From contig NC_014501.1 in the NCBI RefSeq assembly GCF_000147335.1, forward strand, positions 5,138,501-5,202,500: 64,000 bases of DNA, in the 5' to 3' direction. Shown piece by piece: positions 1 through 64,000 of the stretch. A program made the translations under genes and the position numbers. How positions within the stretch are numbered: the stretch's first letter is position 1; every line of letters starts with the position of its first letter. The notes under the pieces are model-generated. The model did not search any database, was not told where the DNA came from, and saw only the letters and a program-made list of their open reading frames with translations. The stretch is from Gloeothece verrucosa PCC 7822. Its GTDB lineage: Bacteria > Cyanobacteriota > Cyanobacteriia > Cyanobacteriales > Microcystaceae.

Positions 1-597
1 ACTATGCAAATCCATCTCAGGAATTCGCATTTTCAGGATCGTGGTGATAAAGTTGATCGCCCCCAAAATCGAAGAGGTTCCTACCAACAAGATACTCAAA
101 ATCCAAATTTCCTCACCCCACTTGCCGGATACCAGACTCAGGGGAGGGTAAGAGGTCCATCCTGCTTGAGGAGCGCCGACAAAGAAACTCGACATCAGCA
201 ATAATCCCCCCACCGGAAATAGCCAGAAGGCTACCGCATTAAGGCGAGGAAAGGCCATGTCTTCTGTCCCAATCATCAAGGGGATCAGATAGTTGGCAAA
301 AGCGGCTCCTGCCGGAACGATCCACAAAAAGATCATAATCGTTCCGTGCATGGTCATGAATTGGTTATACATTTCCGGAGAGATAAAATCCGGATCCGGA
401 GTCGCTAACTCCGTTCGCATAATTTCGGCAAAAGAACCACCGACAAAGAAAAACAGGAAAGAGGTAGTTAGGTATTGAATCCCAATCACCTTGTGATCGG
501 TACTAAAGGTAAAATAGTCTGTCCACTTCCGTTGCTGGTGTTTCGGTTCGGAAGGAGGAGTTGGCTTTGTGGCAGTAATTTCTGCTGATGTAGTCAT
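1..597 (-). CDS. ctaD: Cytochrome c oxidase subunit I, 5' part (runs off left edge)
   Basis: This is the heme-copper oxidase core subunit of the respiratory aa3-type terminal oxidase. The reading frame is open from an ATG at 597-595 to base 1, giving the first 199 residues; the C-terminal part lies outside the window. The N-terminus starts MTTSAEIT and leads into DYFTFSTDHKVIG, typical of cyanobacterial CtaD just before the first membrane helix. It follows ctaC with a gap of about 28 bases on the same strand, the usual ctaC-ctaD order. The family is clear; the missing part prevents checking of the binuclear-centre histidines. Confidence 0.93.
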   Translation of the reverse strand, partial: MTTSAEITATKPTPPSEPKHQQRKWTDYFTFSTDHKVIGIQYLTTSFLFFFVGGSFAEIMRTELATPDPDFISPEMYNQFMTMHGTIMIFLWIVPAGAAFANYLIPLMIGTEDMAFPRLNAVAFWLFPVGGLLLMSSFFVGAPQAGWTSYPPLSLVSGKWGEEIWILSILLVGTSSILGAINFITTILKMRIPEMDLHS

Positions 598-625
598 AAT
601 TAAAGATGAACTGGGACGTAAAATT

Positions 626-1624
626 TTACATTCCGTGATGATGAGCTAAGGAATTGATCTCGGCAAGCATTTCGCTATTAATACCCATTTCTTGAGCATA
701 GGGAGCTAAAAATTCTCCTTCTGAAGCCGTCGCAGCATTAAAGGCGACAGTTTTTTCGGGTTGCTCGCTTTGCGCGAGGGTATTCTCTTGAACCCATTTG
801 TTGAAATCTTCCTCGGTTTGGACATAGGCCATCGCTTTCATTCCTCCATGATAAGAACCACAGAGTTCCGCGCAGATGATGGGATATTCTCCTACTCGGT
901 TAGAGATGAAGGCTAAGGTGGAGTCTCGGCCGGGAATAGCATCTTGTTTGAGACGTAATTCAGGAATCCACACGGCATGAAGTACGTCACTAGCACTTAT
1001 ATTGAGTTGAACTGGCCGATTAACGGGAATGTGGAGTTCTCCTGATACTATACCGGTTTCAGGATAGGTGAAAATCCAAGCAAATTGGATTCCTTTTACA
1101 TCTACTACGACGGGAGCTACTGTCTCATCTTCAGCTAAAGATGGACCAATTCCCAAGGCGATTCTTTCGGGTTGATCTCCCATAGCCATCATAGCTTGTC
1201 CACCCGAGAGGTGTCCGCCATGATAATGAGCCATCAGTCCTGGCTTGGCATCGCCGGCAGTTTTGGGATTTAAGCCGCCTATATTGGTGTAAACCTCGAA
1301 GCTATATACAGCCAGAATAAACACAATTACGGTTGGGATGGCTGTCCAGAGAATTTCTAGAGGCACATTTCCTTCGATAGGAGGCCCGTCAGTTTGATCG
1401 CCTTTGCGGCGGCGAAAAGCGAACAGGCTATAGATTAAGGCTCCTTCGACGATGAAAAATAACGCTGTGGCAATGGTCATCATCAGGTTGAAAACACTGT
1501 CTATTTGTTTTGCATCTTCTGATGCCGCCACCGGCATTAATCCATGATTCTGGCCATACCAAAGGCTGACCAACGTTAAGGCAATCCCAAGAATAAGGGT
1601 GATGATCGTACTTGGAATTTTCAC
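626..1624 (-). CDS. ctaC: Cytochrome c oxidase subunit II
   Basis: This subunit carries the CuA centre that takes electrons from a soluble carrier (cytochrome c6 or plastocyanin) and passes them to subunit I. The 332-residue protein has two N-terminal hydrophobic segments (about 5-24 and 46-68, with a further one at 92-108) and a periplasmic or lumenal cupredoxin domain. The CuA ligands are visible as H216 and C251, C255, H259 and M262 (CAELCGSYHGGM). The aromatic electron-entry segment is QFAWIFTYP (180-188). An insertion at about 131-141 is rich in His and Gly (MAHYHGGH). It is the first gene of the oxidase operon seen here, with ctaD downstream. Confidence 0.95.
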   Translation of the reverse strand: MKIPSTIITLILGIALTLVSLWYGQNHGLMPVAASEDAKQIDSVFNLMMTIATALFFIVEGALIYSLFAFRRRKGDQTDGPPIEGNVPLEILWTAIPTVIVFILAVYSFEVYTNIGGLNPKTAGDAKPGLMAHYHGGHLSGGQAMMAMGDQPERIALGIGPSLAEDETVAPVVVDVKGIQFAWIFTYPETGIVSGELHIPVNRPVQLNISASDVLHAVWIPELRLKQDAIPGRDSTLAFISNRVGEYPIICAELCGSYHGGMKAMAYVQTEEDFNKWVQENTLAQSEQPEKTVAFNAATASEGEFLAPYAQEMGINSEMLAEINSLAHHHGM

Positions 1625-1886
1625 GGTTCTCTTCTCGATCTACGACTATTATCTAAGGGTATGATATCCTTTCAGAAATGATTGAATTATAGGTATCAAT
1701 CTGGACGGATCTTTGGCTTTTCTTTAGAATTATGCAGATAAACCTTATTTTTACCCAGTCTTAAAAATTTATTTCTCAATATTTTCTTAATCTTTTTTTT
1801 TGTATTTTTCTAATTTTTTTTGCTATGATATAAGCCTTTAAATTTAGGGTGAAAAACCCCAAATACTAAGCATTTTTATCTATGTG

Positions 1887-4106
1887 TCAAGCGTTAATTT
1901 CACTTAACTTGTTTTGCTCGGTATCAAGAACAATCTGTTTTGAACTATGAACCAAAGGCAACAAAGGACCGGTCTGTTCTGTTCCGGTTACGCCCAAATC
2001 ACTATGACATAAAAAAATCCCCTCTCCAACTCTTCCTAATAAATCCTTCAAAATACGCACTAAACGCGCCTGATTGATGTCTAAATCATCTTCAGAAGAA
2101 ATCTGCCGCCCTGACCATTCTTGTAGAAATAAAGGCGCTGCAAATAGGGTAGCCGCCCCTCCCTTTTCCCACAAATTTGAACCCGCATCTAGCCAAAATT
2201 GCCAAGGGTGAAAACTGCGTAAAGAGCGATATTGAAAGATATTAGCAATACTAACCGCCTCGGGTTTATTACCAAAATAACGCAGAGGACTAGGGTTAGC
2301 AGTGATGGTTCCTCGCCGCAATAATTGAATAAACTGAGCAATGGCATTAGAAGGAAATTCCGCCACCGGTTCATACTGTCTGACTCGCCGCTCTATTTCC
2401 CAAAAATGTTGGGCAGTTTCCATCAATTCCCGTAACTCAGACAATTGATTATAGGGTAAATAACTTCCATTACCAACAAACTTTTTAATCGCTTGGTCTA
2501 ATACTGAAATCGGAGGAGTTCGTTGTTGTTGTAGGAGAATTTTGGTGTTTTCTATCCACTCTCGAATCATATTATAAGCCGAAGTCGCTTTTAGTCCCAA
2601 ACGATCCCAACGGGGAAAAGTTTCTACTGTTAACAAATACGGTTTTTCTGGGTCAATATGATAACAAAAATCGGCAATTAACCCGGCTCTGACTGGATCA
2701 ATATGCGGCATTAATTTTCTGTCTGTCGGGGTTTCTCCTTCTTGGGGTTTACGAGAAAGGATCACCAACATCTCCGCTATATCATCTCGCAACACCAGCC
2801 GCCCTAAACCCTGATACACTAACCCTAATAAGGTTAACAAAGCACGTATCAAAGGAGAAGCAATTAAAGGACGTTGTTCATTGAGCAGTTCAACGGGAAC
2901 ACCGCCAGCCGTTAGAATTTCTTTAAGAACATAACGGCCAATTTCATCTAATCCAGGTGCAATAATCGCAATCTCAGAGGGTTTAGCTTTCCCCCCTTTA
3001 ACGAGATCAATAATCACCTCTGCTGTCTTTCGTAGCATTTGCGCCCTAGAGGTGGTTTGAATTGACTGTATAGCATGGGGAAAACTGGTTATATAAAAGG
3101 TTTCTGTGACCATCTGTACTAAAGTTGCCGATAAGTCGGCCAATTCCCCCAAAGAAGATAACTCCTCGATTTCACAGCCAGAAGCTAACCCGGCTAAGTA
3201 GTTGGGATCAGCACCTAACCCGAGTCTTACTTGTCCATCCGGGTTATAGGTAAAGACCCCAAACGCGCCCTTATTCAATAAAAATTGAAATAATTCTCTA
3301 GTAATGGCCGGATAATCATCCACATCATCAGCAAAAATAGCTTGATAACGCCGGGTTAAATGATATTGATATTTAGGGTTAGGCAACAAATAACGCCAAT
3401 ACAACTCATAAACCGTGCCATAACTGATCAGACCCCGTTCTAATGTCCACTGTACCCACTCTAAAATTAACTTTCCTAGCCGCTTGGCTTCATTGTCTTC
3501 GCCATTAGAGGAACGAGAGTAAAGATCGCTCAACTGTTCGGGACGAATAACCCCCGGCCATTGATGTCTAATGACAGATTCTTCTAACCCTTGTTCTAAA
3601 ATAGCAGGAATCTGTTCTGCCGCAATAGTTGCCGCGCCGGCTAAGTGTAATAAATCTAGAGTTTTTTCCACAAAACGAGACTCACTGACAGCAGCACCTT
3701 TAAGATAACTTTGTTCTAAGTAAGGCCGCCATAGACGAGTCGCTAACTCGAGTTCGGTTTCTGGACGTAACCAGATGGGAAACTGGGCTTTTAGGTTGAG
3801 CATCTCAAATAATAAGGGCCAAAATAAGATGACTTCATCTCGAATAAACCCTAAAGGTGTTTTACTATTAACTGGAAAACTCCCAGATACCGCCACAGAG
3901 AGTTGCTCCGATAAATTTCGAGAGTTATCATCATTAGCGGCCAAAATTAACACTGAAGAGGCTGATGGTTGAGGCGGCTTTGGGGTTTGATCATGGCTGA
4001 TACTCACAAACAGCTTTTCTTTTACCCAAGCACGGAAATGGTTAACTAGACGAGTGGTTTTACCACTGCGAGTAGGTCCTGTGATCCAAATTGATAATAA
4101 GAACAC
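1887..4106 (-). CDS. Recombinase/UvrD-like P-loop ATPase, cyanobacterial type
   Basis: A 739-residue protein beginning at a GTG codon (4106-4104). It has a Walker A motif near the N-terminus (GPTRSGKTT, residues 10-18) and a Walker B-like IFADDVDDYP near residue 255, the arrangement of superfamily 1 (UvrD/RecB-type) helicases. I recognise the type annotated as recombinase family protein in cyanobacteria, but conserved helicase motifs downstream of Walker B are not obvious, so helicase activity is inferred only. It stands alone, 260 bases from ctaC and about 120 bases from the divergent pxcA. The extreme N-terminus sits only nine residues before the P-loop, so the GTG start leaves little room for anything upstream. 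Confidence 0.7.
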   Translation of the reverse strand: MFLLSIWITGPTRSGKTTRLVNHFRAWVKEKLFVSISHDQTPKPPQPSASSVLILAANDDNSRNLSEQLSVAVSGSFPVNSKTPLGFIRDEVILFWPLLFEMLNLKAQFPIWLRPETELELATRLWRPYLEQSYLKGAAVSESRFVEKTLDLLHLAGAATIAAEQIPAILEQGLEESVIRHQWPGVIRPEQLSDLYSRSSNGEDNEAKRLGKLILEWVQWTLERGLISYGTVYELYWRYLLPNPKYQYHLTRRYQAIFADDVDDYPAITRELFQFLLNKGAFGVFTYNPDGQVRLGLGADPNYLAGLASGCEIEELSSLGELADLSATLVQMVTETFYITSFPHAIQSIQTTSRAQMLRKTAEVIIDLVKGGKAKPSEIAIIAPGLDEIGRYVLKEILTAGGVPVELLNEQRPLIASPLIRALLTLLGLVYQGLGRLVLRDDIAEMLVILSRKPQEGETPTDRKLMPHIDPVRAGLIADFCYHIDPEKPYLLTVETFPRWDRLGLKATSAYNMIREWIENTKILLQQQRTPPISVLDQAIKKFVGNGSYLPYNQLSELRELMETAQHFWEIERRVRQYEPVAEFPSNAIAQFIQLLRRGTITANPSPLRYFGNKPEAVSIANIFQYRSLRSFHPWQFWLDAGSNLWEKGGAATLFAAPLFLQEWSGRQISSEDDLDINQARLVRILKDLLGRVGEGIFLCHSDLGVTGTEQTGPLLPLVHSSKQIVLDTEQNKLSEINA

Positions 4107-4227
4107 GGTTTACAGTCAACTCCTTTTGCTAATCTGCTAAGATACCACATACAATTAGATTCAGATTGGCAGTCTGTTAAGGGTACAAGACTATCATTAT
4201 TTTTGTTCGTTGGACGTTACGGGTTCT

Positions 4228-5589
4228 ATGAAACTTAGTCGGATTGTAAGGGGTGCAAATCAATGGCTCTCAAAAACGCCAGAAAGAGCCTTAGATCAAG
4301 CTTATCGAGCCGCATTTAAAATTAGAGAAATTGAAAATAAACATTTTCAGGGGAAAAAAGTCTCTGTTGACTCCGCTCAATACGGTGACAGCGTGATGTC
4401 CTATTTTCTCAACGAAGTTCAAGGGTATCTCCAAACCATTCGAGTCAGACTCAGTGTATTTAAAGCGAGTCGTCTCTTTATGACTTTATCAGAAATGAGC
4501 GATTCTAGCCCGGCTAACCGAGATCAGCAGCTAGAGTTAGAACAAGCTCACGCCTCTTTATTATTGCAAAAACTACAGTTTATTGATGAGGTAACGTCCA
4601 AATATAAAGACAATGATTTTATTAGGTTAAATGCTTCTAAAAATGCTAATTTAAGTTCAGAGCAATGGTCATCTGAACAAGCTTTAATAGCGGCTAATGG
4701 AAAATCCCCTCAAATTCAAAAATCTTCGACTCCATTAACCAATATCAAGGTGGATAACCCTAACCGAAAACTTGATTCAGCAGTGGATAAAACAGGTGCT
4801 TTGCCTCGGTCGTTTCTTAATACTCTTAACCGCATTAAGCAAGAGATTGATCCCAAGTCCGAAGAAAGCGAAGAAGCAGTGCTTAAACGCTTCCGTAGTT
4901 CTCGTTATCAAACCGCTATTTCTATTAAATTTATTCTTCTGTTGATTATTGTTCCTCTTCTCACTCATCAAATCACTAAAACTTTTCTGCTGACTCCCAT
5001 TGTCCACAATTATTTTGGGAATCATGAACAAGTGGTTTTTATTAACAAGGATTTAGAAGAAGAAGCTTTCGCAGAATTAAAAACTTTTGAAGAGTCCTTA
5101 CATTTTAAAAGTATGATCGGTTTAATTCCCAAATTGACCGAAGAAGAAATTGAAGAACAGGTAAAAAATCAAGCTAAAGAAATATCTGAAGCTTACCGTT
5201 ATCAAGGTATTGATGCCATTGCGAATATCTTTGCTGATCTTTTTTCTTTTCTGGCTTTTGTCGGAGTTCTTGTTAGCAGCCGCAAAGAAATTGAAATTGT
5301 TAAATCTTTCATGGACAGTATTTTGTATAGCTTAAGTGATTCAGCTAAAGCTTTTTTAATTATTCTCTTTACTGATATGTTTGTTGGTTTTCATTCTCCT
5401 CATGGATGGGAAGTCATATTAGAAGGAGTCGCTCGTCATTTTGGACTGCCGGAAAATCGCGATTTTAATTTTTTGTTTATTGCTACTTTTCCGGTTATTT
5501 TAGATACGGTTTTGAAATATTGGATTTTCCGTTATCTTAACCGAATTTCTCCCTCTGCTGTGGCAACTTATCGCAATATGAATGAGTAA
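4228..5589 (+). CDS. pxcA: CemA-like proton extrusion protein PxcA
   Basis: PxcA (CotA) is needed for light-induced proton extrusion across the cyanobacterial plasma membrane and is related to chloroplast CemA. The N-terminal part is soluble and starts KLSRIVRGANQWLSKTPERA; the C-terminal half has four hydrophobic segments (roughly residues 232-255, 335-355, 378-396 and 415-440), as in the family. The frame is open from a TTG at 4210, but the ATG at 4228 gives the more usual start, making 453 residues. It is divergent from the recombinase-like gene. Confidence 0.9.
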   Translation: MKLSRIVRGANQWLSKTPERALDQAYRAAFKIREIENKHFQGKKVSVDSAQYGDSVMSYFLNEVQGYLQTIRVRLSVFKASRLFMTLSEMSDSSPANRDQQLELEQAHASLLLQKLQFIDEVTSKYKDNDFIRLNASKNANLSSEQWSSEQALIAANGKSPQIQKSSTPLTNIKVDNPNRKLDSAVDKTGALPRSFLNTLNRIKQEIDPKSEESEEAVLKRFRSSRYQTAISIKFILLLIIVPLLTHQITKTFLLTPIVHNYFGNHEQVVFINKDLEEEAFAELKTFEESLHFKSMIGLIPKLTEEEIEEQVKNQAKEISEAYRYQGIDAIANIFADLFSFLAFVGVLVSSRKEIEIVKSFMDSILYSLSDSAKAFLIILFTDMFVGFHSPHGWEVILEGVARHFGLPENRDFNFLFIATFPVILDTVLKYWIFRYLNRISPSAVATYRNMNE

Positions 5590-5727
5590 AAATTCTGCCA
5601 TCGCCACCCGCATCTTTGGCTAGTTACTTAGGGTGGGGCCTTCATTAAAATAAGATGAAATTCGCTCTACTTCCCAATATTTGAGTTTAGTTTAAAAGGA
5701 CAGGAAAATTATTAGGAGCTTACAACT

Positions 5728-5829
5728 ATGGGAATACCTATGAATGAGTTTGGTTTATTAGTGGCCTTATTATTTCCGGGAATTTTATTATCTGTTCTTG
5801 TTATGGCTTCTTTTGCCAAAGGCGGCTAA
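5728..5829 (+). CDS. Small single-span membrane peptide (33 aa)
   Basis: A short open frame begins at ATG 5728, nine bases after AGGAG (5714-5718), and ends at TAA 5827. The product has a short polar start, one hydrophobic helix (about residues 8-29) and a KGG end. Its size and single helix resemble the small subunits of photosystems, cytochrome b6f or NDH-1, but I do not recognise it as any named one (it is not PetG, PetL, PetM, PetN, PsaM, PsbX or Ycf12). A second ATG at 5740 lies too far from the ribosome-binding site. It lies 138 bases downstream of pxcA and is followed by a hairpin at 5851-5888. Confidence 0.6.
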   Translation: MGIPMNEFGLLVALLFPGILLSVLVMASFAKGG

Positions 5830-5850
5830 TTATTGACAAACTAATAATCA

Positions 5851-5888
5851 GGTAATGGGCCAACAAGAGCAACTAATTCCCCATTACC
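5851..5888 (+). terminator. Hairpin downstream of the 33-aa peptide gene
   Basis: GGTAATGGG (5851-5859) pairs with CCCATTACC (5880-5888) around a loop of about 20 bases, followed by a short GGTTATTT tract. It sits 21 bases after the stop codon, so it could end the small transcript. The U-tract is weak, so a repeat-derived hairpin is an alternative. Confidence 0.4.
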
Positions 5889-6018
5889 GGTTATTTGTGC
5901 CCTAAATTCAAATTATTGTGCAATAATTTACCAATTTTCACCATAAAATAACGCTTGTTAACCTAAGCGTCTTGGGCTTCCTCTTGAAAGATGGAAGCAT
6001 ACCAAGCTACCTTATTGC

Positions 6019-6342
6019 CTACGGTGAATCAGTTTTCGAGATAGTTACATCTAAATTTCGACGTTGTTCCATCTGGCCTAAAAAATAGCCTGTCATCATG
6101 GCTGATGCCAGAAGATTAGCTAAATTTTCCCGATCAGTGGTGATTTGAACGCTAAAATCTCCCGTCGGAAGCATTCCTACCAGTCCTTGCACGTTTTGAG
6201 TAATAATTTCCTTAATTTCTGGACTTGCTGACTGAGCCACTCGCGCCAAGATTTCTGGATTTTGCTGCTGAAGGTACTCCATCAAACTGTTGTTGTCTTG
6301 TTCTTCTGGGTCAGAAGCCAAAAAGTCAAAGTTAAATACCAT
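6019..6342 (-). CDS. DUF760 family protein
   Basis: A 107-residue acidic protein with the pattern NSLMEYLQQQNPEILARVA followed by SPEIKEIITQNVQGLVGML and a C-terminal LLASAMMTGYFLGQMEQR segment. This matches the DUF760 family, found in cyanobacteria and plastids; its biochemical role is not established. No signal peptide or clear membrane span is seen. It is co-directional with scpB, 92 bases downstream of it. Confidence 0.8.
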   Translation of the reverse strand: MVFNFDFLASDPEEQDNNSLMEYLQQQNPEILARVAQSASPEIKEIITQNVQGLVGMLPTGDFSVQITTDRENLANLLASAMMTGYFLGQMEQRRNLDVTISKTDSP

Positions 6343-6434
6343 TAGAACTCCAAAAGCGAGATCGTCTCACTTTCTACTGTTACATATTCTTTAGTATAAT
6401 CGCTACCTTCCTAAAGAGGGTCAACTCGGGAAAA

Positions 6435-6953
6435 TTATTCTCTCAATTGGGATAATTGCTCTATTTCAAAGTATTGATGAAATTTGTCAGTAACTTCTAA
6501 CCAATAAGATCGACCGTCATTTTGACGGCGTTTACGCACAAATCCCAATTCTACCAACTCCTGGACTTGTTGATAGGCGCTGCTTCCCCGTAAATTGATC
6601 AGATCCGTCTGGAGAATAGGATTTTTGAGGGCGATAGCGGCTAAAGTGCGTAATGCACCTGTTCCCAATTCTGCGGGGATTAGATCCGACATTAAATTAT
6701 CGAATAGCGACCGTAACTGTAGACTATAACCGGTTGGGGTTTCTACTACCTCTAAAGCACTATCGCGATGGGCGTAGTCTGACATCAGTTCAATGAGCGC
6801 TTCTTCGACTTGTTCACGCTCACAGTGAGCATAATCGGCTAATTCGGCTAAAGATAAAGGTTGTCCTTTTAGATATAAAATAGCTTCTATTTTTGTGGCT
6901 AACTTAACCTGGGTCATCTGTGTCGGATCGCTATTTGGTGATTTCGAGTTCAT
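6435..6953 (-). CDS. scpB: SMC-Scp complex subunit ScpB
   Basis: ScpB is a winged-helix partner of SMC and ScpA in chromosome condensation and segregation. The 172-residue product shows the typical start (KLATKIEAILYLKGQPLSLAELA), two winged-helix units and the family motif ALRTLAAIALKNPILQTDLINLRG near residues 98-121. Length is within the usual range. The start ATG (6953-6951) faces the divergent gene at 6994, leaving about 40 bases of shared promoter space. Confidence 0.93.
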   Translation of the reverse strand: MNSKSPNSDPTQMTQVKLATKIEAILYLKGQPLSLAELADYAHCEREQVEEALIELMSDYAHRDSALEVVETPTGYSLQLRSLFDNLMSDLIPAELGTGALRTLAAIALKNPILQTDLINLRGSSAYQQVQELVELGFVRKRRQNDGRSYWLEVTDKFHQYFEIEQLSQLRE

Positions 6954-6993
6954 TGAGCTAGTATAGATTTAAAAGTTGTTCAACTCTACTGTC

Positions 6994-8061
6994 ATGAAAT
7001 TTTCTAAAACAAATTCTTCCTCTTATCGCTATTTTCTAGCAGGACTGCAACCTTTTGGTAAGTTAATTTTTTGGGGTCCGTTAGCTGTAGTAGGATTGCT
7101 CTGTTTTGGGGTTTGGCAATATAACAGTAATCCTGAATGGTTAAGCCGCTTTGAGGAACAACCTCCTACATTAGAAGATAGTTGGGCCGAAAGTCAAATC
7201 GATTTTACTACCCCTCCTCAATCTCAGACTCCTTCCTCGGTTGAGCAACTCGACGAAAAAAACCTAGAATCTAGCGACCCAAAAACGCTCACTCGTAATA
7301 CAGATCTTCCTTATTATTTGTTACCCAACAAAAATAGCACTAATCGTCAAGCCACAGGTGAATCTAGTGCGGCTAATAAAAATTCTCCTCAAAAATCTTC
7401 CTTATTTGACCCCATGATCCCTGAAGCCAAGTCTAATGGGATTTCTCTAGGAGATTCGCCCATTGTACCAGTTAAGCCTTCTCCTATGGTCATAGAAAAT
7501 CATTTACAACAAGCCCTCAATCAGCAATCACAAAGCAATCCACCTTTAAATAATTCTAATTTGAATTCGGCTAATTCATCGGCAGGCTTACCTCAATCAA
7601 ATAGCAATAATAGTGCTTATTCTTCTAATGCTACATCTAACACGACATCTTTTAATTCATCTAGAGTCTTACCTCAAAATAATTCTTTAGCGCAACCTGT
7701 CCAACCTTCTTCTCAACCTTATCAAGCTCCTTATAATAATTATAATTACTCCACTCAACCTCAACCCCAACAGCAACTACAGCCAACGACCCCTCAAAAT
7801 AATTCTTTTCAAGCGCCTTATCAAGCTCCTTATAATAATTATAATTACTCCACTCAACCCCAACAGCAACTACAGTCAACACCCCCTCAAGCTAATTCTT
7901 TTAAAGTACCTTATAATAATTATCCAACTCAATCTCAAACCTCTAACGTTTCTGGACAATTTAATCAGACTATCCCCCAAGGAAATTCGGTTCCGGCTAA
8001 TCCTTATTCGCCCGCTCCTGCTCAAATTCAACCTTCGGTGCAAGAATATTCTAACCATTAA
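6994..8061 (+). CDS. Q/N/S/P-rich single-pass membrane protein, unknown
   Basis: A 355-residue protein with a short basic N-terminus, one hydrophobic helix at about residues 26-42 (IFWGPLAVVGLLCFGVW) and a long low-complexity tail of Gln, Asn, Ser, Pro and Tyr. Two imperfect copies of an APYNNYNYSTQPQ block occur, at 7732-7782 and 7828-7878. No domain is recognised. The topology suggests an anchored, disordered envelope protein. The ATG at 6994 is preferred over an in-frame TTG at 6976. The internal duplication suggests length variation among relatives. Confidence 0.65.
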   Translation: MKFSKTNSSSYRYFLAGLQPFGKLIFWGPLAVVGLLCFGVWQYNSNPEWLSRFEEQPPTLEDSWAESQIDFTTPPQSQTPSSVEQLDEKNLESSDPKTLTRNTDLPYYLLPNKNSTNRQATGESSAANKNSPQKSSLFDPMIPEAKSNGISLGDSPIVPVKPSPMVIENHLQQALNQQSQSNPPLNNSNLNSANSSAGLPQSNSNNSAYSSNATSNTTSFNSSRVLPQNNSLAQPVQPSSQPYQAPYNNYNYSTQPQPQQQLQPTTPQNNSFQAPYQAPYNNYNYSTQPQQQLQSTPPQANSFKVPYNNYPTQSQTSNVSGQFNQTIPQGNSVPANPYSPAPAQIQPSVQEYSNH

Positions 8062-8084
8062 TTAAGGAACCGCCAACAGGCAAT

Positions 8085-8115
8085 AATGACTAATGACTAA
8101 TGACTAAGAACTAAG
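8085..8115. repeat. Heptameric TAATGAC-type tandem repeat
   Basis: Three head-to-tail copies of AATGACT/TAATGAC followed by degenerate copies (AGAACTAAG) fill the space between two convergent genes. The same unit recurs at 30303-30345, 43834-43883 and 56372-56414, matching the short tandemly repeated repetitive sequences known from cyanobacteria. Confidence 0.75.
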
Positions 8116-9021
8116 TTAATTTTCTGACTCAGATTCAATCATATTCATGGCAATTTGTAAGCTAACTTTCATGCGATTGAGAGAAGCGGCTAAAATTCCA
8201 ATTTCGTCCTGGGAATTGTGTTTAAATTCCACTGACATATCGCCTGTACTGACTTTTTTAGCTAACTGAGCCATTTTTGTTAAAGGATTAGTAATGGTCA
8301 GTCTGAGGAAAAGATTAATTAACAAAATAGCTATTAATAAAAATACACTCAGAACCCCAATCACGACAATCTGTAACTGTCTAGCTCGCTCAAAGACGTT
8401 AGTAGCCGGCACAGAAACCATTTTGGCTCCGACAATTTCGTTCATTTTCCAACCAAAACCATTTTGATCTCCATAAGTAGCAAGTTGACTTTTCGGAGCG
8501 GCTTCAGGAGTGCTGTGACACCTTAAACAGCTTTCTTTAGACACAGATATAGGACGGGCAATATAAAAAATATCTCCTCCAGGAAGAGAGCGAAAACCGA
8601 CTTTTTCTTTTAGGCTGGCATTCTGGCGAAATTCTTCGACAATGTTTCCTTCAAACTCATCAGCTTTATCTCTCAGATTGGTAGGATTTAGAGTGGCCTC
8701 TTTATAGAAAAAATCTCGATATTCGGGACGATTTCTTAAATCTTCAAAAACTTGTCGCGCTGAATAACCGGGAACTGTTTGCGGCAAAAACTGTGCTTCT
8801 GTTTCTAATCGAGGAGCTAATTCGGGATTGACTTCATTGCTGGTATAATTGCGTACCGATCCCATCGTTTCAATGAGTAGGAATGCTTTGTCTGTGATGA
8901 CTTGTTCGGCATTTTTCTCTAAAATTTTTGAGATCAACAGCCCACTCAAAAAAACAATGATAATAAAAATTGATAATAACAGTAAATTGAGTTTGGCACC
9001 TAACTTTAAGTTTCTTAGCAT
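8116..9021 (-). CDS. Tll0287-like (DUF3365) heme-binding HAMP sensor without kinase
   Basis: Membrane signalling-type protein of 301 residues. A first helix (about 12-32) is followed by an extracytoplasmic DUF3365/Tll0287-like domain with a covalent heme attachment motif CLRCH (C165, C168, H169), a second helix (about 217-239) and a HAMP domain (about 240-295). The protein ends right after HAMP, with no histidine kinase, GGDEF or chemoreceptor part. Homologues often carry an output domain, so this is either a stand-alone sensor or a truncated one. It is divergent from the PhnD-like lipoprotein gene 75 bases away, suggesting related ligands or signals (inference). Confidence 0.8.
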   Translation of the reverse strand: MLRNLKLGAKLNLLLLSIFIIIVFLSGLLISKILEKNAEQVITDKAFLLIETMGSVRNYTSNEVNPELAPRLETEAQFLPQTVPGYSARQVFEDLRNRPEYRDFFYKEATLNPTNLRDKADEFEGNIVEEFRQNASLKEKVGFRSLPGGDIFYIARPISVSKESCLRCHSTPEAAPKSQLATYGDQNGFGWKMNEIVGAKMVSVPATNVFERARQLQIVVIGVLSVFLLIAILLINLFLRLTITNPLTKMAQLAKKVSTGDMSVEFKHNSQDEIGILAASLNRMKVSLQIAMNMIESESEN

Positions 9022-9096
9022 TTCTTAACCTCTGCCCACCAATTTAGCTTAAGATAAATTGATGCAAAATCTTAGACGCTTAAGCTTTCTTTTAAT

Positions 9097-9939
9097 ATGT
9101 TAACAAGACGCTTCTTTGTAGTGGCAATTATTTTAATTTTAGGAGGATGTAAGCAAGTCAGTTCCCCGCCAGGTCAACTGAGCGTGGGAGTAGTCAGTTA
9201 TGGAGAAAGTGTGCGATCTGTAGAGCAATATGCTGAATTTAAGGATTATTTGGGACAAGAGCTTAAAAGCTTGATTGAATTGGAACCCACTTACAATGAA
9301 GTGCAAGCTATTGTTCAAATTGAGCGAAAAACCTGGGATATTGTGTTTGCCCCTCCTGGGTTAGCTGCGATCGCTATTTCCGAGTCTAAATATACCCCGG
9401 TTTTTCCTCTAGAAGGAACTCTAGAAACTCGCTCAGTGATTATTGTGCTTGAAGAGAGTCCGATGAAAAAATTAGCCGATTTAGCGGGAAAGACTCTTGC
9501 TTTAGGACAAATGGGTTCTGCGACTGGCTATTATTTACCTATTTTTAACTTATATGGACTCACTTTAGCTAAAATTAGCTTTGCTTCTACCCCGAAACGA
9601 GTTTTAGAGTTGATCAGCAATGGTGAAGTGAACGCCGGAGCGATGTCTTTAGCTGAGTTTAACCGCTATCGCCCCAGTTTTGCTAATACTCGCTTTCGCG
9701 TTCTCTTTACTGACTCTCACGAAGTGCCTAGCGGCGCGGTTTTAATCTCGCCTAACCTAACTCCTCAACAACAAGAACAAATTCGCGCGGCTTTAGCTGA
9801 TGTGTCTTCGGCCATCGCTTCTTCGTCCGGTTATATTCCTAATGCGGCTCCTCCTAATTATGACTATTTAATCCAAGTAGTAGGGCGTGTGCGGCAAATT
9901 TCTGAACGGGTGAAACAAGAACCAGCACCTTTGTATTAA
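9097..9939 (+). CDS. PhnD-like phosphate/phosphonate-type substrate-binding lipoprotein
   Basis: A 280-residue periplasmic binding protein. The start MLTRRFFVVAIILILGGCKQ is a lipoprotein signal with the acylated Cys at residue 18. The remainder has the PhnD/type 2 periplasmic fold pattern, including LADLAGKTLALGQMGSATGYYLP (about residues 125-147) and VNAGAMSLAEFNRY. No ABC permease or ATPase genes are beside it, so it may act as an orphan receptor, perhaps with the divergent heme/HAMP protein. Ligand is unknown. Its 3' end overlaps the opposing gene's 3' end by 4 bases. Confidence 0.8.
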   Translation: MLTRRFFVVAIILILGGCKQVSSPPGQLSVGVVSYGESVRSVEQYAEFKDYLGQELKSLIELEPTYNEVQAIVQIERKTWDIVFAPPGLAAIAISESKYTPVFPLEGTLETRSVIIVLEESPMKKLADLAGKTLALGQMGSATGYYLPIFNLYGLTLAKISFASTPKRVLELISNGEVNAGAMSLAEFNRYRPSFANTRFRVLFTDSHEVPSGAVLISPNLTPQQQEQIRAALADVSSAIASSSGYIPNAAPPNYDYLIQVVGRVRQISERVKQEPAPLY

Positions 9940-10445
9940 ATTTTGATCAATGGCAATAAATCGTACTCTTGACGTATTTCTAAAAGAGAGCGGTTAAGGA
10001 AAGATTCGTAATCTAGAAAAGGGTAATATTTTCTTCTAACACGGTTTTTAAACCAGATGGTTAACAATTCTGGTAGCAGTGGCGGTAATACCAACAAAAT
10101 TGAGCTATATAGCCCTAATAACCCGTATTGTTTGATTAAGTCATTATACATAATATCTATTGCTGGCTTGATTTTCGGGTCTTGATTGGTGCGTATATAA
10201 TCCCTAAACTTAAAATCGCTGGTCCAAAAAGTTAAGGGCAATAGTTTAAGTTCGTCATACATGGTCGTCTCACAACCGAGAACAACATGAGAGACATCGT
10301 GTGCCATTAAAATATGAGCAAATTCTTTTGGCAATTCTCTAACGTCAGTGATATGAGAATTTACCTGATAATACTCTTCTAATCCTTGCTGAAGAGTTTG
10401 GGTGCTATGTTTGTGGGTATAACAAGGCCGAAAACGTTGACCCAT
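9936..10445 (-). CDS. Coq4-like protein with HDxxHx11E metal motif
   Basis: A 169-residue protein of uncertain family. Residues 49-65 give HDVSHVVLGCETTMYDE, exactly the HDxxH-x11-E zinc-ligand motif (H49, D50, H53, E65) that defines the ubiquinone-biosynthesis protein Coq4. A hydrophobic stretch lies at about 111-130 (LLGLYSSILLVLPPLLPELL). Cyanobacteria make plastoquinone rather than ubiquinone, so a role in quinone metabolism is only inferred. It is convergent with the PhnD-like gene and divergent from the TetR gene. Confidence 0.6.
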   Translation of the reverse strand: MGQRFRPCYTHKHSTQTLQQGLEEYYQVNSHITDVRELPKEFAHILMAHDVSHVVLGCETTMYDELKLLPLTFWTSDFKFRDYIRTNQDPKIKPAIDIMYNDLIKQYGLLGLYSSILLVLPPLLPELLTIWFKNRVRRKYYPFLDYESFLNRSLLEIRQEYDLLPLIKI

Positions 10446-10494
10446 TGTTCTCTGTGTTTCGATACGCTAATGTTTCGTATTTATTATAACCCTC

Positions 10495-11076
10495 ATGAGT
10501 GATACCACAAAGAAAACACCAGGAAGACCTCGCAGCGTTCAATCTCATCAAGCGATGTTAGGAGCTACCTTGGAATTGTTAGGAGAAGTCGGCTTTGAAG
10601 CTATCAGTATCGAAGCTATTGCGGCTCGTGCTGGAGTAGGCAAAACCACGATTTATCGACGCTACAGCAGCAAAGAGGAATTAGTCGCTGACGCAATTGA
10701 AAGCATTAGACAAGATGTGGTCATTCCGGATACGGGAAGTTTTTGGAGCGATATTGATGAGCTTATTGAAAATGCGGCACAAATTAGTCTGAGTCCTTTA
10801 GGGCGGCAAACGGTTGCGATGATTATCAGCAGTGCTTCTAGTAATTCTCAGTTTGCCGAGATTTATTGGACGAAATATTTACAACCGAGGCGACAAGCTT
10901 TTGCGGTTGTCATTGAGCGAGCTAAGGCAAGAAATGAAATTCAGGCTGATGTAGATTCGGGGTTGGTGTTTGATGTTATGAGTGGGATTATGCTTTATGC
11001 TCTTATTTTTCCGCCTACTACTGAATCTTGGTCACAATATGTCCGACGTGCTTTACATTTGTTGTTTAAAGGTTAA
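10495..11076 (+). CDS. TetR/AcrR family transcriptional regulator
   Basis: A 193-residue one-component repressor type. The N-terminal helix-turn-helix (about residues 15-60) contains FEAISIEAIAARAGVGKTTI followed by YRRYSSKEELV, a canonical TetR recognition region. The C-terminal ligand domain resembles the TetR_C type with PLGRQTVAMIISSASSNSQF. It lies 49 bases from the divergent Coq4-like gene and upstream of the DUF6803 membrane gene, either of which could be its target. Confidence 0.9.
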   Translation: MSDTTKKTPGRPRSVQSHQAMLGATLELLGEVGFEAISIEAIAARAGVGKTTIYRRYSSKEELVADAIESIRQDVVIPDTGSFWSDIDELIENAAQISLSPLGRQTVAMIISSASSNSQFAEIYWTKYLQPRRQAFAVVIERAKARNEIQADVDSGLVFDVMSGIMLYALIFPPTTESWSQYVRRALHLLFKG

Positions 11077-11261
11077 TTTTTAGCTATTCTGTGGCTCTTG
11101 GGTATGAGATTTTTGAAAATTTCATCCTAATTTCATTTTTAAAATTTATTCTAAGAATATAGAGCCTCAGTTTTTCAGAGATTATATTAGGCGGCTTTTA
11201 AAAGTATTATTTTTTGTTTAGCGCATAGACGCAAAAGTTTATTACTTATCAGGAGTGATTG

Positions 11262-11750
11262 ATGATGGAAATGACTCATTATATGCAGTTGTTGGCAGAT
11301 AATCAGCCTTGGAATCTTCTAATTTTTATGGCTATTCCGGTGATTTTGGCGGAAACAATTGCTGTTTCTGAATTGTATATTTTATTTACTCGCGACCTTA
11401 AAGGTCGTGTTAGGGCTATCAATAAAATTGCGGGTATTACGGTGGGGTTTTATTTTTTAATTGTTTTTTTCTATTTGCTATTTAAGGCAGTTATTCCCAT
11501 TACGTTAGCGGGAGAATGGCGCACAATTATTGATGTGATTGCTGTAGGTTTTTATTTGTTAGGGGTTGTTCCTTTATTCGGGATTAGTTTACTTGAGTTA
11601 GGATTAATTCCCAACTTAAAAAAAGAAGAATCGAAGTTACAACTTCATGCAACTTTTGTGGCTATATTTTTAATTGTGGCTCATATTGCCATGATTTTTG
11701 GTATGCTTAGTCCTGCGCTTTTGGGGGGTCATTCTTCTATGCCGATGTGA
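11262..11750 (+). CDS. DUF6803-like integral membrane protein
   Basis: A 162-residue hydrophobic protein with four or five predicted helices (about 18-40, 54-75, 87-109 and 129-150). Short loops contain charged residues, and the end GGHSSMPM carries His and Met that could bind metal. I associate it with the DUF6803 membrane family; no activity is known to me. Start ATGs at 11262 and 11265 follow AGGAG (11251-11255) by 6 and 9 bases. It lies 185 bases downstream of the TetR gene. Confidence 0.6.
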   Translation: MMEMTHYMQLLADNQPWNLLIFMAIPVILAETIAVSELYILFTRDLKGRVRAINKIAGITVGFYFLIVFFYLLFKAVIPITLAGEWRTIIDVIAVGFYLLGVVPLFGISLLELGLIPNLKKEESKLQLHATFVAIFLIVAHIAMIFGMLSPALLGGHSSMPM

Positions 11751-11768
11751 GCATCATCAAATCCTAGT

Positions 11769-12818
11769 TTAGTCGTTGCTATTACTTAACCAGTTTTGTT
11801 GGTGTAGGCGTTCCCAAGCTTTACGAAGATGATTCGGTTTAAAGATGTTACGTTTGCGTTCACTCCACTGCTGTACTCTACAAATAGCGCATTCTGGATC
11901 TATGGCGGCTTGAGTATCTTCTTGGATTGCTACCCAGTGAACTGTTGCTAACATCTCCATTCCGTAGGGAGTTTCAAAGCCAAATATAAGATTACTAACT
12001 CTTTCGAGCCGGATATTAGCATCGGGATCTTGTTCTAAAAACTGGTGTGCTGCTTCACTTCCTTCAGGTAAAACATACATTTGAGACTTTTGACTTCTAT
12101 CTCCATAACCCCTAATATAATGCCCATCTAAACGTTGCAAAACATGGTTTAGGTTATCGGCATAAGGTCCAAATTGATCTTTAACGTACCGCAGTTTTAA
12201 AGGTTCTCCGGCTTCTTGGAGAAAATAGGCAAGTTTTTGAATTTCTAATTTAGTCAGGCTATAACCAGGAATGTTGTAGAGTTCTAACAATCGAATCAAT
12301 AAAGCACGAGCGCGAGTCATCTCAGGTTTAGCAGTATTGACTTGCATTTTATCAGATACAGGAGTGCCTATTGGTTCAAAAATAATGACTTTTACCTCTG
12401 GTAGTTGGGCAAAAGCACCGACAATCATCGGTTTAACCTCAGCCCAATCTAACCCACCATTACCACAACCAAGAGGAGGAACGGCGATAGATTTGATCTC
12501 AAGTTGTTTGACTTCTTCTATTAAAGCTTTTAATCCAGTTTCAATGTCTTCTAGTTTAGATTTTCCTCGCCAGTGGGTTTTTGTGGGAAAATTAATAATA
12601 TATTTAGGGTTAAATAAGCTATTAGCAACAAAAATAAACATCTGCCCCGGTTTGACTTGTTGAGCATCACAGGCTTTTTTGTAAGCGCGGAAGTTTTCAG
12701 GATATGCCTGTTTAAATTGCAAGGCAATTCCTTTACCCATAACACCAACTGTATTAACGGTGTTAACGAGAGCTTCTGTATCCGCTTCTAGTAAGTTGCC
12801 TTGCTTGAATTCAATCAT
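11769..12818 (-). CDS. darG: DarG antitoxin: macrodomain ADP-ribosyl-DNA glycohydrolase
   Basis: DarG removes ADP-ribose from thymidine in DNA and also neutralises DarT by binding. The 349-residue protein has an N-terminal macrodomain (about 1-155) with the ligand loops VNTVNTVGVMGKGIALQFK (residues 18-36) and PPLGCGNGGLDW, and a C-terminal helical region (about 170-349) of the kind found in full-length DarG. The start ATG lies 46 bases downstream of the darT stop on the same strand, the standard toxin-antitoxin pair layout. Confidence 0.92.
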   Translation of the reverse strand: MIEFKQGNLLEADTEALVNTVNTVGVMGKGIALQFKQAYPENFRAYKKACDAQQVKPGQMFIFVANSLFNPKYIINFPTKTHWRGKSKLEDIETGLKALIEEVKQLEIKSIAVPPLGCGNGGLDWAEVKPMIVGAFAQLPEVKVIIFEPIGTPVSDKMQVNTAKPEMTRARALLIRLLELYNIPGYSLTKLEIQKLAYFLQEAGEPLKLRYVKDQFGPYADNLNHVLQRLDGHYIRGYGDRSQKSQMYVLPEGSEAAHQFLEQDPDANIRLERVSNLIFGFETPYGMEMLATVHWVAIQEDTQAAIDPECAICRVQQWSERKRNIFKPNHLRKAWERLHQQNWLSNSND

Positions 12819-12864
12819 TTGACTGGTTTAAGTACATATATACTATATTATAAGACTAATTCGA

Positions 12865-13497
12865 TTAATAGTACCAATTAGGATAAACCCTAACAGGAGT
12901 CAAGTCACTAAAATTTTTTAGGATGTTTTGAACCCGTAGCTGTATCGTGGAGTTAATTACACCTATTTCTGTGATTAGATCCCAAGGGCAACGCTCATAA
13001 ACCAAAAATTCTGCTTGTCTGCGCCATTTACGGTCTGGATAATCTTCTGTATCAAACCAGTATTTAGATTTCATCAGTTCCCAATCAATGACGAAATCTA
13101 AAGCATTAAGGTCATCATAAAAATCCGAATAATCCATAATAGCATGACCATCGGTAAAGACAAAAGCATTTTCCTCTTCAAAAAAAGGGGCTTCAATATC
13201 AGTAACTAAATGAATAATTGAGTCTTGCCCATCTTGGTATCCTCTAACATTACCTGTATGAATTGCATAAAGCATAGGAGAACGAGGAGCAAAATAGAAG
13301 GGAACATAATCATGTAATGTTCCACCGGCTCCACATGGGAGACGCTTTCTAGCTCTTCTATCTTGAATTTGTTCGTGGGCAATGTCAGTATAATTAATTT
13401 GTTGTTGTCTGAGCCTACTATTAGCAATTAATCCCCCTGCACGGAGAATAGAGGCTAAATTATTAAGATGGGTTATGTGATAGATAGAAGGCGGCAT
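12865..13497 (-). CDS. darT: DarT toxin: DNA ADP-ribosyltransferase
   Basis: DarT transfers ADP-ribose from NAD to single-stranded DNA and acts as a toxin and anti-phage effector. The 210-residue protein is of standard length. It shows the NAD-pocket YHITH near the start (H8), the Arg-rich DIAHEQIQDRRARKRLP segment (about residues 38-54), GTLHDYVPFYFAPRSPMLY and the catalytic Glu in RRQAEFLV (E163). No catalytic residue appears lost, so it is probably active. It lies 19 bases downstream of hflX, so it may be cotranscribed with hflX or use a promoter inside that gene. Confidence 0.93.
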   Translation of the reverse strand: MPPSIYHITHLNNLASILRAGGLIANSRLRQQQINYTDIAHEQIQDRRARKRLPCGAGGTLHDYVPFYFAPRSPMLYAIHTGNVRGYQDGQDSIIHLVTDIEAPFFEEENAFVFTDGHAIMDYSDFYDDLNALDFVIDWELMKSKYWFDTEDYPDRKWRRQAEFLVYERCPWDLITEIGVINSTIQLRVQNILKNFSDLTPVRVYPNWYY

Positions 13498-13516
13498 AAA
13501 TTAGCATCATTAAATC

Positions 13517-15214
13517 CTATATTGTAACTTTCACTAAACTCGCTAACTTTTGCTTTAACGTTTCCAACCCAAACCCTTGACCAGCAGAAATAAACACCGC
13601 TTGAGGATATTTCTCCTTAGCGAGGTCTAACACTTCTATTTCCACCTGATCGATCTTATTAAAGGCGATCAGCGCAGGACCCGGAGTCATAGACATTTCT
13701 GATAAAATCGTGCTTACCGATTGAATCTGACTTTCCCAAGCCGCATGAGAGATATCTACCATATGTAATAAAGCATCCGCTTCTGTCACCTCTTCGAGAG
13801 TAGCGCGAAAAGCATCCACCAGAGACGGCGGTAACTCATGAATAAATCCCACCGTATCGGTTAATAAAATTGTTTCTGTTGTACCCGTATCTGGGTCTAA
13901 AATCGCTAAACGCCGCGTCGTGGGGTCTAGAGTCGCAAAAAGTTGATCGGCGGTGTAAACCTCTGCACTGGTAAGCGCATTCAGCAGAGTAGACTTACCC
14001 GCATTAGTATAGCCGACAATCGCCACTGAGGGCACATCTTGCTTTTGTCGCTGCTTGCGTAAGCGGGAACGGTGGGCCTGTAATTCATTCACTTGCTGTT
14101 GTAGCCGCGCAATACGCCGCCCGATGGCCCGGCGTTCGGTTTCTAACTTGGTTTCCCCAGGGCCTCGGGTTCCGATACCTCCCCCTAACCGAGACATGGC
14201 CTGACCTCTTCCGGTTAAGCGAGGTAAGGTATATTCTAATTGAGCCAATTCTACCTGTAATTTACCTGCTTGTGATTGAGCGCGTTGAGCGAATATATCT
14301 AAGATAACTTCAGTGCGATCCACTACTCGCACCCCAAATTGATTTTCTAAATTCCGCACTTGCGCCGGCGAGAGATCTCGGTCAAATACCACCAAATTCG
14401 CCCCTAATGTTTGAACCTGTAGGGCAATTTCTTCAACTTTTCCTGAACCTATTACCGTTTGAGGATGAGGACGAGGACGTTTTTGACGGGTTGTCTGTAA
14501 CACTTCGCCGCCAGCAGTATCCACCAGCCGCGCAATTTCTAGTAACCCATCTTCAAATTGTTGATCACTTTTGTCTTCGGTCATCAACCCAACTATTAAC
14601 ACCCGGTCATGATCAATATCAACCTGTTGGGCGATAAATTCCCGTTCAAATTCTGCCTCGAGTCCCTCGACTAATTCTAAAAAGTCCTGTTGACTGAGGT
14701 CATCTAAACTTAAGGGTTCTGAAACGGTCCAATAGGGTTGATCATCGTTGTGGGTTTCGCTTTGCGGTAAGAGATGGGCGATGTATGCTTCTTTGACATA
14801 CCCAGTCGCGCCGCCTCCCCGTCTAACCATACCCATTCCACTGAGGGTTAAGACCACTAAAGCATCTAATCTTTGCCGCACCATTGCGGTTAAACTAGAT
14901 TCTTTCGGGGGAACCGGTTCTAATTTGGTGGCAATACAGCGAATGCCGCTTAAACGTTCTGCCCCATAACGAGGAAGTTCTAGCGGCGGTATTTGGGTTT
15001 GTCTGGGGGTTCCTACCCCAACTCGGATCACCTGTCCGCGACGGTTAATATAGGCGCAAACCGGTTGATTTATGTCGGTACTGATGGCAGCTAAGCGTTG
15101 GGCAAATTCACCCGTCGTTAAGCGATCGCCAGGTAAGCGTTGATGATACAGCCTTTGTAGCTGCTTAATTTGACTGGCTTTTAAACCCTGTGGGTTTCCG
15201 TAGATAGTATCTAT
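13517..15214 (-). CDS. hflX: GTPase HflX, apparently with a non-standard ATA start
   Basis: HflX is a translational GTPase that splits stalled ribosomes under stress. The glycine-rich HflX domain (RLGGGIGTRGPGETKLE) and the G domain with G1 GYTNAGKST, G3 DTVGF and G4 NKID are intact. The first standard start in frame is a GTG at 15031, but the frame stays open 61 codons further upstream and encodes sequence such as YGNPQGLKASQIKQLQRLYH that looks like the normal cyanobacterial HflX N-terminus. At the position where an initiator is expected (15214-15212) the codon is ATA (ATA-GAT-ACT-ATC). The full form would be 565 residues; the GTG form 504. There is no ATG, GTG or TTG between the upstream stop and 15031. 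Confidence 0.85.
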   Translation of the reverse strand: MDTIYGNPQGLKASQIKQLQRLYHQRLPGDRLTTGEFAQRLAAISTDINQPVCAYINRRGQVIRVGVGTPRQTQIPPLELPRYGAERLSGIRCIATKLEPVPPKESSLTAMVRQRLDALVVLTLSGMGMVRRGGGATGYVKEAYIAHLLPQSETHNDDQPYWTVSEPLSLDDLSQQDFLELVEGLEAEFEREFIAQQVDIDHDRVLIVGLMTEDKSDQQFEDGLLEIARLVDTAGGEVLQTTRQKRPRPHPQTVIGSGKVEEIALQVQTLGANLVVFDRDLSPAQVRNLENQFGVRVVDRTEVILDIFAQRAQSQAGKLQVELAQLEYTLPRLTGRGQAMSRLGGGIGTRGPGETKLETERRAIGRRIARLQQQVNELQAHRSRLRKQRQKQDVPSVAIVGYTNAGKSTLLNALTSAEVYTADQLFATLDPTTRRLAILDPDTGTTETILLTDTVGFIHELPPSLVDAFRATLEEVTEADALLHMVDISHAAWESQIQSVSTILSEMSMTPGPALIAFNKIDQVEIEVLDLAKEKYPQAVFISAGQGFGLETLKQKLASLVKVTI

Positions 15215-15311
15215 AGGCTTTTCTTAGAAATAAAGGTTTGTGGATCTATTGTAGCGAGTTCGTTAAAAATCAGAGGAAAGAGTCAGGCGGAAAATTGATA
15301 TTGTATGTACA

Positions 15312-15722
15312 ATGTCAGATAATAAAGGGATAAAAACAATCCGATGGAGCCAAGAAAAAAATAGGCAGCTTCAACGAGAGCGGGGAGTAACGTTTGAAAT
15401 GGTACTGGCGGCAATAGAACGAGGAGATGTCCTTGACGATCTCGTACATCCTAATCTTGGTAAATATCCTAATCAACGAATGATGGTTGTGAGAATTAGC
15501 AACTATGCTTTTTTAGTACCCTATATCGATTCGTCCTCAGAACTATAGCAATATCAAAATATATTAGGACACTTTTAAAAGTTTAGATTGTCATTCCGAG
15601 GTAACGAGGAATCTCTTATGATGTCCGCGCCATAAAGGCGTAGTGCTATATTTTTACAAACTATTATTCCGTCAAGAAAAGCAACTCAAAAGTATCTAGG
15701 AGGCCAAAAGAGCGATGACTAA
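15312..15722 (+). pseudogene. BrnT-like toxin gene split by a 105-bp insertion
   Basis: The 5' part (15312-15542) encodes 77 residues of a small BrnT/DUF4258-like toxin ending VVRISNYAFLVPYIDSSSE, then a TAG at 15546 inside inserted DNA. The same frame resumes at 15648 with IFLQTIIPSRKATQKYLGG and ends at TAA 15720-15722, the usual C-terminus of these proteins. Removing 15543-15647 (105 bases) restores one continuous protein of about 101 residues. The restored stop overlaps the antitoxin ATG (15715) by 8 bases, as in an intact pair. The toxin is therefore very likely inactive unless the N-terminal fragment works alone. Confidence 0.82.
15543..15650. mobile_element. MITE-like insertion with TATAGCA/TGCTATA ends
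   Basis: About 105 bases of non-coding DNA interrupt the toxin gene. The ends are short inverted repeats, TATAGCA (15544-15550) and TGCTATA (15644-15650), and the interior has ATTCCGAGGTAACGAGGAAT, a partly self-complementary block of a type common in dispersed bacterial repeats. It carries no transposase, so it would be a non-autonomous element mobilised in trans. The element ends resemble the TATAGC ends of the larger element at 59405-59523. Confidence 0.65.
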
Positions 15723-15981
15723 GCTTAATCAAGAAGAACAAGAAATTTTTGACTCCTATGAAAATGATGAGTGGAATTCTGTGAAAACGTCAGAGAGAAT
15801 AACTCAGTTACAGTCTTATGCAAAAGCTACCCTTGCTAAAGATAAGAACATAACTTTGAGGTTGTCTTCCCTCGATTTGGAAGCGCTTCAAGCTAAAGCC
15901 ATAGAGGAAGGCATACCCTATCAAACACTAATCTCTAGCATCTTACATAAATATGTCACGGGTCAGCTAATTGATAATTGA
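15715..15981 (+). CDS. Antitoxin partner of the split toxin (BrnA/CopG-like)
   Basis: An 88-residue protein. The N-terminal part is acidic (EEQEIFDSYENDEWNSVK) and would bind the toxin; the C-terminal part (about 48-85) has the ribbon-helix-helix-like NITLRLSSLDLEALQAKAIEEG and PYQTLISSILHKYVTGQL. This is the usual antitoxin architecture of the cyanobacterial BrnT-like pairs. It appears intact although its toxin gene is interrupted, so it is probably an orphan antitoxin that may still repress its own promoter or act on related toxins. Confidence 0.85.
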   Translation: MTKLNQEEQEIFDSYENDEWNSVKTSERITQLQSYAKATLAKDKNITLRLSSLDLEALQAKAIEEGIPYQTLISSILHKYVTGQLIDN

Positions 15982-16136
15982 ACATTTAGGTTAATTAGGA
16001 ACATAATATTTAATTAAATCATAAGTCTTTTGAATAATTGATAATTCTTTCATTGCCTTTAAAGCCCCCCTTATTAAGGCAGGGCTGTTTCATGTTTATA
16101 AATTCCCTGACCCTGAAGGGACTTGCTCTACGGACT

Positions 16137-16156
16137 AAGCCTGCCTACGCAGGCTT
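16137..16156. repeat. REP-type palindrome (AAGCCTGCCTACGCAGGCTT)
   Basis: A 20-base perfect-type inverted repeat. The same core occurs at 38262-38281. It extends into the 3' end of the MoxR-like gene on the minus strand and provides that gene's last codons (Lys-Pro-Ala) and its TAG stop. A GC-rich accompanying segment (CCTGACCCTGAAGGGACTTGCTCTACGGAC-like, 16108-16136) resembles sequence next to the copy at 38 kb. Confidence 0.75.
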
Positions 16157-17107
16157 CAATATTAAATATTTATTAATAATAAAAAATTTAGCCCGTTCTT
16201 CGAGGCTTTTTAGTAAGGCTTCTGCACAAGGAATTTTATCATTATCCAATATTGATTCAAATTCTTTAGGATTATGGCACATTAAATGAACCCAATCAAT
16301 CCATTCACTGGTACTAATGACTTTGGTAGATGTTCTCTCATCAATATCTGCTTCCATTTTCTCTCTTAATTCTAGAAATTTATTGACGGCTTTTTCTAAT
16401 AAGTTGGGCTTGAGAACTTTTTTATATTGGGGAAAACGAGCAATAACAATTTCTTTCAATCGGTCTGATGAGGGACATTTTACTGAATAATAAAGACAGC
16501 GCCGCAAAAAAGCATCTGATAATTTTTTCTGGGAATTACTGGTAATAAAAATAATTGGGTTTGAGCCTTCACTTACAGATACTTCTTCTTTTGTTTCAGG
16601 GATATAAAACTTTTTGGTATCATCTAAGACATCTAATAAATCATTGGGAAAATCTACGTCTGCTTTGTCAATTTCATCAATTAGGATAACCATTGGCTTG
16701 CCACAGGTAAACGCTTCTCCTAATACGCCGTACTTGCGATAGGTTTCAATCTGTTTAATAGTTTCTGGGGTGATTTCAGAAATTTGTCCTGTGGCGGCTA
16801 ATTGAGCATCTCTAAGCCGCCCAATAGTATCAAAAGTATAGAGTAAATCAATGGCTTTGCTTGTAGATTTAACCGAGTAGGCTTTATAATCTAATTTTAA
16901 TTCATAAGCAACTGCACGAGCTAATTGAGTTTTGCCGCCACCGGGTTCACCTTCTAGTAAAAGAGGACGTTTTAAGAACATAGCATAATTAACGGCTTTA
17001 ATGAGGTCATCATCGGGAAAATAAGGATAGATAATTTCACCTTCTTTAGGGTATCTTTCTTCTACTGAATGTTTTTTAGTCCCTGTATATTTTAGATTTT
17101 CTGCCAT
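16145..17107 (-). CDS. MoxR-type AAA+ ATPase of a conflict-system module
   Basis: A 320-residue AAA+ protein of the MoxR/AAA_5 type. Walker A is EGEPGGGKTQLA (residues 52-63), Walker B is MVILIDEIDKAD, sensor 1 is IFITSNSQKKLSDAFLRRC with an Arg-rich pair. MoxR proteins remodel or activate partners, often with vWA proteins, but no vWA gene is present here. Its start overlaps the end of the upstream iSTAND reading frame by 16 bases, so the genes are translationally coupled. The last three residues and the stop come from a REP palindrome, so the natural C-terminus may have been altered. Confidence 0.85.
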   Translation of the reverse strand: MAENLKYTGTKKHSVEERYPKEGEIIYPYFPDDDLIKAVNYAMFLKRPLLLEGEPGGGKTQLARAVAYELKLDYKAYSVKSTSKAIDLLYTFDTIGRLRDAQLAATGQISEITPETIKQIETYRKYGVLGEAFTCGKPMVILIDEIDKADVDFPNDLLDVLDDTKKFYIPETKEEVSVSEGSNPIIFITSNSQKKLSDAFLRRCLYYSVKCPSSDRLKEIVIARFPQYKKVLKPNLLEKAVNKFLELREKMEADIDERTSTKVISTSEWIDWVHLMCHNPKEFESILDNDKIPCAEALLKSLEERAKFFIINKYLILKPA

Positions 17108-18209
17108 AAAGTTTCCTCAATTTGACAACCGCAGTATGAGTGAATTGCTTCTAGTAACTGATCGTTATGACCTTTACATTGTTGCCAAAGCTCAATAACT
17201 TTTGCCGGCTCTTTATCCTTTATAATTTTTCTAAATAATTCATCATTATTGTTTTCAAGTAGGTTTAACCATCTCCTTAAGTCTTCATCGTTAAAACATT
17301 CCCCAACTTCAAACCTCAAATTATATCCTATAGAATTATATTGAATCTCATTAATACTAAAAAAACAAAGAAATAAATGGTGCTTTGTGGTTGGGAAATC
17401 TTTTGTTATAAGATTCCAAAATTGCTTGATTACTGCCTCTCCAGTGGGAACTCCAATCTCATCTAAAGATTGAACTAAAAAAATGATGCTTTGTTTTTCT
17501 AGTATTGTTTGTAATACTTCAGAAATTTCTGGTATAGTTGATGTTTTTTTTATTGTAAATTTAATCTGAGATGATTTAAGTTTTTTTAGCTTTTGTTGAT
17601 TATTAAAGATTTTAGTAACCAATGGCAGGAATAATTCTTGTCTGGTAATTTACGTAAATATAAAGAATGATAGGTATCTTTTCTTTCTCTAAAAGACTTT
17701 TTTTGTGAGCGATAATTAAATTTACATAATTCTATATTTAATTCTTCTTCTTTCTTTAAAATTTCCCTAACAGGTTGCTTTTTATCACAAACGTCTTCTG
17801 CGTTTACTTGTAAAGTTTTACATAAGATATCAAAAGCTTTACCATCTATGTTTTCCCCTAGTCTAAATCTTTTACAAGTTGCGGCAGAAATTCCTTTACC
17901 TACAATATATTGATTATCGATTAGTTCTTGAAGTTCTGCATAGGAAATATTTCTCTTTTGATTAAGGCAGTCTTGATAAATGGTGGAATTTAAAACTCTT
18001 GAAAGAAATTTTTCATCAATAATTTGGTCATTAATAAGTTTTTTTTGTAGAAAGTTAATACTTAGTCCTTTTTGTTGAATCTTACTTTCGTATCGACTTA
18101 AAACGAACTTGGTTGCTTGTTTTGATAATGCTTCATCGCCTCCAAGACGATTAATTTTTTCTTGAATTGTATTCCTATTTTTCCAAAATAGCTTTTTTAG
18201 GTTGGCCAT
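17092..18209 (-). pseudogene. Frameshifted HTH-iSTAND-type regulator/effector gene
   Basis: Two overlapping reading frames appear to be one gene. The upstream frame (ATG 18209 to stop 17586) encodes about 207 residues, with a helix-turn-helix-like region KGISAATCKRFRLGENIDG followed by AFDILCKTLQVNAEDV, and ends in HSLYLRKLPDKNYSCHW. The downstream frame (to 17092) has no ATG near its beginning (only TTG 17622) but reads ELFLPLVTKIFNNQQ immediately beside the same point, then IIFLVQSLDEIGVP and VIKQFWNLI, like inactive-STAND (iSTAND) domains. Adding one base near 17637-17641 restores LPDKELFLPLV and a protein of about 385 residues. A true mutation, programmed frameshift or sequencing error are all possible. 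Family assignment rests on recalled patterns. Confidence 0.7.
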
Positions 18210-18322
18210 TACCACAAAATTTTAAATTTGTCAAAAACTGCTCCAGATCTGAATTATGAGGATTCATAAGTCAATTCTACGATGAAAGAGTCAACAAAAA
18301 GTCTTACTAAACACAATAAACG

Positions 18323-18589
18323 ATGAATAGTCAAGCTCAAACCAAGCAACAATCTAACAACACCTCTATTGTGCCAGCAGTTAATCTTAGTAACACTCCT
18401 ATGAACACTACCCAAACAAACCCAAATCAAACCAATCAACAGTCTAACACTGTCTCTGTTGCCTCAGCCGCCACTCCTAATCCTATTACCCCTGTGCCTT
18501 CACAAGTGGCGGGTTCTGACGGGTTTTTCTTGCTAATGTTTCCCCTGGTTTTAGCGGTATTTTATGCCCTTCTCAATCAGAAAAAGTAG
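18323..18589 (+). CDS. Small Q/N/T-rich protein with C-terminal membrane helix
   Basis: An 88-residue product with a disordered Gln/Asn/Thr/Ser-rich N-terminal 60 residues and a C-terminal hydrophobic helix (about 68-84, FFLLMFPLVLAVFYALL) ending NQKK, the look of a tail-anchored protein. No domain is recognised. No strong ribosome-binding site is visible. It is divergent from the HTH-iSTAND gene (start-to-start about 114 bases) and convergent with glgA. The low-complexity composition means a chance frame cannot be ruled out. Confidence 0.5.
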   Translation: MNSQAQTKQQSNNTSIVPAVNLSNTPMNTTQTNPNQTNQQSNTVSVASAATPNPITPVPSQVAGSDGFFLLMFPLVLAVFYALLNQKK

Positions 18590-18623
18590 CAATAATAAGA
18601 GAAATTTTACAGGTGAGGTTTTT

Positions 18624-18640
18624 GGTGGGCAATGCCCACC
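18624..18640. repeat. Palindrome GGTGGGCAATGCCCACC
   Basis: A short hairpin between the convergent small membrane-protein gene and glgA. A related palindrome GGTGGGTATTACCCACC sits after glyQ (22756-22772). Neither is followed by a run of T, so they look like dispersed palindromic repeats that may double as weak terminators. Confidence 0.55.
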
Positions 18641-18646
18641 CTACTA

Positions 18647-20089
18647 TTAGCCGCTATATTTAGCCGCCTCTCTTAATTCCTCTAACTTATCCTTTTCTTC
18701 ATGAGTCAATTCATCGGGTTGAGCGGTGATTTGTTTGTAAACCTTGAGATATTCAACCGCAGAATTATACCAACTAAAATCCTGGTGCATTCCTCGTTGT
18801 TGCAGTTTTGTCCAATCATCTTTATAGCGGAAACTTTCCCAAGCTCTGACCAGACAGGTATAAAGATCTAAAGGTTCATAGCGATCAAACATAAAACCGG
18901 TTCCGCTTTGACTAACCGGATCATGGAAAGATACAGTATCAACTAAACCCCCTGTCCGTCGCACCAAAGGCACACAACCATAACGCATCGCTAACATTTG
19001 AGCAATGCCGCAAGGTTCAAATTTAGAAGGCATTAAAAAGGCATCTGTCCCGGCATAAATCCGACGGGCAACAGCATCATTATATAAAATTTGTACTGCC
19101 ATTCGTCCCGGAAAACGAGAGGATAATTGCCAAAGTTGGCTTTCATAATATCGTTCTCCCACCCCTAAAACAATAAATTGGCAATCGGTATAAGATAAAA
19201 AGCGATCCAACATTTGTAAAACTAAGTCAATCCCTTTTTGTTCGACAAGGCGTGTTACCATCCCGATCAAAAAAACCTTTTTATTGACTTGTAATCCTAC
19301 CTCTTCTTGTACCGCAATTTTATTAGCCGTTCGTTTTTCTAGAGTATCGGGAGTGAAATTTTGCTGTAAATATTTATCCGTCGCCGGATTATAACTTTCA
19401 CTATCAATCCCATTAATAATACCAACTGTATTACCGCTAATATAAGATAATAACCCTTCTAATTTTTCTCCATAGGCTGCCGTTTGAATTTGTTGAGCAT
19501 AAGTCGGAGATACCGTAGTCACTCGATTAGCATGGAGTAAGGCGGCAGACATAACGTTATCCCCCTGCATATACCAAGGACACCAAGTAATACTCTCTAA
19601 CAAAGTACGCCAAGGCCCCTGATAAGCGAGGTTATGAATAGTAAAAACGGTGCTAATATCTGGAGATTGGTGCATCCAAACCGGAATCATGCCCGTATGC
19701 CAATCATGACAATGGATTACTTCGGGTTTCCAATAATTCCAGCAAAATTCGGCGGCTCCGTTCGAAAAGAAAGTGAAACGCCAGTATTCATCATCTCCCC
19801 CGTAAATCTTCCTCGGATCAAAAGCAGGATGTCCAAATAGATATACAGGAACATCGCTATTCGGGAGTGTCGTTTCATAGACGGCAAACTTTTGAAACAT
19901 GGCCTCGCCCCACCAAACGGGTTCAGAGGGAATATCCACCTTATCACCCAGGAAACCATAATAGGGCATAAAAATCCGTACATCATGCCCGAGTTTCCGT
20001 AAAACTTTTGGTAAAGCACCGACCACATCTCCCATTCCCCCTACTTTAGCTAGGGGTGCAGCTTCAGCAGATACAAATAAAATACGCAT
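18647..20089 (-). CDS. glgA: Glycogen synthase (ADP-glucose type)
   Basis: GlgA transfers glucose from ADP-glucose to the growing alpha-1,4-glucan in glycogen storage. The 480-residue GT5 protein starts [20 protein letters not shown], containing the ADP-glucose-binding KVGG loop (residues 15-18), and has the C-terminal lobe motif [20 protein letters not shown] with the catalytic Glu. Length is normal for bacterial GlgA. It is a single gene; its neighbours are not glycogen genes. The ATG at 20089 is the natural start because the KVGG loop follows at the standard distance. Confidence 0.96.
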
Positions 20090-20207
20090 CTTGAGTTAGC
20101 GTTCCGTCTTAAAACTTGCATTGTTAGGATTATAAGCTAGTAGGGTCAAACTACAACTATCATTTGGGAGATATAAAGGAATATAGTATCGGAATGAACT
20201 GGGATCT

Positions 20208-20705
20208 CTAAGCAACTACAATTTCAAAGTCTAGATTATCCGAGGCGCGAAAGTTATGGGTAAAGTGATCGATGATGTTGGTATCACTCAGTTCGAGGTT
20301 ATAAAAATCTACCACTTCATGATCAAAATAGGGCCCGGCGTGCCATGTTCCTACTTCTAGTTTAATAAAACAGTTGCCCGGGATATGAAAGGCCCTCAAT
20401 TGTTCTAAGTCCGGTTGTGGACTGTCTGAGGGCGGCGCGACAGCAATAAACCAATCTTTGCCTTCTAGAGAGCCTAAACATTGGGTACATTGATTATGAC
20501 GGGTAATTCTGTTGAATTTGCGCCCTCGTTTGCTTAAGCGCATGATATAAAAGCGTGGTGTTCCTTTTTCTAGGTTTAATTGGGCATCAGTTTGATCATA
20601 GTGTTTTCCGTCTTCTGAAGGAGTGATTAATTGGCCATAGGGTTTAAAGCTTTCGGCGGTGATCCATTCTGCTTGCAGTTGTTTGAGTTGGGTAGTCTCA
20701 GTCAT
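20208..20705 (-). CDS. allA: Ureidoglycolate lyase family protein
   Basis: A 165-residue cupin-like protein of the AllA family, which cleaves ureidoglycolate to glyoxylate and urea in purine (allantoin) breakdown. Recognisable parts are the start ITAESFKPYGQLI, FYIMRLSKRGRKFNRITRH and LEVGTWHAGPYF near residues 116-127, a conserved active-site segment of the family. No other allantoin genes are close, so the physiological substrate could differ. Start ATG at 20705 directly precedes TETTQLKQLQAEW. Confidence 0.85.
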   Translation of the reverse strand: MTETTQLKQLQAEWITAESFKPYGQLITPSEDGKHYDQTDAQLNLEKGTPRFYIMRLSKRGRKFNRITRHNQCTQCLGSLEGKDWFIAVAPPSDSPQPDLEQLRAFHIPGNCFIKLEVGTWHAGPYFDHEVVDFYNLELSDTNIIDHFTHNFRASDNLDFEIVVA

Positions 20706-20787
20706 GGTTATTAGGGATTAAATAAGCTTATTAATTATTGTAGGTACAATGAGCAGTAGAACTATGCGGCTCAAGGACAATTAATTT

Positions 20788-21042
20788 ATGGAAACTGATC
20801 AGGTTAAGCCTAATGCGGCTCAAATTTTAACTTTAGAAGAAATTATCCGTTATTATCCGGATCAATGGGTATTAATTGCTGACCCTGAACTAGATCAAGA
20901 TTTAGAGGTTATTCGGGGGGAAGTGGTTGCTCATTCACTAGACCGGGATGAGTTGTATAATCAACTGGGAGCAAGCAAAGGTAAATCATTTGCTATTGAG
21001 TACACCGGTTCTACCGCAGATGACGTTGTAGTGCTGATATGA
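20788..21042 (+). CDS. Hypothetical protein in operon with a retropepsin-like protease
   Basis: An 84-residue acidic protein (VLIADPELDQDLEVIRGEVVAHSLDRDELYN) with no recognised domain. The pattern of short strands and an alternating charged C-terminal part resembles small cyanobacterial proteins encoded just before aspartyl-protease-like genes. Its TGA stop overlaps the ATG of the next gene in an ATGA junction, so the two are translated together and likely act as a unit, possibly like a toxin-antitoxin pair; that is inference only. Confidence 0.75.
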   Translation: METDQVKPNAAQILTLEEIIRYYPDQWVLIADPELDQDLEVIRGEVVAHSLDRDELYNQLGASKGKSFAIEYTGSTADDVVVLI

Positions 21043-21449
21043 GTCAACAAAAACGTTATTCTTTATTGCCCTATGGGGTTAATTTATTTAAGGTTAAAGC
21101 TGTTATTGGAGGAACAAGAAAAGGTTTTTCAGGACGAGTTACATTATTAGTTGACACAGGTTCAAGCTTTACTATTTTACCTGTTCAGGTTTTACAGCAG
21201 CTAGGCTATAACCTTAGTCAACCTTCCCGCCGACGATCTATTATTACTGGTCAGGGTAGGACACCGCCTTTACCAGTAGTTCCTGTTTCTTGGTTTAATT
21301 GTGCAGGACAATTGATAGAAAATTTTGAAGTTGTTGCTTTTGATATTCCTGCCGGCTTACAGGTTAATGGTTTATTAGGGATGGATTTTTTATTGAGTTG
21401 TCGTGCCGTCATTTCATTAGCACAAGCAGAGATATATTTTCAGAATTAA
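21039..21449 (+). CDS. Retropepsin-like aspartic protease
   Basis: A 136-residue protein with the catalytic retropepsin motif LLVDTGSSFTILP (Asp at about residue 38) and the matching C-terminal VNGLLGMDFLLSC segment that forms the second half of the fold. Such single-domain proteases work as homodimers. It has no signal peptide or membrane segment, so a cytoplasmic location is expected. Translationally coupled to the upstream 84-residue gene. Confidence 0.85.
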   Translation: MSQQKRYSLLPYGVNLFKVKAVIGGTRKGFSGRVTLLVDTGSSFTILPVQVLQQLGYNLSQPSRRRSIITGQGRTPPLPVVPVSWFNCAGQLIENFEVVAFDIPAGLQVNGLLGMDFLLSCRAVISLAQAEIYFQN

Positions 21450-21547
21450 AGTATAAAAATATATAACTAGCTACTAAACCTAACAACTACCCAAGAATTT
21501 AGTTACTATTGTTGACCAATCAGGTAGATAACGTATATCTGTTAAGG

Positions 21548-21754
21548 CTAAATCTTTAACAACATTCTTAGCTTGTTAAGGATAATCAATTCCGCATAAG
21601 AACAACAAGTTCTAAGCTCACTTTTACCAAAATTAACGACCTCCTCGATCAGGTTTTCTACGTCTAATTGGTCAAAGCGTCCAGAACGTAATAACTCGGC
21701 CTGTTGTTCTGACCAGAGTCAAAAATTCGTCTCGTATAACTTCAAATTTTCCAT
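21548..21754 (-). pseudogene. DUF29 gene relic
   Basis: Between the protease gene and glyQ the minus strand carries a decayed DUF29-family frame. From ATG 21754 it reads MENLKLYETNF, then an internal TGA, then LWSEQQAELLRSGRFDQLDVENL and IEEVVNFGKSELR, which is the conserved core of DUF29 (normally about 150 residues). It ends early at 21548, so it has both an internal stop and a missing C-terminal half. The remainder of this 407-base intergenic region shows nothing else that I can support. Confidence 0.8.
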
Positions 21755-21856
21755 TTTTCAAAAAGTCATGATTATTTAATCATATTTTAAGCGACAATAA
21801 ACAGAAGAAGTGCGGAACGAATTCCGCACCCCAGTCAGCAACAACGCGAGGAAAAG

Positions 21857-22747
21857 GTGACTATCACATTTCAGTCAATCATTGCTAAGTTACATGAGTT
21901 TTGGAGCGCTAAAGGGTGTCTGATCGCGCAACCCTACGATACAGAGAAAGGCGCTGGAACCATGAGTCCTCATACCTTTTTAAGAGCGATCGGCCCTGAA
22001 CCTTGGTCTGTGGCCTATACAGAACCCTGTCGCCGCCCTACCGATGGACGTTATGGTGAAAACCCTAACCGCTTTCAGCACTATTATCAATACCAAGTGT
22101 TGATTAAACCTTCCCCTGATAATATCCAAGATATCTATTTAGACTCTCTCAGAGCGTTGGGCGTTCACCCTGAAGACCATGATATTCGCTTTGTAGAGGA
22201 TAACTGGGAGTCTCCTACCCTTGGCGCTTGGGGCGTGGGTTGGGAAGTGTGGTTAGATGGGATGGAAGTCACTCAGTTTACCTATTTTCAGCAGTGCGGC
22301 GGCATTGACTGTCGTCCCGTCTCCATTGAAATTACTTACGGGTTAGAACGTTTGGCGATGTATTTACAAAATGTAGATGCTATCACGAAAATTCAATGGA
22401 ATGAACAGGTGAGTTATGGGGAAATTTTTCTGCAAAATGAGATAGAACAATGTACCTATAATTTTGAAGCTTCTACTCCGGATTTGTTGTTTAATCTTTT
22501 CAGTTTGTATGAACAGGAAGCTAAACAACTTATTGACAGAAGTTTAGTCATTCCCAGTTTAGATTATGTCCTCAAATGTTCTCACACTTTCAATTTATTG
22601 GATGCTAGAGGAGTCATTGCTGTGGCTGAAAGAACCCGTTATATCGGCAGAATCCGCAATTTAGCGCGGGAAGTGGCTCAGTTGTATTTACAGCAACGAG
22701 AAACATTAGGTTTCCCTTTACAACCCCAATCTCTTGAAGCGGCTTAA
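21857..22747 (+). CDS. glyQ: Glycine--tRNA ligase alpha subunit
   Basis: GlyQ is the catalytic alpha chain of the tetrameric bacterial glycyl-tRNA synthetase (class II), which works with GlyS. The 296-residue protein is of normal length and highly typical: [16 protein letters not shown], then [21 protein letters not shown] and the class II motif 2 region [19 protein letters not shown]. The start is a GTG at 21857. glyS is not adjacent, as in other cyanobacteria. A hairpin lies just after the stop. Confidence 0.97.
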
Positions 22748-22755
22748 CTTGAGCG

Positions 22756-22772
22756 GGTGGGTATTACCCACC
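22756..22772 (+). terminator. Hairpin after glyQ
   Basis: GGTGGGT (22756-22762) pairs with ACCCACC (22766-22772) with a 3-base loop, 9 bases after the glyQ stop, followed by TTATTCGTTAATA. The T-run is poor, so it may be a dispersed palindrome (compare 18624-18640) serving as a terminator. Confidence 0.4.
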
Positions 22773-22913
22773 TTATTCGTTAATAGCCCAATTAACTTTT
22801 TCTAGAGTGCTAAGTCGCATTTTACACTATTTTTAGTTTATTTTGGCAAAATTTTACTATAATTAGCTTAAACTGTTTAGTATTTAGAGCGACTGATTTT
22901 GGAGTGCCCTAGA

Positions 22914-23828
22914 ATGAAAGACTTAATAATGGGTTATGCAACAAACTCTAAGTTTGATGATTTCTATAGGTTTGTTGTATCAATTCGTCAACATTGTCAT
23001 CCAGATAAAGTTGATGTTGTTGTTTTTATTAATGCGTTAGGGAATGAGTTTGCCAAGGTAGCTGTAGAACATAATATTACTCTGATACCAGTGGAAAATG
23101 TGTGGAAGTGGGTTACTAGCTCAAAGCTCTTAAATCTCGTCTATTACGCAAAAATTTTGGGACTGCAAGTTTTGATGCGACTAAGTTCAGGTGCTGATCG
23201 TGTCTCATTAGAGAACGATTATAGGCATACTCTTGCCCATTGGATACATCCAATTGTAGGTCGATGGTTTGCTTACCATACATTTCTTAAGGTGAACTCC
23301 AGTTATCGAATGGTGATGACTTCAGATGTACGTGACGTTATCTTTCAAGCTTCTCCCTTCCATAATTTAGACTCTACTAAGCTTCATGTTTTTGAACAAG
23401 CAAGCCGTTATTATGGACAAAAAAATCTAGATAGTCAATGGTTTAGTATGGTCTATGGAAAAAAAGGTCTTGAAGAAGTGGCTGGAAAAGCTGCTCTCTG
23501 TGCAGGAACCATATTAGGAGAAAATGCTCTTATGACACAACTCATTGAATTAATGACGCTAGAGACTCAATTCCATCCTCGTAACATTATTGATCAAGCA
23601 GTATTCAATAAGGTGATTAACCATGATTTTCCAAGTAACCAAGTCGTGAGACATAATTTGAAGAGTGGTTCCGTCCTCACCTTGTGTGCAGATCATAAGG
23701 AGGCTTGGGAAATTCAGGATGACAAAGTTATAGTTGATGGTCGGATTGCTCCTGTTATACATATGTATGATCGTGATCCTCAGACTAACCAATTATTTCT
23801 CAGCAAGATTCCAATTCCACAGTATTAA
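22914..23828 (+). CDS. Glycosyltransferase-like protein, unassigned
   Basis: A 304-residue protein with no annotated family I can name with certainty. The N-terminal part alternates strands and helices like a nucleotide-sugar fold (MGYATNSKFDDFYRFVVSIR, VDVVVFINALGNEFA), and MVMTSDVRDVIFQASPF has the DxD-like motif placing of GT-A glycosyltransferases; WFSMVYGKKG and CAGTILGENALMTQLIELM follow. This resembles eukaryotic-type and cyanobacterial putative glycosyltransferases. The ATG at 22914, 9 bases after GGAG (22901-22904), is preferred to the TTG at 22899. Confidence 0.65.
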   Translation: MKDLIMGYATNSKFDDFYRFVVSIRQHCHPDKVDVVVFINALGNEFAKVAVEHNITLIPVENVWKWVTSSKLLNLVYYAKILGLQVLMRLSSGADRVSLENDYRHTLAHWIHPIVGRWFAYHTFLKVNSSYRMVMTSDVRDVIFQASPFHNLDSTKLHVFEQASRYYGQKNLDSQWFSMVYGKKGLEEVAGKAALCAGTILGENALMTQLIELMTLETQFHPRNIIDQAVFNKVINHDFPSNQVVRHNLKSGSVLTLCADHKEAWEIQDDKVIVDGRIAPVIHMYDRDPQTNQLFLSKIPIPQY

Positions 23829-23898
23829 GCCGTAACGGGGATGGCTTTTTGAGACTCTAAAATTTAGATGTGTTTTAGCTTTGATTCCCTTTTCTTTA

Positions 23899-24861
23899 TT
23901 AAATAACAGCTAAATGAACAATACCATCCCCTTGATGAACTAAAGGATTTTGAGTATAACTAATCACCATCCCATTAATGGGCGAATAAACTTTAAGTTC
24001 TGTATCCCCGAAGGCATCAGTAATAAACCCTAACAATTGTTTTTTCTGTACTCGCTGTCCTAATTGAATATTTAAATGCAAAATTCCTCCGCGAGATGCC
24101 CTAACCCATTTCGTTTCTTCAACTTCTAAAGAGATATCTGTAGCGCTTAAAAAAAAAGAATACATCCCTAAATATTCCATGACCCGCATAATTCCTTCTA
24201 CGCCAATGCGAATGGCTTCTCCATCAAATCGCAAAGCCTCGCCGGCTTCATACAGTAAAATAGGAATTCCTTTTTGACTGGCGGCTTGTCGCAGCGAACC
24301 ATCCCGAGTAGTGGCATGAATCATCAAAGGTGCGCCAAATGCTTTAGCAAAAAGTTGAGTGTGTTCGTCTTCTAAATTAGCTCTTATTTGCGGTAAATTA
24401 ATCCGAGGTGAAGCCGCCGTATGTAAATCAATTCCGTGAGTGCTATTGTTAACAATTTCTTTCATAAATAAATAAGCTAACCTCGAGGCTAACGAACCAT
24501 TATTAGCCCCCGGAAAAGAACGATTTAAATCGCGGCGATCCGGTAAATAGCGAGATTGTTCGATAAAGCCAAATACATTCACCACAGGAACCGCTAATAA
24601 GGTTCCCTGTAACTGTTTCGGTTGTATTTTTTCTAAGACTTGACGGATGATTTCTACTCCATTAATTTCGTCTCCATGAATGGCTGCACTTAACCACAGT
24701 CGCGGACCGGGTTTTTGTCCATTCAGCACGATCACGGGTAACGAAATTGAGGTTTGAGTGGGTAAACGACTGACAGGAATGTCTAAGCGCCGTCGTTTAC
24801 CTGGCGCGATCGCACTCTCAGCAATCACAATTGTATGATCTGTCAACTTTTCTTTAACCAT
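23899..24861 (-). CDS. Succinylglutamate desuccinylase/aspartoacylase (AstE/AspA) family zinc carboxypeptidase
   Basis: A 320-residue M14-type metallohydrolase. Zinc-site residues are visible as HGDE (H62 and E65) and the distal His in HGIDLHTAA (H146). The C-terminal 90 residues have a barrel-like domain (WVRASRGGILHLNIQLGQRV). It is encoded 3 bases downstream of rimK, a pairing also known in other bacteria, so it is likely to act on a product of RimK-type glutamylation (inference). A role in arginine catabolism is unlikely given the context. Confidence 0.88.
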   Translation of the reverse strand: MVKEKLTDHTIVIAESAIAPGKRRRLDIPVSRLPTQTSISLPVIVLNGQKPGPRLWLSAAIHGDEINGVEIIRQVLEKIQPKQLQGTLLAVPVVNVFGFIEQSRYLPDRRDLNRSFPGANNGSLASRLAYLFMKEIVNNSTHGIDLHTAASPRINLPQIRANLEDEHTQLFAKAFGAPLMIHATTRDGSLRQAASQKGIPILLYEAGEALRFDGEAIRIGVEGIMRVMEYLGMYSFFLSATDISLEVEETKWVRASRGGILHLNIQLGQRVQKKQLLGFITDAFGDTELKVYSPINGMVISYTQNPLVHQGDGIVHLAVI

Positions 24862-24864
24862 AAC

Positions 24865-25770
24865 TTAATATTGTATGCGATCGCGGGTCGAACCGTTTTC
24901 AGCATTTCTGGCCACAAAGTCGATGATTTTTCCGGCCACATCAATACCGGTGGCTTTTTCAATTCCTTCTAGTCCGGGTGAAGAATTCACTTCCATCACC
25001 ACCGGACCATGATTTGAGCGCAACAAATCTACACCAGCTACCCTTAAACCCATCGCTTTTGCCGCTCTAATGGCTGTACTGCGTTCTTCTGGGGTTAATT
25101 TAACTTGTTCAGCTTTACCGCCTCGATGTAAATTTGAGCGAAATTCTCCTTCTGCGCCTTGGCGTTTCATGGCGGCGATCACTTTTCCTCCTACCACAAA
25201 ACAGCGCAGGTCTACCCCGGCGGCTTCTTTGATATATTCTTGTACTAAAATATTTGCCTCTAAGCCGCGAAACGCTTCGATCACTGATTTAGCCGCTTGT
25301 TTTGTTTCTGCTAAAACCACCCCTATTCCTTGAGTTCCTTCTAAGAGTTTAATCACCACTGGCGCACCGCCAACCGTCTCCAGTAGTCCATCAATATCTT
25401 CTGTGGCGTGAGCAAACCCCGTCACCGGTAACCCTATTCCTTCTCGAGCCAAAATTTGTAAGCAGCGTAATTTATCGCGCGAACGAGAAATGGCCTGGGA
25501 TTCATTGGCACTAAACACCCCTATCACTTCAAATTGTCTCACCACTGCGGTGCCGTAAAAGGTTCTTGAAGCGCCAATGCGAGGGATAACCGCATCAAAA
25601 TTTTCTAAGGGTTTGCCATTGTAAACCACTGTAGGATTGTGAGAGGTTATATTCATATAACAACGCAGATAATTGATCACTCGCATTTCATGTCCCTGCA
25701 TTTCTCCAGCTTCTTTGAGCCGTTTTGTTGAGTACAGGGAGGGATCTTGGGATAAAATTGCAATTTTCAT
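24865..25770 (-). CDS. rimK: RimK-type ATP-grasp glutamate ligase
   Basis: RimK adds glutamate residues to the C-terminus of ribosomal protein S6 or makes poly-glutamate. This 301-residue protein has the N-terminal preATP-grasp part ([20 protein letters not shown]), the ATP-grasp loop [13 protein letters not shown] and the metal-binding [20 protein letters not shown]. The start ATG at 25770, preceded closely by GGAGG, is preferred over ATG 25788 (which would add six residues containing that ribosome-binding site). It is the first gene of a two-gene operon with the AstE-like hydrolase. Confidence 0.93.
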
Positions 25771-26011
25771 CGACAATCCTCCGTTCATCAGGCAAATTGT
25801 ACAATTTTAACGGTCTTTAATCTCGCTCGCTTTGAAAGAGTTACCTACAATCAGCGAGCTAGGAGACGAATAAAAAAGATTTAACAATTAATTAAGGAAG
25901 AAAACACTTTTTATACTTATTAAAACTATTAATTGTCATAAATTAGATTATAGTGGCTAGGGGAATTAATCACTTAAAAACCCAGTAGTCTTCCTTGCTT
26001 GGCTTTTTTTA

Positions 26012-26386
26012 TTACAATCGTTCCAAGTAATTCAATAAATCAGCCATTTCTTGAGGAGAAGGTTGAAATTTGGGCATGGGGGGGGTGTCTCCACTAATAA
26101 CTTGTTCGATGAGTCGGACTTTTGATTTGCGCTTGGGAACGTGATGCAGACTAGGCCCTACACTGCCATCTGCTTGTTGTCCGTGACATCCGGCACAGTT
26201 GATTTGAAAAATTTCATATCCTCTGGCGAGGTCTCCCTTTAAAGAAAGAACTTCCTGAACGTAAGGATCATAAACTCGACTGATATATAAACCCAAAAAA
26301 ATGACTGCAACAATTGCACCAATCGCTATTACGGCGATGATGAGGCGAGAAACTAATACTTTGGGTTGAGTTAACTGGCTATCCAC
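26012..26386 (-). CDS. cytM: Cytochrome cM
   Basis: A 124-residue membrane-anchored class I c-type cytochrome of cyanobacteria. An uncleaved N-terminal helix (about residues 14-34) anchors the heme domain; the heme attachment site is CAGCH (C64, C67, H68) and the axial Met lies in TPPMPKF (M104). The RKSKVRLIEQVISGDTPP segment is characteristic of CytM. It is thought to modulate respiratory and photosynthetic electron flow. It lies about 250 bases from the divergent petG. Confidence 0.9.
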   Translation of the reverse strand: MDSQLTQPKVLVSRLIIAVIAIGAIVAVIFLGLYISRVYDPYVQEVLSLKGDLARGYEIFQINCAGCHGQQADGSVGPSLHHVPKRKSKVRLIEQVISGDTPPMPKFQPSPQEMADLLNYLERL

Positions 26387-26520
26387 TGGTCATTTATCTA
26401 TCAATGCTGTCCTTGCTCTTTACATTTTGCAACGTTTTTGATCACAAAAGCTACTTAAATTAAGTTGATGTAACAGTTTTCCTAAGAATTTTATATTTTT
26501 GTAATTTTTTATTAAGTTTA

Positions 26521-26549
26521 TTGACTTTTTTACAAGAAAATGATATGTA
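26521..26549 (+). promoter_or_regulatory. Likely promoter for petG
   Basis: TTGACT (26521-26526) and TATGTA (26544-26549) are separated by 17 bases, a sigma-70-type arrangement 92 bases upstream of the petG start. The -35 box matches 5 of 6 and the -10 box 4 of 6. The rest of the 254-base cytM-petG interval shows nothing else that I can support. Confidence 0.45.
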
Positions 26550-26640
26550 ACTCTGGAGAAAGAGGAGGAGTATTAAATAAGGCAGTGGATAAGGTAGGAT
26601 ATATTTTGAAATATTAATCTTCAAATAAAGGAGAGGCATC

Positions 26641-26757
26641 GTGATTGAACCTTTGGTTCTCGGTCTGGTAATCGGTTTAGTCCCTGTGACCTTAGCTGGT
26701 TTATTTGTAGCCGCTTATTTACAGTACAAACGTGGTAATCAACTAAACCTTGATTAA
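26641..26757 (+). CDS. petG: Cytochrome b6f complex subunit V
   Basis: PetG is one of the small single-helix subunits of the cytochrome b6f complex of the thylakoid membrane and is needed for its stability. The 38-residue peptide starts at a GTG codon, preceded by AAGGAG (26628-26633), and reads [20 protein letters not shown] followed by the typical [14 protein letters not shown] tail. The assignment is unambiguous despite the short length. It is transcribed alone. Confidence 0.96.
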
Positions 26758-26891
26758 GGGAGTTAATTTACCAATTATCTTGGGGCATATGGCAGATTAT
26801 ATAGCGGCTATCTTCTGCCCCCGCTCAAAAATAAGACTTTTTTAAGGGTATTTTCGGAAAATATCAACGGTTTGGGCCAACCCTAAAGCCT

Positions 26892-27362
26892 TCAAGCCGA
26901 AAGTTTTAGTAAATCTAAATTAAATTCCCATTTCCCCACTAATTGTATTTGAACCTGACGACCTTGTTCTGGGAGATAAGTTAACTGAAGTTCAAGATAA
27001 TTTGGGGGTTTACGGGGTAAACGTTGTGCCCATTCTATAGCCATAATTCCTGGGGGAACTTCTACAGCATCCCAGTAAAGTTCGAGATAAAGAGACTTAA
27101 TTTCTTCAGATTGTAAGCGGTATAAATCGAAATGGTACAAAGGTAAACGCCCTTCATGATATTCATTAATAAGGGTAAAAGTAGGACTAACAATGGGTTC
27201 TTCAATAGCTAAACCTTCTCCTATTCCTTGAACTAAAGTCGTTTTTCCAGCGCCTAAATCCCCAAAAAGCAAGACCACGCTAAGCGGCGGCAGGTTTTCG
27301 CCGAGTTTTTTTCCTAAATGGTAGGTGGCTGTTGAATCAGGCAAAGTCATTATTAAAGTCAT
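26892..27362 (-). CDS. tsaE: tRNA threonylcarbamoyladenosine biosynthesis ATPase TsaE
   Basis: TsaE (YjeE) is the ATPase that recycles the TsaB-TsaD complex in t6A modification of tRNA. The 156-residue protein has the P-loop LLFGDLGAGKTTLVQGIGEG (residues 32-51), the PTFTLINEY motif and YHFDLYRL with the Walker B aspartate. Length is normal. Two ATGs (27362 and four codons later) are possible starts. It lies 30 bases downstream of the YvcK/CofD-type gene on the same strand. Confidence 0.95.
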   Translation of the reverse strand: MTLIMTLPDSTATYHLGKKLGENLPPLSVVLLFGDLGAGKTTLVQGIGEGLAIEEPIVSPTFTLINEYHEGRLPLYHFDLYRLQSEEIKSLYLELYWDAVEVPPGIMAIEWAQRLPRKPPNYLELQLTYLPEQGRQVQIQLVGKWEFNLDLLKLSA

Positions 27363-27391
27363 TTGTTATTAGTCATTAAGTCCCTTTCCGA

Positions 27392-28786
27392 TTAACTTAT
27401 TTTACGATTTTCTTTGCGGCTATACCATCGCATCAAAACTCTAGCTAATCGATAGGGATCATGACGAACATAGCCGGTTTTTTCATCTTCATCCATGACA
27501 TTCGCTAAAATTACACGACAACCGAGATCAGATACATCTTCGCGATCTAAAAAGACCGGATGGCAGTTTTCTTGGGCATAACGTTTTAACGACTCAGGAG
27601 AGGGAGCAATTTTTTGTGCTAAAACCACGTCAAAAATCCGTTGATGAGAAACTTGATCTATGGCCCGAATATGATCGGCCACTGTATAGCCTTGGGTTTC
27701 TCCGGGTTGAGTCATAATGTTACAAACATAGATCCGAGGCGCTTTAGATTTTGCTAAGGCTTTGGTAATTTCTGGCACTAATAAATTAGGAATAACGCTA
27801 GTATAGAGACTGCCGGGCCCAATAATAATATAATCTGCTTCTTCAATCGCTTTAATCGCAGCCGGTAAAGCGGCAGGTTTTGAAGGTGTACAACCAATTT
27901 CCTCAATTTTTCCGCCAGCTTCGGTAATATGAGATTCTCCTTCAATGAGTCGCCCATCACTCAAGCGGGCCCACAAACTCACATCTGCTAAAGTGGCGGG
28001 TAAAACTTTTCCTCGAATGGCTAATACTTTAGAACTTGCTGTGATCGCCCTTTCTAAATCGCCGGTGATTTCCCCCATCGCCGTCAGAAATAAATTACCA
28101 AAACTATGACCACTTAATCCATCTCCGGCTTGAAAACGATATTGAAACAGTTCTGTCAGTAATTTTTCCTCATCAGCTAAAGCCGCGATACAGTTGCGAA
28201 TATCCCCAGGCGGCAAAATTCCCATTTCTCGCCGCAGTCGCCCTGACGATCCCCCATCATCAGCTACAGTCACAATGGCGGTAATATTGGAACTATAGTG
28301 TTTAATTCCCCTCAGTAAAGTGGATAGACCGGTTCCCCCTCCAATGGCGACTATTTTCGGACCTCGGTTAAGTCGTCGATGGGCTAAAAGAACATCTACT
28401 AATTCTTGGTCTCCTTCGGGTTGTAGAACTTCTGTAATTGAACCTACCGTTCGACTTTGACCCCATAGCAGCAAGAATAATCCTATTCCCACCGCCAAGG
28501 GACCGGATACTGAATTCGGGATAATATTAGCCAGCGTTGTCACAAGTTGGCTTACTAATTCTATGAAGCGATTAATAGGGGTCAATTTCACCCAAATGGC
28601 TATTCCTAAAATCGTCAGGAAAACACCCCCTAAACTAATTAGTAGCCAGCGTTTAATAAACAATCCCGGCGATAACCACTTAAACCATCGGTTAACTCGC
28701 TTGGGAGTTCGTTGACGCATGGTGGCTAACCGGCTTTTTTCTGAGTTGAGTCTGCGTAAGGCTTCTTTGAGTGGACTGATAGACAT
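27392..28786 (-). CDS. YvcK/CofD-type gluconeogenesis factor with membrane anchor
   Basis: The C-terminal part (about residues 130-450) is a 2-phospho-L-lactate transferase/YvcK fold with [32 protein letters not shown] and [15 protein letters not shown]. YvcK proteins bind UDP-sugars and link carbon supply to cell-wall synthesis. The N-terminal extension has a basic stretch and two hydrophobic segments (about 60-82 and 100-120), so the cyanobacterial form is membrane-anchored. The ATG at 28786 is chosen because an upstream ATG (28834) adds a poorly conserved-looking 16 residues. It precedes tsaE. Confidence 0.9.
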
Positions 28787-28905
28787 AGCCGATAACCTGT
28801 AAATTAAATTATTATCTTGACAGAATTTAAACAAGTCTGCACGCTTTGAGCGAGAATTTTATTTAATTGGACTATTGTAAACTAAGTTTTCATTGTCTTT
28901 GTTAC

Positions 28906-29826
28906 CTACTCTCTATTTTCGGTTTTAGCTATGATGGCAATAGCTACTCCTATTAATACCACTACTCCTCCTAATATGACTAACTGGGGGGGAAGTTCTC
29001 CAAAAATTATCCAGCCAAAAACGCTTGAACCCACAGGTTCAAACAAAATCGCTAAGGCAACCAAAGTAGGAGAAATCGAACGCACCGCCCAATTGAGAGT
29101 CGTATGACCAATTAATTGCGAAAAGATTGCCATAAGTAAAACATATAAATAAACCTCTTTTGGATATCCTAAATAACTTGTCCCCATTAATAACGGAAAG
29201 GGAAGAAGTAATAAAGCGGCACTACTATAAGCAATTAAAATATAATTGCCCACACTAAACCCAAAGCGTTGAGCTTCTCGTCCTAATAATAAATATAAGC
29301 TTGCCATCCACGCCCCGATCAAAGCCAGAAAATCTCCTAATAAAGGGTTATTATTTTCTCCTCCTATACTCCCATCTCCTAGCGTAATTAATATTCCCCC
29401 AACTAGGGCAATGGTTATCCCTCTTATCATAGGCTTGGTCAACTTTTCTCCAAACCACCACCAAGATAACAAGGAGATCCACACCGGCGTTGTGGTGACT
29501 AGAGTCGTAGAAGTGGCAATGGAGGTGAAAGATAAGGAGGTGATCCAGGTAGCGAAATGCAAGGCTAGACAACATCCTGCACCACAGGCATAATAAGTAG
29601 CACTTCTGTTTTCCTGAGTGTATTTTAAATTGGGCCATCTGGGCAGTAAGATAGTAGCGGCTATGATTAAACGAGATGCGGCTAAAAACAAACTAAACCC
29701 TACTCCTTGTACTCCGGCTATCTCAAAACAAAGGCGAATAAATATTGCGGCTGTGGAGATAGCTAAAACACCTAATGCTAAAATCATTCCGACTTTCGAT
29801 TCTTGAATTTTATTGATTATTCTCAT
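28906..29826 (-). CDS. EamA/DMT-family transporter
   Basis: A 306-residue inner-membrane protein with about ten hydrophobic helices forming two EamA repeats, including SLSFTSIATSTTLVTTTPVW in the first repeat and TLNWAVRSISPTLVALAILFEPV in the second. Members export amino acids, metabolites or solutes; the substrate cannot be read from the sequence. Transcribed alone, about 70 bases upstream of the YvcK-type gene on the same strand. Confidence 0.88.
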   Translation of the reverse strand: MRIINKIQESKVGMILALGVLAISTAAIFIRLCFEIAGVQGVGFSLFLAASRLIIAATILLPRWPNLKYTQENRSATYYACGAGCCLALHFATWITSLSFTSIATSTTLVTTTPVWISLLSWWWFGEKLTKPMIRGITIALVGGILITLGDGSIGGENNNPLLGDFLALIGAWMASLYLLLGREAQRFGFSVGNYILIAYSSAALLLLPFPLLMGTSYLGYPKEVYLYVLLMAIFSQLIGHTTLNWAVRSISPTLVALAILFEPVGSSVFGWIIFGELPPQLVILGGVVVLIGVAIAIIAKTENRE

Positions 29827-29938
29827 TGCTTGAGAGAGCTTCTATCCTTAAAACTCTACTATTGTAAAGAAATCTTTTAGAGTTTTAAATTAAGTTAATG
29901 GGCAAATTTTAATCATTGGCATTTTTTTTGAAGTAACC

Positions 29939-30307
29939 ATGACAGAATTACCTCCTTTAAATACCGATACCATTTGGGCAATTCTTAACGAACAAATTGA
30001 GGATGATCTCGTCAATCAATTAGTCTGGTATTATCTGGGTTATCGCTATGACGAATCTACTCAAACTTGGAATAATAGTCAGGTATCTGAAGATTGGAAA
30101 CAAGACTATCCTGAACCGCCTGATTTTATTGCACATCGTCCTCCCACCATGAAATTAACTCGTTCTATTCCTCAAGCCAATAAGCAATTGTTAAAGGAAA
30201 AATTAGGATTTAAAGGTTATAAAATTGGAGAATTTACCCCCACTCAAGCCCGTCGCGCTACTATGGCTAATTGGCTATTAAGTTATATGCAATTAAATAA
30301 TTATTAG
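29939..30307 (+). CDS. DUF1823 family protein
   Basis: A 122-residue soluble protein with the cyanobacterial/plastid DUF1823 pattern: LNTDTIWAILNEQIEDDLVN, VWYYLGYRYD and the end LGFKGYKIGEFTPTQARRATMANWLL. Its function is not established. It precedes bioF by about 85 bases, separated by heptameric repeats. Confidence 0.85.
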   Translation: MTELPPLNTDTIWAILNEQIEDDLVNQLVWYYLGYRYDESTQTWNNSQVSEDWKQDYPEPPDFIAHRPPTMKLTRSIPQANKQLLKEKLGFKGYKIGEFTPTQARRATMANWLLSYMQLNNY

Positions 30308-30345
30308 TTATTAGTCATTAGTCATTGGTCATTAGTCATTGGCTC
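30303..30345. repeat. Heptameric ATTAGTC-type tandem repeat
   Basis: About six direct copies of a 7-base unit (ATTAGTC/ATTGGTC) start at the DUF1823 stop codon, which overlaps the first unit, and run towards bioF. Same family as the arrays at 8085, 43834 and 56372. Confidence 0.75.
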
Positions 30346-30391
30346 TTATCAAAAAATTAATCATCATTAATCATAGTCTCTGTTCCCTATT

Positions 30392-31540
30392 ATGAATTCT
30401 AATCCTTATAGCTGGATTGAAGAATCTTTAGAAACCATTCACAAAGCTCATTGGTATCGCTCGGTAAAAACGATTCAAAATCGAGCCGGCGCGATGGTAG
30501 AATTAGAGGGAAAATCTGTTATTAATTTCGCCAGTAATGATTATTTAGCACTAGCGGCAGATGAACGGTTAATTAATGCGGCAATAGAAGCGCTCTTAAC
30601 CTATGGTACAGGAAGCACCGGTTCTCGTCTGTTGAGTGGACATCGGGAAATTCATCGAGAGTTGGAAAGCAAGATCGCTTCTTTAAAACAAACTGAGGAT
30701 GCTATGGTTTTTAGTTCGGGTTATCTCGCTAATTTAGGAACTATGGCGGCTTTAGTGGGAAAACGAGATTTAATTTTAGGGGATCAATATAATCATTCTA
30801 GCCTAAAAAATGGGGCGAAATTGAGTGGGGCGACGGTTATAGATTATCTTCACTGTAATACCGAAGATTTAAACAAAAAACTCTCTCAATATCGTTTGTC
30901 TTATCGCCGTTGTTTAATTGTGACTGATAGTGTTTTTAGTATGGATGGTGATCTTTGTCCCCTTCCTGAAATATTAGATCTAGCTCAAGAATTTAATTGT
31001 ATGTTACTGCTAGATGAAGCTCATGCAACTGGTGTGATGGGAAAAACTGGGGCGGGATGTGTGGAATATTTTAACTGTACCGGAAGAGAATTAATACAGA
31101 TGGGAACTCTTAGTAAAGCGCTAGGAAGTTTAGGGGGTTATGTAGCCGCTTCAGAAAAGTTAATTGATTTTTTGCGTAACCGTGCTAGTAGTTGGATCTA
31201 TACGACGGCATTATCTCCTGCTGATACAGCCGCAGCATTGGCGGCTATTAAAATTATTGAAAATGAACCCCAACGCCGTCAACAACTCTGGAAAAATACT
31301 GCTTTACTTAAAAAGCAACTGTCTGGGTTTAATATTTTGCCTTCTCTGACTCCCATTATTTGTCTGGGGTTAGACAGTCCACAACAAGCCTTAGAACTGG
31401 CTAAAAAACTGCTAGAAGCGGGGATTTTTGCCCCGGCTATTCGTCCTCCTACGGTTCCTACTAGCCGCCTTCGTTTTAGTGTGATGGCTACTCATCAAGC
31501 GAGTCATTTTCAACAATTAGGAGATGTTTTAAGGGGATAA
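30392..31540 (+). CDS. bioF: 8-amino-7-oxononanoate synthase
   Basis: BioF is the PLP enzyme that joins pimeloyl-ACP (or pimeloyl-CoA) with alanine in biotin synthesis. The 382-residue protein carries the substrate loop [20 protein letters not shown], the PLP-binding [12 protein letters not shown] and the Schiff-base lysine in [13 protein letters not shown]. Length is standard. It stands alone, without other bio genes in the window. Confidence 0.94.
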
Positions 31541-31590
31541 TATTTGATTAGCGGTTAAATTGAACTCAAGGACAAAAGTTGCCGCTATTA

Positions 31591-33174
31591 TTACAATACT
31601 GTAGGCAGTTTAATGGCTTCGGGCGCTACATTTTCACCATTAAAGTTGATCGCTTGCTTTTCTATTGTTCTAGCTTGAACGAATTCTTGATCAAGTTGAT
31701 GCTGTTCTTTTTCGTCCATTCCTCCTAATAGATAAACTATCAGTTTAGCCGCTAGTTTTCGTCCGGCTACTTGAATGCGCTTTTTAAGAGGATCATAGAG
31801 AATGCCATACCAAAGGGAAGAGGGTTTTTCTATCTGACTAAAGCCTCCTGCCTCATCAAACTGATAGAGTTTTTCAAAAAGTGTATCTATCGGTATTTGG
31901 TTTTTAAAAACTAAAATTCCTAAAGCTTGGGCGAGGGCAATTTGACCCACAGGGCGGAAGAGGAGGTTGGCTTGTCCTTTACCTTGTTCATGACTGAAGC
32001 GGCGCAGTTGAGGGGTTTTTTTGCCTTGTGCGAGTTGGCGATAACTGGGTAAATTGGCGAGATGATCAAACAATTCGGTAAAAATCTCTAACGCTTCTTC
32101 TAATTCCTCGTCTTCGGGACGTAGGGGAATGATATGCTTTTTGTTTTTGGGTTGCCAATGGGGGTATTGATGGGATAAATATCCCTCGGACATATCTTGT
32201 AAGGCTTGCAGAGTGGTGAGAACAGTCGATTTTGAGGAGATGGTGGCACTGTCCCAGTTGACCCGAGGATGCCAGTTAGGGTCGTCTCGGTCTTTGAGTA
32301 AAGGATGATTCATGGCTATTTGTCTAGCAATGATGGCAAACCCGTCATCTTCGTTGAGGAGGGCGAGTTGTCCTTTACTGAGGATAACAGCCATGCGGTT
32401 AACATGAACAAAAATTGACCGGACTCTGCGTCTTGCTTGTTCATAAGTTTCACCACTGAGGACGGCGGGAATGAATTCAACACCGATTTTTTCTTTGGCC
32501 AGACTTTGGAGATAGGAGAGGTTTAGGTCGTAGGTTTCCATGAGGTCATCGGTGGTGATGACTTGGCCTGCCGCTTTTTTGATTTTGTTGTAGAGTTCTA
32601 AGCGCCCGGTTTTTATTAACTCCATCAGTCCTTGTATTCCCATCAGGCGGTGTTGTCCATCCAGGGCAAAAATGGAAAAGTTTTCTGAGACATCCAGGAG
32701 TCCGAGGTTTTGCTGGGGGTCTAGGGGGGTAAAGTTGACGGCAGGAATTTGGGCGCTTTTGCCGCTTCCCCAAGCTTCGGCGTTAGGGTCGTTGACCCAG
32801 TGAGGGCTAATGACGGCTAGGACTGGGGGGAATTTGTGATGTTTTCGGGTGGCTAGGTATTGGGCGAGATGGGCCTGTCTTGACCAGTCTAAGGGACGTT
32901 GTTGCAGTTGTTCGATGGTTTGGGCATCTCGGATGATGTTATTGGTTTTGGGGTCGAATTTTTGTTGAAATAAGGGCAGTTGTGAGGCGAAACAAACTCG
33001 TGCGGCTAACCATTCTAAGGTCACTGAGCCTAGGTAGGCTTCACTGGTTCCCATTTGGGTTTTTTGTACGAGGAGGCGATCACTTTTGGATAGGTAGCGG
33101 TCTAGGAGAAGGGCAAGGGCTTCTTTTTCTTGGTTTTCTCGTTGTAAGATTTGGCTGGCTAGATCGGAGTTCAT
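31591..33174 (-). CDS. DGQHR-domain protein (DndB-related), long form
   Basis: A 527-residue protein with the DGQHR signature at residues 172-176 (FALDGQHRLMGIQGL) that defines DndB and relatives, and a downstream RRRVRSIFVHVNRMAVILSKGQLALLNEDD. In the phosphorothioation system, DndB binds modified-site DNA and represses the dnd operon. This long version differs from canonical DndB (about 360 residues). It is the first of three DGQHR genes here and is divergent from dndB-like copy two, with 305 bases between carrying repeats. Confidence 0.8.
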   Translation of the reverse strand: MNSDLASQILQRENQEKEALALLLDRYLSKSDRLLVQKTQMGTSEAYLGSVTLEWLAARVCFASQLPLFQQKFDPKTNNIIRDAQTIEQLQQRPLDWSRQAHLAQYLATRKHHKFPPVLAVISPHWVNDPNAEAWGSGKSAQIPAVNFTPLDPQQNLGLLDVSENFSIFALDGQHRLMGIQGLMELIKTGRLELYNKIKKAAGQVITTDDLMETYDLNLSYLQSLAKEKIGVEFIPAVLSGETYEQARRRVRSIFVHVNRMAVILSKGQLALLNEDDGFAIIARQIAMNHPLLKDRDDPNWHPRVNWDSATISSKSTVLTTLQALQDMSEGYLSHQYPHWQPKNKKHIIPLRPEDEELEEALEIFTELFDHLANLPSYRQLAQGKKTPQLRRFSHEQGKGQANLLFRPVGQIALAQALGILVFKNQIPIDTLFEKLYQFDEAGGFSQIEKPSSLWYGILYDPLKKRIQVAGRKLAAKLIVYLLGGMDEKEQHQLDQEFVQARTIEKQAINFNGENVAPEAIKLPTVL

Positions 33175-33231
33175 TCTTGTGAGTTTTTAAAAATATTAGG
33201 TTATGTTTGACCTCTCCCCCGACCCCTCTCC

Positions 33232-33288
33232 TACAACTAGATGGGAGAAATACAACTAGATGGGAGAAATACAACTAGAAGGGAGAAA
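33232..33288. repeat. Three tandem copies of a 19-bp unit
   Basis: The unit TACAACTAGATGGGAGAAA is repeated at 33232, 33251 and 33270, the third with one substitution. It lies in the promoter interval between the divergent DGQHR genes. Exact spacing of 19 bases points to slippage or a multi-site operator; which is not clear. Confidence 0.8.
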
Positions 33289-33346
33289 TACAAGGGTTAT
33301 AAATGCGAAAATACCCCCGAAAAATCTCTATTGCCTCATTTTAGTA

Positions 33347-33373
33347 GGGTGTGTTAGCGAAGCGTAACGCACC
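33347..33373. repeat. Palindromic GGTGTGTTAGCGAAGCGTAACGCACC-type repeat
   Basis: GGGTGTGTTA and TAACGCACC arms surround GCGAAGCG, forming a 27-base hairpin. It lies in the same intergenic region as the 19-base repeats (33175-33479), and the rest of that region holds no open frame I can support. Palindromes of this kind are frequent in cyanobacterial intergenic DNA. Confidence 0.65.
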
Positions 33374-33479
33374 GCTATCTCTGCGGCATAGAATGGCTTA
33401 TCAAAATTATACTATAATTTAAATATTTTTAAAAACCAATATGATGTAATAATAAGTTTAAACCCAAATCACAATTGAC

Positions 33480-34283
33480 ATGATGTCTAACTTTGAGTAT
33501 GTTTTACCGGTCATCCGAGGCATACAAGCGGGACGGGAGTATTATCTGTCTATGTGTCCTTTGCCACTTCTGCCGAAGTTGTTTCCTTTGCCAAAGGAGG
33601 ATAAGCCGCCAGCAAGCCGCTCTCAACGGCGTTTAAATCCAGCGAGGGCGAAACAAATTTATCAATATGTTTTTAAAAACCGAGGTGATTATATTTTTTC
33701 TGCGCTGACTGCCTCTATTGATGCGGATGTCATTTTTGAACCTTTGGGGGAGAAGGGGGAGCAAACGAAGATCGGACGCTTGAGAATACCAATGGAGGCA
33801 GAATTAACCCTACAGGATGGGTTACATCGGCGGGTAGCATTGGAGATGGCGTTAAAGGAAAATCCTCAGTTGAGTTATGAGGCGATCGCGGTTATTTGGT
33901 TTTTGGATGTGGGGTTAGAACGATCACAACAGATGTTTAGGGACCTTAATGGGTTCGGGGTGCGTTCTTCGTTATCTTTGAATGTGCTTTATGATCACAG
34001 AGATCCAATGGCGAGGGTGACTAGAGGGGTACTGGAAAGGGTTGAAGGGTTGCGGGTGTTGACGGACTTGGAAAGGGATAGTTTAGGGAAAGGTTCTGAT
34101 AAGCGGCTTACTCTCCACAAGGTTTATCAGGAAACCGTTAGGGTATTGGGGGATCATCGGGATAAGAAGTTAGAGGAACAGATCGAGTTAGGGGTTAGGT
34201 TTTGGCAAGAAAAATTAAAAACTTTTGACTTTTCTGTTAATGCTTCTGCTACAAGATCTGACCATTCAACCAGAGAAGATTAA
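33480..34283 (+). CDS. dndB: DndB-like phosphorothioation regulator, C-terminally truncated
   Basis: Closest of the three to canonical DndB: it starts FEYVLPVIRGIQAGREYYLSMCP and continues with YIFSALTASIDADVIFEPLGE, FLDVGLERSQQMFRDLNGFGV and VLYDHRDPMARVTRGVLERV. The signature is DGLHR (residues 113-117) with Leu in place of Gln. It is 267 residues, about 90 shorter than usual. After FWQEKLKTFD the frame runs into ASATRSDHSTRED and stops, while the +1 frame reads LLLQDLTIQPEKIK, which resembles the expected continuation. A frameshift plus loss of the C-terminal domain is likely. Confidence 0.8.
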   Translation: MMSNFEYVLPVIRGIQAGREYYLSMCPLPLLPKLFPLPKEDKPPASRSQRRLNPARAKQIYQYVFKNRGDYIFSALTASIDADVIFEPLGEKGEQTKIGRLRIPMEAELTLQDGLHRRVALEMALKENPQLSYEAIAVIWFLDVGLERSQQMFRDLNGFGVRSSLSLNVLYDHRDPMARVTRGVLERVEGLRVLTDLERDSLGKGSDKRLTLHKVYQETVRVLGDHRDKKLEEQIELGVRFWQEKLKTFDFSVNASATRSDHSTRED

Positions 34284-34284
34284 A

Positions 34285-35127
34285 ATGAAGAATGACCCGA
34301 TATTTTATCGAATTTTTAAAGAGTTTCCCCGTACATTTTTTGAACTTATTGGGGAACCGGTTGAGGAGGCGAACCATTACCGTTTTGACTCTTGTGAACT
34401 GAAGCAGACTGCATTTCGTATAGATCGGTTGTTTCTACCTGTTGATGAGGGTTATCCTCTCTATTTTGTGGAGGTACAATTCCGATATGAGGCGAATTTG
34501 TATGCGGGGTTATTTGCTGAAGTTTTTATCTATCTTAACCAAAATGATCCGACTCAGGATTGGCGGGGAGTGGTTATTTATGGCAGTCGGCGTTATGAAC
34601 CGAGGCAAGTTTTGCCTTATGAAGATTTGCTAAGATCTGATCGAGTGAGGAGAATTTATTTAGATGAGTTGCCGCAGGAGTGTTTTAGTTCTTTGAATTT
34701 GCGGCTTGTTGAGTTTATTATAAGTGGGGAGGATGCGGCAGTCCAGAAGGGGCGGCAGTTAGTGGAGGAAGTTGATAGGATTGAAGATGAGGATGAAAGG
34801 TTAGAGATTCTTGGGTTATTAGAAACTCTTATTGCTTATAAGTTTGATAATCTTACTCAGGAGGAGATAAGACAGATGTTTAGTTTGGATGAGTTCAAAA
34901 AGTCTAGGTTGTATCAGGATATTTATCGAGAAGCACAAGAAAAAGGTCTAGAGAGAGGTCTAGAGAGAGGTCTAGAAAGAGGTCTAGAGAGAGGTCGAGA
35001 AGAAGCTAAGTTACAGACTATTGATGCTTTATTTAGACGAGGGTTTTCTGTGGAGGATATTGCTGATATTGTTCAGTTGGATGTGGAGAGGGTTAGGCAG
35101 AGGGTTCAAAGTGTAGGGGAGGGTTAG
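34285..35127 (+). CDS. Rpn/DUF2887 family PD-(D/E)XK nuclease-like protein
   Basis: A 280-residue protein of the DUF2887/Rpn type, annotated as recombination-promoting nuclease or putative transposase. It starts MKNDPIFYRIFKEFPRTFFE, and the nuclease core shows RIDRLFLPVDEGYPLYFVEVQFR (acidic residues and an ExQ end). The C-terminus has four GLER repeats encoded by four 12-base copies (34945-34992), then a helix-turn-helix-like RRGFSVEDIADIVQLDVERV. The ATG is one base after the stop of the truncated dndB-like gene, so this gene appears to have replaced that gene's 3' end. Confidence 0.85.
   Translation: MKNDPIFYRIFKEFPRTFFELIGEPVEEANHYRFDSCELKQTAFRIDRLFLPVDEGYPLYFVEVQFRYEANLYAGLFAEVFIYLNQNDPTQDWRGVVIYGSRRYEPRQVLPYEDLLRSDRVRRIYLDELPQECFSSLNLRLVEFIISGEDAAVQKGRQLVEEVDRIEDEDERLEILGLLETLIAYKFDNLTQEEIRQMFSLDEFKKSRLYQDIYREAQEKGLERGLERGLERGLERGREEAKLQTIDALFRRGFSVEDIADIVQLDVERVRQRVQSVGEG
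34945..34992 (+). repeat. Four tandem 12-bp units inside the Rpn-type gene
   Basis: GGTCTAGAGAGA occurs at 34945, 34957, 34969 (one substitution) and 34981, coding for four Gly-Leu-Glu-Arg repeats. As the unit is a multiple of three, copy changes keep the frame and would lengthen or shorten a charged helix. Confidence 0.85.
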
Positions 35128-35183
35128 GGGTTGGATAGGTTTAGGGAACATTAAATTAAAAGAAATGATTGAGCTAGTAGGGT

Positions 35184-36365
35184 TTAGTATTCTAGCCATC
35201 CAAGCGCTGTCTTAGCGGCATGAACAGCCATATTGACTGGGTTAACATTAGCTGATATTTTATATCGTTTAGCAGTATTCTTGGCATTGAGATCTAGTTT
35301 TATTACGTTTCCTTGCCAAAGATTGCCACTTTTTTCCCAATCTAATTCAGCTATTTTTGAAACTTTTTCAGGTGCAAAAATATTATTATCTTCGTTGTAT
35401 GTACAGTAAAGTAAACGACCTAAAATTTCTAACCCTACGCTTGTTCCAAGAAGACAGTTATCTTTAAATTTGATAATATTGTCAACAGTCAAATTTTCTA
35501 TACTGGTTTCACAAATATGTCGAGTTTGACTGCACTCAGCAAAAAATTGATTTAGACAACTAATTAAAGTTTGAGAAGCTTGTTCTACATCATAATCTTC
35601 TAGTTCATCTTGAGGATTATTGACAAAAGCACAACTCACTAATTTTGCAATATAATTAGTTGTATAAATTAATTTTTGTTTAGTGGCGGGAGAGTTTTTA
35701 ATTTTTTCAGTCTTATTAAAGAACATAAGCACTTGTTCAAGCAAATTTTTAGTAATTCCTACTCTTCCTTCAAATTCTCCAAAAGAAAGGAGTAAAGATT
35801 TGTCAAGAGCTTTGGTTTGTGCCATATCACGGAAATCTGTTTGACATTGATTAAAATTCGCTTCTAAAACAAGAGTAACGGGAAAATCATTATCTCCTAT
35901 CCATTCCGCATCAGGACTTTCAATTAAATCGTGAATAGCTTGTTTGCGATGTTGACCATCAGTAATATCTAGTTTAACTCCCCGAGGAATGACAATTAAA
36001 GCAATGCCTCTACCCATTTGAATTAACTTAATTTTTTCAGGATCAACATTTGCAGTGAGTGTCCCTAAAATCCAAGGTTTATTTTGTTTTGCTCGTTTGA
36101 GAATATATTGTTTTACCTCTTCAGCGTGCCCCTTGATCTCGGGGCGATTTTTGCCTGAATCAGGATCATTGCCTGTAGAGGGTTTAGCTTGAAGTAAAGT
36201 AGGCAAATCGTGAGCAGGAACGTTTATTTGAATCATTTTCCGTTTTCCTTGCTGACAAATTAATCCCGGATAGCATTTTTCCCTATAATACTTAGCGAAA
36301 TAGGGTTCCAGCAATTCATCAAGCCGAGGGGTATGTTCACTATCATCTTTAAATTCAGACATCAT
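35184..36365 (-). CDS. DGQHR-domain protein (DndB-related)
   Basis: A 393-residue protein with LDITDGQHRKQAI (DGQHR at 136-140) and the DndB-like FRDMAQTKALDKSLLLSFGEFEG. It would bind DNA as a regulator of the phosphorothioation genes by family analogy. It is divergent from dndC with 91 bases between start codons, the position expected for a repressor of dndC. The N-terminal 50 residues differ from the other copies (YREKCYPGLICQQGKRKMIQ). Confidence 0.85.
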   Translation of the reverse strand: MMSEFKDDSEHTPRLDELLEPYFAKYYREKCYPGLICQQGKRKMIQINVPAHDLPTLLQAKPSTGNDPDSGKNRPEIKGHAEEVKQYILKRAKQNKPWILGTLTANVDPEKIKLIQMGRGIALIVIPRGVKLDITDGQHRKQAIHDLIESPDAEWIGDNDFPVTLVLEANFNQCQTDFRDMAQTKALDKSLLLSFGEFEGRVGITKNLLEQVLMFFNKTEKIKNSPATKQKLIYTTNYIAKLVSCAFVNNPQDELEDYDVEQASQTLISCLNQFFAECSQTRHICETSIENLTVDNIIKFKDNCLLGTSVGLEILGRLLYCTYNEDNNIFAPEKVSKIAELDWEKSGNLWQGNVIKLDLNAKNTAKRYKISANVNPVNMAVHAAKTALGWLEY

Positions 36366-36456
36366 TAGAACTTATACAATTTAATAAAAACCTACTTAAC
36401 CATCATAATCGCCAACCAACGACATCGAAAACTAGGACTATACGAGCTTTTCAAAC

Positions 36457-38103
36457 ATGACAACCACCCAGTCTCCACAATTTCCCTTACGTAATGTTTC
36501 CCAATTGGTAGAAGACATAGCAACATTAACTAAAGAAATTCAAGAATTGTACTGCCAGGATGATATTCCCTGGATTGTTGGTGTATCGTGGGGAAAAGAT
36601 AGCACTACCGTATTACAACTGATCTGGAATGCGATAGCGGCTCTACCTCTAGAAAAACGACATAAAACTATTCATGTCATTACTACAGATACTCTAGTAG
36701 AAAATCCGATTGTGTCTGTCTGGGTGCGTAAATCCATAAAAAAGCTTCAAAATGCTGCAATTCAGCAACAAATGCCTGTGAAACCTCATCTACTTCATCC
36801 CTCTTTAAAAGAAAGCTTTTGGGTATGTTTAATAGGAAAAGGATATCCTGCACCTCGAAATGGTTTTCGTTGGTGTACTGATCGTCTGAAAATACAGCCT
36901 GTCAACTACTTTATCCGTGATATGGTTAGAGCGCATGGTGAAACAATAGTTGTTTTAGGTATTCGTAAAGCTGAGAGTGCAACTCGTGCAGCTACAATGA
37001 AAAAGCACGAAGAGGACAGATTACGCGATCGCCTTAGTCCTAATGGTCGCCTAATTAATTCTCTAGTTTATACCCCTATTGAAGACTGGCGGACTGATGA
37101 AGTTTGGTTATATTTGATGCAGTGGGAAAACCCTTGGGGACATAGTAATAAAGAGTTATTTGCCATGTATCGGGGAGCAACAGCAGATAATGAATGTCCT
37201 TTGGTTGTAGATACTTCTACGCCTAGCTGTGGAGATTCTCGCTTTGGTTGTTGGGTTTGTACAATGGTTAGCAAAGATAAATCTATGGAGGCGATGATTC
37301 AGAATGATGAAGAAAAAGAATGGTTACAACCTCTGTTAGATATTCGCAATGAATTAGATGTACAAGATGATAAAGATAAACGGGACTTTCGTCGTATTTA
37401 CGGTAGAGTAGAACTATTTGGTAAAGAAGAAATAGAACCCATACCCGGTCCTTATACTAAATACTGGAGGGAACACTGGTTAAGACGGGTACTCCAAGCA
37501 CAAGTCGAAGTGCGAAAAAATGCCCCAGAAGACATGAAAGACATCACCCTAATAACTATGGACGAACTAAGCGAAATCCGGCAAATTTGGTTAGATCAAA
37601 AGCATGAATTTGATGATAGCTTACCGAAAATATACGAAGAAGTCACCGGCGAACCATTTAAAGATCCTCGGCGAGAACTCGAACGCCGCCTCTTAGGTGA
37701 GGATGAATGGAATGTCTTAGCGGAAATTTGCGGCGATGACGTAATGCACCTAGAATTAATGACTAAACTCCTCGATACTGAGCGGCAACATTACACAAAA
37801 ACTCGTCGCTCAAATATCTACAACGAACTGCAAAAATGCTTTGAAACCAGTTCAAGGTCCCGAGAAGATGCCATAGATAACGCACACCTGAAGCGGCATT
37901 TAAAAACCGCCGCCGCACAAGGAGACGTAGAAAGCATCAAACAGCAATTAACCAACCCCGAAAAAGAAAACGGAGATCTAAAAATCATCAAAGAAAAAAT
38001 CAAAGAGAATTTAAAAACCCCAGCCAACAATCAGCAACAATTATCATTATCTTGGGGCAACCTCAAATTTAGTAATCAACCCACAGAACCCGAAGAAGAA
38101 TAA
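36457..38103 (+). CDS. dndC: DNA phosphorothioation sulfurtransferase DndC
   Basis: DndC is an ATP-pyrophosphatase/PAPS reductase-type protein with an iron-sulfur cluster that brings sulfur to DNA. The 548-residue protein has the P-loop VGVSWGKDSTTVLQLIW (SWGKDS, residues 42-58), cysteines in NECPLV, SCGDSRFGCWVC for the cluster, and RWCTDRLKIQPV near residue 143. Length is that of DndC. It is upstream of a reverse-strand insertion (CCD and SDR genes), whereas dndD usually follows directly. Confidence 0.95.
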   Translation: MTTTQSPQFPLRNVSQLVEDIATLTKEIQELYCQDDIPWIVGVSWGKDSTTVLQLIWNAIAALPLEKRHKTIHVITTDTLVENPIVSVWVRKSIKKLQNAAIQQQMPVKPHLLHPSLKESFWVCLIGKGYPAPRNGFRWCTDRLKIQPVNYFIRDMVRAHGETIVVLGIRKAESATRAATMKKHEEDRLRDRLSPNGRLINSLVYTPIEDWRTDEVWLYLMQWENPWGHSNKELFAMYRGATADNECPLVVDTSTPSCGDSRFGCWVCTMVSKDKSMEAMIQNDEEKEWLQPLLDIRNELDVQDDKDKRDFRRIYGRVELFGKEEIEPIPGPYTKYWREHWLRRVLQAQVEVRKNAPEDMKDITLITMDELSEIRQIWLDQKHEFDDSLPKIYEEVTGEPFKDPRRELERRLLGEDEWNVLAEICGDDVMHLELMTKLLDTERQHYTKTRRSNIYNELQKCFETSSRSREDAIDNAHLKRHLKTAAAQGDVESIKQQLTNPEKENGDLKIIKEKIKENLKTPANNQQQLSLSWGNLKFSNQPTEPEEE

Positions 38104-38164
38104 AACAACTAAAAAAAATCCGTTCATAACCATTACCCCTCCCGAGTTCTCCTCTGTAACTCTG

Positions 38165-38369
38165 CGTTTTTGCTTTAAAAAAATCCCCCTCACACAAAGA
38201 GAATAGGGCTGTTTCGTTCTTTTGAAATGCTCTCAGGCTGAAGCCTCTAGCTATACGAACTAAGCCTGCCTACGCAGGCTAAAAGGCTTATAATTTGTAT
38301 TTAGCCCGCGCCGGCGGGCTTTGTCCGTATAGCCCAACCCTTCAGGGTTAGGGCGTTTTTGCTTTAAAA
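38165..38369. repeat. REP-type block flanked by direct copies of GCGTTTTTGCTTTAAAAAAA
   Basis: GCGTTTTTGCTTTAAAAAAA occurs at 38165-38184 and again at 38353-38370, each followed by CCCCTCAC-like sequence. Between them lie the palindromes TAAGCCTGCCTACGCAGGCT (38261-38280) and AGCCCGCGCCGGCGGGCT (38303-38320) and other GC-rich hairpins (AGGCTGAAGCCT; CCCTTCAGGGTTAGGG). The layout suggests that the block was inserted beside, or duplicated, a terminator. The whole 311-base dndC-CCD interval is explained by this and the terminator after it. Confidence 0.7.
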
Positions 38370-38395
38370 AAACCCCTCACAGAAACAGAGGGGTT
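38364..38395 (-). terminator. Rho-independent terminator of the carotenoid oxygenase gene
   Basis: Read on the minus strand, AACCCCTC (38395-38388) pairs with GAGGGGTT (38378-38371) with a 9-base loop and is followed by a run of seven T. It lies 20 bases after the stop of the oxygenase gene. Confidence 0.8.
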
Positions 38396-38414
38396 AAACC
38401 AGAGGTCAAAAAGC

Positions 38415-39809
38415 TCAACTTTGAGGCACCCAAAGACCATGAAAACCATAAGGAACACGCTGAGGAATAAGAACCCGGGCCACCGGTTCATACTCCAAAT
38501 TCTGCGCCGCCAAAATCACCAACTCCGAAGAATCAGTAGACTGATCATAAACAAAAGTTATCAACCAACCATCATCTTCTGAACTTCCTAGAGGGTTGGG
38601 AGCAAAAACCGCCTCACCCCCATAACGACCCAAACCATACTGATAACGCCAAGAATTCCCCGTTTCTAGGTCATATTTAATGATCCCATCCCACAAAGGA
38701 AGTTCATCAGGTTTGATCGTCATGCTATAACCATAACGATTTTTACGTCCCACATAAGCCGGGTTGAGGGTAGGAAATTCTGAAGGAACATCATCTAAAA
38801 TTTCCTCTTTAACAGAATTATCCCGAAGATTAAACCGCCATCTCGTCAAAAAGGGAATATCATTTTTATTGGCCATTTCTGGGTCATTTACCATCCCTAA
38901 AACACTGGTTGCTTCCATGCGACAGGCCAGTAAAATTACCTCATCTCCCTCTTCATAAGCATTGAGAGTATGGTAAATGAAGCAAGAGTTAGTCTCAAAC
39001 CAACGTATCGAGTCCGGTTCTCCATGACGAGGAAGAATACCAAAATAACTGGGGGTATGAGATTCAAATTGAAAAGCCGCTTCTCCTTTAGCCATTTTTT
39101 CGGGACGGAAAGTAAGCGGTAAATTAGGAAATATACTGTAATGTTCAGTGATAGCAAAATCGTGCATCATCACCCCTACCGGTAACTCAATGGGTACAAG
39201 TTTACTTAATTTCCCATCGGCTGAGACAATGCCATAATGTAAGAACGGGGGAGTAATCATATTGTAGCCAATAAACATCATTTCCCCAGTGACCGGATCG
39301 ACTTTAGGATGAGCGGTAAAAGGTGTATTTAATTTACCCTCAAAGGTTTGGGAACCCACAGTATCTAAACTCGGAACATCAATTAAATAGGGTTCTCCTC
39401 CTTCCCAAAGAGACAAAAGTTGTTGATGGTGCCAAACTAAAGCGGTATTAGAAACATTTTTAAAACTCAATTCAGGTTCTAAGTCTCTTGGGCCTAATAT
39501 CCCGCCATAAAGCGCTTTTCCGGCTTGATGTTCTTTCATAAAACCGGCAGTTTTCACATAGCGGTTACGATAGGTTGCTTGAGAGTCTTTAATCTCGACT
39601 CCATGTAACATTCCATCCCCATCAAACCAATGATACATCCCCAAAGGATCAAATTGAGGGTTTGGGCCATTGCGAACGAAACTACCTCGTAATTCTGGGG
39701 GAATTTTGCCGATAACCTTTAAATTTGTACTGGTTATTTCTTGATGAACTGGGGCAAAGTTTCCCGCTAAAAAAGGACTAATCTCAGCAATTGCTGTTGG
39801 CTCTACCAT
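38415..39809 (-). CDS. Carotenoid/apocarotenoid cleavage oxygenase
   Basis: A 464-residue Fe(II)-dependent carotenoid oxygenase of the RPE65/CCD family, similar to cyanobacterial apocarotenoid-15,15'-oxygenase, which makes retinal from apocarotenals. Four iron-binding His are visible in FTAHPKVDP, MMHDFAITEHYS, IYHTLNAYEEGDE and GFHGLW near the C-terminus. Start and length are normal. It sits on the minus strand between dndC and dndD with an SDR gene 81 bases upstream, so the pair may act together. Confidence 0.92.
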   Translation of the reverse strand: MVEPTAIAEISPFLAGNFAPVHQEITSTNLKVIGKIPPELRGSFVRNGPNPQFDPLGMYHWFDGDGMLHGVEIKDSQATYRNRYVKTAGFMKEHQAGKALYGGILGPRDLEPELSFKNVSNTALVWHHQQLLSLWEGGEPYLIDVPSLDTVGSQTFEGKLNTPFTAHPKVDPVTGEMMFIGYNMITPPFLHYGIVSADGKLSKLVPIELPVGVMMHDFAITEHYSIFPNLPLTFRPEKMAKGEAAFQFESHTPSYFGILPRHGEPDSIRWFETNSCFIYHTLNAYEEGDEVILLACRMEATSVLGMVNDPEMANKNDIPFLTRWRFNLRDNSVKEEILDDVPSEFPTLNPAYVGRKNRYGYSMTIKPDELPLWDGIIKYDLETGNSWRYQYGLGRYGGEAVFAPNPLGSSEDDGWLITFVYDQSTDSSELVILAAQNLEYEPVARVLIPQRVPYGFHGLWVPQS

Positions 39810-39890
39810 AGCGATTATTCAATTCGTCAATTCCTTACTATATAGATTTTTTCAGATTTTGGGTGATGACGCTGGTTCGGTTTTTTTGGG

Positions 39891-40694
39891 TTAATTTCCC
39901 ACCTTGATATTTTTGACAATTTTTGATAAAATCCCAGGAAAAAATCGCTTAAGATAGACAGCAATCATTTCTTTTCTAGCAATATAAATTTCTTCCTGGT
40001 CTTTTTCAATAGCCTGAAGTATTTTTTGGGCACAGACATCTACAGAAATTCCTAACTCTTGATTTTTATCCATCTGATTATATTTAGCTCCCTCTGCGGT
40101 AAAAGCATTCAGACTAATAGAAGTTTTAACATATCCCGGACAAATCAAAGTAACTTTAATATTATCTTGCCAAACTTCGGCTCGTAACGAGTCAAAATAT
40201 CCCTGTAAAGCGTGTTTAGAAGCCGCATAAGACGAACGCATCTTTGTAGCAACTTTTCCCGCCACACTAGAGATAATAACCAGATGACCGGATTGTTGTT
40301 TTTTCATCACTGTTAATACAGATTTGCTCAGAGTGATAGCCGCAAAAAAATTGACTTCCATTATTATTCGTTCTACCTCAGAAGAGGTTTCCACTGCCAA
40401 AGATCTTTGAGTCACTCCTCCGTTATTAATTAAAATATCGACCGTACCAAATAAACTAATCGCTTCCTGTGCTAAGATTGGCAAAGTATCGGGTTGATTC
40501 AGGTCAAGCGGCAAAATTTTAATCTCATCAGGATTAATTCCCTTGCAATTGTCTTTAACTCGTTGTAATTCGTTTTCTCGTCTGGCTGATAAAATCAATT
40601 TTCCTCCCTTCTCGGCAATTTGATAAGCCAAAGCTTCGCCGATACCTGATGAAGCCCCTGTAATCCAAATAACTTTATTTTTAATTTCGCTCAT
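39891..40694 (-). CDS. Short-chain dehydrogenase/reductase
   Basis: A 267-residue classical SDR. The cofactor-binding motif is TGASSGIGEA at residues 13-22, followed by LINNGGVTQRS and the catalytic SSYAASKHALQGY (YxxxK) with Ser from VIISSVAGK. The C-terminal part contains a hydrophobic tail region that may attach to membrane. Substrate is unknown; retinal/apocarotenal is an attractive idea from the adjacent oxygenase. The ATG at 40694 is chosen because AGGAGG lies 9 bases upstream; an in-frame TTG is further upstream. Confidence 0.9.
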   Translation of the reverse strand: MSEIKNKVIWITGASSGIGEALAYQIAEKGGKLILSARRENELQRVKDNCKGINPDEIKILPLDLNQPDTLPILAQEAISLFGTVDILINNGGVTQRSLAVETSSEVERIIMEVNFFAAITLSKSVLTVMKKQQSGHLVIISSVAGKVATKMRSSYAASKHALQGYFDSLRAEVWQDNIKVTLICPGYVKTSISLNAFTAEGAKYNQMDKNQELGISVDVCAQKILQAIEKDQEEIYIARKEMIAVYLKRFFPGILSKIVKNIKVGN

Positions 40695-40799
40695 GGGGGT
40701 TTTTCCTCCTAACAAATTTTTAAAATTATTGTTTTTATTATACTTTAAATAAAAAAATATAGTATGATATAAAAATCCTTGTAAATTTAGCGATACCTA

Positions 40800-42797
40800 A
40801 TGATTTTTACCGAACTCGTCTTAGAGAACTTTGGCCCTTATGCAGGCAAACATACCATAAACCTACGACCAGAAATAGAAGAAAATACCCGCCCTATTAT
40901 CTTATTTGGCGGCATGAATGGAGGCGGAAAAACAACTCTAATGGATGCCATGCGCCTCGCCTTATATGGTTCTCGTGCCCAATGTTCTACGCGAGGAAAT
41001 TTAAGTTATAGCGACTTTTTGAGTCAAGCAGTTAATAGTCAAACCCCCCCTTATGAAAAAGCGCGAATAGAACTAGCCTTTGAACATTTTCAAGACGATG
41101 AATTACTAGAAATAAGAATTGTGCGTTACTGGGAAAAAAAACCCAAAGACGGAAAAGACCATTTAGGAATTTTAATCGGAAAATCCGATCAAGAATTAGT
41201 AGAGCCAGCCCTAGCTAATACCTGGGATGAATATATCGAAACCCTCCTGCCATTAGGAATTTCTAACCTCTTTCTTTTTGACGGAGAACAAGTCAAAGAA
41301 CTGGCAGAACAAGACATCCCCCCTCAAGCGGTAATAGAAGCCATTCAATCCCTATTAGGACTCGGGTTAGCTGAAAAATTATCCATAGACTTAGACATTT
41401 TAGTCAGTCGTAAGCGTAAAGAAATCGCCACTGGATTACAACTAAAAGACCTAGAAAAAATCGAAGAAAAATTAAAATATTATCAACAGGAATCCGAAGC
41501 CGCCAACCGAGAATTAGGCAATCTCAAAAATCAACTAGAAAGGGCTGAGAAAAAAAGAAAAGAAGCCTCAAATAAATTCCGAGTACAAGGAGGAAAAATA
41601 GCCGCTCAAAAAAACCAACTTGACCTAGAAAAAAAAGCACTAGAAAAAGCGGCAGAAGAGAGTCGAAAAGACTTGTGTCAGTTAGCGGCAGGGATCTTAC
41701 CTTTAGAATTAATAAACCCGCTTCTGCAACAAGCCAAAAACCAAGGAGAACAAGAAATCAAAATTCAACAGGCTAAAATCGCCAAAAAACTTTTACAAGA
41801 ACGAGATCAAAAGTTATTATCTTATCTATCTGAACTCGCTTTACAATCGGAAAAACTGAAAAAAATACAAAGCTTTCTCGAGCAAGAAAACCAAATTTTA
41901 AACCAAACAACAGAAGCCGATCACACCTCTTTTTTAAACCTGAATGAAGAAGAATTAAAACAATTAACAAACATTTTAGACCATCAACTTCCTCTCGAAA
42001 CAAACCAGGCTAAAAAGCAAGTTGAATTGCTCGAAAAAATCGAAACAGAAATGGAAAGCAAAGAAAAAGAATTAGCCTTAGCCGCTTCTCCCGAAGAGTA
42101 CGATAAACTAGACAAAGCCTTACAGGAAGCCGACCAAGAACTGCGAAAATGTCAAGCGGCTTATGAGGCCTGTCAACGGCGTTTTGATGAAGCCAAAAAA
42201 GGCAGCGACAAAACCAAAAAAGAACTCGAAAAATATAGCGAAGAAGCCATCGACTATCAAAACAACGAACACCTAATTAAAGCCGCCGCAAGAGCCAAAC
42301 AAACCCTACAACTATTTAAAGAAAAATTAACCCTAAAAAAATTAAATAAACTCGAAGGAGAAGTGAGCCAATGCTTTAGATATTTACTCCATAAAACCGA
42401 CCTCGTAAATCGTGTAGCCATTGATACGCAAAACTTTAGCCTTTCCCTGTACGATCCCAACGGCGAACTCATCCCTAAACATCGACTCTCAGCCGGAGAA
42501 AAACAACTCCTAGCCATAGCATTTTTATGGGGACTAGCGCGAGTATCAGGAAGAAACTTACCCGTAGCCATTGACACCCCTTTAGGAAGACTAGACTCAT
42601 CTCATCGCAGTAACTTAGTAGAACGTTATTTTCCCACAGCATCCCATCAAGTCATCCTCCTATCGACAGATACAGAAATCGGCAAAACAGAAATAGAACA
42701 ATTGAAAGAACTCGATGCAATAGCCTTGCAATATCTGCTAAAATATGACTCAACTAAACGTCAGACTACCATCGAGCCTAATCGTTACTTTTGGTAA
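40800..42797 (+). CDS. dndD: DNA phosphorothioation ATPase DndD
   Basis: DndD is an SMC/RecF-like ATPase needed for phosphorothioation. The 665-residue protein has Walker A FGGMNGGGKTTLMDAMRLAL (residues 37-56), a long central coiled coil (about 210-520, rich in Glu, Lys and Gln), the ABC signature RLSAGEKQLLAIAFLWGLA (about 561-579) and Walker B PVAIDTPLGRLDSSHR. Length is normal. It is divergent from the SDR and begins a tight operon with the GUN4-domain gene and dndE. Confidence 0.95.
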   Translation: MIFTELVLENFGPYAGKHTINLRPEIEENTRPIILFGGMNGGGKTTLMDAMRLALYGSRAQCSTRGNLSYSDFLSQAVNSQTPPYEKARIELAFEHFQDDELLEIRIVRYWEKKPKDGKDHLGILIGKSDQELVEPALANTWDEYIETLLPLGISNLFLFDGEQVKELAEQDIPPQAVIEAIQSLLGLGLAEKLSIDLDILVSRKRKEIATGLQLKDLEKIEEKLKYYQQESEAANRELGNLKNQLERAEKKRKEASNKFRVQGGKIAAQKNQLDLEKKALEKAAEESRKDLCQLAAGILPLELINPLLQQAKNQGEQEIKIQQAKIAKKLLQERDQKLLSYLSELALQSEKLKKIQSFLEQENQILNQTTEADHTSFLNLNEEELKQLTNILDHQLPLETNQAKKQVELLEKIETEMESKEKELALAASPEEYDKLDKALQEADQELRKCQAAYEACQRRFDEAKKGSDKTKKELEKYSEEAIDYQNNEHLIKAAARAKQTLQLFKEKLTLKKLNKLEGEVSQCFRYLLHKTDLVNRVAIDTQNFSLSLYDPNGELIPKHRLSAGEKQLLAIAFLWGLARVSGRNLPVAIDTPLGRLDSSHRSNLVERYFPTASHQVILLSTDTEIGKTEIEQLKELDAIALQYLLKYDSTKRQTTIEPNRYFW

Positions 42798-42816
42798 AAA
42801 ATATTAACTAAAAAAA

Positions 42817-43407
42817 ATGAGTAATTCCTACAATGAAGGCCAGCAAGAACTTTCCAACCAACTAGCCGAAATAAAACTGCAATTAACCCGACTAACAGAA
42901 CTGAGTAGCCGCTTAGCATGGGTTGAAGAAACTCTATTATTAGTAGAAGACATTTATCGCTATGAAAAATTACAAAAAGCCTTATTAGAAGGAGACTGGT
43001 TTGAAGCCGACTTAGAAACCATTAAAATCATATTAGACCTAACCGGTAAAGACAAAGACAACCTGAAACCAGAAGATATTCAATACTTTCCGGTGGCATC
43101 CTTAAAAGTCATCGATAAACTGTGGCTAAAATACAGTCAAGGAAAATTTGGTTTTACCGTACAACTAAAAATTTACCAACAATTGGGAGGCAACCTAGAC
43201 ACCACCATCGCTAAAGATCAAAAACTGATTGAAAAGTGGGGCGAACAACTGGGATGGAGAGACAACCATCAATGGCGAAAATGTGATGAACTAGATTATA
43301 GTTTTAACGCGCCAACAGGTTGTCATCCTTCGCAATGGTGGAACTCGCCTTATGGATCAAAAATGACCAACTATTTTCTTGCCCGTCTGATCAAAGCTAA
43401 TCTATAA
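42817..43407 (+). CDS. GUN4-domain protein encoded between dndD and dndE
   Basis: A 196-residue protein. An N-terminal coiled-coil-like region (QQELSNQLAEIKLQLTRLTE and onward to about 45) precedes a GUN4 domain (about 50-196) with the family landmarks YEKLQKALLEGDWFEADLET, DKLWLKYSQGKFGFTVQLKI and WGEQLGWR, ending SFNAPTGCHPSQWW. GUN4 binds porphyrins in chlorophyll synthesis, and GUN4 domains also occur on bacterial signalling proteins. Spacing is 19 bases after dndD and 5 before dndE, so it is a component of the dnd operon. Its role there is unknown. Confidence 0.85.
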   Translation: MSNSYNEGQQELSNQLAEIKLQLTRLTELSSRLAWVEETLLLVEDIYRYEKLQKALLEGDWFEADLETIKIILDLTGKDKDNLKPEDIQYFPVASLKVIDKLWLKYSQGKFGFTVQLKIYQQLGGNLDTTIAKDQKLIEKWGEQLGWRDNHQWRKCDELDYSFNAPTGCHPSQWWNSPYGSKMTNYFLARLIKANL

Positions 43408-43412
43408 AAGTA

Positions 43413-43808
43413 ATGGAAAGCCCAATAGAAAGAATACATATATCTCAAACAGCCAGAGAGCAACTCATTAAACTAAAACGATATACCAAGATAGAAAACT
43501 GGAATATCTTATGTCGTTGGGCTTTTTGTCGTTCCCTAGCTGAACCGAGTATTCCCTCGCCGGTGCCTCTGCCGCCTAACAGCAATGTTGAAATGAGTTG
43601 GCAAGTCTTTGGCGGAGAAATGGCCGATGTATTGCTGATCGCCTTAAAAATGCGCTGTTACAATGATGGACTCGGAACAGATCAAGAAACATTAGCTCAT
43701 CAATTTCGTCTTCATCTCCATCGAGGAATTGGATACTTAGCTGGAGATATGACCATCAAAAAAATCGAAAATTTAATTACCATCCCTTTAAAAGAGAACC
43801 GGCAATAG
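43413..43808 (+). CDS. dndE: DNA phosphorothioation protein DndE
   Basis: DndE is a small protein that binds nicked DNA and completes the Dnd modification complex. This 131-residue copy carries the family pattern RIHISQTAREQLIKLKRYT and WNILCRWAFCRSLAEPSIP, then GGEMADVLLIALKMRC and FRLHLHRGIGYLAG. It lies 5 bases downstream of the GUN4 gene, and no restriction genes follow. Confidence 0.93.
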   Translation: MESPIERIHISQTAREQLIKLKRYTKIENWNILCRWAFCRSLAEPSIPSPVPLPPNSNVEMSWQVFGGEMADVLLIALKMRCYNDGLGTDQETLAHQFRLHLHRGIGYLAGDMTIKKIENLITIPLKENRQ

Positions 43809-43833
43809 AGGGAAAGCTAAAAAAACTCCTGAT

Positions 43834-43883
43834 AAATGACTAATTACTAACGACTAATAACTAATAACTAATAACTAATGACT
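43834..43883. repeat. Heptameric tandem repeat that includes a start codon
   Basis: About seven degenerate copies of ACTAATA/ACTAATG run from 43834 to 43883. The last unit, AATGACTG, supplies the ATG of the PRC-barrel gene at 43878. Same repeat family as those at 8085, 30303 and 56372. Confidence 0.75.
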
Positions 43884-44546
43884 GATAACAAAATAGCCAT
43901 TCCCATCAATGCCGATGTGCTGTGTAGTGATGAAAAATGTGGCAAATCATCTCATGCCATTATTAACCCCATCACTCAAAACATCACTCATATAGTAGTT
44001 AAAGACTCTGACTTACCCGAGTCTAGCCGGCGTATAGTTCCTATCGAGAAAATTAGCACCACCACATCAAACACAGTTACCCTCAATTGCAGCAAAGAAG
44101 AACTCGCACAAATGCAAGCCTTTACAGAAAGTCATTATATTAAACCTGATAACGACACTCTGGCAACCATGCTTCAGATAGAACACTATGAAGAAACCCT
44201 GCTGAGTGATCCCTATATACTGCCTTATGCCATTCCTATAACGCCCTTAGAATATATGCCCATAGAAAAAGAACTCATCCCCCCCGGACAAATTGCCGTA
44301 CATCGAGGTGCGGAAGTTAGGGCGATAGATGGGCGAGTAGGACGAGTTGATGAATTTGTGGTCGAACCGAGTAATGGTCATATTACTCACCTAATTATGC
44401 GAGAAGGGCATCTTTGGATGACAAAAGATATTGTTATTCCCCTAAAAGCCATCGAAAAAATGGAAGAAGAGATCGTGTATTTAAACATAGATAAAAAAGG
44501 AGTTGAGTCATTACCCGAAATTAATGTTAAGCGGCTTTTTGGTTAA
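43878..44546 (+). CDS. PRC-barrel domain protein
   Basis: A 222-residue soluble protein with two PRC-barrel-like halves. The first is about 1-80 (PINADVLCSDEKCGKSSHAI, NITHIVVKDSDLP), the second about 140-215 (VHRGAEVRAIDGRVGRVDEF, HITHLIMREGHLW). PRC-barrel proteins are known in photosynthetic reaction centres and RNA maturation, but this stand-alone form has no established role. The initiator ATG is inside a heptameric repeat array, and no ribosome-binding site is visible, so translation efficiency may depend on repeat number. Confidence 0.8.
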   Translation: MTDNKIAIPINADVLCSDEKCGKSSHAIINPITQNITHIVVKDSDLPESSRRIVPIEKISTTTSNTVTLNCSKEELAQMQAFTESHYIKPDNDTLATMLQIEHYEETLLSDPYILPYAIPITPLEYMPIEKELIPPGQIAVHRGAEVRAIDGRVGRVDEFVVEPSNGHITHLIMREGHLWMTKDIVIPLKAIEKMEEEIVYLNIDKKGVESLPEINVKRLFG

Positions 44547-44623
44547 TAAAAACTTAAAGGCATCATCAAAGCAAAGACGAAAAAAACTAGCACAAATTAA
44601 AAAATATTATTGAGGTTAAACGG

Positions 44624-45454
44624 GTGACTATTTCCCTTACTTCTGAAGTTCCCACTCAAACAGCCGCTTGGCACTGGCAACAATGGAACAGTTTGCCTTA
44701 TTTGACTTGTTCATTATTACAAGACTGGCAACACGGCTTTTTTACGCAGCAATTTTATCCTCATCCGCCAGAAGAATTAGTCGAGGTATTGCAACCGGGA
44801 GCATCTGTATATCGAGTTAAACAGGTGCATGACCGGCGCGTACTCACTTCAAAAGAAATAGAAGCAGCGATTAAAAATGAAAAAATAGAAGAAAAGTATC
44901 CACCGGCCGATGGAATCATTACCGACCAACCTCAGCAGTCAATCTGGGTGGCTAGTGCTGATTGTACCCCGGTTTTGATCGCCGATGTCAAGACCCGAAA
45001 AACCGCAGCAATTCACGCAGGATGGCGAGGAACAGCTAAAAAGATTGTTCCCGAAGCAATTTCACGATTAATAAATTTTGGTAGTGATCGGGAAAATTTA
45101 AGAATTGCTCTTGGTCCGGCCATCTCTGGAGAAGTGTATCAAGTGTCTCAGGAAGTGGCCTTAGAAGTCGGGTCTAGTTTACTCAACTGGCAAGAATTAG
45201 ACACCAGAGAAAGCCTTATAAAAGCCTTACAAGAGATGCCCGGTTCACCCATTCTCGAAGATCCAGAACCCGGACGGGTTAAATTAGATGTCAGACGAGT
45301 CAATGTATTACAACTGCTATCATTAGGCATTGCTGAGGAACAGATCGCCATCGCGCCTTATTGTACCTATCAGCAACCTGAGTATTTCTTTTCTTATCGG
45401 CGAACCAATGAAAAAAAAGTTCAATGGTCAGGAATTGTTAGTAATAATCTCTAA
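44624..45454 (+). CDS. pgeF: Peptidoglycan editing factor / multicopper-type purine nucleoside phosphorylase family
   Basis: A 276-residue protein of the YfiH/PgeF (laccase-domain) family, implicated in peptidoglycan fidelity and purine nucleoside phosphorolysis. The metal-site residues are seen in KQVHDRRV, SADCTPVLIAD (Cys) and IHAGWRGTA (His). The start is GTG at 44624. It lies about 80 bases after the PRC-barrel gene and is probably an independent unit. Confidence 0.92.
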   Translation: MTISLTSEVPTQTAAWHWQQWNSLPYLTCSLLQDWQHGFFTQQFYPHPPEELVEVLQPGASVYRVKQVHDRRVLTSKEIEAAIKNEKIEEKYPPADGIITDQPQQSIWVASADCTPVLIADVKTRKTAAIHAGWRGTAKKIVPEAISRLINFGSDRENLRIALGPAISGEVYQVSQEVALEVGSSLLNWQELDTRESLIKALQEMPGSPILEDPEPGRVKLDVRRVNVLQLLSLGIAEEQIAIAPYCTYQQPEYFFSYRRTNEKKVQWSGIVSNNL

Positions 45455-45556
45455 ACAATGATTCCTTTGATTTTTTGATGAACTAGGATTTTTTATTGAT
45501 CATTATAATCACAGTTATCAGATACAATAAAATCTAACAATCATCAATTATTTAAA

Positions 45557-45841
45557 ATGACATCACCCACCTCGACTACTGGAGCAGATGCCGTAGATGC
45601 CGCCATCGAAGCCGGAATCGACTTTGACGGTACCCCCATAGACTCTGCTAAATTAGAACTATACAAACAAGTCATGGTCCTTGAAGGTCAACGTCAGCGC
45701 AGTGGCGTAACTAATACCATGCGTTCGCGTATTGTCCGTATAGGAGCAAAGCACATCCCTCAAGAACAATTAAACCAACTGCTCACAAAAGCCGGTTTTG
45801 CTCCCTTAAAAGAAAAAGAAATCGCTTTCTATTATGGTTAA
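45557..45841 (+). CDS. DUF4090 family protein
   Basis: A 94-residue cyanobacterial protein with the DUF4090 pattern GADAVDAAIEAGIDFDGTPI, then YKQVMVLEGQRQRSGVTNTM and the end LNQLLTKAGFAPLKEKEIAF. Function unknown. Its TAA shares bases with the stop of the convergent amidase gene (TTAA at 45838-45841), so no intergenic DNA separates the two. Confidence 0.88.
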   Translation: MTSPTSTTGADAVDAAIEAGIDFDGTPIDSAKLELYKQVMVLEGQRQRSGVTNTMRSRIVRIGAKHIPQEQLNQLLTKAGFAPLKEKEIAFYYG

Positions 45842-47247
45842 GCAGTAGCCATAGCAGGCCGATAATGACTCCAGGGGTTAAGCGCCTCCAACTGTGCCGC
45901 TAAAGCGATCAAAGTGATTTCATCAGCCGCACCTCCAACCAACTGAACGGCTATCGGTAAACCATTTTCATCAAACCCCGTCGGAATGGTAATGGCGGGT
46001 AAACCACTGGCATTACAAGGAGGACAAGGAGCAACCCAATTAATCATTTTTTCTAGGGTTTCTTGTGGCGGCAAGTTTTCCCATTCCCCGATTCGGATAG
46101 CTTGATGCAAATAAACCGGTAACACCAACACATCATACTCTTGAAAAAAAGCCACCAAGGAACGAGAAATCATTTGCAGAGTTCGTACCGCTTGCAAATA
46201 TTGCCCGGCTGATGTTTGTTGTTCTCCTAGCCATTGATTGAGGGGACACAGGAGTTCTAAAGGAATACCCGCCGCCGCGACTCCAGATTGCCAGACAATC
46301 TTAAAAGGTTCAAGTAACCCCTCAACATTAAAACATCCCTCTTCTACAATATGCCCCATCTCCTCTAAACGTTTAGCCGTCTCTCTTACCGCTTGCCCAA
46401 CAATAGGTACAGATTCCGGAAAACCCGCTAAAGAGGGAGAAAAAGCAATGCGTAATTGACCGACATCTTCACCAGTAGCCGCTAAAAAAGACATTTTCGG
46501 CTCCGGCAGCCAATAAGGATCACCGGTTGTATAGCCTGACATCACATCTAAAAAAGCCGCCGCATCAGCTACAGTACGAGCGAGAGGTCCATTAGTGGCA
46601 ATCCCACTCTGAAAATCCCCGATAGGAGCGTTAGAAATGCGTCCTCTGGCCGGTTTAATCCCCACTAACCCACAACATAGGGCCGGACCCCGAATAGAAC
46701 CTCCGCCATCAGAACCTTGTGCTAAAGCGCATAATCCCGCCGCTACTGCACTAGCTGCGCCACCACTAGACCCTCCGGCCGTATAGTCTAAATTCCAAGG
46801 GGTACGCGCCGGCTCAAAATTAGGCGGTTCAGTATAAGGAAAAGACCCTAATTGTGAAGTGGCGGTTTTACCTAAAATGATCAATCCTGCCTGTTTGATG
46901 CGAGTCACTACCCCATCATCATAATTGACTATGTTATCCTTCAGGGCGGCTACTCCATAACTGCAAGGCATTCCGGCGACGGCGTTTAGGTCTTTAATAG
47001 CAGTGGGAACCCCAAAAAAAAGAGGTAGATTGCAGAGATCTTGATTATTGGCTAAAAATTCGGTTTTTGCTTTCGCTTCTGAAATAGCGGCATCTGCTGC
47101 CAGATGAAAAAAACTACCTACTTGAGGGTTTAACCTCTCGATGCGAGCTAGGTAGATTTCCACTAATTCTAACGGAGAAATTTGGCGCTCTCGGATCAGT
47201 TTGGCTTGTTCTAAGGCAGAGGTAAAAGCAAGATCAATTTGATTCAT
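45838..47247 (-). CDS. Amidase signature family hydrolase
   Basis: A 469-residue amidase with the Ser-cisSer-Lys triad: Lys in [10 protein letters not shown], and the Ser pair in [18 protein letters not shown] and [13 protein letters not shown]. This family includes GatA and general amidases; without gatB/gatC neighbours and with differences in the C-terminal half, a general amidase is more likely. ATG at 47247 is 58 bases from the SepF-like gene's stop. Confidence 0.9.
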
Positions 47248-47304
47248 TTATCTTCTAAATTTTTGTCACGAATCCTAGATCTAAGATACCACTGGCAGAG
47301 ATTT

Positions 47305-47601
47305 TCAACTCGCTTTCAGCTTGGGTGCAACCGAGTATTTGTTAGTATTGCCAGTCACTTGTATATGAGAAGGTAGAAATAAAAAAGTTAAATTTCCGAT
47401 CCAAACTGTTCTACCATCAATAGCGTGAATCCCGCCAGTTACCCAATCGACAAATCTCTGTCTTTCGGTTAAAGATAAATTCCCTAGACTAACCATTACA
47501 GGCTTTCTTTGCTGTAAAATCTCTAAAACCGTTTGAGCGTCTTCTTTGAGACGAGGGTGAAAAACGATTATTTCTGTGTCTTGAGTGGAGAGTGATCTCA
47601 T
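47305..47601 (-). CDS. SepF-like (DUF552) protein
   Basis: A 98-residue protein with the SepF core: EIIVFHPRLKEDAQTVLEIL, RKPVMVSLGNLSLTERQRFV, DWVTGGIHAIDG and FLFLPSHIQVTG. SepF anchors FtsZ to the membrane via an N-terminal amphipathic helix, but this protein lacks the long N-terminal region of typical cyanobacterial SepF (about 150-190 residues), so it is either a short paralogue or a stand-alone domain. Not near division genes. Confidence 0.75.
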   Translation of the reverse strand: MRSLSTQDTEIIVFHPRLKEDAQTVLEILQQRKPVMVSLGNLSLTERQRFVDWVTGGIHAIDGRTVWIGNLTFLFLPSHIQVTGNTNKYSVAPKLKAS

Positions 47602-47901
47602 TGTATTTTAGAAGATAGATGTATTAATCTCTGAATCTCTAACGGACCATAACAAGAGTCGGGAACTAAATATGTCACTTAGGACACATTTTTCCGAAAA
47701 CATCGGGTTTTAAATGGGATTTTGAGGATTGTTAATAATTATTGGTGTTTTTGTATGGGTTTAAATCTCTCCAATGAAAGAAAAACTTTTCGATAAAATC
47801 AGCTATATTTACCTCTAGTAGTAGATTTAACTCGTCATTAAATCACCGAACAGATTTAATTATAGTAAATTATAAACTTTCCTTTTGGGAGTTCTCTAGC
47901 T

Positions 47902-48249
47902 ATGACCGCCTTTATTGTCACCTTAATTGTTACTGCCATCAGTCTGTTAATTATTTCTAGGCTTCCCCTTGGCATTGAAATAGATAGTTTGGCAAAAGCC
48001 CTGATAGCGGCTTTAGTTTTGGGGCTTCTCAATGCCTTTATTAAACCGGTTCTATTTTTCTTAACTATACCGCTCACCCTCTTAACACTCGGTTTATTTT
48101 CCTTGTTTCTCAACGCCATTATTTTTGGATTAGCCGCTTGGCTTGTAGAAGGATTTAGACTACGTTGGGGGTTATGGAGTGCCATACTCGGAGCTTTTGC
48201 ACTTTCGGTCATTAATTCCCTGATTTTTCGCCTTGTGGGTGCCACATAA
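47902..48249 (+). CDS. Phage-holin-family (YvlD-type) membrane protein
   Basis: A 115-residue hydrophobic protein with four helices (about 2-20, 28-53, 56-76 and 90-112), including LAKALIAALVLGLLNAFIKP and LFLNAIIFGLAAWLVEGF. It belongs to the holin superfamily IV/YvlD group common in bacterial chromosomes; a lytic role is not implied. The 300 bases before it contain no frame or structure that I can support. Confidence 0.88.
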   Translation: MTAFIVTLIVTAISLLIISRLPLGIEIDSLAKALIAALVLGLLNAFIKPVLFFLTIPLTLLTLGLFSLFLNAIIFGLAAWLVEGFRLRWGLWSAILGAFALSVINSLIFRLVGAT

Positions 48250-48271
48250 ATCACTGATGAGTCAGCTAATC

Positions 48272-48676
48272 TCAAGAGCGCATTAATTCGGTTCGGATGC
48301 ACCGATTGACGATCACTTGAATTCCGGCATCAATGGCTTTTTGTTGTGCTTGTTCATTAAAAATCCCCAATTGTAACCAGATTATCTTAATTTTTAGCTT
48401 TATACATTCTTCAACAATTTCTGGTAGATATTCTCCTCGACGAAAAACGTTCACCAGATCAATCGCTTTTGGAATTTCTGATAAAGACGAGTAGCACCGT
48501 TGCCCATCAATCTCAGATATTGTAGGATTGACCGGATAAACCACATAACCCTTTTCTCGCAAAAACTGGCCAATTTGATAACTCGGGCGCGTGGGTTGAT
48601 CAGAATAACCCACCAGAGCGATCGTTTTAGCCAATTTTAAAATACTTTTAATAGACTCATTTGAAGAAATCATCAT
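48272..48676 (-). CDS. CoA-binding domain protein (YccU type)
   Basis: A 134-residue Rossmann-fold protein with IALVGYSDQPTRPSYQIGQF (glycine-rich nucleotide-binding turn), YPVNPTISEIDGQRCYSSLS and VNRCIRTELMRS at the end. It resembles the CoA-binding domain of succinyl-CoA synthetase and the YccU family; ligand unproven. ATGs at 48676 and 48673 are both possible. The start overlaps that of the divergent TPR gene (48675). Confidence 0.88.
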   Translation of the reverse strand: MMISSNESIKSILKLAKTIALVGYSDQPTRPSYQIGQFLREKGYVVYPVNPTISEIDGQRCYSSLSEIPKAIDLVNVFRRGEYLPEIVEECIKLKIKIIWLQLGIFNEQAQQKAIDAGIQVIVNRCIRTELMRS

Positions 48677-50576
48677 GATCAATAATCAAGCGTCGAATTC
48701 TGGAGAAGTTTCCTTACCACAGCAATATCAAGAGTTTATTGAACAAACCATAACAGCAACCCTTCAAGGCAAAATTCTCTCAAAAGAACAACTGTATCAA
48801 ATGGTAGTCAAAGCTATTCAACCGGGTAGCGGCGAAATTTTTGAACGCTGTCTCAATGAGCGTCTTAGCATCACCCATCAGCAACTCCAAGAACAAACCA
48901 GTGAGGCAAAAAAAGCCAAAATCAGCCGTCAATTAAGAGCATTAGACACCCTTTCCGGAGCCTGGGAAAGATGGCAAAAAGAAAAACAGGAAACTAATGT
49001 TTATTCTCAAGCCATAAAAGAACTACTCCAAGCCGCACGCTCAGAGCGTTTTTCCATTTTAGTGCAGAAACTTGACCTCAATCAAACTCAGGTACTCAAC
49101 CGTAACCAAATTAAACAATTAGCCCAAGCTTTAGAGCAAGCCGCCCACTCAATTTCTGATGCGGATGATGCGAATCAATTGCGCTTATTTTGCACAGGAC
49201 TTTTAAAAGGATTAGAATCTTTGCATAACCTTGAAAATGATCTCGTGAGTTGGATTTATGAAAGCGGCAATAAAGCTCTAGGTTTTGAAGGAATTCCCGG
49301 TACAAAAGGCCCTTGGGCAATTTGGGCAAAACGCATCAATAGCCCTCTTCCTCAACAATTATTTCAATTACAAGCCTCGAATCAATCGGCCACTGAACTA
49401 ATCCGAATAGGAGCGACTCAAGACCTCAGCAGTTGGATAGAATTAGTCATAATTCTGCGAGGATTACAACAGGGATTAATCGCTTGGTTTGATCAACAGC
49501 CTTATAGTGCCACTTGGGGAAAAAGATTATCTAATGCTACCTTGCTCACTTTTGCCGTTATTTGGTGTGAATTATCCAATGGGTTACAACAGGCAACTAA
49601 TCTCAATTCTAATACTCGCGAATTACTAGCAAAAGGCTGTTTTCAAATTACGTTACAAATTCTACGAACCTTTGCCCAGCGACCCGATTTTCCTCTTTAT
49701 GGGGGGGTTTTTGTTTCCTTCTGGGGAGATAATTTACGCGACACTTTGAATTATCTCAGTGAACCTTTACGAGAAGTACAAGGCACTCAAGAAAAGGCAC
49801 GTATACTCACTATATTGGGCTATTCTCAACGGACTTTAGGACAATATGAGCGAGCAAATTCTTTTCATCAAGAAGCCCTTCTAATTGCTCAAGAGTCTGG
49901 GGATAACCTTTGTCAAATTGCTAATTTTAATCATCTCAGTCGTAATAGTATTGCTCAAAAAGATTATGCAGCCGCCATTAATTATAGTCAACGCGCCTTG
50001 ATTTTAGCTCGTCAAAGTGGAGATAGATTAGGAGAAGCAAATGCCTTGGCCAATTTAGGCTATAGTGAAGTGTTAGCCGCTCAAGCTACAGAGCAAATGA
50101 GCGCAGAAATGTATGAACAAAATATAAGCTATTTACAACAAGGTCTGCAATTAGCAGAACGCTTAGAAGATTACCAAAGTCAAGCCCTTTGTTACAATAG
50201 TTTGGGAATTGCTTATCTAGTGATTAATCAGCCTAGTCTTGCCTGTGAATATTTGGAAAAAGGCGTTAAAGCCGCTCAATTCGTGCGGGATTTGTACATT
50301 CAAGGAATAACTCTGAGCTATTTAGCCGAAGCTTATTATCATCTCAATGATTTAAAGCGAGCGGTTTATAATGGAAGTTTAGCCATGTATATTTTAGAAA
50401 GAATTTCGGCTAAAGAGTGGCGACAAGCCGCCGGATTATTAACCATTATTCAAGGTCGAGTCGGTCAGGAATTTTTTCTCAATTTACTATCACAAAATCG
50501 CTCGAAAATGTTAGAATCTATTGGCGTAGATGGCTATGATTATATTCCTCAGTTATTAAAGCAATATCAGGAATAG
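48675..50576 (+). CDS. TPR-repeat protein, unknown
   Basis: A 633-residue protein. The first 350 residues are mostly helical without recognised domains (a conserved-looking WELSNGLQQATNLNSN-type region near 290-310). From about residue 370 there are tetratricopeptide repeats: ARILTILGYSQRTLGQYERA, DNLCQIANFNHLSRNSIAQK, EANALANLGYSEVLAAQ and SQALCYNSLGIAYLVINQPS. Probably a scaffold for protein interactions. It and the CoA-binding gene are divergent with overlapping starts, so one of the two may use a start further downstream. Confidence 0.8.
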   Translation: MINNQASNSGEVSLPQQYQEFIEQTITATLQGKILSKEQLYQMVVKAIQPGSGEIFERCLNERLSITHQQLQEQTSEAKKAKISRQLRALDTLSGAWERWQKEKQETNVYSQAIKELLQAARSERFSILVQKLDLNQTQVLNRNQIKQLAQALEQAAHSISDADDANQLRLFCTGLLKGLESLHNLENDLVSWIYESGNKALGFEGIPGTKGPWAIWAKRINSPLPQQLFQLQASNQSATELIRIGATQDLSSWIELVIILRGLQQGLIAWFDQQPYSATWGKRLSNATLLTFAVIWCELSNGLQQATNLNSNTRELLAKGCFQITLQILRTFAQRPDFPLYGGVFVSFWGDNLRDTLNYLSEPLREVQGTQEKARILTILGYSQRTLGQYERANSFHQEALLIAQESGDNLCQIANFNHLSRNSIAQKDYAAAINYSQRALILARQSGDRLGEANALANLGYSEVLAAQATEQMSAEMYEQNISYLQQGLQLAERLEDYQSQALCYNSLGIAYLVINQPSLACEYLEKGVKAAQFVRDLYIQGITLSYLAEAYYHLNDLKRAVYNGSLAMYILERISAKEWRQAAGLLTIIQGRVGQEFFLNLLSQNRSKMLESIGVDGYDYIPQLLKQYQE

Positions 50577-50827
50577 TGCAAGAGGCAAAAGTCAAAATCA
50601 ATGAGTTAAACTGATCATTTTATCTAGGGTAGGGTGGGCACGGTTTCAAATTAATAACCGACAATAATTAACCTTGTAGTGCCCTCCTTTCCTTTAACTA
50701 CAGCACTACGCATTAAAGTTAGGACATGGCAAGAAGATAAAACCTTGTCATAATCAACTGTTGCCTGTTCCCTAGCGCGTAGCGCTATAATTAACGATCA
50801 CGAAATTAATTCGTCAAAAGATTTATA

Positions 50828-52369
50828 TTATGAAAAACGAAAACGCTTTCGGACTTCTTGAAGAAATTGATTAGCTTCTATTTCTCGTCCTTGCTGTTGT
50901 AAATAATAATAAATTATTTCGCAGCTATTCACAACTAATTGAGGTTCATTATTCATGGCGACCTTTAAATATTTAATTCCTTCATCATTTTGCCGTGAAA
51001 TCAAAATTTGCCCTAATAAATAATTCCCATTAGCATGAGCGGCATTGCTAGAAAGCAGAGATTTCAGCACAGGAATAGCCGCATCAGGTCCCTTAATTTC
51101 AACCGTTAATCTAGCTCTCTCCCACATTTGCTCGACAGAAAGAATATCAGTGGTAGCGAGTTCCTCCAACTCTTGTAGTAAATTCCGAGACTGTTGTAGA
51201 TAAGTATAACGTTCTCGCCATTGAAAGGTAATCAGCGTTTTCCACTGTTGGTTTAAGTCTTCCGTCAGAGATGTTAATTGTTCACCTAATAACTCTTGTG
51301 CGGCTGTATCAGGGGTTGCAGTTAATAAAGGCGCGGCTTCTTCTGGGGCAAAATTTAAAGCCTTTAAGCGATCACTCAGACAAGGGTGTGTATCCACACA
51401 GTCGGTTTTAGCTTTTAAAGCTTGCTCTAACCACAATTGAATTTTTTCGGGTTCTCTATCGGTTTTGAGGCAAATTTCCAGTTGGTTAAAAGGCGTAACC
51501 GGCGGCTCTGGTTGCTCGTTAACTTTTTGGTAAATTTCATTCCAAAAATTATTGTCTACCAACTGTCCTAAAACATGAACATTAACCAGCGCCGATGCTG
51601 TCGAGACAGGACCGGCCAACTGCGCCGCACATTTATCGGCTTCATATTCATTGGCTCTTGCTAACACAAAAGAATAGGCATTAAAAAAAGGAATATACCA
51701 GTTAAAAAATCTGAAAAACAAACCTCCTACCCCTCCTTGTTGGCTTTGGGCAAAGCGCTCTAAAATCAATCCCCAAGTGTGGCGCATTCGATATATCCAG
51801 CCATGAAAGTGACTATGATTTCCCGATAAATGTCCAAATTCATGAGCCAATACCGCTTCGAATTGTTCTACAGAAAGCGCGTGTAACAAGGGAAGTCCTA
51901 CTAATAAATAATTGTCCTGACCTAACAGGAAAAAACGAGGAATTTGTACAACGGCGGCATTAAATTCAGGCACAAGAACAATATGATTAAAGGAAGGACA
52001 TTGAAGGGTTGAGGTTAAGTGATCTACCAGTTTAAATAATAAGGGGACTTGGCTACGCTGGAGTTCTATCCCGTTAGGCGGCGGCAAACGCATGGTTAAA
52101 ACATTAAACAGCGAGCGCAGGATAATAAACACAGGTATCATTAAGACAAAAATCAGTTTAATGAGCGCAGAGGAGAGATAATGACCATAAATGGTTAATA
52201 GGATCAGTCCGATGATGGCGGCGATTAAAATCCCTAAAACCGCCACAATGTAAATATGGCCGAGAATGGCTAACAGTCCAACTCGAAATTTATATTCATT
52301 CGGATGACTTTTAGCATAGATTTCTAAGCGGCTCACTAATTTCTCAAATTCTTCTTTTGTCATACTCAT
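50828..52369 (-). CDS. M48-family membrane metalloprotease with TPR-like tail
   Basis: A 513-residue HtpX-like peptidase. Two membrane segments near 32-60 and 68-92 are followed by the zinc motif HEFGH (176-180) and the third ligand Glu in ANEYEADKCAA. After the protease domain (to about 320), a helical repeat region (380-510) resembles TPRs. By family it degrades membrane or misfolded proteins. It is about 250 bases from the rpoC1 end, which carries the rpoC1 terminator; the 250 bases downstream of it hold no supported feature. Confidence 0.9.
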   Translation of the reverse strand: MSMTKEEFEKLVSRLEIYAKSHPNEYKFRVGLLAILGHIYIVAVLGILIAAIIGLILLTIYGHYLSSALIKLIFVLMIPVFIILRSLFNVLTMRLPPPNGIELQRSQVPLLFKLVDHLTSTLQCPSFNHIVLVPEFNAAVVQIPRFFLLGQDNYLLVGLPLLHALSVEQFEAVLAHEFGHLSGNHSHFHGWIYRMRHTWGLILERFAQSQQGGVGGLFFRFFNWYIPFFNAYSFVLARANEYEADKCAAQLAGPVSTASALVNVHVLGQLVDNNFWNEIYQKVNEQPEPPVTPFNQLEICLKTDREPEKIQLWLEQALKAKTDCVDTHPCLSDRLKALNFAPEEAAPLLTATPDTAAQELLGEQLTSLTEDLNQQWKTLITFQWRERYTYLQQSRNLLQELEELATTDILSVEQMWERARLTVEIKGPDAAIPVLKSLLSSNAAHANGNYLLGQILISRQNDEGIKYLKVAMNNEPQLVVNSCEIIYYYLQQQGREIEANQFLQEVRKRFRFS

Positions 52370-52549
52370 AACAGTATTTGCCTGATAAAGCTTTATATAG
52401 TAAAAGGCAGCAGGGAAGAGGTTAAAACTCGAGATGTTAAATGCAAGGTTTCTACAAAGATTGAGTAACCGAACAAGTTCGGCACTTGAGGGTTTAAAAA
52501 AGTTTTAACCTTTCCTTGGACCAGCCTATTTTTAATATGGCACAGTTTT

Positions 52550-52592
52550 TTAGGCAAAAAAGAAAAAAGGATAAAGCTTAACTCTATCCTTT
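52550..52592 (-). terminator. Rho-independent terminator after rpoC1
   Basis: On the minus strand AAAGGATA (52592-52585) pairs with TATCCTTT (52573-52566), loop of about 11 bases, followed by TTTCTTTTTTGCC. It lies about 25 bases after the rpoC1 stop codon. Confidence 0.7.
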
Positions 52593-52617
52593 ACTCTTGT
52601 TTAAAAATGATGCGCTT

Positions 52618-54495
52618 TTAAACCACTAAAGCATCTTTAATCGTCTTATTGTAGATAATTCGGCCGACGGTTGTACGGATAAACTGAGAGAGAATTTCAC
52701 CATCAGCCGTTTCTCTAACCTTGCGATGTCGATAGAGTTTTACAATGGAACCATCCTCAAGGGTTTCGGTTTTCACGGGTTCATCATCGGGTTGATCAGT
52801 GACCACCTGTTCCTGACAACGAACCCAGACATAAGCATGCAGGTCTACCATTTTTTGCTCATAAGCCATCAGTGCATCTTCAAGGTCCGAAAAATAACTT
52901 TCTGCACCTTTTTGGGCTTTGGGATTTTCTGCGGTTAGGTAATAGCATCCTAATACCATATCCTGAGAAGGCGCTACAATTGGTCGCCCTGTGGCCGGTG
53001 ATAGGATATTGTGACAAGCTAACATCAATAGCCGCGCCTCGCACTGAGATTCTAGAGACAGGGGAACGTGAACCGCCATTTGGTCCCCGTCAAAGTCAGC
53101 GTTAAAGGCGGGACATACTAACGGGTGTAATTGAATGGCTCGTCCTTCCACTAAAATAGGTTCAAACGCTTGAATCCCTAAACGGTGTAGGGTAGGGGCA
53201 CGGTTGAGTAATACAGGGTGTCCGGTAATTACCTCTTCTAAGACGTTCCAGACTTGGGGATCGCCACGCTGAATCATCTTTTTAGCGGCTTTAATATTAT
53301 TCACCATTCCCAGTTTAATCAGGCGATGAATAACAAACGGTTGGAACAGTTCGATCGCCATTTCTCGGGGAAGTCCACACTGATAGATTTTCAGTTTGGG
53401 CCCCACCACAATAACAGACCGTCCCGAGTAGTCAACCCGTTTACCTAAGAGGTTTTGACGGAAACGCCCTTGTTTTCCTTCGATAATATCGGAAAGGGAT
53501 TTTAAAGGACGATTATTTGCCCCCACTACGGTTCTTCCGCGTCGTCCATTATCAATCAAAGCATCTACCGCTTCTTGTAACATCCGCTTTTCGTTACGGA
53601 CGATAATTTCAGGGGCGAGAATTTCCTGTAAGCGGGATAAGCGGTTATTGCGGTTAATGACTCGACGATAGAGATCGTTTAAGTCTGAAGTGGCAAAACG
53701 TCCCCCATCGAGTTGTACCATCGGACGTAAATCTGGGGGAATGACGGGAATAACGGTCAAAACCATCCAGTCAGGTTGAGAACCGGTCGCTATAAAGTTG
53801 TCAATCACTCGCAGCCGCTTAATCAACTTGGCGCGTTTTTGCCCTTTGCTTTCTACTATTTCTTCGCGCAGTTTTTCCGCTTCTTCGTCTAGGTTCAGTT
53901 CTTGCAGCAATCTTTCGATCGCTTCTGCCCCAATGCCTACTTCTATGCCGTATAATTCAGAATCTTCGGCATAGATTTGTTCTTCTATTTCTAACCACTG
54001 ATCTTCGGTGAGCAGTTGTTTATATTGTAGGTTGCCAGCGTTACCCGGATTGAGAACCACATAGGCATTAAAGTAAACGATCTGCTCTACATCCCGTAGC
54101 GGCATATCGAGTAAAATACTCAGGTAACTGGGAATTCCTTTGAGATACCAAACGTGAGTCACCGGAGCCGCTAGTTTAATAAAACCCATGCGGTGGCGGC
54201 GTACTCGAGACTCGGTTACTTCTACCCCACAGCGTTCACAGACGATCCCCCGGTGGCGTACCCGTTTATATTTGCCGCACCAACATTCCCAGTCTTTTGA
54301 CGGTCCGAAAATGCGCTCACAGAAAAGACCATCCATTTCGGGTTTGAGAGTCCGGTAGTTGATGGTTTCTGGTTTGGTGACTTCTCCCACCAAAATTCCA
54401 TTCGGGAGGGTTCTTTCTCCCCATTGGCGAATTCTATCAGGAGAAGCTAAACCAATTTTTACATAGTCAAAGCGTTGTTCTGTTGGTGATTTCAT
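52618..54495 (-). CDS. rpoC1: RNA polymerase subunit gamma (RpoC1)
   Basis: Cyanobacterial gamma subunit of RNA polymerase, corresponding to the N-terminal part of beta-prime. The 625-residue product from ATG 54495 begins [20 protein letters not shown], the usual start; an in-frame TTG at 54594 gives an unlikely longer form. Zinc-ribbon cysteines [20 protein letters not shown] and the catalytic NADFDGDQM are present. rpoB is not upstream and rpoC2 is not downstream, so the gene is separate from rpoB-rpoC2, as in Synechocystis. Confidence 0.97.
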
Positions 54496-55020
54496 TCTGG
54501 TTTTGGGTTGATAATTTCTATTGAGCGAAAGGTTAAGATCAAAATTGTTAGTGGCTAGGGAAATCCGAACAAGTCGTTCTTTTGAGTCCGGCAAGTTCTA
54601 GCCTCGTGATGAATTGGCTTTTATATCAGTCAAGTTAATTTGAGGGTTCATGCTAGTATATAGATTGCCATTGATCATATTAAGTATGATTGCTCGATCA
54701 CCTTTGTAGCGAGTCCAGAGAAGACAGTCTGTTTGATTAACCATCTCAGCAAAACTAAAGCACATAAAGCCGATTTTTTCTCCATTTTAGAGATTTAAGA
54801 CGACGTTATCAGAACAAATATATTATTTGTATTCCAAGATATTTTATTATAGCTCCTTTTTGCCGCAACTAAGTAGGTGGAAAAAACTCTAGTTATAGCC
54901 CCCGCCAAGGGGAAAAAGAGCCGCCTTAAATACTCTAGGGACAAAGGAGTAAGTACCGCTTAAAGATAGTCCTAGGCTGCACTTCAGGGGCAACTAGGCT
55001 AATTTTTTCGAATTAGTGAC
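54496..55020 (-). promoter_or_regulatory. Long leader/promoter region of rpoC1
   Basis: These 525 bases have no convincing gene. On the minus strand TATAAT (54851-54846) lies about 350 bases before the rpoC1 ATG and could be a -10 box, though no good -35 box is seen. The bases around 54890-55010 are GC-richer and contain partial inverted repeats (GCCTAG/CTAGGC). A structured 5' leader is possible but not demonstrated. Confidence 0.35.
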
Positions 55021-55299
55021 CTATTTCTGTTCAAAATCATCAATTCCTGTAGCTTCTTTGCTTTTTTGCAACTGTATCCATAGGTGATCTAACTGTTTAT
55101 ACACTTCTCCCGTTGATAACTTTCCGTTGGTATGGAGTCCCACTAGATAACTGACTCTTTGAGCAAATTCTTGCAAATTGGCGTTTAACAGCAATTTTTC
55201 TGGGGAAAATAAACCTCTATAACCGGTGATAGGATATAAGAATAAATCTCTTTCAGTGTTCTTTAGTTTTTTGTCGGCTTTTTTTTCGGGTTGATTCAT
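55021..55299 (-). CDS. DUF7219-like small cyanobacterial protein
   Basis: A 92-residue protein with YRGLFSPEKLLLNANLQEFAQ and RVSYLVGLHTNGKLSTGEVY followed by KQLDHLWIQLQKSKEA. I recall this arrangement as the cyanobacterial DUF7219 family, of unknown role; the identification is from memory. It lies upstream of rpoC1 on the same strand, 525 bases away, and is probably separately transcribed. Confidence 0.7.
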   Translation of the reverse strand: MNQPEKKADKKLKNTERDLFLYPITGYRGLFSPEKLLLNANLQEFAQRVSYLVGLHTNGKLSTGEVYKQLDHLWIQLQKSKEATGIDDFEQK

Positions 55300-55475
55300 G
55301 TTATGTTATTTGATTTCTTCTTAATTGATTTTTTACTTAGGCTTGGCCTAAGCATGGTGTTCTAACAATGCTCAAACTGATAAACCCGTAACATAATTTT
55401 AAGAAGAGTTAAGCTTGTCAGTAATCTCCCCCAAGGAGGAAAAGTTGGATAGCACTCTGATAATTCTATTGTAGC

Positions 55476-56369
55476 TTAGTGAAAACGAATTAAGCGTTTC
55501 AATTCTTGCCAAAGTAAAGACTGATTCGAGGCTGAAGCGGGATAAGTTAAAATACCTTGACTAGGACTGAATAAAAACGCTAATATAAATAGCCCCGATG
55601 CCACTAAAACGATGGCCGGCCCTGAAGGTAAATTATAGAAGTAACTCAGATACATCCCACTAATACTAGATATCACGCCAATTACCACCCCTAACAACAT
55701 CACCTGATGTAAGCGTTTAACTAATAAATAGGCGGTGGCTGCCGGGGTAATTAGCAAGGATAAAACCAGGATAACGCCGACGGTTTTTAGACTAGCGACA
55801 ATGGTTAACCCGATTAAAATCATTAAGCCTAAGTCTAACAAATGCACCGGTAAACCTGCCGCTTGTGCCCCCAATTTATCAAAGGTATAAAAGAGCAATT
55901 CTTTATAAAAAACCACCACAATTAAAATAACGACAACCCCGATGATCAAGGTATCTCTAAGATCGGCTACCGTTACGCCTAATATATTGCCAAACAAAAA
56001 ATGATTGAGGTCAATTTTGTTGTCTTTTTGAATAATAGTAATTAAGGTAATTCCTAATGCAAAAAATGACGAAAAAACAATGCCCATTGCGGCATCTTCT
56101 TTGAGGTTAGAACGAGTCCGAATTAAATTAATAACAATGGTACTCAGTAAGCCGGCAACAAAAGCCCCAACAAAAATATTTATATTCAACAAAAAGGCGA
56201 TAGCTAAACCCGGTAAAACCGAATGACTAATGGCATCTCCTAATAAAGCCAATCGTTGCACCATTAAATAACTCCCCACCACAGCACAAATAACTCCTAC
56301 AATAATTGCTTCTATTAGGGAGCGCTGCATAAAACTATACTGTAAAGGTTCAAATAATAGGTCTAGCAT
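55476..56369 (-). CDS. mntB: Manganese ABC transporter permease
   Basis: A 297-residue ABC-3-type permease with eight to nine hydrophobic helices (for example MVQRLALLGDAISHSVLPGL near residues 42-61, the family's conserved loop, and VGVILVLSLLITPAATAYLL). This class transports Mn, Zn or Fe. It belongs with the ATPase gene (57455-58213) and the binding protein (58322-59305), but a CDF exporter gene lies between ATPase and permease. Heptameric repeats precede the start (56372-56414). Confidence 0.88.
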   Translation of the reverse strand: MLDLLFEPLQYSFMQRSLIEAIIVGVICAVVGSYLMVQRLALLGDAISHSVLPGLAIAFLLNINIFVGAFVAGLLSTIVINLIRTRSNLKEDAAMGIVFSSFFALGITLITIIQKDNKIDLNHFLFGNILGVTVADLRDTLIIGVVVILIVVVFYKELLFYTFDKLGAQAAGLPVHLLDLGLMILIGLTIVASLKTVGVILVLSLLITPAATAYLLVKRLHQVMLLGVVIGVISSISGMYLSYFYNLPSGPAIVLVASGLFILAFLFSPSQGILTYPASASNQSLLWQELKRLIRFH

Positions 56370-56371
56370 AA

Positions 56372-56414
56372 AAGTTATTAGTTATTGGTCATTAGTCATT
56401 AGTCATTAGTCATT
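56372..56414. repeat. Heptameric ATTAGTC-type tandem repeat
   Basis: Five to six copies of TTAGTTA/TTGGTCA/TTAGTCA between mntB and the CDF gene. Same family as the arrays at 8085, 30303 and 43834; a shorter degenerate version sits before tsaE (27364-27380). Confidence 0.75.
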
Positions 56415-56451
56415 CCCTGTAGCTGATGGCAAGAGTGCCTGTTGGCTTTAC

Positions 56452-57369
56452 TTAGTCACAACAAGACTTTTGAGAACAAGGGGCGACAAAATTCCCGGCT
56501 TCAATCTGAATCGTTGTGTGTTCAATACCAAATTTACTATGTAAATCTTGATGAATTCGAGATAAAAAACCATCCCCCGGATTCCCGGTTGGCATCACCA
56601 AATGTGCCGTTAATACCGGTTCTGTTGTACTCATTGCCCAAATATGTAAATCATGAACCGCCACCACTCCGGGTAATTCCCCTAAATAAGTACGAACCGC
56701 ATGAGGATTAATTCCTGATGGAACTCCATCTAAAGCTAAATTAACTGATTCTTGTAATAAATTCCAAGTACCTAGCCCAATAACCACCACAATCATTAAA
56801 CTCACCACCGGGTCAAACCATAGCCAATTAGTTGCCATTATCGCTATTCCGGCTAAAACCACCCCTAACGAAATTACAGCATCAGCCGCCATGTGTAAAA
56901 AAGCTCCCTTAATATTTAAATCTTTTTCTCGTCCAGACATAAAAAGAAAGGCTGTTATACCATTAATAACAACTCCCACTAAAGCGACTGCGATAATGGT
57001 TTTTGAGGCGATAGGAACAGGATGAGCTAATCTAGCTATAGCTTCTACAGTAATAAACGTCAAAGCCACAAATAGAAGAATGCCGTTAATCAAAGCCGCA
57101 AAAATTGAAGACCGACGAAACCCATAAGTATAACGAGGGGTAGGACGACGACTCACTAACCAACTTGCACCCCAAGCGAGGATTAATCCTAATACATCAC
57201 TAAAATTATGACCCGCATCTGCTAATAAGGCCAGAGAATTTGTTAAAAAGCCATAAGTGGCCTCAATAATCACAAAGCCGATATTAAGGGTTGTACCAAT
57301 AATAAAAGCGCGGTTAAAATTAGGGGCATGATGGTGATGATCGTGATCGTGGTCGTGATGAAGGGACAT
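56452..57369 (-). CDS. Cation diffusion facilitator (Zn/Co type)
   Basis: A 305-residue CDF exporter. The N-terminus has the His/Asp-rich HHDHDHDHHHH. Six membrane helices follow; the metal site shows HNFSD (TM2, LADAGHNFSDVLG) and HMAAD (TM5), the HxxxD pattern of Zn/Co/Cd CDFs and not the DxxxD usual in Mn exporters. The cytosolic domain ends with a Cys-rich tail (PCSQKSCCD). Start ATG 57369. It lies inside an Mn-import operon, which is unusual. Confidence 0.9.
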   Translation of the reverse strand: MSLHHDHDHDHHHHAPNFNRAFIIGTTLNIGFVIIEATYGFLTNSLALLADAGHNFSDVLGLILAWGASWLVSRRPTPRYTYGFRRSSIFAALINGILLFVALTFITVEAIARLAHPVPIASKTIIAVALVGVVINGITAFLFMSGREKDLNIKGAFLHMAADAVISLGVVLAGIAIMATNWLWFDPVVSLMIVVVIGLGTWNLLQESVNLALDGVPSGINPHAVRTYLGELPGVVAVHDLHIWAMSTTEPVLTAHLVMPTGNPGDGFLSRIHQDLHSKFGIEHTTIQIEAGNFVAPCSQKSCCD

Positions 57370-57431
57370 AGGCACAATTAGGTAATCAGATACTCTTCTT
57401 TTACCATAACTGTTTTAAACCTTCTGTGAAC

Positions 57432-57450
57432 ATTATGAGATAATTATGAA
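57432..57450. promoter_or_regulatory. Operator-like repeat upstream of the CDF gene
   Basis: ATTATGAGATAATTATGAA, identical over 19 bases to 58285-58303. It contains two ATTATGA units 11 bases apart, one helical turn, 63 bases before the CDF start codon. An imported-metal-responsive regulator site is inferred from the identical copy in the mntA/mntC promoter. Confidence 0.6.
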
Positions 57451-57454
57451 TATT

Positions 57455-58213
57455 TTAGGCGGCTTGAGCATTAAAAAATGACACTTTACCGTCATAAGCA
57501 TGATACAAATTATCTTCCCTTAATACCATTTGTCTCACCCCAGAACAAATAAGTTGTCTATTTAACAAAATTAAGTCATCAAAATTAGTAATTGAATTGC
57601 CTAAATCATGATTGACTACTAAAACGACTTTGCCTTCATCGGCTAATTCATGAAAAATATTAAATAAAATACTTTCGGTTTTTTGATCTACCCCAACAAA
57701 AGGCTCATCAAAGAAAAATATATCCGCTTCTTGAGCCAATGAACGGGCTAAAAATACCCGTTGTTGTTGTCCTCCGGATAACTGTCCGATGGGGCGATGT
57801 TGATAATCTGCCATTCCCACCCGTTCTAAAGCTTCTAAGGATCGGCGGCGGCTAATAGTCGAAAAACGGCGAAACCAACCCGTCTTGCGGACTCTTCCCA
57901 TCATTACCACATCCCACACCGTAGCCGGATAAGTCCAATCAATCTGGGAGCGTTGAGGAACATAAGCCACTCGTTCTAACTGTTCCATCAAAGGTTGACC
58001 TTGATAAAACACTGACCCCTGATTGATGGGAATCAATCCTAACATGGCTTTAATTAGGGTACTTTTTCCGGCTCCATTAGGGCCAATAATTCCCGTCAAG
58101 CGTCCAGGTAAAATCTTTAAGGTGATATCTCGTAACGCTTCAACGCTACGGTAAGACACCCCCAGATGGACTACATCAATACTGGGATTTTGTCCGGATG
58201 ACTGAGCTAACAT
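57455..58213 (-). CDS. mntA: Manganese ABC transporter ATP-binding protein
   Basis: A 252-residue ABC ATPase with Walker A GPNGAGKST, the Q-loop YVPQRSQIDW, signature LSGGQQQR and Walker B DIFFFDEPFVGVD. It drives metal uptake with the MntC-like binding protein and MntB-like permease. Start ATG 58213 has GGGGGAG 9 bases upstream; an earlier ATG (58255) adds an unlikely leader. Divergent from mntC. Confidence 0.9.
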   Translation of the reverse strand: MLAQSSGQNPSIDVVHLGVSYRSVEALRDITLKILPGRLTGIIGPNGAGKSTLIKAMLGLIPINQGSVFYQGQPLMEQLERVAYVPQRSQIDWTYPATVWDVVMMGRVRKTGWFRRFSTISRRRSLEALERVGMADYQHRPIGQLSGGQQQRVFLARSLAQEADIFFFDEPFVGVDQKTESILFNIFHELADEGKVVLVVNHDLGNSITNFDDLILLNRQLICSGVRQMVLREDNLYHAYDGKVSFFNAQAA

Positions 58214-58271
58214 TGGCTGTCTCTCCCCCTTGATTACATCTTTATTGATCAGCATACCCTAAAAATGAAAG

Positions 58272-58303
58272 AATTATGAAAATAATTATGAGATAATTAT
58301 GAA
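58272..58303. promoter_or_regulatory. Three phased AATTATGA repeats between mntA and mntC
   Basis: AATTATGA starts at 58272, 58284 and 58295, spacing of 12 and 11 bases, so all lie on one face of the DNA. The last two form the 19-base sequence also found before the CDF gene. They occupy the 66-base divergent promoter interval, the expected place for a regulator of both mntC and mntA. OmpR-type regulators bind such direct repeats; which protein binds is not known. Confidence 0.6.
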
Positions 58304-58321
58304 AAAAAGTGTAAAGAAACT

Positions 58322-59305
58322 ATGACAGTAGAGACTCCTCTTTCCCCTGTTCTATTCTTATGCGCCTGGATGGGAAAACGAATCAGCCCTTTAATGTATT
58401 TCGCACTGGTGCTAGGACTGCTGCTGAGTAGTTGTCAACCCCAAGGGAGAGAAAAAACCCCAGATAAACCCGAGGTGGTTTCTACCAGTACCATCATCGC
58501 TGACTTGACTCAACGAGTGGCCGGGGATGAAATAGCGCTTAAAGGAATACTTAAACCCGGAGCAGACCCCCATATCTATGAGCCGGTACCGGCCGATAGT
58601 GCGGCTTTAGAAAAAGCAGATTTAATCTTATATAACGGGTATAACCTAGAACCTGGGTTAATTCGGTTGATGAATGCAGCAGGGATAAAAGCCAAAAAAG
58701 TGGCAGTAGGTGAGGTGGTTCCTCCTTTAGATTTAAAGCATCAGGGTAAAACTATTCCTGATCCTCATGTATGGGGAGATGCCCAAAATGGCATTAAGAT
58801 GGTGAATAAGATTCGCGATGAGTTGATCGAACTCTCTCCCCAAGACCGCCAAAAATTTACTGATAATGCGGCTAAATTGACCTCAGAGTTACAGCGCCTC
58901 GATGGTTGGCTCAAAGGACAAATACAGACGATTCCCCCTAATCAGCGCAATTTAGTGACCACTCATGATGCTTTTCAATATTATGCTCATGCTTATGGGT
59001 TAAAGGTAACGGGGACGCTGATTGGTATCTCTACAGAAGAACAACCTAGTGCCCAAACGGTGAAAAATTTGGCTGATTCGATTAAAAAGGCTAAAGTTCC
59101 CACGATTTTTGCTGAAACGACCATTAATCCGGTCTTGATTCAAGCGGTGGCAGAAGAAGCAGGGGTTAAATTAGCGGCTCAAAAACTATATTCAGATTCT
59201 ATCGGTGCGTCGGGAAGTGAAGGAGATAGTTATAGCAAAATGTTGGTATCTAATACCAAATCAATTGTCGAAAATTTAGGGGGTAAGTATCAAGATTACA
59301 ACTAA
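58322..59305 (+). CDS. mntC: Manganese ABC transporter substrate-binding lipoprotein
   Basis: A 327-residue cluster A-I binding protein. The signal peptide has the lipobox LLSSC (Cys 38), and the metal ligands are readable as H84 (DPHIYEP), H149 (DPHVWGD), E265 (IFAETTINP) and D292 (YSDSIG), the His-His-Glu-Asp set of Mn-specific members, with no His-rich loop as in ZnuA. The start at ATG 58322 gives a long signal region; the ATG at 58370 (MGKRISPLMYF) would give a more standard signal peptide. Divergent from mntA. Confidence 0.9.
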   Translation: MTVETPLSPVLFLCAWMGKRISPLMYFALVLGLLLSSCQPQGREKTPDKPEVVSTSTIIADLTQRVAGDEIALKGILKPGADPHIYEPVPADSAALEKADLILYNGYNLEPGLIRLMNAAGIKAKKVAVGEVVPPLDLKHQGKTIPDPHVWGDAQNGIKMVNKIRDELIELSPQDRQKFTDNAAKLTSELQRLDGWLKGQIQTIPPNQRNLVTTHDAFQYYAHAYGLKVTGTLIGISTEEQPSAQTVKNLADSIKKAKVPTIFAETTINPVLIQAVAEEAGVKLAAQKLYSDSIGASGSEGDSYSKMLVSNTKSIVENLGGKYQDYN

Positions 59306-59404
59306 AATTGTCCTAGCTTGTGTTCAAAAATCGAGAAATTTTTCATGTAAATAATTAACTCCTGTTGTAAAATTTGTTTAGGCAAAGGGTTAGACAAGAG
59401 TATT

Positions 59405-59523
59405 TATAGCGTTTCTCAATTGGGTGAGGTACACTTTAAATTTTATTCCCTGTTCCCAGATCCGGTGTTCCCTGTTCCCTAAAATCTAGAACTTTGTACC
59501 TCAGTAAAGTGAGAAAGGCTATA
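59405..59523. mobile_element. MITE-like element with 28-base imperfect terminal inverted repeats
   Basis: The left end TATAGCGTTTCTCAATTGGG (continuing TGAGGTAC) and the right end (GTACCTCAGTAAAGTGAGAA then AGGCTATA) are imperfect inverted complements over about 28 bases. Total length is 119 bases and no transposase is encoded. The right end lies 2 bases from the Uma2 gene stop. The remaining mntC-Uma2 interval shows nothing else. Confidence 0.7.
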
Positions 59524-59525
59524 TT

Positions 59526-60362
59526 TTAAGACTGTTCTTGAATTTCTGATATAGATAACCCAGTTATTCTAGCAACCTGTTCTATACTCATTCCTGTTTG
59601 AAGTAAATTTTTGACGATTTGTTGTAACTGGAATTGGCTTTGTTCGGCACGTTGATGTTCTTGTTCGGCACGTTGATGTTCTTGTTCGGCACGTTGATGT
59701 TCTTGTTCGGCACGTTGATGTTCTTGTTCGGCACGTTGCTTTTGATATTCTTCAGGGGTAAATAATATATCTCCCTCTAAATTAGCCCAACGTAACCAGG
59801 TTGTTTCAATTCCTTTATAAATACCATACCATCTAGTCAGGGCTAAACCTAATCTTTGACTAATCAATTGATTATGAGCATCCGTTTCTATGAGTTGATA
59901 GGTTCCATTTTGAAGAGAAAAACCCGCCCAATCATCAGGATTAAACGGATCAAACCAATAATATTCTGGAATACGCAACTGATTTTGATAAATTAACTTT
60001 TTCTGGTTTTTGTCTTGAGATGCGGTACTTTCTGATAATAATTCAATGATCACATCAGGCGCTTTTTCTTCTTGCCAAACTACCCAACTTTTTCGTTCTA
60101 CTTTAGGCACATCAATAACTGCAAAAAAATCTGGCCCTAAAAAATCTTGATTACGGAGTTGAGCCATACTGTAATAGAGAAACATATTGCCCCCCACATA
60201 ACCATCCTGCCGTTGTTCTAACCACAGCAGCAAACCATCAATGAGTAAATCTAATTGTATTTTATGGCGTTGGGTTTCCATTGGCACACCGTCATCACAG
60301 GGAAGTTCGTCTTGTGTTGGAAGTGAAATTAAATTAAGGTTGCTCAAGGGAGTTTGAGTCAT
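59526..60362 (-). CDS. Uma2-family (DUF820) endonuclease-like protein with repeat tail
   Basis: A 278-residue PD-(D/E)XK-type protein abundant in cyanobacteria: FFAVIDVPKVERKSWVVWQE, KAPDVIIELLSEST and LIYQNQLRIPEYYWFDP are the core. From about residue 212 the tail has four to five AEQEHQR repeats coded by a 21-base unit, then a helix-turn-helix-like SIEQVARITGLSISEIQEQ. Function in the cell is unproven; activity is inferred from the family. Confidence 0.88.
   Translation of the reverse strand: MTQTPLSNLNLISLPTQDELPCDDGVPMETQRHKIQLDLLIDGLLLWLEQRQDGYVGGNMFLYYSMAQLRNQDFLGPDFFAVIDVPKVERKSWVVWQEEKAPDVIIELLSESTASQDKNQKKLIYQNQLRIPEYYWFDPFNPDDWAGFSLQNGTYQLIETDAHNQLISQRLGLALTRWYGIYKGIETTWLRWANLEGDILFTPEEYQKQRAEQEHQRAEQEHQRAEQEHQRAEQEHQRAEQSQFQLQQIVKNLLQTGMSIEQVARITGLSISEIQEQS
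59641..59739 (-). repeat. 21-bp tandem repeat inside the Uma2 gene
   Basis: TGTTCGGCACGTTGATGTTC (plus one T) is repeated at 59641, 59662, 59683 and 59704, with a fifth partial copy at 59725. It encodes AEQEHQR units. The copies are identical at the base level, a sign of recent expansion. Confidence 0.9.
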
Positions 60363-60430
60363 TGGCGTTTCAACTTCTGGCGGCTTAAAATAATACTTTT
60401 ATATTACTGTAGAATCCTAAAAAATTATTT

Positions 60431-60448
60431 AGCCCGCGCCGGCGGGCT
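60431..60448. repeat. REP palindrome AGCCCGCGCCGGCGGGCT
   Basis: An 18-base inverted repeat in the interval between the Uma2 and LapA-domain genes, identical to 38303-38320. It may form a strong hairpin after the LapA-domain gene (minus strand). Confidence 0.75.
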
Positions 60449-60495
60449 TCGTTAAATTCTCTCTCTCGTTGCGGAAAAAGCGGTTAGCGTAATTT

Positions 60496-60870
60496 TCAAG
60501 AAATAATTTCTGCGGTTTGTGTATTATCTTCGTTTATAGCTTCAGCAGTAGTCAAATAACGAGTAGGTTGCTCGACTTGTGCTTGAAGCTGTTCAACATC
60601 TTCTAAAAGCTCTTTGATTTTTTGATCTTTAGCTTTCAAAGCACTGCGTTTTTGCCACTGAATAACCCATCCTTGTAATTTCATCCAAATCATCAGTAAC
60701 CAAGCCAAAACCGCACCTATTCCCATCGTTACAACAATGCAAATGGATAAAGGAAGTTTATAGCTTAAGCCGGGAATAATATTTACAGAAACCACCTGAG
60801 TATTTTCCAGACTGAATAAAGCAATGGCTAACCCAAGAGCAAAAATAAGCATCAAGTTTATGACTTGCAT
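60496..60870 (-). CDS. LapA/DUF1049-domain membrane protein
   Basis: A 124-residue protein with two membrane helices (about 3-20 and 43-64) flanking SLENTQVVSVNIIPGLSYKL and then WVIQWQKRSALKAKDQKIKE, the LapA/DUF1049 pattern, ending in a coiled-coil-like acidic tail (KELLEDVEQLQAQVEQP). In enterobacteria LapA works with LapB in lipopolysaccharide control; its cyanobacterial role is not known. Confidence 0.85.
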   Translation of the reverse strand: MQVINLMLIFALGLAIALFSLENTQVVSVNIIPGLSYKLPLSICIVVTMGIGAVLAWLLMIWMKLQGWVIQWQKRSALKAKDQKIKELLEDVEQLQAQVEQPTRYLTTAEAINEDNTQTAEIIS

Positions 60871-61053
60871 AGTCGATTTAATAAGAATCCATTAGGTTTT
60901 TTTCTTATTTGTAAAAATAACATATTTTGCTCATCTCAAAACCTTAAATCATCAACATAAAACTACCTTTTTGTCAAGATAAAATTATACTCAAAATGCT
61001 GATGATGTTCAAACTAGATTACTCCTGTACAGACCTAGTATCTAACCTCTCTA

Positions 61054-63759
61054 TCACTTGTGAGTTTTAACCATTTTTAGCCATCCATCTTCTAATACAG
61101 AATAAAGCACAGGCACAACAATTAAACTCAATAAAGTAGAAGTAATTAACCCTCCAATAATCGCCACTGCCATCGGTTGACGTAATTCAGATCCCGCGCC
61201 CCATCCCAAAGCAAGGGGAACCATTCCTAAAATAGTAGAAGCAGTGGTCATAATAATAGGTCGTAACCGAATTGCTCCGGTTTCAATAATTGCTTCTTCC
61301 CTTGTCTTTCCAGCCGAACGAAGTTGATTAATATAATCCAACAATAAAACAGCATTTTTATCTAATAAACCCACCAAGAAAATTAAACCAATTAAAGAAA
61401 TGATCCCAAAATCACTCTGAGTAATTAAAAGGCCTAACATTGCCCCGACAATGGATAAAGGCAGAGATAAAATCACGACCAGAGGTTCTAAAATTCTGCC
61501 AAACAATAAGATTAAAACCAGTAACATTAACAAGATTGCCACTGCCAAAGTTTTGCCAAAACTCATTAACACATCATCACTTTGAGCCGCACTGCCCCAA
61601 CGTTGTAAAATAACTCCTTGAGGTAAAATAGTTTTCGCCGTTTTTTCCACATCAAGGGCGGCATCTTCTAAACCTAATTTTGGCGAAAGGTTAGCACTAA
61701 GATATATAACCCCTTGTCCATTAAGACGTTCAAGCTTATAACCATTGGCTGCTTGATCATCTTGGTTAGAAAGGGCTACATCTTTTAATCCCGGCAGTTT
61801 CTCGACGCGGGTTTTTAACGTTTGAGCCGCCGCTTGTAACTGAGTATAATTATCGCCCTTAATGGCAATTTGTAGCGGTTTTTCGGCTTCTGTTTCGATA
61901 AAAGGAATATCTTCCACACTGAAGATTACACCCTTGGGTTTAGGTAAATTTTGACGCACAACATCTTGCACTTGCTGAGTATTTAATTGGCGATCATGCT
62001 TTAATGTCACATATATTTTACCTTTAGTGGGTTCTCCTTGAAGACCGGCAATGGTATAAACGGATTTTATTTCAGTAATTTTTTGCAAACTCTCTTCAAA
62101 TTCTTTACCCACTCGAAGGGTTTTTCTTAATAAAAAGGTTTGAGGAGAACTAGCTAATTGAGAAATCCAATCAAAGCCGCCCTCTTGTGAAGCCGAATTA
62201 TTTTCTACTTGTTTGGGAAGAGATTTTAATTCTAGGAGTCTTTTCGGCAAAGGTGCGGTATAAACAATGTTAAATTCACCTCTATCTAAAGGAGGAATAA
62301 ACCCTTTAGGAATGAGCGGAATCAGCCCCACACCAACAATAAAACTAATCAAAGCAATTCCGATGACCATTTTACGATGATGAAGTGACCAGCGTAATAA
62401 CTGACGATAGTGATTAATGATCCCAGAATCAAGATAATTGTGCCCGTTTTTTTCGGGCTTTTTCGGTTTTAACCAACGACTGGCTAAAACAGGCGTTAAA
62501 GTTCGAGCAACTAAAAGAGAAAAGATCACTGCCGCCGAAACCGTTAATCCAAAAGGTTTAAAAAATTTCCCCACCGGGCCTGCCATAAAAGCAACGGGAA
62601 TAAAAACCGCAGCAATAGTTAATGTAGAAGCCGTTACACTTAAACCAATCTCATTAGTTCCTAAAATTGCCGCCTCTTTTGGGCTTTTTCCTTGCTCGAT
62701 ATGCCGCGAAATATTTTCCACATCAACGATAGCATCATCTACCACAATGCCAATTACTAAAGCTAAAGCCAAGAGGGTAATGGTTTCTAAATTAAACCCA
62801 AATATGGCCATAATAATACAGGTAGCCAACAGAGAAATTGGAATCGCTAAAGACGCGATCACAGTGGCTCGAAAACTCCTTAAAAAAGGAATGATTACTA
62901 AAACCGCCAAGACAATTGCTTCAATTAAAGCATCAATAGTAGCCCGAGTAGATTCTCGAATATATTCGGCCTGAGTTTCTGCTAAAACTAAACGAACATC
63001 CGAGAGTTCTGGTTGTATTTGTTGAATATTCTGCTCAACTTGCCTAACCACCTCTAGGGTATTTGCCCGACTTGTCTTAATCACTTCTATGGCTAACCCT
63101 TCTTGACCATTAAAACGGACTAAAGTAGGATATTGACGAGTGAGAGGGGAAGATTTTTCTGTTTTTTGACTATCAATTGATGAAGTATCGCCTAACAAAT
63201 TTACTTTTAAAATTCCCGGTAACTTAGCAATTTTCGGAATAATTTTTTGATGAGCTATTGCCGTTAATTCTTCGAGACTTTTTTGATCACTGAGCAGCGC
63301 ATAACTAATCACCCCTGACTCATTTAAATTAATGGGAATGACCTCATAAGAACTGCCTGAAGGCAGAGAAGGTTTAAGTTGAGCGAGGGTTTTTTCTACA
63401 TCTTCAGAAGCCGATTTTAGAGGAGTTCCAACCGCAAAGAAAATATTAACAATTCCTCGCCCTGGGTAAGTGGTAGATCCCACATCCCGAAAACCTTCGA
63501 TTTTTTTTAGGGGTTGTTCAATGGGGATAGTGAGTTGATTTTGGGTGTCAATAACTGTCTCTACAGGCGCTTGAGCATTGACCACAATCACCGGAAAAGT
63601 AATATCGGGAAATAGGGCATATTTGAGGCTACTTAAAGCCAAAAGTCCGGCTATAGTAACCGCCAGCCAAAAACCGATAACAATAGGAGAATGTTGAATC
63701 GCCAAACGGGAAATGTTGAAGCGTTCTCGTCTAGTGGGTTTAGGGTTAGAAAAATTCAT
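61054..63759 (-). CDS. RND-family efflux transporter permease
   Basis: A 901-residue inner-membrane RND (HAE1/AcrB-type) proton antiporter that exports drugs or other compounds. It starts with SPIVIGFWLAVTIAGLLALS (TM1) and FPDITFPVIVVNAQAP; the TM4 proton-relay acidic pair is VIGIVVDDAIVDVENISRH; a second repeat follows. It is about 130 residues shorter than AcrB (about 1,040), mostly within the porter/docking regions. The ATG at 63759 is preferred to a TTG at 63771. No membrane-fusion protein is next to it, but the unknown gene upstream may be part of the unit. Confidence 0.92.
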   Translation of the reverse strand: MNFSNPKPTRRERFNISRLAIQHSPIVIGFWLAVTIAGLLALSSLKYALFPDITFPVIVVNAQAPVETVIDTQNQLTIPIEQPLKKIEGFRDVGSTTYPGRGIVNIFFAVGTPLKSASEDVEKTLAQLKPSLPSGSSYEVIPINLNESGVISYALLSDQKSLEELTAIAHQKIIPKIAKLPGILKVNLLGDTSSIDSQKTEKSSPLTRQYPTLVRFNGQEGLAIEVIKTSRANTLEVVRQVEQNIQQIQPELSDVRLVLAETQAEYIRESTRATIDALIEAIVLAVLVIIPFLRSFRATVIASLAIPISLLATCIIMAIFGFNLETITLLALALVIGIVVDDAIVDVENISRHIEQGKSPKEAAILGTNEIGLSVTASTLTIAAVFIPVAFMAGPVGKFFKPFGLTVSAAVIFSLLVARTLTPVLASRWLKPKKPEKNGHNYLDSGIINHYRQLLRWSLHHRKMVIGIALISFIVGVGLIPLIPKGFIPPLDRGEFNIVYTAPLPKRLLELKSLPKQVENNSASQEGGFDWISQLASSPQTFLLRKTLRVGKEFEESLQKITEIKSVYTIAGLQGEPTKGKIYVTLKHDRQLNTQQVQDVVRQNLPKPKGVIFSVEDIPFIETEAEKPLQIAIKGDNYTQLQAAAQTLKTRVEKLPGLKDVALSNQDDQAANGYKLERLNGQGVIYLSANLSPKLGLEDAALDVEKTAKTILPQGVILQRWGSAAQSDDVLMSFGKTLAVAILLMLLVLILLFGRILEPLVVILSLPLSIVGAMLGLLITQSDFGIISLIGLIFLVGLLDKNAVLLLDYINQLRSAGKTREEAIIETGAIRLRPIIMTTASTILGMVPLALGWGAGSELRQPMAVAIIGGLITSTLLSLIVVPVLYSVLEDGWLKMVKTHK

Positions 63760-63771
63760 TTTTATTGACAA

Positions 63772-64000
63772 TTATTCGTATAAGACTTGGTCAAAACAAG
63801 TTTCTCCCACCTGCGTTAAGGTACGAGCGGCTGTACGGTCCTTTTGAGATTTGACAACTAGGTCCCTGAACTGGTTAAAATTATATTGAGATTGAAATTT
63901 TTTGATAGCACAGTTACATAAATCTTTAGCGACATCGCCAGGTAAACCTTGCCCTGTTGCCCTTTCCAAGCACTGTTTATGATAATCTTGAAATGAAGAG
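63772..64000 (-). CDS. Partial unknown protein (runs off right edge)
   Basis: The frame is open from the right edge to TAA at 63774-63772, 12 bases before the RND start codon, so the genes look coupled. The visible 75 residues include YHKQCLERATGQGLPGDVAK and DLCNCAIKKFQSQYN with a pattern of Cys residues, ending VGETCFDQVLYE. No family is recognised. The spaced cysteines suggest an exported protein with disulfides. A TTG at 63969 is not the true start because the frame continues upstream. Confidence 0.7.
   Translation of the reverse strand, partial: SSFQDYHKQCLERATGQGLPGDVAKDLCNCAIKKFQSQYNFNQFRDLVVKSQKDRTAARTLTQVGETCFDQVLYE

Follow-up and report, generated by a model that had tools for sequence, protein, structure and literature searches.

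What is a gene for a GUN4-domain protein doing between dndD and dndE in the cyanobacterium Gloeothece verrucosa PCC 7822? Canonical GUN4 (Ycf53-like; Synechocystis sll0558; PDB 1Y6I, 4XKB/C and 7E2T) is a regulator of Mg-chelatase. GUN4 domains also occur in cyanobacterial stress and conflict systems (VMAP ternary systems, TRADD-N), where, in the available portions of the two reports, they are described as effectors or fused domains and have been proposed to sense the status of photosynthesis (PMC7159879; PMC8195603; sensor proposal, Kaur et al., 2020, PMC7159879). The protein considered here is, in contrast, a standalone one beside dnd genes. The dnd genes serve DNA phosphorothioation, for which the available text of PMC8569181 describes a pipeline complex of IscS, DndC, DndD and DndE in the order of the genes, reports dndFGH to be absent in Cyanobacteria, and gives an antioxidant role proposed as the first use of the modification in cyanobacteria. 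In the literature searched (subscription papers mostly outside its scope), no paper joining GUN4 with phosphorothioation or DndD was found, and none of the papers on GUN4-domain gene clusters in cyanobacteria concerned dnd by title.

The GUN4 gene and its dnd locus

The locus was analysed within a window of 64,000 nucleotides (NC_014501.1, positions 5,138,501 to 5,202,500). The features that matter here are given below by their positions in the window; GUN4-a is a subfamily name coined in this analysis.

31591..33174, minus strand, second DGQHR protein, 527 aa (DGQHR in the translation)
35184..36365, minus strand, DndB-like DGQHR protein, divergent from dndC (TIGR03187, above cut-off)
36457..38103, plus strand, dndC (TIGR03183, E 1.7e-209, above cut-off)
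38415-39809, minus strand, carotenoid-cleavage-oxygenase-like gene separating dndC from dndD
39891-40715, minus strand, SDR gene separating dndC from dndD
40800..42797, plus strand, dndD (TIGR03185, E 4.5e-201, above cut-off)
42817..43407, plus strand, GUN4-a gene, 196 aa (PF05419, E 9.3e-41)
43413..43808, plus strand, dndE (TIGR03184, E 1.4e-37, above cut-off)

A sequence-only reading had recognized the protein as GUN4 from three landmark strings. All three are present in the translation of 42817-43407, and the profile search confirms the identity, scoring 139.7 bits where 29.2 is the cut-off for PF05419, the family to which canonical GUN4 belongs; the matches among solved structures and the top fold matches are likewise GUN4 entries. 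The GUN4 domain covers residues 46-179, preceded by an N-terminal helix at about residues 3-48 in a model of low overall confidence. The genome contains 15 GUN4 matches, including a separate full-length canonical GUN4 at 224 bits. A match to the defense kinase PD-T4-6 (PADLOC PDLC04062) was rejected, as it spans model positions 306-437 of 450 only and a Pfam scan found no kinase. Since the match runs through a GUN4-like stretch of that model, PD-T4-6 may be called in error where a cyanobacterium encodes a GUN4 protein.

The tight, co-directional packing described earlier is correct: dndD, the GUN4 gene and dndE all lie on the plus strand, with gaps of 19 and 5 bases. The placing of the gene within a dnd operon holds in part. 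The cluster has dndC, dndD and dndE, each above its NCBIfam cut-off, and differs from the known Dnd system in that dndC stands apart from dndDE: 2.7 kb and two opposite-strand genes lie between the end of dndC and dndD. The spacing thus supports a unit dndD–GUN4–dndE and not a whole dndBCDE operon, whose DndB-like gene is moreover divergent. That gene matches the DndB model TIGR03233 at E 2.1e-15, but below cut-off. Of the 96 dndE stretches scanned, window included, 44 contain relatives of the second DGQHR protein.

Recurrence and decay at other dnd loci

In the phylum sample, DndE was detected in 96 of 386 genomes, and the 95 loci besides that of the window were fetched, some of them cut by contig ends. 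None of these 95 loci, seven of which belong to the genus g3 described below, showed a GUN4 open reading frame in the span from about 9 kb upstream of dndE to about 6 kb downstream. In the GTDB family of the window itself, DndE occurs in 35 of 50 genomes. The dndE locus was inspected in every one of the 35 (the window, ten from the phylum sample and 24 others); GUN4 was searched across 39 genomes, those of the window and its relatives, and then in wide stretches. Two species of the genus g148 carry a GUN4 gene between dndD and dndE: Aphanothece hegewaldii CCALA 016 (L144) and a second species (L145), in which a one-base frameshift towards the end of the gene is either genuine or an error of sequencing. 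In each of the two species, the GUN4 gene starts 3 bases past the dndD stop and dndE follows about 200 bases after it, so that a spacing of 5 bases is peculiar to the window. A tblastn search with the window protein against 119 dnd loci returned L144, L145, one relic (L173) and otherwise weak matches only. A DndE search of plasmids gave 8 records.

The genus g3, which we take to be a Microcystis-like genus, retains pieces of the gene. In its dndD–dndE gap the pieces are colinear with the GUN4 gene, as judged by eye with the aid of local alignment. The N-terminal piece is present in 9/9 loci with an adjacent dndD and begins 4 bases past the dndD stop (in L175 the dndD stop codon is itself altered); some loci keep a YxNLxxSLAAAD stretch, the counterpart of YxKLQxxLxxGDWFEAD; and a C-terminal piece, xMTNYF, sits immediately before dndE. 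Gaps were aligned locally with GUN4 and scored against shuffled gaps (60 shuffles each). The z-score exceeds 5 in eight of the nine g3 loci and is 2.9 in the ninth (L060), and the highest value outside g3 in a locus without the gene is 3.4 (L160), among 56 gaps of at least 60 bases. The two g3 loci that lack an adjacent dndD have a C-terminal piece upstream of dndE (L070) or a degraded piece (L062). DndE was found in 11 of 12 g3 species, and DndC and DndD are above cut-off in all 11 genomes with dndE. The relics beside intact dndC, dndD and dndE indicate that the GUN4 gene was lost while the phosphorothioation core stayed.

These results rule out two simple descriptions of the locus. GUN4 is not unique to this strain, as L144, L145 and the g3 relics occupy the same place, and it is not general to cyanobacterial dnd clusters, as shown by the 95 other dndE loci and the tblastn search of 119 loci. 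Recurrence in unrelated genomes, which had been proposed as support for a function, did not emerge: the intact, frameshifted and relic cases all belong to one GTDB family, and the dnd-linked GUN4 proteins form one clade in the tree.

Across 76 loci (L041-L176), the length of the dndD–dndE gap lies between -47 and 972 bases. It also carries other small ORF families, of about 115, 83 and 92 aa, along with single ORFs of 220 and 174 aa, and because such families recur, the gap looks like a recurrent insertion site. Many related genomes have a gene of about 485 aa on the same strand after dndE (for example, L041, L049 and L054). DndD matches are present in 62 of the 96 dndE stretches, window included; roughly one locus in three (L041-L135) has dndE and no detected dndD in the fetched stretch, some stretches being truncated where their contig ends. 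One locus (L135, genome G385) holds a fragmented dnd cluster in which relatives of DndC, DndD and DndE appear as short ORFs.

History and selection

The three dnd-linked GUN4 proteins form one clade with support of 99/99, and the nearest tree rows after them, by path from the window protein, are GUN4 proteins of genus g150 encoded away from dnd. In the DndD tree, g148 and g3 are joined (86/80) and the window is left unplaced, so separate transfers are possible; a DndD tree in which g1, g148 and g3 are held together is not rejected (p-AU 0.272). The GUN4 tree and the relics favor a single insertion followed by loss in g3, which DndD does not prove. The GUN4 gene is under purifying selection. 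Between G393 and G394, its dN/dS is 0.071 (139 codons), below that of DndE (0.100), DndD (0.156) and DndC (0.204); relative to the window, silent sites are nearly saturated.

The GUN4-a subfamily and its binding residues

Close relatives of the window protein were aligned, and the alignment was used as the search query for GUN4-a. Members were found in 37 of 388 genomes of the order at E up to 1e-70, in 47 places and nine GTDB family codes. A search of 388 class genomes at E up to 1e-65 gave matches in 39, many of them a sister set and some ordinary paralogues. The subfamily thus ranges over nine GTDB families of its own order, other orders and one conjugative plasmid. For counts of residues, a set of 46 rows was used: the 47 order places minus G407, the second copies in G438 and G586 (not fetched wide) and L284 (which contains stops), making 43, together with L145, L185 and L188. 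The signature of the subfamily is C156 and GCHPSxWWNSPYGxKM. Among the 46 rows, C156 is conserved in 43, C169 in 40, H170 in 37, N176 in 42 and W174/W175 in 44. The window protein groups with GUN4-a and carries C156, C169, H170 and WWNSP.

The residues for which canonical GUN4 is known are partly replaced. F196 and R214 have been named for porphyrin binding in the available part of PMC8967248, and LxNxLR is a bilin motif whose Asn contacts the bilin, according to the accessible text of PMC10156173. The earlier proposal to compare residues of the porphyrin pocket was taken up by alignment: in both alignments the position of Synechocystis Phe196 is Leu159 in the window protein, and Leu stands there in 44/46 GUN4-a rows. 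At the LxNxLR site, the ungapped alignment places SQWWNS, with none of the four residues kept; a two-residue gap introduced by MAFFT keeps one of four, the Asn on N176, in an alignment that is uncertain past residue 171. The position of W192, which presumably lines the pocket, is C156 in the alignment. With Phe196 replaced and LxNxLR not whole, canonical porphyrin or bilin binding should not be assumed. Judged from the alignment, the bilin Asn may survive as N176, and the protein may bind a tetrapyrrole. An AlphaFold model built on a 5-row alignment has a pLDDT of 62, falling under 50 for residues 112-141 and 143-172, and a Foldseek search with it returned GUN4 in all of the top 14 rows at weak scores (best E 2.6e-3). 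The pocket region of the model being unusable, no claim about the pocket rests on structure.

The window protein therefore stands apart from canonical GUN4 in its Leu at Phe196, its incomplete LxNxLR, C156 and GCHPSxWWNSPYG. It shares the lack of an intact LxNxLR with the sll1380-type paralogues, as far as these are described in the available part of PMC10156173; according to that paper no paralogue keeps the Asn of the motif, whereas N176 of GUN4-a may keep it. GUN4-a separates from the sampled standalone paralogues in the tree (98/92, one row misplaced; sll1380 is not in the tree) and differs from them in its recurrent RND, RR-TrxR or dnd neighbors.

Genomic partners of GUN4-a

Partners were counted at 45 loci (the order set, the plasmid and the family loci, with the window left out) and at 12 loci of other orders. 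The class search listed 40 places, 30 with loci, of which 27 were new and 26 were counted; L313, a paralogue of family f1, was left out. Genes for an RND permease or adaptor lie within 1.6 kb of GUN4-a at 10/45 and 7/12 loci, 17/57 in total, a count mildly biased by the two RND-linked members in the search alignment (A3); two of the 17 (L285 and L297) have their RND gene on the other strand. A fusion of a response regulator with a thioredoxin-reductase-like protein (RR-TrxR) lies within the same distance at 12/45 and 0/12 loci, 12/57 in total. One or the other is present at 29/57 loci and neither at 28/57. Neither RND nor RR-TrxR was found near any of 14 standalone paralogues or 95 dndE loci, nor in any of three draws of 77 random anchors each.

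On pREC2, a conjugative plasmid of Acaryochloris marina, the GUN4-a gene is flanked by the genes for an RND adaptor and an RND permease; G582 and four genomes of family f26 (L293, L294, L295 and L299) have it in the same setting. A permease of the MacB type and a luciferase-like monooxygenase (LLM) are encoded upstream at L270 and L272; in E. coli, MacAB-TolC exports protoporphyrin (PMC4263509, available portion). In the literature searched, a query for GUN4 with RND efflux in cyanobacteria returned only a paper on another subject. In f26, the standalone GUN4 proteins that make up a sister set (L300-L312 and L314) have RND genes adjoining in 14/14 cases. No dnd partners beyond the window, L144 and L145 were found among the GUN4-a loci examined.

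The role of GUN4 at the dnd locus

The account that we favor, with somewhat better than even confidence, is that GUN4-a is a companion of stress operons that was recruited once into dndDE, where it is selected for and dispensable for phosphorothioation. It starts from what was observed: homology, position, the single GUN4 clade, the relics, selection, the partner statistics and, by alignment, the replacement of Phe196. One GUN4-a copy would have been inserted directly behind dndD in some ancestor belonging to this family of cyanobacteria. This species and a second genus would then have kept it in a dndD–GUN4–dndE array under purifying selection, and in the Microcystis-like genus it would have decayed with dndC, dndD and dndE intact. 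The product, apparently a soluble non-canonical GUN4 paralogue, is presumably co-transcribed with dndDE. It may bind a ligand other than the usual one, either a derivative of a tetrapyrrole or some other toxic amphiphile; alternatively, its conserved Cys and His could form a redox or metal site. Either way, it would add a stress function alongside phosphorothioation and not be part of the sulfur-insertion machinery. The antioxidant role of phosphorothioation in the available text of PMC8569181 would fit a redox companion.

The strong selection on the gene could, on the other hand, reflect a tighter role in phosphorothioation than a companion would have. A lineage-specific Dnd regulator, binding to DndD, DndE or both and adjusting phosphorothioation in response to light, tetrapyrrole or redox state, would fit the location between the two genes, its retention in two genera and a dN/dS under that of the dnd genes, and the pipeline in the accessible part of PMC8569181 keeps a regulator of the DndD–DndE step possible. 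We nevertheless consider such a regulator unlikely, since g3 retains dndCDE without GUN4, none of the 95 other dndE loci has the gene, the nearest relatives outside the dnd clade sit in other operons and Phe196 is replaced. The same loci and the same decay weaken the suggestion of the sequence-only reading that the protein is a new Dnd accessory factor, at least as an obligate or general one. Its other suggestion, sensing of light or tetrapyrrole or of redox state, divides: the pocket residues argue against a canonical sensor, and the redox or stress part gains indirect support because relatives adjoin thioredoxin-reductase-like and RND genes. A bolder proposal, which we regard as doubtful, would make GUN4-a an undescribed class of operon-resident sensor or chaperone in stress operons (RND/MacB export, RR-TrxR, ABM monooxygenase), acting at dnd as a subunit of the DndD–DndE step that renders phosphorothioation redox- or tetrapyrrole-responsive through Cys/His and perhaps the Asn.

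The gene might instead be a passenger, mobile single-gene cargo that enters operons for expression and has no functional tie to phosphorothioation. Its partners do vary by lineage (RND, RR-TrxR, ABM, MacB/LLM, dnd), one copy travels on a conjugative plasmid, the g3 copies have decayed and the dndD–dndE gap hosts other small ORF families; but the partners are non-random, with RND and RR-TrxR recurring against zero in controls, and the gene is under purifying selection, which makes a pure passenger quite improbable. Least probable is a canonical GUN4-type porphyrin or bilin sensor reused at the dnd locus with ligand binding intact: the domain profile, the 14 top fold matches (at weak scores), N176 on the bilin-contacting Asn in the MAFFT alignment and the proposed sensing of photosynthesis status (PMC7159879, available part) speak for it, but Leu159 and Cys156 replace Phe196 and W192, LxNxLR keeps no residue ungapped and one with the gap, and the genome has its canonical GUN4 elsewhere.

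Significance

The location of a gene inside a dnd operon does not alone make it a Dnd factor, and this locus serves as a warning in that respect. Beyond it, no description of the GUN4-a branch was found in the literature searched, and its association with operons for efflux and redox functions, set against clean controls, offers testable functions for GUN4 paralogues. The dnd operon can be seen gaining and losing an extra gene, in intact, frameshifted and relic states within one family. This series amounts to a natural experiment that asks whether phosphorothioation and photosynthetic stress can become linked.
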